Assembly (NCBI GenBank): GCA_014236755.1
Contig: JACCKY010000021.1
Span: 1-33,673 of the forward strand
Origin: Candidatus Petromonas tenebris
GTDB taxonomy: Bacteria > Bacillota > Clostridia > Peptostreptococcales > Caminicellaceae
Length of the DNA: 33,673 nucleotides
Direction of reading: 5' to 3'
Shown: positions 1 to 33,673 of the stretch, one piece after another
How positions within the stretch are numbered: position 1 is the first letter of the stretch
Layout: the number at the start of each line of letters is the position of its first letter
Translations under genes and position numbers: made by a program
The notes under the pieces: model-generated
What the model saw: the letters and a program-made list of their open reading frames with translations, nothing else
What the model was told of the DNA's origin: nothing
Database searches by the model: none

Positions 1-77
1 CCTTTAATTTGGTCTAAGCAACTATATTTTAGCAGGTATTTTCGATAAGTGCTTTATTTTTTTGTAAAAATCTAATA

Positions 78-111
78 AATAAATGTTGGAGATTACACCC
101 CAACATTTATT
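78..111. repeat. Hairpin upstream of a terminator
   Basis: A 12-bp perfect stem (AATAAATGTTGG at 78-89 with CCAACATTTATT at 100-111) encloses a 10-base loop. It has no T-tract. It lies 9 bases before the T-tailed hairpin at 121-142, so the two form a tandem pair, probably at the 3' end of a transcript whose gene lies left of the window. Confidence 0.6.
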
Positions 112-120
112 ATAGAACCA

Positions 121-148
121 AAAGAACCAGATGAGGTTCTTTTTTTTT
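121..148 (+). terminator. Intrinsic terminator of an off-window gene
   Basis: AAAGAACC (121-128) pairs with GGTTCTTT (135-142) around a 6-base loop and runs into an uninterrupted T-tract to 148. This is a textbook rho-independent terminator on the plus strand. No coding sequence is visible in bases 1-77, so the gene it ends lies left of the window. Confidence 0.8.
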
Positions 149-175
149 GATAAAATTAAAGACCATTAGTATTAG
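147..175 (+). promoter_or_regulatory. Putative sigma-A promoter for tdh
   Basis: TTGATA (147-152) and TATTAG (170-175) are separated by 17 bases. The predicted transcript would start near 182 and would carry the structured element at 259-512 as part of a leader of about 350 bases before tdh. It overlaps the last bases of the preceding T-tract. This is a match to consensus only; no start site is known. Confidence 0.45.
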
Positions 176-258
176 AGTGAAATGAGGGAGTATTTATGAA
201 TGGGTGTAATTTTTTAAGCTTGTTTGGGGTAATAATTTAATATAAATAATTTAACCCT

Positions 259-512
259 GGTATTGTCAAAAGAATTATGAAAAAAATATTCTGAAAACTT
301 ATCATTTCTGCCTGCAAATAAGAATTATAATTTACTTATAAAATCTTTGTAAAGGTTGAAATAAACAGGCTCTCATCCTGACCTTGACAAAGATTTTAAC
401 GCAAATATTTGGGTAACTAACAGGCAGAAAGGGATGGATTAAGGGGTTAAACCATAAACCCTTGCAAATACTAAGTTTGCAGGTATTTTAAGCAAAAATC
501 TTTGACAATACC
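259..512 (+). repeat. Multi-stem structured element with inverted ends
   Basis: A 254-base non-coding block is closed by a perfect 12-bp pairing, GGTATTGTCAAA (259-270) with TTTGACAATACC (501-512). Inside are a 10-bp stem (305-314 with 421-430), an 11-bp stem (340-350 with 387-397) topped by two more short stems (352-356/381-385 and 366-369/377-380), and an 8-bp hairpin (461-468 with 476-483). CCTGCAAA at 311-318 can also pair with TTTGCAGG at 476-483, which competes with two of these stems. The right end stops 10 bases before the tdh ribosome binding site. It could be a folded 5' leader RNA or a MITE-like insertion. The sequence matches no riboswitch class I recognise, and no clear target duplication is visible. 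Confidence 0.6.
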
Positions 513-537
513 CCACCCTTTTAAGGAGAGTGTTTTT

Positions 538-1491
538 ATGAAAAAAATTTTAGTTACTGGAGCTTTAGGACAGATAGGTTCTGAATTAGTGATGAAACTA
601 AGAAATATCTATGGAGATAATAATGTCGTGGCAAGCAGTAGAAGTAGAGAGGGGAATGCCGACGTTATCGAATCAGGTCCCTTTGAAATAGTTGACGTTA
701 CAGATGGTAAACAAATAGTAGAGGCTGTAAGAAAGCACAATGTAGATTCCATTATTCATCTGGCGGCCATTTTGTCAGCAACAGGTGAAGAAAAACCCCA
801 TCTTCTTTGGAATGTCAATATGAACGGTCTTTATTACGTTTTAGAGGTTGCCAGGGAAAGTAAATGTGCAGTATTCACGCCCAGTTCTATAGCCGCCTTT
901 GGACCTAGTACTCCAAAGAATAAAACTCCCCAAGATACCATTCAAAGGCCCAATACTATATACGGGGTTTCAAAGGTTTCAGGAGAGCTACTTTGTGACT
1001 ATTATCATGAAAAATTTGGAGTCGACACTAGAGGTGTCAGGTATCCGGGATTAATTTCATATGCTGCCCTTCCCGGAGGAGGAACAACAGATTATGCAGT
1101 GCATATTTATTATGAAGCCCTTAGATCTAAAAAATTTACTTGTAATATCAAAGAGGGAACTAAAATGGATATGATGTATATGCCTGATGCACTAGATGCG
1201 GTGGTTCAGTTAATGGAAGCTAATCCTGATAATCTTAGGCACAGAAATGCCTTCAATATTACGGCTATGAGTTTTGGACCAGAAGAAATTTATAGGGAAA
1301 TCAAAAAACATATACCGGAATTTGAAATGGACTATAAAGTTGACCCCATTAAACAAAAGATTGCTGATTCATGGCCCGACTCATTAGACGATAGTGCTGC
1401 TCGAGAAGAATGGGGATGGAACCCTAAATACGATTTAACTTCCATGACAATAGACATGCTTGAAAAGTTAAGAAGAAAGCTAAATTTATAA
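538..1491 (+). CDS. tdh: L-threonine 3-dehydrogenase, SDR type
   Basis: A 317-residue NAD-dependent extended short-chain dehydrogenase that should oxidise L-threonine to 2-amino-3-ketobutyrate in the cytoplasm, the first step to glycine and acetyl-CoA. The Rossmann motif GALGQIG is at residues 8-14 and the catalytic Y-x3-K is YGVSK at 142-146. The GGGTTDYAV segment after residue 180 is characteristic of SDR-type threonine dehydrogenases rather than sugar epimerases. The ATG at 538 is chosen because AAGGAGAG (523-530) sits 7 bases before it; an in-frame TTG at 502 lies upstream of that site, inside the inverted end of the preceding element. No 2-amino-3-ketobutyrate ligase gene is adjacent, but a threonine aldolase lies at 28827, giving a second threonine-to-glycine route. 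The main alternative is another NAD-dependent epimerase/dehydratase. Confidence 0.85.
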   Translation: MKKILVTGALGQIGSELVMKLRNIYGDNNVVASSRSREGNADVIESGPFEIVDVTDGKQIVEAVRKHNVDSIIHLAAILSATGEEKPHLLWNVNMNGLYYVLEVARESKCAVFTPSSIAAFGPSTPKNKTPQDTIQRPNTIYGVSKVSGELLCDYYHEKFGVDTRGVRYPGLISYAALPGGGTTDYAVHIYYEALRSKKFTCNIKEGTKMDMMYMPDALDAVVQLMEANPDNLRHRNAFNITAMSFGPEEIYREIKKHIPEFEMDYKVDPIKQKIADSWPDSLDDSAAREEWGWNPKYDLTSMTIDMLEKLRRKLNL

Positions 1492-1505
1492 TATAAAACA
1501 TAAAA

Positions 1506-1534
1506 TTGACGTTTTAGAGACGGTTAAACATTAT
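1506..1534 (+). promoter_or_regulatory. Putative promoter of hutU
   Basis: TTGACG (1506-1511) and CATTAT (1529-1534) lie 17 bases apart in the short gap after tdh. A start near 1541 would give a leader of about 35 bases. This argues for the hut genes having their own promoter and against an ATG at 1536 as the hutU start. Confidence 0.5.
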
Positions 1535-1574
1535 AATGGGCTTAAGTATAGTATCAAGTAGAAGGGGTGTTAAC

Positions 1575-3608
1575 ATGATAAGTAATTTAGACATATCTAA
1601 TGCTATGACGATTAAACTTGATAATGAATTGCCTCCATATCCTAGATTTGTAGAAGGGATTAGGAGAGCACCGAAGAGAGAATTTAATCTTACACCAAGG
1701 GAAACGGAAATTGCACTAAAAAATGCGTTGCGTTATATACCTGAAGAATTACATGAAAAGCTTGCTCCAGAATTTTTGGAAGAGCTAATGACCAGAGGTA
1801 GAATTTACGGGTATCGTTTTAGACCAGAAGGAGAGATAAAGGGCAGACCAATTAATGAATATAAAGGTAAATGCATAGAAGGCAAAGCAATACAGGTGAT
1901 GATTGATAATAACTTAGATTTCGATATAGCACTTTATCCCTATGAACTCGTAACATATGGAGAAACCGGCCAGGTATGTCAAAACTGGATGCAATATAGA
2001 CTTATCAAAAAGTATCTTGAAGAGATGACTAATGAACAGACTTTAGTAGTTATGTCTGGCCACCCGTTAGGATTATTTAAATCTTCTCCAGAGGCACCTA
2101 GGGTAATTATTACAAATTCTATAATGGTAGGGATGTATGATAATCCTGAAATATGGCATAAGGCTGCGGCCATGGGGGTTGCAAATTATGGTCAGATGAC
2201 AGCAGGCGGATGGATGTATATTGGGCCTCAGGGGATTGTACACGGTACATTCAATACTATTTTAAACGCAGGGAGGCTTAAGCTAAGAATATGTGATAAC
2301 GAAGATTTAAGAGGTTATCTTTATGTTACTTCAGGCTTAGGAGGAATGAGCGGGGCCCAGGGTAAGGCCGTAAAGATTGCAAATGGAGTAGGTATAATAG
2401 CGGAAGTGGATTACTCAAGAATCCAGACAAGACTAGATCAGGGATGGATTGATACAGTCGTAGACACTTCTGAAAAAGCATATTCTTTAGCAAAAGAATA
2501 TCAAAATAAAAGAGAAGGCATTTCTATTGCTTTCTACGGTAATGTCGTAGATCTCCTTCAGTACGCTGTAGACAATGATGTAAAAATAGATCTATTATCA
2601 GATCAGACGTCGTGTCATGTACCCTATGATGGAGGATATTGTCCACAAGGTATTAGTTTTGAAGAAAGAACGGAGTTATTGAAAACTGATAAGAAAAAAT
2701 TTGCTAAGCTAGTTGATGAGTCCTTAAAGCATCATTTTAAACTTATCAAAACTTTAGTTGATAAGGGTACATATTTCTTTGATTATGGAAATGCATTTAT
2801 GAAGGCCGTATATGATGCAGGGGTTAAGGAAATCTGCAAAAATGGTAAGGACGAAAGTGAAGGCTTTATCTTCCCATCATATGTGGAGGATATAATGGGC
2901 CCAATGCTTTTTGATTATGGATATGGTCCTTTTAGATGGGTGTGTTTAAGTGGCAAAAAAGAAGATTTAAGAAAGACTGACAAAGCAGCGATGGAATGTA
3001 TTGATCCAAATAGAAGAGGACAAGATAGAGATAATTATGTGTGGATTAGAGATGCTGAAAAAAATGCTTTAGTTGTAGGTACACAGGCAAGAATACTCTA
3101 TCAGGACGCTATTGGTAGATTAAAAATAGCCCTTAAGTTTAATGAGATGGTTAGAAACGGTGAAGTAGGACCTATTATGCTTGGAAGAGATCATCATGAC
3201 ACTGGAGGAACTGATTCACCTTTTAGAGAAACTTCAAACATCAAGGATGGTAGTGATGTAATGGCTGAAATGGCTACCCACTGTTTTGCAGGTAATGCCG
3301 CAAGAGGTATGACAATGGTTGCACTTCATAACGGAGGTGGGGTAGGTATTGGTAAAGCTATAAACGGAGGATTTGGAATGGTTCTTGACGGAAGTGAAAG
3401 GGTAGACAACATTCTAAAGAAGGCTATGCCATGGGACGTTATGGTGGGAGTTTCTAGACGTGCTTGGGCTAGAAATGAAAACTCAATAGAAACGTGTATC
3501 GAGTATAATGACATGAATAAGGGAACGGATCATATTACAATTCCATATATACCAAAAGATGATTTAGTTAAAAATTTAATATATGAAGCTTTTAACAAAA
3601 AGAAATAA
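1575..3608 (+). CDS. hutU: Urocanate hydratase (long form)
   Basis: A 677-residue urocanase that converts urocanate to 4-imidazolone-5-propanoate, the second step of histidine breakdown, using tightly bound NAD+. The family is plain from the conserved YGETGQVCQNW at about residue 128, the glycine-rich GGWMYIGPQGIVHGT stretch, DQTSCHVPYDGGYCP, and RDHHDTGGTDSPFRETSN at about 538. The protein is about 120 residues longer than the 550-560-residue Pseudomonas and Bacillus type and fits the long clostridial form. The ATG at 1575 follows GAAGGGGTG (1561-1569). The ATG at 1536 would overlap the likely promoter and lacks a binding site. It heads the hut block but is separated from ftcD by a 390-base structured gap. 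Confidence 0.95.
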   Translation: MISNLDISNAMTIKLDNELPPYPRFVEGIRRAPKREFNLTPRETEIALKNALRYIPEELHEKLAPEFLEELMTRGRIYGYRFRPEGEIKGRPINEYKGKCIEGKAIQVMIDNNLDFDIALYPYELVTYGETGQVCQNWMQYRLIKKYLEEMTNEQTLVVMSGHPLGLFKSSPEAPRVIITNSIMVGMYDNPEIWHKAAAMGVANYGQMTAGGWMYIGPQGIVHGTFNTILNAGRLKLRICDNEDLRGYLYVTSGLGGMSGAQGKAVKIANGVGIIAEVDYSRIQTRLDQGWIDTVVDTSEKAYSLAKEYQNKREGISIAFYGNVVDLLQYAVDNDVKIDLLSDQTSCHVPYDGGYCPQGISFEERTELLKTDKKKFAKLVDESLKHHFKLIKTLVDKGTYFFDYGNAFMKAVYDAGVKEICKNGKDESEGFIFPSYVEDIMGPMLFDYGYGPFRWVCLSGKKEDLRKTDKAAMECIDPNRRGQDRDNYVWIRDAEKNALVVGTQARILYQDAIGRLKIALKFNEMVRNGEVGPIMLGRDHHDTGGTDSPFRETSNIKDGSDVMAEMATHCFAGNAARGMTMVALHNGGGVGIGKAINGGFGMVLDGSERVDNILKKAMPWDVMVGVSRRAWARNENSIETCIEYNDMNKGTDHITIPYIPKDDLVKNLIYEAFNKKK

Positions 3609-3611
3609 GAT

Positions 3612-3968
3612 TAACCTCTTGTGCTAGTTACTCTAACAGTATAGCTTTAAATATCCTTCAAAGTTTCCTCTGAAGCGACTTTGAAGAGCTGTTTTCACCT
3701 CTAAATCTTTTCTATTAAAACAACTCTTCTACGGAGCCTGAAGAGGATTATTGAAGGATATCTATAAGGAACTAGCGAGGCAAGTAAGATTAATTAAAGT
3801 TTATTTAATAGAAGCAAGCTTATAAGAATCTGCGATTGACCGCCGATGAAGGACTGTTTTTCTTTTGGGGGAAACATTAAACTAAAAAAAGTCCTTCAAA
3901 ATCGCCTCAGCAGAAACCTTATAGGTTGCTTAGCTTGCTTTAGTAAAACTAACTATCACAAAAGGTTA
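3612..3968. repeat. 357-base imperfect palindromic element with 19-base inverted ends
   Basis: This fills almost all of the gap between hutU and ftcD. The outer ends, TAACCTCTTGTGCTAGTTA (3612-3630) and the complement of 3950-3968, match at 17 of 19 positions. Two rod-like hairpins lie inside. Rod 1 runs 3618-3784, with an 11-bp perfect stem (3651-3661/3751-3761) and further stems 3623-3629/3770-3776, 3666-3671/3742-3747, 3683-3688/3724-3729 and 3690-3695/3717-3722. Rod 2 runs 3812-3940, with a 9-bp stem (3812-3820/3932-3940), 3821-3826/3918-3923 and 3848-3855/3890-3897. There is no coding sequence. The TA at each end would fit a TA-target MITE, but TA is self-complementary so this is weak. 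A processed or regulatory RNA inside the hut transcript is the other reading. Confidence 0.7.
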
Positions 3969-3998
3969 TGCTATTAAAAAAAGGAGAGGTGTCTTAAA

Positions 3999-4904
3999 AT
4001 GGCAAATATGCAGAAAATAGTACAATGTGTACCAAATTATAGTGAAGGTAGAGATTTGGACAAAATAGATAAGATTGTAAATCCCTTCAGAGGAAAGGAT
4101 GGAGTTAAACTTTTAGATTATAAAAGGGACGAAGACCATAATAGAGTTGTTGTAACTGTAATAGGAGAGCCTGAGGCTGTTAAAAGTGCAGTTTTAGAAT
4201 CTATGGGTATAGCTATTGAAGTTATAGATATGACTAAACATGAAGGACAGCACCCAAGAATGGGAGCTATAGATGTTGTTCCTTTTATACCAATAAAAAA
4301 TATAAGGATGACTGAAGCTGTTGAAATGGCGAAAGATGTCGCAAGGGAAGCTTCAGAAAGATTTAATCTGCCTATTTTCCTATATGAAAAAGCAGCAACA
4401 TCTCATGAGAGAACTAACCTGGCAAAGATCAGAAAGGGTCAGTTTGAAGGGATGGCAGAGAAAATTAAGGAGCCTGAATGGAAACCAGATTTTGGACCTA
4501 CCCAAATTCATCCTACAGCAGGTGTAACGGCAGTAGGAGCAAGAATGCCTCTTGTGGCCTACAACGTTAATTTAGATACTGATGACATAGAAATAGCTAA
4601 TAAGATTGCGAAAAGTGTAAGACATATTAGTGGTGGATTAAGGTACTGTAAGGCAATAGGTATTGAACTTGAAGAAAGGGGAATAGTTCAAGTTTCAATG
4701 AACATGACGGACTATACCAAGACTCCACTTTATAGAGTGTTTGAACTAATAAAGATTGAAGCCAAAAGATATGGCGTAAATGTAATAGGTAGTGAAGTAA
4801 TAGGATTAGTGCCTATGGAAGCATTAATTAATACTGCTGAATATTATTTGGGAATTGAAGATTTTTCGATGGATCAAATTTTAGAGAAAAGAATGATGGA
4901 GTAG
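3999..4904 (+). CDS. ftcD: Glutamate formimidoyltransferase
   Basis: A 301-residue enzyme that moves the formimino group of N-formimino-L-glutamate to tetrahydrofolate, giving glutamate and 5-formimino-THF. It corresponds to the N-terminal transferase half of the bifunctional mammalian FTCD; the cyclodeaminase half is encoded separately at 6306. Diagnostic segments are VPNYSEGRD (residues 11-19), DEDHNR (44-49) and HEGQHPRMGAID (81-92), whose first His matches the catalytic His of the mammalian enzyme. AAGGAGAGGTG (3981-3991) lies 7 bases before the ATG. The next gene, hutI, starts 7 bases after the stop, so the two are almost certainly cotranscribed and probably translationally coupled. Confidence 0.95.
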   Translation: MANMQKIVQCVPNYSEGRDLDKIDKIVNPFRGKDGVKLLDYKRDEDHNRVVVTVIGEPEAVKSAVLESMGIAIEVIDMTKHEGQHPRMGAIDVVPFIPIKNIRMTEAVEMAKDVAREASERFNLPIFLYEKAATSHERTNLAKIRKGQFEGMAEKIKEPEWKPDFGPTQIHPTAGVTAVGARMPLVAYNVNLDTDDIEIANKIAKSVRHISGGLRYCKAIGIELEERGIVQVSMNMTDYTKTPLYRVFELIKIEAKRYGVNVIGSEVIGLVPMEALINTAEYYLGIEDFSMDQILEKRMME

Positions 4905-4911
4905 TGATATA

Positions 4912-6186
4912 ATGAAAAAAGGAAATATTTTAATTAAAAATGCATCGGAGATAGTTACCTGTAGCGGTTTTAAGGCTAAAGTTGGAAAAGAAATGAACGA
5001 GCTAGGTATAATAAAAGACGGTTCGGTAGTTATTGAGGATGGTATTATAAAAGCTATTGATGAGACTGATAAAATTTTAAAGGAATTTGATGAAGAGGAA
5101 TTTGAGATTGTAGATGCTTCTAATAAAACTATACTTCCCGGTTTTGTTGATTCACATACGCACTTGGTTTTTGGAGGTTATAGAGCAGAAGAATATAACT
5201 GGAGACTGAGTGGTATGGAGTACATGGAAATAATGAAAAGGGGTGGAGGGATAATAAACTCTGTTAAGGGAACGAAAGAAGCATCAAAGGATGAGCTGGT
5301 CAAGCTAGGCAGAAAGAGATTGGACTCGATGATGTCCTTTGGAGTTACGACTGTTGAAGGTAAAAGTGGGTATGGACTTGACTATGAAACGGAAATAAAA
5401 CAGTTAGAGGTTATGCAGCAACTTGATAAGGACCATCCCTTGGATATAGTAAAAACCTTTTTGGGAGCCCATGCCGTTCCAAAGGAATATAAGGGCAGGG
5501 AAGATGAATTCATAGATTTTATTATTGAAAAGGTACTGCCAGAAGTAAAGAAGAGGAACCTAGCAGAATTTTGCGATATATTCTGTGAGAAAAATGTATT
5601 TTCCGTTGAACAGTCGAGAAGGCTGCTTTTAAAGGCAAAGGAAATGGGAATGAAGTTGAAAATCCATGCTGACGAGATAGTTCAGTTAGGAGGAGCAGAG
5701 CTTGCAGCAGAACTTCGGGCTATTTCAGCAGACCATCTACTCCAGGCTTCTGATAAAGGGGTAAAGGATTTGGCAGATAAGGGAGTTGTAGCTACACTAC
5801 TTCCAGGTACTGCTTTCAGTTTAAAGGAAGAGTATGCCAGAGCAAGGTATATGATCGACAATGGTTGCGCCGTAGCCTTGGCAACGGACTTTAATCCGGG
5901 AAGTTGTTTTACTGAATCCATACCTCTAATTATTGCATTGGCAACTTTACACATGAATATGACAACTGAGGAAACTATCACTGCTCTAACAATAAACGGT
6001 GCTGCTGCCCTTGATAGGGCTGATGAAATCGGAAGTATAGACATAGGTAAAAAGGGAGATATAGTAATACATGAATTCCCTTCATATAAATTCATACCCT
6101 ATCATATTGGAGTAAGTACTGTAGAAAAAGTAGTAAAAGATGGTATAATGATATATGATAAATGCAAAATGTTTGAGTGTTTATAG
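4912..6186 (+). CDS. hutI: Imidazolonepropionase
   Basis: A 424-residue metal-dependent amidohydrolase that opens 4-imidazolone-5-propanoate to N-formimino-L-glutamate, the substrate of FtcD just upstream. Metal and substrate residues are visible: the HTH pair H82/H84 in DSHTHLVFGG, H252 in IHADE, H275 in SADH, and D326 in ATDFNPGS. GVTTVEGKSGYGLD and FLGAHAVP are also family signatures. Length is normal. Its binding site (GATGGAG, 4895-4901) lies over the end of ftcD, typical of coupling. After its stop a gap of 119 bases with an imperfect hairpin precedes fchA. Confidence 0.96.
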   Translation: MKKGNILIKNASEIVTCSGFKAKVGKEMNELGIIKDGSVVIEDGIIKAIDETDKILKEFDEEEFEIVDASNKTILPGFVDSHTHLVFGGYRAEEYNWRLSGMEYMEIMKRGGGIINSVKGTKEASKDELVKLGRKRLDSMMSFGVTTVEGKSGYGLDYETEIKQLEVMQQLDKDHPLDIVKTFLGAHAVPKEYKGREDEFIDFIIEKVLPEVKKRNLAEFCDIFCEKNVFSVEQSRRLLLKAKEMGMKLKIHADEIVQLGGAELAAELRAISADHLLQASDKGVKDLADKGVVATLLPGTAFSLKEEYARARYMIDNGCAVALATDFNPGSCFTESIPLIIALATLHMNMTTEETITALTINGAAALDRADEIGSIDIGKKGDIVIHEFPSYKFIPYHIGVSTVEKVVKDGIMIYDKCKMFECL

Positions 6187-6260
6187 AATTGTGCCTTAAA
6201 ATTTTTACTTACCGAGCCATGGGTTTTAATAAATTCCTATAGCTTGAAATTAAGGCAATT
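6187..6260. repeat. Imperfect hairpin between hutI and fchA
   Basis: AATT plus GCCTTAA (6187-6199, with a 2-base bulge) pairs with TTAAGGCAATT (6250-6260) around about 50 bases that also contain the palindrome CCATGG. There is no T-tract, so it is not an obvious terminator. It may tune fchA expression or stabilise the upstream mRNA. Confidence 0.35.
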
Positions 6261-6305
6261 TTGAAAAATAATAATTATATGCAAGAAATACAAGGGGGTA
6301 ATGTA

Positions 6306-6923
6306 ATGCTAGCTGATAAAACAGTTAAAGAATTTTTAGAGGAAACAGCATCAAAATCACCTGTACCTGGTGGAGGAAGCATAGCTGCGTTAAGCGCTGC
6401 AACTGCTGCTGCTTTAACCGAAATGGTAGCTAATTTAACGATAGGCAAAAAGGGATATGAAGACTTACAGGAAGAGGTAAAAGAGGTTTTGAAAAGGGCT
6501 ACTTCATTTAGAAACAGTTTTATTGAAGATATAGATAGGGATGCAAAATCCTTTAACAAAGTTATGGATGCCTTTAAGCTTCCTAAAGAAAATGATGAGG
6601 AAAAGGAAAAAAGAAAAATAGCTATTCAGGAAGGCCTTAAAAATGCTGCATCAGTTCCCTTGGAAATAGCTAAAGAAGCCTATAAAATGATGGAAATAAT
6701 TGAAAAGGTAGTAGAAAAGGGCAACAAAAACGCTGTAACAGACGGTGCGGTAGCTGCAATGATGGCTAGAACATCGGTGTTGTCAGCTTTGTATAATGTT
6801 AAGATAAATTTAGGATCTATTAAAGATAAAGAGTTTGTTGAAATGCTAGCAAGGGAAGTTGAGGAGCTAGAAGAAAAAATTAACCAACTTGAGAAGAATA
6901 TATTAGCAAAGGTAACTCTATAA
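6306..6923 (+). CDS. fchA: Formimidoyltetrahydrofolate cyclodeaminase
   Basis: A 205-residue, mainly helical FTCD_C-family protein that converts 5-formimino-THF to 5,10-methenyl-THF and ammonia, completing transfer of the histidine C2 carbon into the folate pool. The N-terminal KSPVPGGGSIAALSAA stretch (about residues 17-32) is the family hallmark, and the C-terminal NAVTDGAVAAMMARTSV also matches. The ATG at 6306 follows AAGGGGG (6292-6298) by 7 bases; in-frame starts at 6261 and 6280 have no binding site and the first overlaps the preceding hairpin. Together with ftcD it replaces the fused mammalian enzyme. A strong terminator follows, so this gene ends the hut transcript. Confidence 0.93.
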   Translation: MLADKTVKEFLEETASKSPVPGGGSIAALSAATAAALTEMVANLTIGKKGYEDLQEEVKEVLKRATSFRNSFIEDIDRDAKSFNKVMDAFKLPKENDEEKEKRKIAIQEGLKNAASVPLEIAKEAYKMMEIIEKVVEKGNKNAVTDGAVAAMMARTSVLSALYNVKINLGSIKDKEFVEMLAREVEELEEKINQLEKNILAKVTL

Positions 6924-6937
6924 ATAACTTTTAAATG

Positions 6938-6969
6938 CGGCATAGTTTTTAAAACTATGTCGTTTTTTT
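6938..6969 (+). terminator. Terminator after fchA
   Basis: CGGCATAGTTT (6938-6948) pairs with AAACTATGTCG (6952-6962), 11 bp with one G-T, and is followed by seven T residues (6963-6969). It closes the hut block. Confidence 0.88.
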
Positions 6970-7030
6970 GTTGCAAAGATACCTAGCAATGCAATATAAT
7001 TGTAAAAAAGTCTAAAAAAAGGATGGTAAT

Positions 7031-10000
7031 GTGAGCCGAATCTATGTAAAACTATTTGACACCCCTTTCGTTTTAAAAAATGATGATAAGGTTAACTTCC
7101 CCTTTATGAAGGCAGAGGCATTATTTTACTATTTAGTTATAAAAAAACAGGCTACAAGGGATGAATTGGTAGACATTTTTTGGGGAGAATCAGGAGAAAA
7201 GGCTGCTAAAAAAAATTTAAGAAATGCCATGTATAAGATTAGAAAAACTTTCGACATGGATATTATAATATCCCCTCAAAAATCTAAAGTAATATTAAAT
7301 TCTGATATAGAAATTGATTCAGACTTAGATTCTTTTCTAAAAAATGATCAGAATAGTGTAAAGTCCTACGATGGTGAGTTCTTAAAGGGCTTTATGGTAA
7401 AAAAAGCCCTAAAGTTTAATGAATGGGTATTAAATACGAGGGAGTATTACAGGAGTATATATATTACTAAATTACATGAGATAATAAGGAACTTAATAAG
7501 TAAAAATGATTATAGCAAGGCTGAACACTACGGCCAACTACTGATTAAAGAAGATGAATTTAATGAAGGATCCTATAGAATACTTATGAATATCTATAAA
7601 CAGCAGGAGAACTATGACAAAGCTATAAAGCTGTACAATAGGTTGGCTAAAATACTAAAGGAAGAGCTTGGGATAGTACCTGATATAAAGACTAAAAAGC
7701 TTTACGATGATATAGTGTATCTTCTTAGCTCCAGAGAAATAAATAGTCCAGGAATATCAAAGGAATTGTTTTATGGAAGAGAAAGGGAAATAGAGGAGCT
7801 TACAAAAAATTTCTACTCCTTTATAAATAACAAAGATTTCAAGTCAGTCCTTATAACTGGAGAAGCTGGAATAGGAAAAACTAAACTGCGTAAAAAATTT
7901 ATTGAGGTCATTAAGGAAAATGAAGTCATTGTTTTAAAGAGCAATTGTTATCAAGTAGAAGAAAACTATTTTCTAAAGCCATGGAATAATATATTTTCTA
8001 AATTATCCTCTATTATAAAGAATGAAAACATTTACATACCTGTTGCTTGGAGAAAAATGATATCCTATCTTTTTCCAGAGTTTGATGCAGAATGTTTATT
8101 AGAAACGAAAAACCCTATTGAACAACTTGATACTTTAAAATTTCATGTTATAGAGGAAGCTATTATCGAAGTCTTTAAAGAAATATCTAAACGAAAAAAA
8201 ATTATTTTAGCCTTTGAAGATTTGCAATGGATGGACAGTATGAGTTTATCTTTGTTATCTGGTATAGTCCTGAGAAATCAAAATGTAATGATGATAGCAA
8301 CCTGCAGGAGTGGATATAACGAAAGAATTAACAGGTTTATAACCGGACTCAGAGCTGAAAATCTACTCAATATTATTGAAATTCCAAGGTTTAACAGAAA
8401 AGAGATGGAGGAGTTTATATATAATTTTTTTCCCAACAAAAAAATTGACAATGTCATAAAGGAAAGAATTTTTAATGAGACGGAAGGAAATACTTTTTTT
8501 CTAGTAGAGTATTTAAACATAATAAAGGAAAAGGGTAATCTGGATACATCAATTCCTTCTAAAATTCAAAATATACTGAAAAGCAGATTTATAGATATCT
8601 CAGACCAAGGAAAAAAAGTGTTGAGCATTGCCTCAATATTTTTTGATAAAGTTACTTTAAACTTTATTAAGACATTGTTGGGCAAAGATGAGTTTGAAAT
8701 TATTGACATAATAGAAGAATTGCAAAGCAAATACATTATTCAGGAAACTGGTGATGATGATGTCAGTTTTCAATTTACACACCAAAAACTTAGGGAGTTT
8801 GTATATTTGAATTTATCTACAGTTAAACGAAAAATACTACACAATAAAGCAGCTATGGCTTTAGAGGATTCTCTCAAAAAAGATAAAACTGATATTTCAT
8901 TATATACAAAGCTTATTTATCATTTTTCTAATGCAGGCAATAATTTGTCAACTTTAAAATATACAATAAAGTACCTAGACACCTATCTTGATTTTAATCA
9001 TGAACTCTTTCCAGTTATAAATGATATAGAAATATCTAATCAAAACTATCTTTATATGAATAAAAAGCAGATTGAAAAATATTTTGAGGAAATTGATGAA
9101 CTTTTTAGAACTGTTAAAGGTACTAATAGCTTAGATGATGAAATAATTAAACTAGAAATATCCTTTCTGCATATTAAGGGAAGATATTTGATTAGAGAAG
9201 GCGAATATGAAAAAGGCCTTAAATACATTGATGAGATGATTAAAAAATCTGTGGAAATAGAATCCTATCCCCATACTCTAAAGGGCTATAGACAAAAGGT
9301 ATACTATAGTATTCAGGTCCACAATATTGAGATGATGAGCGCTAATGTAGACTTAGGATTGGAAGTAGCGTGCAGTCAAAACTTAAAGGAAGATATTGCG
9401 ATATTTTTAAGGCTCAAAGGTTTAAACAGACTTTTGCAAGGAGAGTATAAGGAAGGGGAAGAATTGTTGAGAAAATCTATAGAAGTGTTTAGTAGGATTA
9501 ATTTTCTCCATGGGAAATATTCTCTAAATATAGCAGCTTGTTATAACTATATAGGTGAAATAAGAAGATATAGAATGAGATTTTCAGAGGCTTTAGAATT
9601 TTATGATAAAGCTATGAAAATTTGTGAAGAGAAAAGAATTCTTAGAGGACTTACTATATTCAATACAAACGCTGGACAGGCAGCCTTTGAAATGGGCGAT
9701 TATTTTAAAGCTAAGGAATATATTGAAAAGGCATTAAATATATATAGGCAGCTGGATTCGTTGTGGGGGCGCTCCATAGCTGAAGGTTATATGGCTTTGA
9801 TTGAATGCAAAGAAGGCAATTATTCTTTAGCATTAAGACATCTCAAAAAAGCTGAGTTTTACTCTGAAAAACTTAAAAGCCCTTATGAAATAGGTATAAC
9901 TTATAGGGTGAAGGCAGAAATCAAAAGTAATATGGAAAGCAATGAAAAGCTTAGAAAGGTATTTTCGGGATATTTAGATTTAGATTTAAAAGAATACTGC

Positions 10001-10075
10001 AATAAAGGGATAAGATTGCTTCAGAAAGTGAGGGAAAGCTATGAAAGTGAGATATTAAAGGCCCTTAAAAGGTAA
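7031..10075 (+). CDS. BTAD/AAA/TPR transcriptional regulator
   Basis: A 1014-residue cytoplasmic regulator of the SARP/MalT-like STAND class. Residues 1-95 look like an OmpR-type winged helix (KKNLRNAMYKIRK at 60-72 in the recognition region). Residues 96-235 form a bacterial transcriptional activator domain of helical repeats. An AAA ATPase follows, with Walker A GEAGIGKT (277-284) and Walker B IILAFEDLQWMD (391-402). From about 620 to the end are TPR-like helices, including clear repeats around 830-960. There is no C-terminal LuxR-type HTH, so DNA binding should be N-terminal. The GTG at 7031 follows AAAGGATGG. It is a single-gene unit between the hut terminator and cbiX. The inducer is unknown; adjacency makes the hut genes one candidate target, but this is inference. 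Confidence 0.8.
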   Translation: MSRIYVKLFDTPFVLKNDDKVNFPFMKAEALFYYLVIKKQATRDELVDIFWGESGEKAAKKNLRNAMYKIRKTFDMDIIISPQKSKVILNSDIEIDSDLDSFLKNDQNSVKSYDGEFLKGFMVKKALKFNEWVLNTREYYRSIYITKLHEIIRNLISKNDYSKAEHYGQLLIKEDEFNEGSYRILMNIYKQQENYDKAIKLYNRLAKILKEELGIVPDIKTKKLYDDIVYLLSSREINSPGISKELFYGREREIEELTKNFYSFINNKDFKSVLITGEAGIGKTKLRKKFIEVIKENEVIVLKSNCYQVEENYFLKPWNNIFSKLSSIIKNENIYIPVAWRKMISYLFPEFDAECLLETKNPIEQLDTLKFHVIEEAIIEVFKEISKRKKIILAFEDLQWMDSMSLSLLSGIVLRNQNVMMIATCRSGYNERINRFITGLRAENLLNIIEIPRFNRKEMEEFIYNFFPNKKIDNVIKERIFNETEGNTFFLVEYLNIIKEKGNLDTSIPSKIQNILKSRFIDISDQGKKVLSIASIFFDKVTLNFIKTLLGKDEFEIIDIIEELQSKYIIQETGDDDVSFQFTHQKLREFVYLNLSTVKRKILHNKAAMALEDSLKKDKTDISLYTKLIYHFSNAGNNLSTLKYTIKYLDTYLDFNHELFPVINDIEISNQNYLYMNKKQIEKYFEEIDELFRTVKGTNSLDDEIIKLEISFLHIKGRYLIREGEYEKGLKYIDEMIKKSVEIESYPHTLKGYRQKVYYSIQVHNIEMMSANVDLGLEVACSQNLKEDIAIFLRLKGLNRLLQGEYKEGEELLRKSIEVFSRINFLHGKYSLNIAACYNYIGEIRRYRMRFSEALEFYDKAMKICEEKRILRGLTIFNTNAGQAAFEMGDYFKAKEYIEKALNIYRQLDSLWGRSIAEGYMALIECKEGNYSLALRHLKKAEFYSEKLKSPYEIGITYRVKAEIKSNMESNEKLRKVFSGYLDLDLKEYCNKGIRLLQKVRESYESEILKALKR

Positions 10076-10096
10076 GGATGTAGAGACCAAAAAACA

Positions 10097-10124
10097 TTGA
10101 AATTTTTAAGATTTGTTATATAAT
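10097..10124 (+). promoter_or_regulatory. Putative promoter of cbiX
   Basis: TTGAAA (10097-10102), a 16-base spacer and a perfect TATAAT (10119-10124) lie upstream of the AGGAGG site of cbiX. Confidence 0.55.
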
Positions 10125-10162
10125 TTTTGTGACTAGTGAATTTTGATAGGAGGTTTCATTAA

Positions 10163-10528
10163 ATGGGAAAGGCTATTTTAATAATTGGACATGGAAGCAG
10201 ATCAAAGGAAGCTCAAACAATATTTAATAAGATTGTTGATCACGTTAGAAATAAAAGTGAATTTAAATTAGTTGAGGGTGCCCATATGGAATTGTGTGAG
10301 CCTAGTATTCCGGAAACGGTTGATAAATTAGTTGAAAAGGGAGCAAATGAAGTAATTTTTGTCCCTTACTTTTTATATGAAGGAATACATATTAAAGAGG
10401 ATATACCTGATATAGTTAATGAACTTTCTCAAAAATATAATGAAGTTCAATTTAAAATGGCAAAGCCTATTGGAGCTGAGCCAGTATTGGCGGAAATACT
10501 TTTGACTAGAGCTAAACAGGCAATATAG
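10163..10528 (+). CDS. cbiX: Sirohydrochlorin cobaltochelatase, small CbiX type
   Basis: A 121-residue protein of the CbiX-short type, half the size of the two-lobed CbiX/SirB enzymes and expected to act as a homodimer. It should insert Co2+ into sirohydrochlorin early in anaerobic B12 synthesis. The family motifs GHGSRSKEA (residues 9-17) and EGIHIKEDIP (73-82) carry the two metal-site histidines, H10 and H76. AGGAGG lies before the ATG. It is monocistronic, with its own promoter and terminator, and 11 kb from the B12-riboswitch-controlled cobalt transporter with which it functionally belongs. Other small CbiX relatives use nickel or iron, so the metal is inferred from the presence of cbiMNQO. 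Confidence 0.85.
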   Translation: MGKAILIIGHGSRSKEAQTIFNKIVDHVRNKSEFKLVEGAHMELCEPSIPETVDKLVEKGANEVIFVPYFLYEGIHIKEDIPDIVNELSQKYNEVQFKMAKPIGAEPVLAEILLTRAKQAI

Positions 10529-10553
10529 AAGATAGTAAGTATCTTCTTTTTTT
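10528..10553 (+). terminator. Terminator of cbiX
   Basis: GAAGATA (10528-10534) pairs with TATCTTC (10540-10546) around a 5-base loop, followed by seven T residues. The stem begins on the last base of the stop codon. Confidence 0.85.
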
Positions 10554-10606
10554 CTTTATTTATTTTTAAAAATGGTAAGATTATATAGAAAAGGAGGAAG
10601 AGCTAA

Positions 10607-11440
10607 ATGTCGAAATTTAAACTGGCCATATGTCAAATGAAAGTTGTTGAAAACAAAGATGAAAACTTAAAAAAAGCAGAAAAAATGATAAGGCAAGCTC
10701 ATAACAATGATGCTGATGTAATTGTCTTACCGGAAATGTTTAACTGCCCATACGCTAATAAATACTTTCCGGAATATGCAGAAGTAGTTCCAGGACCCAC
10801 TATAAATTTTCTATCAAAACTAGCAAAAGAGTTTGGTGTTTATATAGTAGGAGGGTCTATCCCTGAAAAAGTAGATAATAAAATATATAACACATCCTTC
10901 ATATTTGATAGATCCGGCAATATAATAGGAAGACATAGAAAAATGCATCTCTTTGATATTGACGTAAAGGGTGCTATAACCTTTAAGGAGTCTGATACCC
11001 TCAGTAGTGGTAATGAAGTTACAGTTTTTGAAACGGAGTTTTGTAAAGTTGGTGTAGCAATATGCTATGATATGAGATTCCCGGAACTAATTAGACTGAT
11101 GGTATTGAAGGGGGCAGAGATGATAATTGTACCGGCAGCTTTTAATATGACAACAGGGCCCGCTCACTGGCATTTGACTGCCAAGGCAAGAGCACTGGAT
11201 AATCAGGTATATTTTGCTGCAGCTTCACCGGCCAGAAATATCAATTCAATATATGTTGCATACGGCCATTCCTTGATCGCAAGTCCTTGGGGCGATATTA
11301 TAGCTGAAGCCAATGAAAAGGAGACTATTCTTTATGGAGAAATAGATCTTGAAAAAGTAAAAAAAGTAAGGGAGGAGCTTCCACTATTAAAGCACAGGAG
11401 AATCAGCTTGTATAATATAAGCGAAGATAGTATTCATTAA
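10607..11440 (+). CDS. Carbon-nitrogen hydrolase, omega-amidase (Nit2)-like
   Basis: A 277-residue nitrilase-superfamily enzyme. The catalytic triad is visible: E43 in LPEMFNCPY, K112 in RKMHLFDID and C153 in AICYDMRFPE. The Nit2-specific features, FNCPYANKYFPEYAE after the Glu and the HLFDIDVKG...ESDTLSSG segment after the Lys, favour omega-amidase, which hydrolyses 2-oxoglutaramate or 2-oxosuccinamate to the oxo acid and ammonia. It probably cleans up transamination products of glutamine and asparagine, in keeping with an amino-acid fermenter that also carries an aminotransferase next door. AAGGAGG precedes the ATG. Substrate is inferred from motif similarity; other aliphatic amides remain possible. 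Confidence 0.85.
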   Translation: MSKFKLAICQMKVVENKDENLKKAEKMIRQAHNNDADVIVLPEMFNCPYANKYFPEYAEVVPGPTINFLSKLAKEFGVYIVGGSIPEKVDNKIYNTSFIFDRSGNIIGRHRKMHLFDIDVKGAITFKESDTLSSGNEVTVFETEFCKVGVAICYDMRFPELIRLMVLKGAEMIIVPAAFNMTTGPAHWHLTAKARALDNQVYFAAASPARNINSIYVAYGHSLIASPWGDIIAEANEKETILYGEIDLEKVKKVREELPLLKHRRISLYNISEDSIH

Positions 11441-11494
11441 CTGAGTAAATGTGAAATATGTTTTTTAAAAAAATTTTTATAATTTCCAAGAAAA

Positions 11495-11523
11495 TTGTAA
11501 CAAAATACTATAGGTGTTATTAT
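11495..11523 (+). promoter_or_regulatory. Putative promoter of the aminotransferase cluster
   Basis: TTGTAA (11495-11500) and TATTAT (11518-11523) have a 17-base spacer. They sit in an AT-rich gap before the class V aminotransferase gene. Confidence 0.45.
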
Positions 11524-11576
11524 TAACATGTTACTATTGTATTTTTTAAGTAAATTATGTAATGGGAGGTTAGTTT

Positions 11577-12650
11577 ATGCACAAAAGATTGTTTATACCA
11601 GGACCTGTAGATGTTGCTGAAGATGTATTGGAAAAAATGGCAACGCCGATGATAGGGCATCGTACTAAGGATGCTTCAATATTACAAAGAAGTATTTCGG
11701 AAAAAATGCAAAAATTAATGTACACCAAAAATCAAATAATGCTTTCTACAACTTCAGGGAGTGGATTGATGGAAGGTGCAATTCGATCCTGCACAAGAAG
11801 AAGAGCAGCAGTATTTTCAGTGGGAGCCTTTGGTGATAGATGGCATAAAATGGCCGAAGCAAATGGAGTACCTGCTGATAAATTTGCATCTGAATGGGGA
11901 AAACCAACTACTCCTGAAATGGTAGATAGAGCTTTATCAACAGGAAAATACGATTTGATAACTATCACTCACAATGAGACCTCAACAGGACTTATGAATC
12001 CCGTTGAAGAAATAGCTGAGGTTATGAAAAAATATCCTGAAGTAATATTCTGTATGGATACGGTAAGCTCTATGGGTGGTACAAAGATTGAAATAGATAA
12101 GTTAGGCGTAGACGTATGTATAACTTCAACTCAAAAATGTTTAGGACTGCCTCCAGGATTGGCAATTTGTTCCATATCAGAAAAGGCATTAAAAGCGGCG
12201 GAGCAGGTACCAAATAGAGGTTATTATTTGGATCTACTTAACCTATATAAATATATACAAAAGAAAGATCACCAATATCCTTCAACTCCATCATTACCCC
12301 ACATGTTTGCACTAGACTATCAACTAACTAAAATTTTAGAAGAAGAAGGAATGGAGAATAGATTTGCTAGACATTCGGAAATGGCTGAATATGTACGTGG
12401 ATGGGCTAAGGAGTATTTCGATTTGTTCCCTGAGGAAAAATACGCTTCAAATACTTTAACAACTGTAAAAAATACCAAAGATATAAATGTAGCTGAGTTA
12501 AATAAAGAATTAGGTAAGCGCGGATATATGATTTCAAATGGATACGGCGACTTAAAGGAGAAGACCTTTAGAATTGCCCATATGGCTGAGACTACTTTAG
12601 ATGAAATTAGACAGCTGTTATCAATAATTGAAGAAATTCTAGAACTATAG
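11577..12650 (+). CDS. Class V aminotransferase (serine/alanine-glyoxylate type)
   Basis: A 357-residue PLP-dependent fold-type I aminotransferase of the serine-pyruvate/alanine-glyoxylate family. The PLP lysine is K187 in TSTQKCLGLPPG, and D161 in CMDTVSSMGG should hold the pyridine nitrogen. The N-terminal LFIPGPVDV and GHRTKD segments are typical of the family. It is followed after 13 bases by a serA remnant and then a DUF1015 gene. This gene order (aminotransferase, serA, DUF1015) is one I know from other Firmicutes and suggests the enzyme serves as the phosphoserine or serine aminotransferase of that branch. GGGAGG precedes the ATG. The exact amino donor cannot be read from sequence. Confidence 0.88.
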   Translation: MHKRLFIPGPVDVAEDVLEKMATPMIGHRTKDASILQRSISEKMQKLMYTKNQIMLSTTSGSGLMEGAIRSCTRRRAAVFSVGAFGDRWHKMAEANGVPADKFASEWGKPTTPEMVDRALSTGKYDLITITHNETSTGLMNPVEEIAEVMKKYPEVIFCMDTVSSMGGTKIEIDKLGVDVCITSTQKCLGLPPGLAICSISEKALKAAEQVPNRGYYLDLLNLYKYIQKKDHQYPSTPSLPHMFALDYQLTKILEEEGMENRFARHSEMAEYVRGWAKEYFDLFPEEKYASNTLTTVKNTKDINVAELNKELGKRGYMISNGYGDLKEKTFRIAHMAETTLDEIRQLLSIIEEILEL

Positions 12651-12663
12651 AAAGGGATGGAAT

Positions 12664-12884
12664 ATGATTAGAGTATTGGTTACGGACGGAATTGATAAAA
12701 ATGCCTCGGCAAGTTTACAGGAAGCTGGCTTTGAAGTAGTTGAGGAGCACTATGAATCTGAGGAACTTAAAGAAAAGGTGAAAGAATTTGATGCAATAGT
12801 TGTGCGTTCTGCTACAAAGGTGCCAAAACCCAAGCAAGAATAGAACTTGAGGTAGTAGACGTAATCACAAAATTTTTTAAATAG
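12664..12884 (+). pseudogene. serA: D-3-phosphoglycerate dehydrogenase remnant (internal deletion)
   Basis: The ATG at 12664 opens a 59-codon frame whose first 54 residues (MIRVLVTDGIDKNASA..., ending IVVRSATKV) are the N-terminus of SerA. It then stops at 12841-12843. In a different frame, 12834-12884 encodes ARIELEVVDVITKFFK and a stop, which matches the C-terminal helix of short SerA proteins, preceded by GAKTQ as in the conserved IGA-x-T region. Everything between, including the NAD-binding domain and catalytic residues (roughly 230-250 codons against a normal 300+), is missing, with a frame change at the join. The binding site of the following DUF1015 gene overlaps the old stop, so the operon architecture is intact. 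The product cannot be an enzyme. Confidence 0.88.
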
Positions 12885-12895
12885 GAGGGAAAATA

Positions 12896-14146
12896 ATGGC
12901 AGTAGTAAGACCATTTAAAGGTATCAGACCTAAAGCTGAGTTAGTTGATAAGGTAGCTTCTTTACCCTATGATGTGATGAACAGGGAAGAAGCTAAGGAA
13001 ATGGCCAAGGGAAATGAATATTCTTTCTTGCACGTAGTAAGGGCTGAAATAGATGTAGATGATTCCATAAGTCAGTACGATGAAAGTGTATATAAAACAG
13101 CGAGAAAAAATCTGGATGATATGATTAAAAATGGAGTTTTAAATCAAGATGAAAAACCCATGTTTTATATATACAGACAAATAATGGACGGTAGAGTACA
13201 GACAGGATTAGTTGGCTGTACTTCTATAAATGACTATATGAACGATATTATTAAGAAACACGAATTTACAAGACCTGAAAAAGAATTGGACAGAATAAAT
13301 AACTTTGATTATTGTGATGCAAATACTGCACCTATCTTTTTAACATACAGAAAAAATGATGAATTAAATAAAATCATAAATGATTGGATTAAGTTCCATA
13401 AACCTGTTTACAATTTTACAAGCAATGATGATATTACTCATATAGTTTGGACTATAGATGACGAAGATATTATTACCAGAATAGGTGAAATATTTAACCA
13501 AATAGACTATTTATATATTGCTGATGGTCATCACAGATCTGCATCTTCAGTTAAGGTAGGTCTTAAGAGAAGAGAAGAAAATCCAGATTATACTGGTGAT
13601 GAAGAGTTTAACTATTTCTTATCAGTTATGTTCCCTGATGAAGACCTTTTCATAATGGATTATAATAGAGTAGTGAAGGATTTAAATGGCTTAACTGAGC
13701 AAGAATTTATTGATAAAGTTAAGGAAAAGTTTAACGTGGAAGAATATAATGGACAAGGTCAATACAAGCCTTTAGAAAAGCATACATTTGGAATGTATTT
13801 AGATGGGAAATGGTACAAGCTTACTGCTAAAGAAGGTACCTATGATGAAAATGATCCTGTTGACAGACTGGATGTATCCATTCTTCAGAAGAACTTATTA
13901 CATCCAATACTTGGAATAGAAAATCCAAGAACAGATAAGAGGATAGACTTTGTAGGAGGAATAAGAGGTCTTGAAGAACTAGAAAGAAGAGTAGCTAAGG
14001 ATATGAAGGTTGCTTTCTCAATGTATCCGACAACTATGGATGATCTTCTTTCAATAGCTGACGCAGGAAAGGTTATGCCTCCTAAATCGACTTGGTTTGA
14101 ACCTAAATTAAGAAGCGGATTATTTGTGCATAGATTATCAGATTAA
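12896..14146 (+). CDS. DUF1015 family protein with DGHHR motif
   Basis: A 416-residue cytoplasmic protein of the DUF1015 family. It begins AVVRPFKGIRPK and carries VASLPYDVMNREEA near residue 27, KHEFTRPEKE (about 121-130), and the invariant ADGHHRSAS with D210-G-H-H-R214. The DGHHR motif resembles the one in ParB/sulfiredoxin-fold free-serine kinases (SerK, SbnI). With the upstream class V aminotransferase and serA, this suggests a role in phosphoserine metabolism. That function is a hypothesis; the family is uncharacterised as far as I know. AGGAGGG (12883-12889) precedes the ATG, and a strong terminator follows. Length is normal and the gene looks intact even though its serA neighbour is destroyed. 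Confidence 0.88.
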   Translation: MAVVRPFKGIRPKAELVDKVASLPYDVMNREEAKEMAKGNEYSFLHVVRAEIDVDDSISQYDESVYKTARKNLDDMIKNGVLNQDEKPMFYIYRQIMDGRVQTGLVGCTSINDYMNDIIKKHEFTRPEKELDRINNFDYCDANTAPIFLTYRKNDELNKIINDWIKFHKPVYNFTSNDDITHIVWTIDDEDIITRIGEIFNQIDYLYIADGHHRSASSVKVGLKRREENPDYTGDEEFNYFLSVMFPDEDLFIMDYNRVVKDLNGLTEQEFIDKVKEKFNVEEYNGQGQYKPLEKHTFGMYLDGKWYKLTAKEGTYDENDPVDRLDVSILQKNLLHPILGIENPRTDKRIDFVGGIRGLEELERRVAKDMKVAFSMYPTTMDDLLSIADAGKVMPPKSTWFEPKLRSGLFVHRLSD

Positions 14147-14148
14147 TA

Positions 14149-14179
14149 AAAATCGTGGCCTGAAGGCTGCGATTTTTTT
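14149..14179 (+). terminator. Terminator after the DUF1015 gene
   Basis: AAAATCG (14149-14155) pairs with CGATTTT (14170-14176), and GCC (14158-14160) pairs with GGC (14165-14167) around a TGAA loop, with a symmetrical TG/TG internal loop. A T-run to 14179 follows. Confidence 0.85.
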
Positions 14180-14187
14180 ATGTTTAA

Positions 14188-14216
14188 ATGACAAACTAGA
14201 GAAAAAAATGTAAAAT
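14188..14216 (+). promoter_or_regulatory. Putative promoter of the hydroxy-acid dehydrogenase/patatin pair
   Basis: ATGACA (14188-14193) and TAAAAT (14211-14216) are 17 bases apart, right after the terminator and 42 bases before the next ATG. Confidence 0.4.
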
Positions 14217-14257
14217 AAAATATAGGGGTTTTAAATAAATTTAAGGAGGTATTTATT

Positions 14258-15277
14258 ATGGATTATAAAGAAATGCTTTTAAATGCAAAAAAGAACATTA
14301 GAACCTGTAGAGTATGTCCTGAATGTAACGGTAGAGCGTGTAGAGGAGAAATACCAGGTATTGGAGGAAAGGGCACAGGCTCAGGATTTATAAGAAATTA
14401 TGAGAAATTGAGGGAAGTAAAAATTAACATGGATACAATATACAGTCCACAGGAAGTAGACACTTCTATAGAGTTATTTAAAAAGAGATTTAAATACCCT
14501 ATTTTTGCTGCTCCAATAGGTGATGTAAAATTAAATTATAGTGATGTTTTGACTGAGTATGAATATCAAAAAGCCGTAGTAGTAGGGTGTAAAAATGCTG
14601 GTACTGCTGCTTTTACAGGGGATGGAGTAAAGGATCATGTTTTCAATGAGCCCCTTGAAGTAATAGGTGAAAACGATGGATGGGGTATACCGACTATTAA
14701 ACCTTGGAAGAAAGACGAGATATTAAGAAAAATAAGACTAGCAGAAGAAAAAAATACTTTAGCTGTTGCAATGGATATAGATGCTGCCGGTTTAGCTCTG
14801 TTAGGCATGCAAGGAAAACCTGTTTCTCCAAAATCTGTTGATGATTTGAAGGAAATAATCGGTTCTACAAAATTACCTTTTATTTTAAAAGGTATAATGA
14901 CGGTAGGAGGAGCCTTAAAAGCAGTAGAGGCTGGAGCTTATGGAATAGTTATTTCAAATCATGGTGGAAGAGTATTAGATGAAACTCCATCTACTATTGA
15001 AGTTCTTCCAAAGATAAGTGAGGAAGTTAGAGGCAGATTAAAAATATTTGTAGATGGTGGATTTAGATCTGGATTAGATGTCTTTAAGGCTGTAGCATTA
15101 GGAGCTGATGCTGTATTAATAGGAAGACCCTATTCAGTAGCTGCCTATGGAGGGGGAATAGAAGGTGTAGGGCTTTATACTGAAAAATTAGGTAAGGAAC
15201 TTCATGATGTCATGGTAATGACTGGAGCTAAAAAACTTAGTGAGATTAATAAAGATATGGTCACTATAGTCAAATAA
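14258..15277 (+). CDS. FMN-dependent alpha-hydroxy-acid dehydrogenase with Cys-rich N-terminus
   Basis: A 339-residue TIM-barrel flavoenzyme of the lactate/glycolate oxidase (LldD) family. The active-site segment SNHGGRVLDETPST holds the catalytic His (H235) and Arg (R238), and the phosphate-binding end is FVDGGFRSG...ALGADAVLIGRPY. Unlike LldD, the first 30 residues carry four cysteines, C17, C20, C23 and C28 (CRVCPECNGRAC), which could bind iron-sulfur or another metal and pass electrons from the flavin. In an anaerobe a dehydrogenase is more likely than an oxidase. TAAGGAGG precedes the ATG. The patatin-like gene starts 32 bases after the stop, so the two are probably cotranscribed. The 2-hydroxy-acid substrate is unknown. 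Confidence 0.82.
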   Translation: MDYKEMLLNAKKNIRTCRVCPECNGRACRGEIPGIGGKGTGSGFIRNYEKLREVKINMDTIYSPQEVDTSIELFKKRFKYPIFAAPIGDVKLNYSDVLTEYEYQKAVVVGCKNAGTAAFTGDGVKDHVFNEPLEVIGENDGWGIPTIKPWKKDEILRKIRLAEEKNTLAVAMDIDAAGLALLGMQGKPVSPKSVDDLKEIIGSTKLPFILKGIMTVGGALKAVEAGAYGIVISNHGGRVLDETPSTIEVLPKISEEVRGRLKIFVDGGFRSGLDVFKAVALGADAVLIGRPYSVAAYGGGIEGVGLYTEKLGKELHDVMVMTGAKKLSEINKDMVTIVK

Positions 15278-15309
15278 TTTAATAAAGGTTATAGAAGGGA
15301 GATAGATTT

Positions 15310-16080
15310 ATGAGAGGACTTTTCCTTCAAGGGGGAGGGGCAAAGGGAGCTTTTCAGGCTGGAGTAATATACGGATTGTATGAAGAAGGGCTTAGCTTTG
15401 ATGTCCTATCTGGAACTTCTATTGGTGCAATAAACTCATACTTTATATATACGGGAAATATAGAAAAACTAAAGGAAATATGGACAAACATAAATATAGA
15501 TGAGTTTGATAGAGGAAGAACTGATGAGAAGATAATAGAAAATAAAGTGTTTATAGACATCTTAAAAGAATTTAAAGACAATAACGAAAAAGTCAAAGCT
15601 GCTTATGTTAACTATGTTAAAGTCCAAGGAAGCAGCTTAGTAGAAGAGGTAGTTGATATAACAAAGCTAGACAAAAAAGAAAGATTAGAAGCTATAAGAT
15701 TCAGCTCTCTCCTTCCATTTAGATTGGACAAGAACAAATCTGTTGATGAAATAATAGAAGAATTTGATTCCCAGAAACTTTTTGAAGAATTCAAACAGGA
15801 TTTGGAAAAGGGAATTTATGACGGATATAAACTTGATGGTGGAATATTAAATAATGACTTTTTAAATCCATTTATTGATGAAAAGGTTGATGAACTTTAT
15901 ATAGTAACATTTAAAAAAGGCTATGATATTCCAGAATATATTTTGCAAAATTATAAAAGAAATGACATAGCATTAATTGAACCAATTACGGAATTTCGTC
16001 CTAACGATACATTGAGATTTAAAAAAGATTTTTGTGAAAAATTGTTTTATGAAGGATATAAAATTAGTAAGATAATTTAA
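15310..16080 (+). CDS. Patatin-like phospholipase
   Basis: A 256-residue protein with the patatin Ser-Asp dyad. It has the oxyanion motif GGGAKG (residues 8-13), the nucleophile elbow GTSIG with S37 (35-39), and D176 in LDGG. No signal peptide or membrane segment is seen, so it should be a cytoplasmic acyl hydrolase acting on membrane phospholipids or lysolipids. It resembles the short bacterial RssA-type members. A binding site (AGAAGGGAG) precedes the ATG at 15310. It is the second gene of a pair with the flavin dehydrogenase and is closed by a strong hairpin. The substrate is not predictable. Confidence 0.88.
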   Translation: MRGLFLQGGGAKGAFQAGVIYGLYEEGLSFDVLSGTSIGAINSYFIYTGNIEKLKEIWTNINIDEFDRGRTDEKIIENKVFIDILKEFKDNNEKVKAAYVNYVKVQGSSLVEEVVDITKLDKKERLEAIRFSSLLPFRLDKNKSVDEIIEEFDSQKLFEEFKQDLEKGIYDGYKLDGGILNNDFLNPFIDEKVDELYIVTFKKGYDIPEYILQNYKRNDIALIEPITEFRPNDTLRFKKDFCEKLFYEGYKISKII

Positions 16081-16086
16081 TACAAT

Positions 16087-16125
16087 AAAAAGCCATTTTC
16101 AATATACATTGAAGATGGCTTTTTT
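16087..16125. terminator. Terminator after the patatin gene
   Basis: A 16-bp stem, 16087-16102 with 16109-16124 (one G-T pair), has a 6-base loop. It is flanked by A-rich sequence on the left and T-rich on the right, so it could work in both directions. On the plus strand it ends the hydroxy-acid dehydrogenase/patatin transcript. Confidence 0.85.
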
Positions 16126-16191
16126 ATTGTATTAATAATTGTATCCATTTATTAATATTTTACATATACTGAATTGAAAGGGGTGATTTTT

Positions 16192-17472
16192 TTGATTATT
16201 CATGTAGTAAGACCTGGGGAAAGTGTTTATTCGATTGCCAGGCAATACGGAGTTTCACCCTCCAAAATAATTGAAGATAATGAACTTGAAAATCCAGCTC
16301 AGCTAACGGTAGGACAAACGCTGGTAATATTGGAGGGAACTAGACAGCATAGAGTAGCTCCAGGAGAATCATTATATTCTATAGGCAGAAGATATGGAGT
16401 GAGGGTGAGTGATATACTGGAAGCCAATCCTGACATCACGGATCCTTTACAAATTGTACCGGGTCAGATTATAAATATTCCGCCTAAAACTAGAAAACTT
16501 GGCACCATAGAGGTAAATGGATATACACTTCCAAACATTAATATGGAAGTTCTTAGAAAGACACTTCCAAACCTTACTTATCTTAGTATTTTCAGCTATG
16601 AAGTAAGGCCTGACGGAAGCTTAACAGCTATCAATGATGAACCGCTAATTGAGGCTGCAAGAGCGGCAAATGTTGCACCTTTTATGGTGATAACAAACTT
16701 GGAAGAAGGAGGAGGGTTCAGTAGCGAACTAGCTCGAACTATACTAACAAATGAAGATGTGCAGGAGACGCTGATAAACAATGTTATAGAAATTTTACAG
16801 ACTAAAAACTATTATGGTTTAGATATTGATTTTGAATATATTTTTCCTGAGGATAGAGAAAAGTATAATAATTTTTTAAGAAAAATAACTACAAGACTAC
16901 ATGAATTAGGTTTTACTGTTACTACGGCCTTAGCTCCTAAGATTGCAGCTGATCAACCGGGATTGCTTTATGAGGCCCATGATTATCCTTTTCATGGTGC
17001 TACAGTAGACCACATAATATTGATGACTTATGAATGGGGGTATACTTACGGGCCGCCATTAGCAGTTGCCCCTATTAACGAGGTTAGAAAGGTATTAAAC
17101 TATGCAGTAACAGCTATACCACCGGAAAAGATACTCATGGGTATACCTAATTATGGCTATGATTGGATATTACCTTATGTTCAAGGGAGGGCTGCAACAA
17201 CAGTATCTAATACTGCAGCAGTACAACTTGCCCAAAGAGAAGGAGCATTTATTAGATATGATGAAAAAGCCCAGGCTCCATTCTTTAGATACTATGATGA
17301 GCAGGGTAGAGAACACATTGTATGGTTCGAAGACGCAAGGAGTATAGAAGCTAAGCTGAAACTTGTAAATGAGTACGGCCTTGGTGGTGTAAGCTATTGG
17401 ACCATAGGCAGATATTTTCCACAAAACTGGCTAGTGCTTAATGCATTGTATGATATTGAGAAAGTCATATAG
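16192..17472 (+). CDS. LysM/GH18 spore cortex-lytic glycosidase (SleL/YaaH-like)
   Basis: A 426-residue protein with two N-terminal LysM peptidoglycan-binding repeats (about 2-47 and 52-97) followed by a glycoside hydrolase 18 domain. The GH18 DxDxE catalytic motif is DIDFE at 211-215, with E215 as acid. This arrangement is that of SleL/YaaH, an N-acetylglucosaminidase that degrades spore cortex fragments in germination. There is no signal peptide, as in YaaH, which reaches the spore coat from the mother cell. The TTG at 16192 is preferred because AAAGGGGTG (16177-16185) lies 6 bases before it; an in-frame TTG at 16174 is upstream of that site. This is the best evidence that the organism makes spores. 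Confidence 0.88.
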   Translation: MIIHVVRPGESVYSIARQYGVSPSKIIEDNELENPAQLTVGQTLVILEGTRQHRVAPGESLYSIGRRYGVRVSDILEANPDITDPLQIVPGQIINIPPKTRKLGTIEVNGYTLPNINMEVLRKTLPNLTYLSIFSYEVRPDGSLTAINDEPLIEAARAANVAPFMVITNLEEGGGFSSELARTILTNEDVQETLINNVIEILQTKNYYGLDIDFEYIFPEDREKYNNFLRKITTRLHELGFTVTTALAPKIAADQPGLLYEAHDYPFHGATVDHIILMTYEWGYTYGPPLAVAPINEVRKVLNYAVTAIPPEKILMGIPNYGYDWILPYVQGRAATTVSNTAAVQLAQREGAFIRYDEKAQAPFFRYYDEQGREHIVWFEDARSIEAKLKLVNEYGLGGVSYWTIGRYFPQNWLVLNALYDIEKVI

Positions 17473-17515
17473 AAGTTTGGCTTAGCTTTAGTATCAGTAT
17501 TGTATTACTGTGGAG

Positions 17516-17545
17516 CAGAGTGGAAGATAAATTTCCCTCTGTTTC
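17516..17545 (+). terminator. Possible weak terminator after the GH18 gene
   Basis: CAGAG plus GGAA (17516-17525, one bulged T) pairs with TTCC plus CTCTG (17533-17541). A weakly T-rich tail follows. Confidence 0.4.
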
Positions 17546-17786
17546 TTTATATTTATAAGTTAAGATTAAAAATCTAATAATAAATTGGACAACTTATACA
17601 TATACATTAACTATTGAAAAAGCAAATTTTCATGGAGAATATTTACAGTTAATAGAAGGAATTATCAAATTAATATGGAATTATCTACAATATAAAAAAA
17701 TTCAAAAAGGGGAGGTGACATATATACAACATTAATATCAATTAAATCTAGATCCAAAAATTTGAAATTTGAAAGGAGGAGTTTTT
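17542..17786. other. AT-rich gap with an orphan Shine-Dalgarno sequence
   Basis: Nothing codes here. The gap is very AT-rich. At 17707-17718 is a near-perfect ribosome binding sequence (AAGGGGAGGTGA) with no ATG, GTG or TTG at usable distance after it; only ATA or ATT codons follow, with an in-frame stop within a few codons. The real binding site of the next gene is a second one at 17772-17779. Confidence 0.5.
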
Positions 17787-19355
17787 GTGGAAGGTGGATA
17801 TGGAATACTTACTCTTTTACCACCATTAGTAGCTATCGTATTATGTTTTGTAACCAAAAGAGTGCTTATATCATTGTTTTTAGGGGTTCTGACAGGAGGC
17901 ATTATTCTAGGGGGAGGAAATCCCTTTGCAGGCATTGAGTATTCTCTTGATACTATCGTCGGATCAATAACTGACGAATGGAATGCGAGACTATTACTAT
18001 TTAACCTGTTAATGGGTGCTGGTGTTGCGTTCATTTGGAAATTGGGTGGAAGTAAAGCCCTGACTGAATGGGCAAGAAAAAGGATTAAATCCCGTAGAGC
18101 AGCAGGTGTAGGAGCATGGCTGCTTGGCATCATAGTGTTTTTTAATGATTATGTAAATGCAGCTATAGTTGGAAACGTGTTTAGAGATGTATGTGAAGAA
18201 GAAAGAATTTCTACAGAAAGACTTTCATATATTTTAGATTCTACAGCTGCTCCAGTTGCAACATTTTTTATTTCTGACTGGATAGCTTTTCAGATATCAA
18301 TGATTCAGTCGGGAATGGATGCTGCAGGAATAGCTAATGTTTCTGCTTTTGAAACATATATTAAAAGTATCCCCTTTAATTTATACTGTATATTTGCAGT
18401 AATCTTTGTAGGTATGTTAGTTATTACAGGTAAGGATTATGGACCAATGCTTAAGGCCGAGCATAGAGCAGTAACAGAAGGTAAAATAGTAAGAGATGGA
18501 GCTCAGCCAATGATGGATGTAGGATATGAACTGGGAGAACCTAAAGAAGTGAAGCCAATGCTTATGACATTCTTTTTACCTCTAATAGTTCTTGTAGGAG
18601 TAACGCTATTTGGATTCTGGTGGACTGGAAGACCTGGGGAAAATATTATGGAAATCCTAGGCAATTCAGATCCTGCTAAAGCCTTACTTTGGGGAGCCTT
18701 TGCAATGACAATTACAGGTATAATTATGTCACTGAGCCAAAAAATAATGGATCTAAAAGAAACTATGGATACATTTTTGGAAGGCCTGAAACTTATGCTA
18801 TTAGCCTGTGGGATTTTAGTTTTGGCATGGTCATTAGGAACGGTAACAGGAGATATGAAGCTCGCAGATTATATAATTACTTTAATAGGTGACAGTATGC
18901 CCTTTGGATTACTCCCACTAATTATATTTGCATTTGGAATGCTTATATCCTTTGCAACGGGAACATCCTGGGGCACTATGACTATTTTAACTCCTATAGC
19001 TATACCTTTAGCTTATAAGATTACTGGAGATGTAACTACAGCATCAGTTATGGCAGGAGTTGTTTTTTCAGGAGCTATTTTTGGAGACCATTGTTCTCCA
19101 ATTTCTGATACTACTGTATTAGCATCAATCTTTTCAGGCGCAGACCATATAGACCACGTTTCAACCCAAATACCATATGCTGTTACAGCTGCAGGGGTAG
19201 CATTAGTTATGTACCTGTTATATGGTATCACAGGTGTAGGGCCAGTGATTCTAATTCCATTGGGAATCCTTTTATTGTTTGGACTGATGTATGTCCTGTC
19301 AAATCACTACAGTAACAAGTATGGAATACACAGTAGGACTAAAAAAGCTATATAA
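17787..19355 (+). CDS. NhaC-family Na+/H+ antiporter
   Basis: A 522-residue polytopic membrane protein with about 12 hydrophobic segments. NhaC-family signatures are the intramembrane FFNDYVNAAIVG stretch near residue 115, SFATGTSWGTMTI, and GDHCSPISDTTVL in the C-terminal half. Family members exchange Na+ for H+ or couple Na+ to organic or amino acids (MleN malate/lactate, clostridial amino-acid carriers). The GTG at 17787 follows AAAGGAGG (17772-17779) by 7 bases; the in-frame TTG at 17769 overlaps that site. It is monocistronic and ends at a strong hairpin. A role in histidine uptake is possible for this lineage but nothing in the sequence shows it. Confidence 0.85.
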   Translation: MEGGYGILTLLPPLVAIVLCFVTKRVLISLFLGVLTGGIILGGGNPFAGIEYSLDTIVGSITDEWNARLLLFNLLMGAGVAFIWKLGGSKALTEWARKRIKSRRAAGVGAWLLGIIVFFNDYVNAAIVGNVFRDVCEEERISTERLSYILDSTAAPVATFFISDWIAFQISMIQSGMDAAGIANVSAFETYIKSIPFNLYCIFAVIFVGMLVITGKDYGPMLKAEHRAVTEGKIVRDGAQPMMDVGYELGEPKEVKPMLMTFFLPLIVLVGVTLFGFWWTGRPGENIMEILGNSDPAKALLWGAFAMTITGIIMSLSQKIMDLKETMDTFLEGLKLMLLACGILVLAWSLGTVTGDMKLADYIITLIGDSMPFGLLPLIIFAFGMLISFATGTSWGTMTILTPIAIPLAYKITGDVTTASVMAGVVFSGAIFGDHCSPISDTTVLASIFSGADHIDHVSTQIPYAVTAAGVALVMYLLYGITGVGPVILIPLGILLLFGLMYVLSNHYSNKYGIHSRTKKAI

Positions 19356-19367
19356 AGTTAATGTACA

Positions 19368-19392
19368 AAACCTCGGCTAAGCCGAGGTTTTT
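19368..19392. terminator. Bidirectional terminator
   Basis: AAACCTCGGC (19368-19377) pairs perfectly with GCCGAGGTTT (19381-19390) around a TAA loop. T residues follow on the plus strand, and A residues precede, which read as T on the minus strand. It lies between the convergent nhaC-family gene and the minus-strand gene at 19395. Confidence 0.9.
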
Positions 19393-19394
19393 AC

Positions 19395-19850
19395 TTACTT
19401 AAAATTTCTGCGAAGCTTATCAAGCTGCATTTCGTAAATCGCTTCTTCATTTCCAACTATTTCAGGTTCTTTTAAATTAGGATTGCCTATATCTCCACCC
19501 ATTTCTTTTATAATTTGTTTAGCTTTATCAACGTTATTATCGTTTACATCAACCACAACCTTACAGTTTATGTCAGTAATTTCTTCCATATTGCCCATGC
19601 CGCTTACTGAAGGATTTGCTGCAGCAAGGGGTGCTTTGGTTCTATCTATAAAGGAATTTGAACCGGATTCTAAGACTAGGTCTGAAAGACTTGATGAATT
19701 TTCTGTACCAGCCATATTTCTCCTAACATTTCTATTTTTTGTATAATGCTCGTTTAAGTCTAAAAAAGTATTTTTAAAACCAGACTCATTTAACTTCTTG
19801 ATTGTATCATTAGCATTTTTTATATTTCCAAAATAACCTTCAATTTTCAT
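19395..19850 (-). CDS. Hypothetical protein
   Basis: A 151-residue soluble protein that I do not recognise with confidence. It begins MKIEGYFGNIKNANDTIKKL, has a polar Ser/Asn-rich middle (about 55-85) and a second alpha/beta-like segment (CKVVVDVNDNNVDKAKQIIK, about 95-115). The pattern of two strand-helix units that address residue pairs resembles YflT-type stress proteins, but this is a weak resemblance. The ATG at 19850 (reading left) is preferred because a GGAGG site lies 7 bases before it. It is transcribed toward nhaC and shares its terminator. There is no signal peptide or membrane segment. Confidence 0.7.
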   Translation of the reverse strand: MKIEGYFGNIKNANDTIKKLNESGFKNTFLDLNEHYTKNRNVRRNMAGTENSSSLSDLVLESGSNSFIDRTKAPLAAANPSVSGMGNMEEITDINCKVVVDVNDNNVDKAKQIIKEMGGDIGNPNLKEPEIVGNEEAIYEMQLDKLRRNFK

Positions 19851-20020
19851 TTCCATTCCTCCAAGTAAAAAATCAGTAGAATTTGATATAGTTATCATTA
19901 CTTATTTTTTTCTGTATGACTAAAGTTTATACAAAGTTAAATAATATATATGCTTAAAATTTAGACCTATAGGATATATACTATATATAGTAAATATTAT
20001 TATGAGATAGGAGTGTAGAA

Positions 20021-20443
20021 ATGGAGTACAAAAAATTTGGAAATAAGTTTATAGTGAGAATGGATAAAGGAGAAGAAATAGTTGAGACTTTAAAAGAATT
20101 TTGCAAGAAGAATGAAATTAAACTTGGATCGATCCAAGGATTAGGGGCAGTAAATAAAGCTACCATTGGCTTATTTGAAACTGCAACTAAGGAATATCAT
20201 TCTACAGAATTAACAGGTGACCATGAAATTACAAGTCTTTTAGGAAATATATCGACAATGGATGGAGAAGTTTATTTACATCTACATATAAATCTGGCAG
20301 ACCATGAATATAAAACATATGGAGGTCACTTAAATTCTGCAGTTATAGGTGCTACAGGGGAATTTATTATAGATGTAATTGAAGGAACTGTAGATCGTGC
20401 TTTTAATCAAGAAATAGGACTAAATCTGTATAAGTTTGATTAA
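20021..20443 (+). CDS. PPC/DUF296-domain protein
   Basis: A 140-residue PPC (DUF296) fold protein, the domain found in plant AT-hook PPC proteins and in small bacterial trimers. The metal-binding histidines are visible in HLHINLADHEYKTYGGHL (H87, H89, H95, H103). QGLGAVNKATIG (39-50) is a further family motif. No AT-hook is present, so the common name DNA-binding protein is not supported here. The ATG at 20021 follows GATAGGAG. Function is not established. It ends before a terminator-like structure at 20463 and appears to be a single-gene unit. Confidence 0.85.
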   Translation: MEYKKFGNKFIVRMDKGEEIVETLKEFCKKNEIKLGSIQGLGAVNKATIGLFETATKEYHSTELTGDHEITSLLGNISTMDGEVYLHLHINLADHEYKTYGGHLNSAVIGATGEFIIDVIEGTVDRAFNQEIGLNLYKFD

Positions 20444-20462
20444 GTAAAACTCACGATTTTTG

Positions 20463-20521
20463 TCGCTGGTTTTATAATGTTATAATCACCAGTTTACAAG
20501 TTTAACTAAGCGATCTTTTTT
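20463..20521 (+). terminator. Terminator-like structure after the PPC gene
   Basis: TCGCT (20463-20467) can pair with AGCGA (20509-20513). Between them CTGGT/ACCAG (20466-20470/20488-20492) and the repeated TTATAA form a hairpin. TC and six T residues (20516-20521) follow. Confidence 0.5.
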
Positions 20522-20816
20522 CCCTGTAAGTAGCATTTAACTGATTCCATTACCCAAGAATATATTTTGTTACTTTCGAGGGAAGACACGAAACTACTTA
20601 AAATTAATTCTTTATGAATACATAATCAGACGCCTCCTGGAGTATTTGTTTGTAATAAGATTAGTATTCTTAGGATTCAGGTGTCTGATTTTGCTATTTT
20701 TCTTCAGTTATTTCACGTTTCTTGTAAAGTAGTGAAGGTATAATAAACATATTTGAAGATATGTAGGTTATATATTAATATTATACTGTAAGCATAAAAT
20801 TTTGTGAGGGATATTT
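20522..20816. other. Gap with a 12-bp inverted repeat before the LytTR gene
   Basis: There is no coding sequence. AATCAGACGCCT (20624-20635) pairs with AGGTGTCTGATT (20679-20690; one G-T pair) and is followed by a T-rich stretch. Nearer the gene, TTCAC/GTGAA flanks 20712-20736 just upstream of a perfect TATAAT (20739-20744), a possible operator at a promoter that lacks a good -35 box. Confidence 0.45.
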
Positions 20817-21176
20817 ATGGACAAGAAAAAAGGGGTAAAGCTACTCCACGGAAAAGTTTGTATAAAAAATGGCAAAGAAAAACTTTTTATTCCTAAAAAA
20901 GCTATTATAATGTTTTGCAAAAATGGGCGGAAAATTAACATTATAACCATGCAAGGAGAATTTAGTATATATGGGAGTCTTAATAAAATCGAAGAGAAAT
21001 TAAAAAGCAGACATTTTTTTAGATCACACCAATCATTTATAATAAACATTCAAAAGATAAAGAAAATTATTTCCTCTAGCTATGAGAACTATGTAGTTCT
21101 TGAAGGAACAAAGGAGAGAGCATTAATTACACGCAAAAGAGAGAAAAAACTGTATGAATTAATAGAGGTGCTATAA
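20817..21176 (+). CDS. Stand-alone LytTR DNA-binding protein
   Basis: A 119-residue protein made almost entirely of a LytTR DNA-binding domain, with the characteristic HFFRSHQSFIINIQKIKKI segment at about residues 66-84 and a C-terminal YELIEVL. There is no receiver domain and no membrane segment, so it is not a classical response regulator. Small LytTR proteins of this kind often control themselves and a neighbouring membrane inhibitor, but none is encoded here. The start is ATG at 20817 with GTGAGGG before it. The target is unknown. An AT-rich gap separates it from the B12 riboswitch promoter. Confidence 0.85.
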   Translation: MDKKKGVKLLHGKVCIKNGKEKLFIPKKAIIMFCKNGRKINIITMQGEFSIYGSLNKIEEKLKSRHFFRSHQSFIINIQKIKKIISSSYENYVVLEGTKERALITRKREKKLYELIEVL

Positions 21177-21254
21177 CATAATCGCAAAATAGTTTTGAAT
21201 TCTACTTAAAATCTAGCAAATAAAGCAATGAAAATAATAAATATACGGATTTGG

Positions 21255-21283
21255 TTGTTTTTATATCGATGTTGTAATATAAT
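21255..21283 (+). promoter_or_regulatory. Putative promoter of the riboswitch-cbiMNQO transcript
   Basis: TTGTTT (21255-21260), a 17-base spacer and a perfect TATAAT (21278-21283) are followed by the first riboswitch stem at 21304, leaving room for a start site near 21290. Confidence 0.6.
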
Positions 21284-21303
21284 TATATTGACAGCAAAAT
21301 AAG

Positions 21304-21475
21304 AATGTAGGTGCCTCGAAAGAGGGTAAAAGGGAAGTACGGTGAAAATCCGTCACAGCCCCCGCTACTGTAAGCACAGACGAAACCTTAGGATGCCACT
21401 GTCCAGAATATAAAAATTCAGGATGGGAAGGTAAGGTAGTAGGAAGAAGTGTGAGTCAGGAAACCTGCCTATGTT
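21304..21475 (+). ncRNA. Cobalamin (B12) riboswitch
   Basis: The conserved core GGGAAGTACGGTGAAAATCC (21332-21351) and CGTCACAGCCCCCGCTACTG (21351-21370) are almost exactly the consensus. The B12 box is present as GAGTCAGGAAACCTGCC (21453-21469). P1 forms between AATGTAGGT (21304-21312) and GCCTATGTT (21467-21475) with wobble pairs. It lies upstream of cbiM, so adenosylcobalamin or a related corrinoid should shut down cobalt uptake. Confidence 0.96.
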
Positions 21476-21485
21476 GTAATATATA

Positions 21486-21671
21486 CCTTCGGAGGGAAGG
21501 GCAAGATAAATATTTAACTAAATTTCAAAATATTTGCCTAACCTTCTCGGGTTAGGCTTTGATATTTTGAGAGGGTTTAGCTAAACTTATTCATCTATAA
21601 GGCAGCAAAAATGTTTTATAGTCATTGAAGTATTTACTTTGTCATGTAGAATAAGACCTACCTATCTTATT
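21486..21671 (+). promoter_or_regulatory. Riboswitch expression platform
   Basis: Three hairpins follow the aptamer. They are CCTTC/GAAGG (21486-21500), a long stem combining CAAAATAT/ATATTTTG (21526-21533/21562-21569) and GCCTAACC/GGTTAGGC (21536-21543/21550-21557), and AATAAGA/TCTTATT (21650-21656/21665-21671), which ends in a T-rich tail. Only the last looks like a terminator. The stretch from the aptamer to cbiM is unusually long at about 240 bases. Confidence 0.5.
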
Positions 21672-21712
21672 TTGTTGTCCAATTTTTTAATATATTTTGA
21701 GGAGGTCTTTAC

Positions 21713-22459
21713 ATGAATAAAACAAATAAATATTCATTGAGCATTTTAATTATTTCATTATTAGTAATAGTGCCAAGGCAAGCTTATGCTATGCATATAA
21801 TGGAAGGTTTTTTACCGATAAAGTGGGCTTTATTTTGGTTTGCTATATCTATTCCATTTATCGTTTTAGGAATTAAAAAAATCAGTAAAATCACAAGTGA
21901 AAATATTAATATGAAAATGCTCTTAGGATTATGTGGTGCTTTTGTTTTTGTGCTTTCATCTTTAAAGTTACCATCAGTTACTGGTAGTTGTTCACATCCA
22001 ACAGGTGTCGGCTTAAGTGCTGTACTATTTGGACCAAATGTAACTAGTATTTTAGCACTTATAGCGCTATTGTTCCAAGCTTTATTATTAGCTCATGGTG
22101 GAATCTCTACTTTAGGTGCTAACGTTTTTTCTATGGGAATTGCGGGTCCAGTAGCTGCTTATTTGATTTTCAAACTAAGTAATAAATCTGGACTGTCAAA
22201 AGGTATAAGTATATTTTTGGCTGCTTCAGTAGGAGATTTAGTAACTTATATAGTTACTTCAATACAACTTGGAATAGCGTTCCCAGCTCAAGTTGGCGGA
22301 ATGATGGCATCAGTTGGAAAGTTTATGGGGATTTTTGCAATAACTCAAATCCCCCTTGCAATTAGTGAAGGGTTGTTGACAGTTATTGTATATAACCTCC
22401 TTACTTCATACAACAGTAGTGATTTACAAGAACTTGCTATAATGAAGGGGGAAAAATAA
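21713..22459 (+). CDS. cbiM: Cobalt ECF transporter substrate-binding protein CbiM
   Basis: A 248-residue integral membrane S-component for Co2+. After a short signal-like segment (about residues 8-26, ending RQAYA) comes MHIMEGFLP, the conserved CbiM N-terminus whose Met-His coordinates the metal after cleavage. The motifs GSCSHPTGVGL and LLLAHGGISTLGANVFSMG follow. About seven hydrophobic segments are present. It is first in the cbiMNQO operon, under B12 riboswitch control. The stop overlaps the cbiN start by one base. NikM nickel proteins are related; the riboswitch and the CbiN partner favour cobalt. Confidence 0.95.
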   Translation: MNKTNKYSLSILIISLLVIVPRQAYAMHIMEGFLPIKWALFWFAISIPFIVLGIKKISKITSENINMKMLLGLCGAFVFVLSSLKLPSVTGSCSHPTGVGLSAVLFGPNVTSILALIALLFQALLLAHGGISTLGANVFSMGIAGPVAAYLIFKLSNKSGLSKGISIFLAASVGDLVTYIVTSIQLGIAFPAQVGGMMASVGKFMGIFAITQIPLAISEGLLTVIVYNLLTSYNSSDLQELAIMKGEK

Positions 22460-22752
22460 TGGTTAAGCAAAATATGATATTAATTCTACTAGTAGTTTTA
22501 ATAGCTATACTTCCTCTTATTATTGTTAAAGGTGCAGAATTTGGAGGAGCTGATGGACAGGCAGAAGAACTTATAAATGAAATAAACCCTAATTATAAAC
22601 CTTGGGTTAACCCGTTTTGGGAACCACCTAGTGGTGAAATAGAAAGTCTATTATTTGCTCTTCAGGCTGCTATAGGTAGTGGGTTTATATTTTATTTCAT
22701 TGGCTACCATAAGGGTATGAAGAAAGGACAAGAATCAGAAAAATGTTTATAG
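22459..22752 (+). CDS. cbiN: Cobalt transport protein CbiN
   Basis: A 97-residue membrane protein with two transmembrane segments (about 6-24 and 66-83) and the conserved extracellular GADGQAEELI and the WVNPFWEPPSGEIESLLFAL region. It helps CbiM load Co2+. Its ATG shares one base with the cbiM stop codon, and its 3' end overlaps the cbiQ start by 10 bases, so the four genes are a tightly coupled operon. CbiN is specific to cobalt systems, which settles the metal. Confidence 0.94.
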   Translation: MVKQNMILILLVVLIAILPLIIVKGAEFGGADGQAEELINEINPNYKPWVNPFWEPPSGEIESLLFALQAAIGSGFIFYFIGYHKGMKKGQESEKCL

Positions 22753-23504
22753 ATAAATATGCATATATTAATAATTTAAAAGAGGTTCATCCTATAGAAA
22801 AAACTTGTTTATCCCTTTTGTCTTTAATTGCGTGTTTGGTTTTTAATTCTTTAGGATTATACATATTTGTTATAATATCAATGGCCTTTTTAATTCTTTG
22901 GAGTGCGAAAATACCAGCTAAAGTTTTTGTGAAAATTATATTAATACCTTTGCCCTTTTTAATCATAAGTGTATTAACTATTATGCTAAATATAACTAAA
23001 GACCCTGAATTTATTGAATACGGATTCAGGGTATATTCATGGTTTTTTGGCTTTACAAAGCATGGCATTTTTAAAGGAGTGTATGTTTTTTTCAGATCAC
23101 TTTCAGCTGTATTTAGTATATATTTTTTGTCATTTACTACACCTATTGTAGATATTGTATGGATTTTGAAAAAGGCAAAGTTGCCTAGTGTTTTCATAGA
23201 ATTATTGACCATTGTATATAGGTTTATATTTGTTTTATTAGAAGCAGCGTTTTATATAAAGACAGCTCAAAAATGCAGGCTAGGATATTCAAATATTAAA
23301 AGAAGCTATATTTCACTTAGTCAGCTGGTAGTTAATTTATTTAAAAAGGCCTACCAAAATCATAAGATGCTCTATATTTCACTAATTTCTAGGGGCTATA
23401 CAGGAGAATTAAAGGTTTTAGAAGAGAATTATAGATTTTCAATTAAAAATATTGTTTTTATATGTATATATACTTTGATATTACTAACGATTGTTATAAT
23501 TTAA
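22743..23504 (+). CDS. cbiQ: Cobalt ECF transporter T component CbiQ
   Basis: A 253-residue transmembrane coupling protein of the ECF type that links CbiM to the ATPase CbiO. About five to six hydrophobic segments are visible. The cytoplasmic coupling helices carry the family's A-R-G type motif, seen as SLISRGYTG near residue 217. It overlaps the end of cbiN by 10 bases. The overall family assignment is clear from position and composition. Confidence 0.9.
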   Translation: MFIDKYAYINNLKEVHPIEKTCLSLLSLIACLVFNSLGLYIFVIISMAFLILWSAKIPAKVFVKIILIPLPFLIISVLTIMLNITKDPEFIEYGFRVYSWFFGFTKHGIFKGVYVFFRSLSAVFSIYFLSFTTPIVDIVWILKKAKLPSVFIELLTIVYRFIFVLLEAAFYIKTAQKCRLGYSNIKRSYISLSQLVVNLFKKAYQNHKMLYISLISRGYTGELKVLEENYRFSIKNIVFICIYTLILLTIVII

Positions 23505-23538
23505 ATGAACGCATACTGGTGACTTGGAGGAGATTTTT

Positions 23539-24390
23539 TTGCTTAATAATATAATTGAAGCAGTGGATTTACATTATAAGTATCCTGATAATACTCACGC
23601 TATAAAAGGTCTATCTATAAGAGTAGAAAAAGGGAAAAAAATAGGTATAGTAGGGCCAAATGGTGCTGGTAAAACTACTCTGTTTCTGCATTTAAACGGT
23701 GTTTATAAACCCTTCTCTGGAAAGATTTTTTTTGAAGGAAAGGAAATCAAGTACAACAAAAGAGAAATGATAAGGCTTCGAAGCAAAGTAGGGATAGTTT
23801 TTCAAGATTCAAATGTTCAGTTATTTTCTTCAAGTGTGTTTCAGGAAATATCCTTTGGGCCTATGAATCTAGGATTATCTGAAGATGAAGTTAAAGCTAG
23901 GGTAGAGAAAGTTATCGATCAGTTAGATATTAGAAATCTAAGGGACAGACCTACACACTTTTTAAGCGGTGGAGAAAAAAAGAAGGTTTCTATTGCTGCG
24001 ATATTATCAATGGAGCCGGAAGTGATTATACTTGATGAACCTCTTGCCAATTTAGATCCGAAAAGTGCAAAGGATATAATGGGGATTTTAGAAGGACTTA
24101 ACGAAGATGGCAAAACCATTATAATTTCCACCCACGATGTAAACAGTATATATTCATGGGCTGATTATATTTATATAATAAATGATGGAAAAATTTTAAA
24201 GGAAGGAAAACCTCAAGAGATTTTTGAAGATACAAAAGTATTAAAATCTGCTAACCTTCAAAAACCTTGGATTGTTGATGTCTTTGAACAAATTATCAAA
24301 AGCAACCCGGAGATTAAAGAACAATACCCTTTGCCCAGGTCTAAGAAAGAATTATTTGAGATGTTGGGAAAATTAAAAATAAAGGTTTAA
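23539..24390 (+). CDS. cbiO: Cobalt ECF transporter ATPase CbiO
   Basis: A 283-residue ABC ATPase that drives cobalt uptake with CbiM, CbiN and CbiQ. It has Walker A GPNGAGKTT (39-47), Q-loop VFQD (87-90), signature LSGGE (142-146), Walker B VIILDE (162-167) and the D-loop LANLDP that follows. The TTG at 23539 is chosen because TTGGAGGA (23524-23531) lies 7 bases before it; the in-frame TTG at 23524 is itself part of that site. It is the last gene of the operon. Downstream lies an AT-rich gap with no clear terminator before the convergent mscS gene. Confidence 0.94.
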   Translation: MLNNIIEAVDLHYKYPDNTHAIKGLSIRVEKGKKIGIVGPNGAGKTTLFLHLNGVYKPFSGKIFFEGKEIKYNKREMIRLRSKVGIVFQDSNVQLFSSSVFQEISFGPMNLGLSEDEVKARVEKVIDQLDIRNLRDRPTHFLSGGEKKKVSIAAILSMEPEVIILDEPLANLDPKSAKDIMGILEGLNEDGKTIIISTHDVNSIYSWADYIYIINDGKILKEGKPQEIFEDTKVLKSANLQKPWIVDVFEQIIKSNPEIKEQYPLPRSKKELFEMLGKLKIKV

Positions 24391-24437
24391 TTATTATTTT
24401 TTATCTCACCTGATTATAAAAACACCTACTAAATTGT

Positions 24438-25313
24438 TCAATTTTTATCTGGGTCCTCGTAAAACCATGGTTTGGGATAACCAATTTTTATATTTTTTTC
24501 GTTAAATACGATTAAGATAGTTTCATAAAGACGATTTCGAACAAACCACTGATGGTGTGGCATAACTACGCCAGTTATTATATACTTTGCTCCTCCATAT
24601 CTACCATCTAAAGAAACTACGCCCAACACATCGAACTCTGAATAATTAGTATTGCCGATTTTATATAAGCGATCTGCGTGCCTATCGTTTATAATAGAAC
24701 ATATTTCTTTTAATGTATTTTGAACTTCTTCATGATTTTCTTCAAAGGGAATAACTACTTCAGCAATTACACGTGCCCTATCTTTAAAGTAGTTTTTCAG
24801 TGTTTTAATTTGCCCATTTGGTATATATACTTTTCTTAGAGACCATTCCCTAATAGCGGTAGACCTCAATCCAATTTCCTCAACAGTACCAAAGTATTCC
24901 TCGTTTATACCAACAAAGTCCCCAACTTTCATTTGCCTTTCAAAAAGAATAAAAAAACCGTTAATTACGTCTTTTATAAGATTTTGGGCTCCAAAACCGG
25001 CTATTAATGTAAGAATCCCAGCTCCGGTAATGATTGTGGCTTTTTTTATAAGACCAAATTCACTCATTATGTTTAGTATTGCAAAAGTAAGAATAAAGTA
25101 GGCGGCAACAGAGTCGATAACACTTTTTAAGGTTTTCTCTCTTTGTTCATTAAACTTGGTTATTTCAATTATTTTTTGTGTTACTACCATTACCAATTTA
25201 ATCAGCAAAAAAGAGATAACAAGTATTATGAAAGAGGATATAAATGGACGTATACCTAAATTTATATCATGTAGATTTAGTTTTTCTAATTCTTTAAAAT
25301 TAAAAAAATCCAT
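24438..25313 (-). CDS. Small-conductance mechanosensitive channel (MscS family)
   Basis: A 291-residue membrane channel with three hydrophobic segments (about 24-46, 66-83 and 93-125). The third is the pore-lining TM3, GAGILTLIAGFGAQNLIKDV (97-116), followed by the conserved GDFVGINEEYFGTVEEIGLRST beta domain and VYIPNGQI. It should open on osmotic downshock to release small solutes. The length fits the short YkuT-like class. GAGGTGA sits upstream of the ATG. It converges with cbiO, 47 bases away. Confidence 0.92.
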   Translation of the reverse strand: MDFFNFKELEKLNLHDINLGIRPFISSFIILVISFLLIKLVMVVTQKIIEITKFNEQREKTLKSVIDSVAAYFILTFAILNIMSEFGLIKKATIITGAGILTLIAGFGAQNLIKDVINGFFILFERQMKVGDFVGINEEYFGTVEEIGLRSTAIREWSLRKVYIPNGQIKTLKNYFKDRARVIAEVVIPFEENHEEVQNTLKEICSIINDRHADRLYKIGNTNYSEFDVLGVVSLDGRYGGAKYIITGVVMPHHQWFVRNRLYETILIVFNEKNIKIGYPKPWFYEDPDKN

Positions 25314-25393
25314 TTAATCACCTCAAACTAGGATTTAGACGGTTCATGTTTTGAGTTCATGCATAGTTTTATCTAGTAGAGTAGTTTATATAC

Positions 25394-25420
25394 AAAAAAA
25401 GCACCACTAAAGGGTGCTTT
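25394..25420 (-). terminator. Terminator of the glutamine synthetase gene
   Basis: Read on the minus strand, AAAGCACC pairs with GGTGCTTT (plus positions 25413-25420 and 25398-25405) and is followed by a seven-base T-tract (A residues at 25394-25400 on the plus strand). Confidence 0.88.
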
Positions 25421-25424
25421 TATG

Positions 25425-27332
25425 TTATTCTAATTCAAAAAGATTTCTCTTATAGTCCATATATAGTTTTTTAAGTAAATTGATTTTTTCATTCATTTCT
25501 ATTTGCAAATCAGAAACCAAGTCGTAGTCTTTACGCTCTATGCCTTCTCTTATTCTAGTAAACAAAGATTTTTGATTTAGACTGTCCTTCATCAGGTAAT
25601 AACGTAATTGATTTATTTTTTCCCAGTTTACAACATCTAAGTCAGTAACATTATCACCGCTATGAAGCTTTTTATATTCTCTAACCAAAGTCATATTGGC
25701 CGGTATAATTCTATTTTTAAGTTCGGCAGTCCATTGCATTAAGACACTGGATTTGAAAGATTCTATTACTTCTTTGCTGAATACCTCGCCTTGGGTTAGC
25801 ACTTTATATTTATCCGGATAGAGGTCCAGATTTTTTATGTTTTCCCAGACAGTTGCAGGTGGAGTTCCAAACAACTTATCTCTTTCATCTTGAGTATAAT
25901 GCTCAAAGACATCTTCTTCGCTTCTATAGGCTCTATTTTTTTCAAGATAGAAGCCTTCCTCGCCGGCAGGCTTTGAAAATTCTTTTTCCAATTCCTTAGT
26001 AGTTTTTTGTGAGGTGATTGCGGCTTTGATTCCATCTAGCATAGCTTGGTAGATGGCTGCTGTTGCTAAGTAAGTATTAGTAGTAGGGTTTGGTGCCCTT
26101 ACTTCAAATCTTGTGGCAAGGGGATTGTTCATATCCCTAACTAGACCAGTTAAGACAGTACGGTTTCTTGAAGGAGTTTCTACTCTATGGCCTACAGATG
26201 ATACTATGCAAACTGGTGCCTCAAAACCAGGTTTTAATCTGTTCAAAGCATCATTTGTAGAAGTAACAAAGGGATTTACGGCCTCATAATTTTTAAGAAG
26301 CCCCATTAATGCGCCCCAACCAACAGTACTCATGAAATCTTTAGTCATATCGGAAGGTGTAAATAGATTACGAACTTTTCCATTACTTAATTTTACAGCC
26401 ACCCCAACATGGGTATGTTCACCACTTCCTGCTACTCCTTCTATAGGTTTAGCTAAAAAAGTTACATCAAGACCGTGGCTGACAAATGTATCTTTTATTA
26501 TTTCCCTTGCAAAGAGCTCATTATCAGAGCTTTGCATTGCGTGGTCGTATTTCCAGTCGATTTCAAGCTGTTCCATGATATGAGTGAACTTGCCGTCCTT
26601 TGTTAAGGATGATGGTATTCCTCCAACTTCTTTATGGCCCATTTCAGCTTCAAAGCCGTAGTTGTTTAACATAATAAGTGATTTTTCAAGAGCACTTCGA
26701 ACGGGACCTACAGTACGCTTCCAGTATTGTTCCTTGAGGATTTGTGAAGTAGATAAGTTTTCTACATCAGCCTTATCGCCAGGAGTTTGAACCCAAAATT
26801 CAAGTTCCGTAGCAGTAGTTAGTATAACATCCGAAATGTCTTCTGGAGAATCTATTTCGAATTCTTTTAAAAGATTAGGATGATCTTTAAATACGTTTAT
26901 AATTTCTTGTTTGAAATTAGATATCGCTGACTTTAATATAGCTCGAGAGCCTACATATTTATCGTTATGAACAAGGTAAGATGGTATAATGAGTGTTGCT
27001 ACAGGTAGATTAGTTTCAGGATCTATATGGTCGAAGTTATAATCTATAAACCATTTAACATCGAGGTCTGGAATTATATCCACCTTGGCATCATTTAGTT
27101 CTGCGATTTTAGGTAAAAAAACACTAGAACCATCTGTTTGCACTCCATTTTTTAAGAAGCCATCAATATCTTCCTTAAATACTTCTACAGGGATCTTTTC
27201 GTCGGTGTGATTGTTGCCAAGGTCTACTGCAACTAAAGAAACAAATTTTATTTCACTGTGTCTTTCAAGAAGAGAACTCAAAGTTTCTAAATTATGGTCC
27301 TCAGGGGGTATAAAATATAAAAGCTTTTCCAT
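25425..27332 (-). CDS. Glutamine synthetase, long clostridial form
   Basis: A 635-residue enzyme that makes glutamine from glutamate, ammonia and ATP. The beta-grasp domain (about 30-110) carries TDGSSVF, and the catalytic domain carries GSGEHTHVG (about 299-307), VTSTNDALNRL and RFEVRAPNPTTNTYLA (about 407-422). The usual GlnA is about 440-470 residues. Here extra sequence at the N-terminus and a helical C-terminal extension of about 150 residues make it longer, yet shorter than the GSIII type (about 700). It has its own promoter and terminator. AAGGGAG precedes the ATG. It should capture some of the ammonia released by amino-acid breakdown. A non-glutamine ligase role cannot be ruled out. 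Confidence 0.85.
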   Translation of the reverse strand: MEKLLYFIPPEDHNLETLSSLLERHSEIKFVSLVAVDLGNNHTDEKIPVEVFKEDIDGFLKNGVQTDGSSVFLPKIAELNDAKVDIIPDLDVKWFIDYNFDHIDPETNLPVATLIIPSYLVHNDKYVGSRAILKSAISNFKQEIINVFKDHPNLLKEFEIDSPEDISDVILTTATELEFWVQTPGDKADVENLSTSQILKEQYWKRTVGPVRSALEKSLIMLNNYGFEAEMGHKEVGGIPSSLTKDGKFTHIMEQLEIDWKYDHAMQSSDNELFAREIIKDTFVSHGLDVTFLAKPIEGVAGSGEHTHVGVAVKLSNGKVRNLFTPSDMTKDFMSTVGWGALMGLLKNYEAVNPFVTSTNDALNRLKPGFEAPVCIVSSVGHRVETPSRNRTVLTGLVRDMNNPLATRFEVRAPNPTTNTYLATAAIYQAMLDGIKAAITSQKTTKELEKEFSKPAGEEGFYLEKNRAYRSEEDVFEHYTQDERDKLFGTPPATVWENIKNLDLYPDKYKVLTQGEVFSKEVIESFKSSVLMQWTAELKNRIIPANMTLVREYKKLHSGDNVTDLDVVNWEKINQLRYYLMKDSLNQKSLFTRIREGIERKDYDLVSDLQIEMNEKINLLKKLYMDYKRNLFELE

Positions 27333-27370
27333 GGAATCACTCCCTTAATATATTATGAATATAATGAATA

Positions 27371-27398
27371 ATTATAGCATATTCAGAAAAAATGTAAA
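27371..27398 (-). promoter_or_regulatory. Promoter of the glutamine synthetase gene
   Basis: On the minus strand TTTACA (27398-27393), a 16-base spacer and TATAAT (27376-27371) with an upstream TG form a good extended -10 promoter about 40 bases before the ATG. Confidence 0.6.
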
Positions 27399-27476
27399 GG
27401 TGTATTGATAAAAGAAGAAACGTTTGCATTGGAAAAAACCAACCGTTTGAGATGTTATTACATAATCGTAACAATC

Positions 27477-27526
27477 GAGCACCCGCAATAAAGTTCGTCA
27501 CCTTTCGAACTTTATTGCGGGTGCTC
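27477..27526. repeat. Perfect 21-bp GC-rich hairpin
   Basis: The arms at 27477-27497 and 27506-27526 are perfect complements (21 bp) around an 8-base loop. The outer half (GAGCACCCGC) is much richer in G and C than its surroundings. Neither side has a T-tract, so it is not a standard intrinsic terminator. It sits between the AI-2E permease gene and the promoter of the glutamine synthetase gene, both on the minus strand. It may be an RNA processing or stability site, a protein-binding palindrome or a mobile palindromic unit. Confidence 0.75.
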
Positions 27527-27583
27527 AATAAAATAATTTGATTTACAAAAATAAATAATTTTCTTTTGAATTTTAATTAGTCC

Positions 27584-28657
27584 TTATTTATTGATATCGT
27601 TATTATAAACTTTCCATTTTGGAAATATCCCTATCTTTTGAAAAGCGATAAGTGTAATGACTATTATAGGACCTAAAATGATACCTAAAAATCCAAAAAG
27701 TTTGAGTCCTATGTAAACTGACATTAGAGTCACTAAGGGGTATAGTCCAATTTGAGTACTTAAAATTTTGGGTTCTAAGGTTTGCCTTACAAGAGTAATC
27801 GTTATGTATATTATAAAAAGAAATAAAGCTTCTCTAAAATTATTAAATATGAGCTTGCTTATAATCCAAGGTATGTAGATGGAACCAGAGCCTAAAACAG
27901 GTAAGGCATCCACAACACTGATGACTAAAGCTATAAGTATCGAATAATTGACACCAATAATACTTAATCCAACTGCACTTTCAACGAAGGTGATTGACAT
28001 AAGGATTAACTGAGCTTTAAAATAGCCTAACAGTGCAAAAATTAAATCATCCTTTATGATTCTTATATTTTTGCTTTTCAAGATACTTGACGGAATTTGA
28101 GCCCTTATGAATCTAACTATTTTTTTCTTATCCTTGGAGATAAAGAAGGCTGATATTAAGCTAAATAAAATAAGCAGCAAAAGATTGGGAATAGCAGTTA
28201 AAAAATTTAAAGTAGAAGTTGCAAAAACAGCGATGTATTTTGTTAGACTGTTTAAAAAATTGCTCAAAGAGTTAGAAAGAGTTTTTGTAACTTCACCCGG
28301 TATATCTATGTAAAAAGCCTGAAATCTGTTTAAAATGTAGTACACATAATTATTAAGTTCAGCACTTAATTCTGGAAGTCTGTTTGTGAGTTTAGTAAGC
28401 TCATTTATTATTAGACCTCCGATGAAAGTAATAACCATACCCCCAAAAGCTACAAATATTATTATTGATATAAAGGAAGACAATCCCCTAAATAATTTCA
28501 GCTTTTTTTGGAAAAAGTTCACCATAGGCTCTATAATGATTGAAATTATCCATCCTAAGATGAAAGGCATTAAATATACCAGTGCCTTGGCAGCAGCAAA
28601 GTAAAAAACTACTATTAGTAATAGAGTGAGAATTTTAGATATAATTATATTGCCCAT
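27584..28657 (-). CDS. AI-2E family transporter
   Basis: A 357-residue permease of the AI-2E/PerM family with about eight hydrophobic segments, including the N-terminal LVYLMPFILGWIISIIIEP pattern and the family's central polar region before a C-terminal LGIILGPIIVI segment. Members were named for an autoinducer-2 exporter, but many act as Na+/H+ antiporters or have unknown substrates, so quorum sensing should not be assumed. GGGAGG precedes the ATG with a 9-base spacer. It is divergent from the threonine aldolase gene. Confidence 0.85.
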   Translation of the reverse strand: MGNIIISKILTLLLIVVFYFAAAKALVYLMPFILGWIISIIIEPMVNFFQKKLKLFRGLSSFISIIIFVAFGGMVITFIGGLIINELTKLTNRLPELSAELNNYVYYILNRFQAFYIDIPGEVTKTLSNSLSNFLNSLTKYIAVFATSTLNFLTAIPNLLLLILFSLISAFFISKDKKKIVRFIRAQIPSSILKSKNIRIIKDDLIFALLGYFKAQLILMSITFVESAVGLSIIGVNYSILIALVISVVDALPVLGSGSIYIPWIISKLIFNNFREALFLFIIYITITLVRQTLEPKILSTQIGLYPLVTLMSVYIGLKLFGFLGIILGPIIVITLIAFQKIGIFPKWKVYNNDINK

Positions 28658-28826
28658 TAAGATCGGCCTCCCGGTAATAATTGCTATACATCTATTATAT
28701 TATTACTTTATTAATATACCAATATTTTTAAACAATAAATCAAATTAATTTTATGTAATGAAAATTTTGAAAAAATTTCTATGATGGTTTAAAATTGAAT
28801 TAAATGTGAAATATGGAGGGATAATC

Positions 28827-29858
28827 ATGAAAATAATTGATTTAAGAAGTGATACTGTTACAATACCTACAGATGAAATGAGAAAGGCTATGGCGGAGGC
28901 AGAAGTGGGGGATGATGTTTACGGTGACGATCCTACAGTAAATGAACTTGAAAAAAAGGCAGCAGATATAATCGGAAAAGAAGATGCGATTTTTGTTCCA
29001 AGTGGTACCTTTGGAAATCAGCTGGCAATTCTCACCCATACCAATAGAGGTGATGAAATAATAGTAGAAAAAAATTGTCATATCGTTATGCACGAAGTAG
29101 GAGCTTCAGCTGTTATTGCAGGGGTACAGCTTAGAGCTGTAGAAGGAAAAAATGGTACTATGAACCCTGTAGATGTAGAGAATGCAATTAGGGATGAAGA
29201 CATTCATTTTCCACGTACTGGCTTAATATGTATAGAAAATGCCCATTCCAGTGGAGCAGTAGTAAGCATTGACAATATGAACGAGATAAAAAAGGTTGCA
29301 GAAAAGACTGGGATACCGATACATTTAGATGGTGCAAGAGTTTTTAATGCGGCAAAGGCATTAAATGTAGATGTAAAGGAAATAACAAAGTATACCGATA
29401 GCATAATGTTTTGTCTTTCAAAGGGGTTAGCCGCACCTATAGGTTCAATATTGGCTGGAAGCGAGGAATTTATTAAAAATGCAAGAAAAAATAGGAAATT
29501 AATGGGTGGGGGATTGAGACAGGCCGGTATTATAGCTGCAGCTGGCATTATAGCCTTAGAAAAAATGGTAGACAGATTAGAGGAAGACCATCAGAATTCT
29601 CAATACCTTGCTGAAGAACTGTCCAAAATAGAAGGAATAAATGTAAAGTTTGATAGAAACGATATAAATATGGTTTTCTTTGAATTACCTAATGAAATAA
29701 TTAAAGAAGAAAAACTTATCTCAAAACTTTTGGATAGAAATATAAAAATAAATGGGCAGGAGGATGGAGAGTATAGGTTTGTAACTAATAAGGATGTTAC
29801 AAGAGAAGACTTAGAGTATGTGGTGGAGCAAATGAAAGAGATATTAGTCCGACAGTAA
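28827..29858 (+). CDS. ltaE: Low-specificity L-threonine aldolase
   Basis: A 343-residue PLP enzyme that splits L-threonine (and allo-threonine) to glycine and acetaldehyde. The N-terminus IDLRSDTVTIPT and VGDDVYGDDPTVNELE are diagnostic. The PLP lysine is K199 in FCLSKGLAAPIGS, and HLDGAR (166-171) holds the pyridine-binding Asp. The length is typical. The ATG at 28827 follows GGAGGG (28815-28820) by 6 bases; an in-frame GTG at 28806 lies upstream of that site. It gives a second threonine-to-glycine route besides tdh. pepF follows after 58 bases with its own strong binding site, possibly in the same transcript. Confidence 0.93.
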   Translation: MKIIDLRSDTVTIPTDEMRKAMAEAEVGDDVYGDDPTVNELEKKAADIIGKEDAIFVPSGTFGNQLAILTHTNRGDEIIVEKNCHIVMHEVGASAVIAGVQLRAVEGKNGTMNPVDVENAIRDEDIHFPRTGLICIENAHSSGAVVSIDNMNEIKKVAEKTGIPIHLDGARVFNAAKALNVDVKEITKYTDSIMFCLSKGLAAPIGSILAGSEEFIKNARKNRKLMGGGLRQAGIIAAAGIIALEKMVDRLEEDHQNSQYLAEELSKIEGINVKFDRNDINMVFFELPNEIIKEEKLISKLLDRNIKINGQEDGEYRFVTNKDVTREDLEYVVEQMKEILVRQ

Positions 29859-29916
29859 TATATTTAATATTTTCTAGAAACAATAAAGGTGTAAACGAGT
29901 TTAAGGAGGCGACAGT

Positions 29917-31734
29917 ATGGAAAAGGAAAATAATAAAGAAGGAAAAGTAAAAAGTCGAAATGATATTCCAGAAAAGTACAAGTGGAATATAGAAGCAATG
30001 TATGAATCGGAAGAAGCATGGCAAAAAGATTATGAAGAGGTTTCAAAACTTCTTCAAAAAATTACAGAGTTTGCAGGAAGATTAGGTGAATCAGCGAGTA
30101 CTCTTCTTGAAACTTTAAAACTGAAGGACGAATTAAACAAGAAAGCAGAAAACTTATTTGTGTTTTCAAAGATGAAAAAGGATGAGGATAATAGGATATC
30201 TAAGTATCAGGCTTTATACGATAAAGCTACTGCACTAAGTGTAAAAATAGGAGGTGCACTTTCCTTTATAGTACCAGAGATTTTATCGATAGATGAGAAA
30301 ACAATAGATAAGTTTTTGAAAGAGAATGAGGAATTAAGACTTTATAAATTTTATCTTGAAGAACTTTTAAGACAAAAAGAACATGTTTTATCAGAGGCTG
30401 AAGAAAAAATCTTAGCAATGATGGGAGAGGTATCATTATCTCCTAAAAATATATTTACCATGCTTAATAATGCTGATATAAAATTCCCCATAATCAAAGA
30501 CGATAAAGGAAATAAGATAGAGCTTACAAAGGGAAACTTTATTAAGTTCCTTGAAAATAAGGATAGAAGAGTTAGGAAGGATGCCTTTAAGGGCTTTTAT
30601 AAATCCTATATCAATCTACAAAATACCTATGGAGCTACACTTATTTCCAGTCTAAAGAAGGATATATTTCACAGTAGAGTAAGAAAATATAATTCAGCCC
30701 TTGAAGCTTCATTAGATGATGACAATATCCCGGTTTCGGTCTATGATAACCTAATTAAGACCATACATGAAAGAATGGATTTGATGCACCGCTATGCGAA
30801 ACTCAGAAAGAAGGCCTTGAATCTCGATGAACTCCACATGTACGACTTATATACTCCGTTAGTTAGCGAAGATAGGGAAGATATAGATTATGATGAAGCG
30901 GTTCAGATGGTGAAGGAAGGATTGAAACCCCTGGGAGATGAGTATATATCAATAATGGATAAAGCTTTCAAGGAAGGGTGGATTGATGTCTTTGAAAATG
31001 AAGGTAAAACAAGTGGAGCTTACTCCTGGGGTACATATACTAGTAACCCATATATACTTTTAAACTATCAGGATACAATTAATGATGTGTTCACTCTTGC
31101 CCACGAAATGGGACATTCAATGCATACATACTACTCCAACAAAAATCAACCCTACATATATTCAGGATATAAAATTTTTGTTGCTGAAGTAGCTTCAACT
31201 GTTAATGAATCAATTTTAATGAACGATTTGTTAAAGAAAACAAAAGATAAAAAGAAAAGATTGTATCTACTAAATCACTTCCTAGAACAATTTAGAGGTA
31301 CAGTATACAGACAGACTATGTTTGCAGAGTTTGAAAAAGAGGTTCATGGAAAGCTGGAAAAAGGTGAAGCCCTCACTACCGACTTGCTGTGTGAACTTTA
31401 CTACTCTCTAAATCAAAAATATTATGGAAGTGATATTTGCGTAGATGATGAGATAAAATATGAGTGGGCTAGAATACCTCACTTTTATAATCCGTTTTAT
31501 GTGTACAAATATGCCACAGGCTTTTCTGCAGCTGTTGCCCTATCTCAAAAAATATTAAATGAAGGTTCTGAAGCAGTTAGCAAGTATATAGACTTTTTAA
31601 AGAGCGGCGGCTCAGATTATCCACTAAACCTGCTTAAAAAGGCAGGTGTTGATATGACTACTCCAAAACCTATTAATGATGCATTAGATGTATTTGAATC
31701 ATTGCTGAATGAAATTGAGACTTTACTGAGCTAA
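29917..31734 (+). CDS. pepF: Oligoendopeptidase F
   Basis: A 605-residue cytoplasmic zinc peptidase of the M3B family that cuts oligopeptides of roughly 7-17 residues. The HExxH zinc motif is HEMGH with H396, E397 and H400, and the third ligand glutamate should lie in the FVAEVASTVNE segment about 25 residues later. AAGGAGGCG (29903-29911) precedes the ATG. Length is typical. It would feed amino acids to the catabolic genes in the window. A 15-bp hairpin follows immediately after the stop codon. Confidence 0.95.
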   Translation: MEKENNKEGKVKSRNDIPEKYKWNIEAMYESEEAWQKDYEEVSKLLQKITEFAGRLGESASTLLETLKLKDELNKKAENLFVFSKMKKDEDNRISKYQALYDKATALSVKIGGALSFIVPEILSIDEKTIDKFLKENEELRLYKFYLEELLRQKEHVLSEAEEKILAMMGEVSLSPKNIFTMLNNADIKFPIIKDDKGNKIELTKGNFIKFLENKDRRVRKDAFKGFYKSYINLQNTYGATLISSLKKDIFHSRVRKYNSALEASLDDDNIPVSVYDNLIKTIHERMDLMHRYAKLRKKALNLDELHMYDLYTPLVSEDREDIDYDEAVQMVKEGLKPLGDEYISIMDKAFKEGWIDVFENEGKTSGAYSWGTYTSNPYILLNYQDTINDVFTLAHEMGHSMHTYYSNKNQPYIYSGYKIFVAEVASTVNESILMNDLLKKTKDKKKRLYLLNHFLEQFRGTVYRQTMFAEFEKEVHGKLEKGEALTTDLLCELYYSLNQKYYGSDICVDDEIKYEWARIPHFYNPFYVYKYATGFSAAVALSQKILNEGSEAVSKYIDFLKSGGSDYPLNLLKKAGVDMTTPKPINDALDVFESLLNEIETLLS

Positions 31735-31768
31735 TTTAATCCTTTTGTTTAGTAACAGAAGGATTAAA
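31735..31768 (+). terminator. Hairpin at the end of pepF
   Basis: A 15-bp stem starts on the base after the stop codon, TTTAATCCTTTTGTT (31735-31749) with AACAGAAGGATTAAA (31754-31768; one G-T pair), with a 4-base loop. The following sequence is only weakly T-rich. It separates pepF from the fabI promoter. Confidence 0.65.
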
Positions 31769-31791
31769 CAATTTGTTAAAAACTTGTTTTT

Positions 31792-31820
31792 TTGAGTTTT
31801 ATTTATAATTATTGTATAAT
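31792..31820 (+). promoter_or_regulatory. Putative promoter of fabI
   Basis: TTGAGT (31792-31797), a 17-base spacer and a perfect TATAAT (31815-31820) lie upstream of the AAGGAGG site of fabI. Confidence 0.65.
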
Positions 31821-31855
31821 TGATTTGTATTTTTATATAATAAGGAGGAAAAGTA

Positions 31856-32597
31856 ATGGGAGGTTTGCTTAAAGACAAAAATGTTTTAGTTATGGGCATA
31901 GCAAATAAATGGAGTATAGCATGGGGAATAGCCAAAAAGTTTCATGAAGAAGGAGCCAAGCTTGCATTTACATATTTTGGACAAAAGAGCAGAGATAATA
32001 TAGAAAAATTGTTAGAAGAGGAAGGGATATCAGATAAAGTTTTGATATCATGTGATGTGACTAAAGATGAAGATATTGAAAGGGCTTTTAGGAGTAGTTC
32101 ATAGTATTGCCCACGCTAAAAAGGAAGAACTGCAAGGTTATTACTATAACACATCTAGAGAAGGTTATCTTATGGCCCAAAACATAAGTTCCTATTCCCT
32201 AGTGGCTGTAACAAAATATGCAAAGCCTTTAATGACTGAAGGGGGCAGTATTGTTACAATGACATATTTAGGAGGAGAGAGAGTTACTCCAAATTACAAT
32301 GTAATGGGTGTAGCCAAGGCTGCATTGGAAGCAAGCGTTAGGTACTTAGCATCTGACTTAGGAGAGAAAGGTATAACTGTAAATGCTATCTCAGCAGGGC
32401 CTATAAAAACTTTGGCAGCAAAAGGGGTAAAAGGCTTCACCAAGATGCTTAAGGAATTTGAAAAAAGGACTCCTATGAAGAGAGCTGTAAAAACTGAAGA
32501 AGTTGCAAATACGGCATTGTTCTTATGTAGTGATCTCGGTACAGGAATAACTGGCGAAAATATCCATGTTGATTGCGGTTACCATATTTTAGGATAA
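31856..32597 (+). pseudogene. fabI: Enoyl-ACP reductase, frameshifted
   Basis: The first frame (31856-32104) gives the NADH-binding half of FabI: KNVLVMGIANKWSIAWGIAK and [12 protein letters not shown], then a short nonsense tail and a stop. From about 32082 the rest continues in another frame as [44 protein letters not shown] (with the catalytic Tyr-x6-Lys) and [13 protein letters not shown] to a normal end at 32597. Compared with FabI of E. coli and B. subtilis, about 11 codons between ERAF and GVVHSIA are missing and one stray base remains, a net deletion of 3n+2 bases. Promoter and AAGGAGG site are intact, so the lesion looks recent, or it is a sequence error. If real, another enoyl reductase such as FabK must serve fatty-acid synthesis. 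Confidence 0.9.
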
Positions 32598-32629
32598 AGA
32601 TTAAGAGAATATCTTATTTAACCTATAAA

Positions 32630-32692
32630 CATAAATAAAAAACATATTCAATATAGAACATAATACTATATTGAATATGTTTTTTATTTATG
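32630..32692. terminator. Perfect 27-bp palindromic bidirectional terminator
   Basis: The arms 32630-32656 and 32666-32692 are exact complements (27 bp) around a 9-base loop. Six T residues (plus strand) and six A residues (T on the minus strand) are built into the stem. It lies between the convergent fabI remnant and the glycosyltransferase gene and could terminate both. Confidence 0.75.
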
Positions 32693-32830
32693 CTTTAAAA
32701 AACCATACGCTATGCGTGTGAGAAAAGAAAAGGCTATACATATAAGTAGAAAAGCTCAAATACCTATAGTATTATATTAAGAAGTGATTCAAGCTTAAAA
32801 ATATACTAAGGAATAGGCTATAGTCAATCT

Positions 32831-32845
32831 GCCCGTTTTACGGGC
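32831..32845. repeat. Short GC hairpin at the end of the glycosyltransferase gene
   Basis: GCCCG (32831-32835) pairs with CGGGC (32841-32845) around TTTTA. It lies just past the minus-strand stop codon and has no T-tract on either strand. The rest of 32693-32830 shows only a small 7-bp hairpin at 32704-32720. Confidence 0.4.
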
Positions 32846-32847
32846 GG

Positions 32848-33673
32848 TTATGACTTTCTCTTTAAACTCAATATAAGATTGGCAATATCATAGGAGGCCT
32901 TGGGTTTTTTTAATTTTGACATGTTTAGCTTAATCGAATTATATTTTTCCTCATCTTTTTTTAAAGATTTAATACAAGAAATCAAAGAATTTGGACTGGT
33001 AGCAAGCATACCTATACTATTATTCAATATAAATTCAATGTTTCTTTCCTCCTGACCGGGCAGACTGGATGAAACTACTATTGGAAGCTCCTTAATGATA
33101 GCTTCAGTAATGGTTAAACCTCCAGGTTTTGTTACTATTAAATCGGATACACTCATAAATTCATCTATGTTGGGAGTATAACCATATATTTTTAACGATT
33201 TATTACTACATGATAAGTATTTTGCTATTAGGTTATTATATAGTTCCTCATTTTTTCCCGTTATTACTATTATCTGAATATCAATGGGATTATTTACAAG
33301 ACAGTCGATTGTTTCAGTTATTTTCCCAAGTCCTAAACCTCCCCCCATTAAAAGGGCGGTAAATGTATTAGAGATATCCAGCCTTTTGCAAACTTCTTCC
33401 CTATCCAATTCCCTATAAAAACATTTTCGTACAGGAATTCCATAAAATTTGGATTTGTGAAGGGGAACGTCCCAAAAGCACAGTTCATGCTTTAGCTTTT
33501 CAGTAGGAAGGATATAAAAATCTATGTACTTATTTAGCCAGGAAGAGTGTAGTGCATAGTCGGTTACAGTTATAATTATGGGTATGGAAATTTTACCGTG
33601 TTTTTTTAAAACAGCCAGGGCTTCAGCAGGAAATGGATGAGTGCATATTATAACATCGGGCTTAAAACCGGAT
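32848..33673 (-). CDS. Diacylglycerol glycosyltransferase (MGDG synthase/UgtP-like), 5' partial
   Basis: An open frame of 275 codons enters from the right edge and ends at 32848; the start lies outside the window. It is a GT-B fold enzyme of the monogalactosyl-diacylglycerol synthase/UgtP family. It has PDVIICTHPFPAEAL and TDYALHSSWLNKYIDFYIL in the N-lobe, GIPVRKCF at the hinge, MGGGLGLGKI at the start of the C-lobe and DLIVTKPGGLTITEAI as the nucleotide-sugar site. It should transfer glucose or galactose to diacylglycerol to make membrane glycolipids and possibly a lipoteichoic-acid anchor. Reading is continuous across 33408, so a start near there would be wrong. Confidence 0.88.
   Translation of the reverse strand, partial: SGFKPDVIICTHPFPAEALAVLKKHGKISIPIIITVTDYALHSSWLNKYIDFYILPTEKLKHELCFWDVPLHKSKFYGIPVRKCFYRELDREEVCKRLDISNTFTALLMGGGLGLGKITETIDCLVNNPIDIQIIVITGKNEELYNNLIAKYLSCSNKSLKIYGYTPNIDEFMSVSDLIVTKPGGLTITEAIIKELPIVVSSSLPGQEERNIEFILNNSIGMLATSPNSLISCIKSLKKDEEKYNSIKLNMSKLKKPKASYDIANLILSLKRKS

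Follow-up and report, generated by a model that had tools for sequence, protein, structure and literature searches.

The gap between hutU and ftcD in the genome of Candidatus Petromonas tenebris is very probably filled by two inverted, tail-to-tail copies of one MITE family, which duplicates TAANTTA target sites, would be moved in trans and carries a folded core that probably serves the element rather than the hut operon. The gap lies in what we call the window, the whole stretch of 33,673 nt that was analysed. An earlier note on this DNA had read positions 3612-3968 as one palindromic element of 357 bases, being either a MITE-like insertion or a structured RNA. The first of these was right in kind: we find many copies, conserved ends, a 7-bp target duplication and two paralogous empty sites. 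The features of the locus are as follows.

1536..3608, + strand: hutU (urocanase), an ORF with the Pfam Urocanase N, central and C domains
3606-3608: hutU stop codon, TAA
3607..3613: left 7-bp target duplication of copy A, AAGATTA, overlapping the hutU stop codon
3614..3785, + strand: copy A, a young intact 172-bp MITE copy (profile match E 2e-63, copy A itself belonging to that profile; CM R1 204.7 bits)
3649..3764, + strand: folded core of copy A (rod 1; CM R2 107.8 bits, copy A itself being in R2)
3786..3792: right 7-bp target duplication of copy A, AAGATTA
about 3966-3793, − strand: copy B, an old diverged inverted copy (left terminus 3966; right end decayed, approximate)
3812..3931, − strand: folded core of copy B (rod 2; a row in the multi-copy core alignment, and fold z)
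3967..3973: weak candidate for the left target site of copy B, reading TAGCATA on the − strand, read from the sequence
3999..4904, + strand: ftcD (formiminotransferase; Pfam FTCD_N and FTCD)

Downstream of ftcD lie an amidohydrolase gene and then a cyclodeaminase gene. By their coordinates, copies A and B leave about 37 nt of the gap, and positions 3609-3998 hold no ORF of at least 120 aa. Only one place in the window reaches the gathering score of an Rfam family, a cobalamin riboswitch at 21292-21486 (+ strand, 115.7 bits).

Two insertions of one family

When positions 3612-3968 were compared with the host genome by BLASTN, the only full-length match among the 40 scored of 177 candidates was the window itself. 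The other 39 same-strand places match from about base 1 to base 160-217 of the query at 88-96% identity, and the second half of the query finds other places, which are more diverged (13 with E below 1e-4, at 70-89% identity). Copy A has independent support from 95% BLASTN matches elsewhere in the genome, and the second copies with conserved ends, which the earlier note had named as support for mobility, are present. Copy B was recognised with a profile of 29 full first-half copies, the second half being excluded, which matches 3968-3841 on the − strand at E 1e-9. CM R1, which was built from 19 sequences including A and B and whose scores in the window fix boundaries rather than membership, places the two copies at 3609-3793 (+, 204.7 bits) and 3971-3790 (−, 118.8 bits), with one more match at E 0.4. 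For copy B neither a right terminus nor a target duplication is recognisable, and no right-hand duplicate of the candidate site TAGCATA was found. We suggest that copy B would have inserted first, directly after hutU, and that much later copy A would have inserted between the hutU stop codon and the right end of copy B, with AAGATTA duplicated and the stop codon preserved.

The family unit is about 172 bp long (mostly 170-177 bp among 60 full copies) and has the termini ACCTCTTGTGCTAGTTACT at the left and AACTAGCGAGGCAAGT at the right. Within 3 mismatches, 75 left and 69 right termini occur in the host genome and reversed control patterns give 0. R1 matches all 88 scored candidates at 88 non-overlapping places, that is at least 88 copies, and the core model R2, which also recognises a second family (TATAGAT), matches 92 of 92 scored candidates in the same genome. 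Read from the sequence, the termini of copy A are imperfect inverted repeats (12/19) with an identical GCTAGTT block. The terminal inverted repeats of copies in G002, which we infer to be Maledivibacter halophilus M1, are nearer to perfect (ACCTGTTGTGCTAGT / ACTAGCACAACGAGT).

The copies are placed between genes. None of the 42 in a 743-kb sample lies inside an ORF longer than 300 bases, where a simple ORF-based gene call covers 84% of the sequence. Gaps between tandem genes hold 30 copies (14 in the same and 16 in the opposite orientation to the genes), divergent gaps 8 and convergent gaps 4, close to each gap type's share by length; one of 43 sampled copies was left out of this count for want of a neighbour. 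This placement is the one expected from selection against gene disruption alone. At C61:30727-31302 (L055) two shortened copies stand with a B-like stretch in between. The family thus has the marks of a MITE: a length below 500 bp, no coding capacity, terminal inverted repeats, a target duplication and many dispersed intergenic copies.

Target-site duplication and empty sites

In an alignment of copies with their flanks, the family is bordered on both sides by TAANTTA sites. For 40 full copies compared in a 7-bp register, the two flanks share 239 of 280 positions against 219.4 after shuffling (z 6.2), and registers of 5, 6, 8, 9 and 10 bp give no excess of identity in the same copies (z −0.8 to 1.6). 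Perfect 7-bp repeats border 26 of 60 full copies, repeats with one mismatch 22 and repeats with more mismatches 12; the remaining 36 of the 96 copies scoring at least 60 bits were left out of this count as truncated, near an edge or with unrecognised ends. Since rare site variants (TAAAGAA, TTATTTA, TATTTTA, GAAATTA, TAAATTC and TAAATTG) are duplicated exactly, a consensus preference cannot explain the identity of the flanks.

Searching the joined flanks of each of the 60 copies against 0.89 Mb of the host's own sequence gave at least two clear empty sites, several copies matching only their own flank. The copy at C84:43084-43268 is nested in another repeat, of which the uninterrupted paralogs at C88:22055-21956 and L175:9904-9744 carry a single TAAAGTA. 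For the copy at C90:9912-10098 the empty paralog is C88:46080-46217, with CAATTTA in place of TAATTTA.

At least one mismatch separates the two 7-bp flanks in 34 of the 60 copies. In the copies with a single mismatch, 18 of 22 mismatches fall at positions 3-4 of the repeat (P 3e-7 for an even spread), and outside these positions there are 1 to 3 mismatches per position in 55 copies. Because the mismatches are so concentrated, simple decay does not explain them. Cruciform-arm repair was considered as their source and rejected, as the C/T pairs do not fit. In the mismatched copy at C13:10479 the right flank comes from the TATAGAT family and the left flank is unrelated, so recombination between copies may contribute to mismatched flanks. 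Central mismatches also occur in target repeats of some G001 copies (L341, L343).

Occurrence in related genomes

BLASTN found no match to the element in 39 relatives. With R1 we obtained 32 matches in G002, 6 in G004 and 3 in G001, which represent three other genera of the same family (Maledivibacter halophilus is itself placed in Peptostreptococcales, Caminicellaceae), and none in G003, also of this family, nor in 25 genomes from other families of the order. R2, which was built partly from the R1 matches in relatives, gave 83, 27 and 46 matches in G002, G004 and G001, among which a palindromic place may in some cases be counted once on each strand. G003 again gave nothing, and 35 genomes from outside the family yielded a single weak match (E 4e-4). 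When 391 genomes of the class were searched with 9 candidates scored in each, the host genome alone was returned; this search is a weak one, the matches in G001-G004 being unlisted too. Plasmid and phage records gave no match to the element. Of three patterns run against viral contigs, one matched a single contig, IMGVR_UViG_2524614863_000007, which has two type-ii cores (L368:843-957 and 3122-3236).

One core between two sets of ends

In G002 the core occurs in two settings. Copies of a first type have termini like those in the window (TTAACCTGTTGTGCTAGT...ACTAGCACAACGAGTTAA) and TAANTTA flanks, and copies of a second type have the same core between TATAGATRTACGCC...GGCGTACATCTATA. Among 56 copies fetched from three genomes, our cut-offs assigned 16 to the first type (11 from G002, 5 from G001), 24 to the second, for which one recognised end sufficed, and 16 to neither. 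When the consensus of 8 first-type copies was set beside that of 10 second-type copies, all hand-picked from G002, the inner core was nearly identical and the outer parts could not be aligned. Two variants in G002 (L355, L356), 232-248 bp long, carry an extra palindromic insert, CACATAGGAAATTATAAT..., within the stem.

The host genome also holds a second interspersed family, ending in TATAGAT (examples at L185:3664-3864 and L180:1905-2105), whose core is apparently related. R2, with no TATAGAT-family member in it, finds L185:3705-3819 and L180:1957-2068, each at E 8e-7. The flanks of this family are compatible with a TA duplication, and some of its members contain nested copies of the window family. 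As the arrangement is seen both in G002 and in the host, two families are paired around one core in two genera. We tentatively propose, as a reading we do not yet favour over its negation, that the core is a functional module that selection on the spreading element has kept and that, in two genera or more, has been combined with two or more unrelated sets of ends (ACYYSTTGTGCTAG with a 7-bp TAANTTA duplication, and TATAGAT).

Is the fold kept by selection?

Covariation was measured in two alignments. Among 19 sequences from the host genome, two-sided changes occur in 14 of 29 pairs and covariation is 0.292, against 0.159 after shuffling and at most 0.095 when the structure is slid. Among 23 sequences, taken from four genomes and from two Geosporobacter species, the changes occur in 21 of 26 pairs and covariation is 0.580, against 0.228 and at most 0.175; in both comparisons the slid control is the better guide, the shuffles ignoring relatedness and the structure being derived from the same alignment. 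A weaker measure, the number of further pair types, reached its observed value in 47 and 25 of 500 shuffles for the 19- and 23-sequence alignments. The covariation that the earlier note had looked for therefore exists, but between lineages of a mobile element and not at a fixed position in an operon. Selection, if it acts at all, would act on spreading lineages rather than on resident copies. As compensatory change is found between lineages and the core is shared with the second family, the core would probably serve the element's own propagation or tolerance and not hut regulation, and if hutU or ftcD expression is affected at all, this would be a side effect of the two strong hairpins that the mRNA contains.

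Palindromes undergo arm-by-arm correction, and covariation in the core could have arisen in this way, by template switching in a quasi-palindrome, with the fold itself functionless. Consistent with such correction, both strands fold about equally, and single pair changes in 47 young copies (13 of the 60 full copies being left out as too diverged) show no preference for GU, with 62 to GU and 68 to AC (P 0.66). At the element ends, moreover, paired sites do not vary less than loops (79/1268, 6.2%, versus 46/799, 5.8%). Arm correction would not, however, preserve unpaired flanking strands, and it is disfavoured because, by eye, the strands around GAGCGA and CATGAGCC can still be recognised in families and genera between which the stems vary freely. 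In the interior of young copies, paired sites also vary slightly less than loops (119/3711, 3.2%, versus 101/2300, 4.4%; P 0.02). Overall we consider it rather unlikely that correction accounts for the covariation, though it is the strongest of the alternatives.

Mobilisation and the search for a transposase

The element would be moved in trans, by a transposase that acts on its termini and makes a 7-bp staggered cut. In G002 we find derivatives of 66-95 bp (L348-L354) that have lost the core and kept the termini and TAANTTA-type flanking sites; by eye, L349-L351 share one deletion junction and L352-L353 another. Shared junctions in core-less derivatives with the same termini suggest that movement needs nothing but the ends, unless one deletion arose more than once.

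A contrary possibility is that an enzyme of unknown kind mobilises the element by way of the folded core, in the form of RNA or of single-stranded DNA, the ends being interchangeable adaptors. The core is indeed the part common to families with different ends, target duplications mismatched at their centre are unusual, and no transposase with either set of ends turned up in the sequence searched. The core-less derivatives, with their own target sites, speak against it, even if slippage could make the same junction recur, as does the 7-bp duplication, which fits a staggered-cut transposase. We regard mobilisation through the core as improbable.

The search for a source of the presumed transposase can be summarised as follows. 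Of the eight PF01609 places, which take in both PF13612 places, seven were scanned, and all seven lack the family termini. IS982 elements have 'AC' ends and duplications of 3-9 bp; an origin of the family from IS982 was rejected, as the PF13612 places, on C68 and C92, lack the termini at up to 5 mismatches of 19. A base-by-base terminus scan of 0.89 Mb (about 29% of the host genome, the rest being covered by pattern only) gave 17 matches outside known copies, none of which could be paired as a transposon. Among orphan termini, 15 left and 14 right were chosen, and the 15 left and 5 right inspected revealed no autonomous transposon. A search for termini 0.5-3.5 kb apart that form a pair and carry a 7-bp duplication gave 13 candidates, several involving known copies, and in the one inspected, a stretch of C92, the ORFs are unlike transposases. 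In G002 no transposon with the family ends appeared among the terminus matches listed, of 143, and no IS630-type transposase (PF13358) was found for the TATAGAT family.

The fold of the gap and the hut operon

Much of what the earlier note had observed about the fold of the gap holds. The folding energy of the 357 nt is −102.7 kcal/mol; 100 shuffles give −74.3 +/- 5.3, and none of them is as low (z −5.37). Both rods fold, rod 1 with z −5.3 on the + strand and −5.7 on the − strand, rod 2 with −3.7 and −3.5. The 19 bases at 3612-3630 agree with the reverse complement of 3950-3968 at 17 positions, and this inverted repeat extends to 26 nt at 81% identity. Of the two partners that had been claimed for GCTAGTT at 3623-3629, the one at 3770-3776 is fully complementary; the outer partner, which had been placed at 3950-3956, is truly at 3951-3957 and pairs at 6 of 7 positions. 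The view that the element fits no riboswitch is also upheld: no Rfam family reaches its gathering score on it, and a riboswitch or other known Rfam RNA was rejected, the element giving only weak matches below that score.

We then consider other hut operons. Named genomes supplied 80 ftcD loci; in 52 of them hutU lies upstream, with 43 gaps of 5 to 242 nt, four overlaps and five gaps of more than 1.2 kb. No element match by BLASTN or R1 lies in the hutU-ftcD gap of any of these 52, none of which comes from a close relative of the host. Over all 80 loci, BLASTN gave a single weak match (L109, E 0.015), and R1 at E of at most 0.01 matched Maledivibacter halophilus (L109, where no hutU is listed upstream of ftcD) and two Geosporobacter species (L116, L120), in no case within a hutU-ftcD gap. 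The Geosporobacter cores (L116:1480-1672 and L120:1399-1568) are alike in build and different in sequence. Three findings had been named in advance as ones that would tell against the earlier note: the absence of a second copy and the absence of covariation did not come about, and gaps lacking the stems did, though not in close relatives.

These results bear on the proposal that the gap encodes an RNA regulating the hut operon in cis, whose two alternative folds would set the ratio of hutU to ftcD. Such an RNA would agree with the strong fold of the sense strand, the covariation of the rods and the position between two same-strand genes of one pathway. But the element unit is found at 88 places and, in the 42 copies examined, in both orientations; the gaps of all 52 loci with hutU upstream of ftcD are without a match; and the two strands fold about equally well. 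GU is not favoured over AC in single changes, no Rfam family matches at gathering score (14 related loci gave weak matches only), and positions 3400-4100 lack a terminator-like site. A hut-specific RNA is therefore very improbable.

A single mobile element of 357 bases with its own 19-base inverted ends, suggested by their 17/19 match, is almost certainly wrong, given that only the window matches the whole query among 40 scored candidates, that the second half matches a different set, that copy A has a 7-bp duplication at each side and that copy B is an inverted family member. Because copy B belongs to the family of copy A, the 19-base "ends" that match each other are one and the same left terminus of the family, present twice in two separate inverted copies.

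Comparison with known elements

With two MITE insertions as the preferred reading, the family can be set beside other short palindromic repeats. In the Bacillus cereus group, bcr1 is a short interspersed palindromic repeat of a low-GC Gram-positive host with a target duplication of 5 bp, as against 7 bp (TAANTTA) here; we know of no transposase for it. Correia elements and ERIC duplicate TA, again differing from the 7 bp of the window family. IS200/IS605-type elements insert without target duplication, and a palindromic element of this type is ruled out by the 7-bp duplication.

Two MITE families of other bacteria are similar by description. QMITE2 of Coxiella burnetii, an unrelated host, is about 190 bp long, with 7-9 bp direct repeats, terminal repeats of 23-29 bp and a stem-loop-forming core of 113-145 bp, and has 78 copies, ten of them full length (PMC10969869); it is thus alike in size, direct repeats, terminal repeats and folding core, but the passages on it in that source mention no core shared between differently ended families, unlike here. 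The Chunjie MITE of Geobacter uraniireducens, as described in the same source, measures 178-235 bp and has dozens of intergenic copies with conserved ends and direct repeats, one of which disrupts an operon (PMC10969869), and so resembles the window family in size, copy number, conserved ends and intergenic repeats. REP units are 20-40 bp long and tagged GTAG or CGTC (PMC3116915, PMC3733652). REP and REPIN sequences are likewise extragenic, high-copy and palindromic, but a REP/BIME assignment was rejected, the window family being a 172-bp unit with termini and a 7-bp target duplication and not a 20-40 bp GTAG/CGTC palindrome. RNase III cleaves transcripts that carry Correia elements, and mRNA levels change with ERIC insertions (PMC10969869). 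By analogy, a similar side effect on transcripts is possible at the copies in the window.

A literature search, mostly at title level, brought up no published description that we recognised as these repeats, and no Rfam family matches at gathering score. The finding in the window is explained by an ordinary kind of thing, MITE insertions; more worth following is the interior that families with different ends share. Grouping of MITEs normally goes by the termini, since these are read by the transposase. Here two coexisting families share an interior fold and not their termini, with compensatory changes across genera and no sign that individual copies are selected for pairing. If the core is indeed a selected module, it would define a MITE superfamily by its interior and not by its ends, the inverse of the usual rule. 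The example also cautions that covariation alone does not prove a regulatory RNA, since copies of a mobile element can show covariation too. If the core aids movement or tolerance by the host, it would give the unexplained hairpins of bacterial MITEs a testable role.
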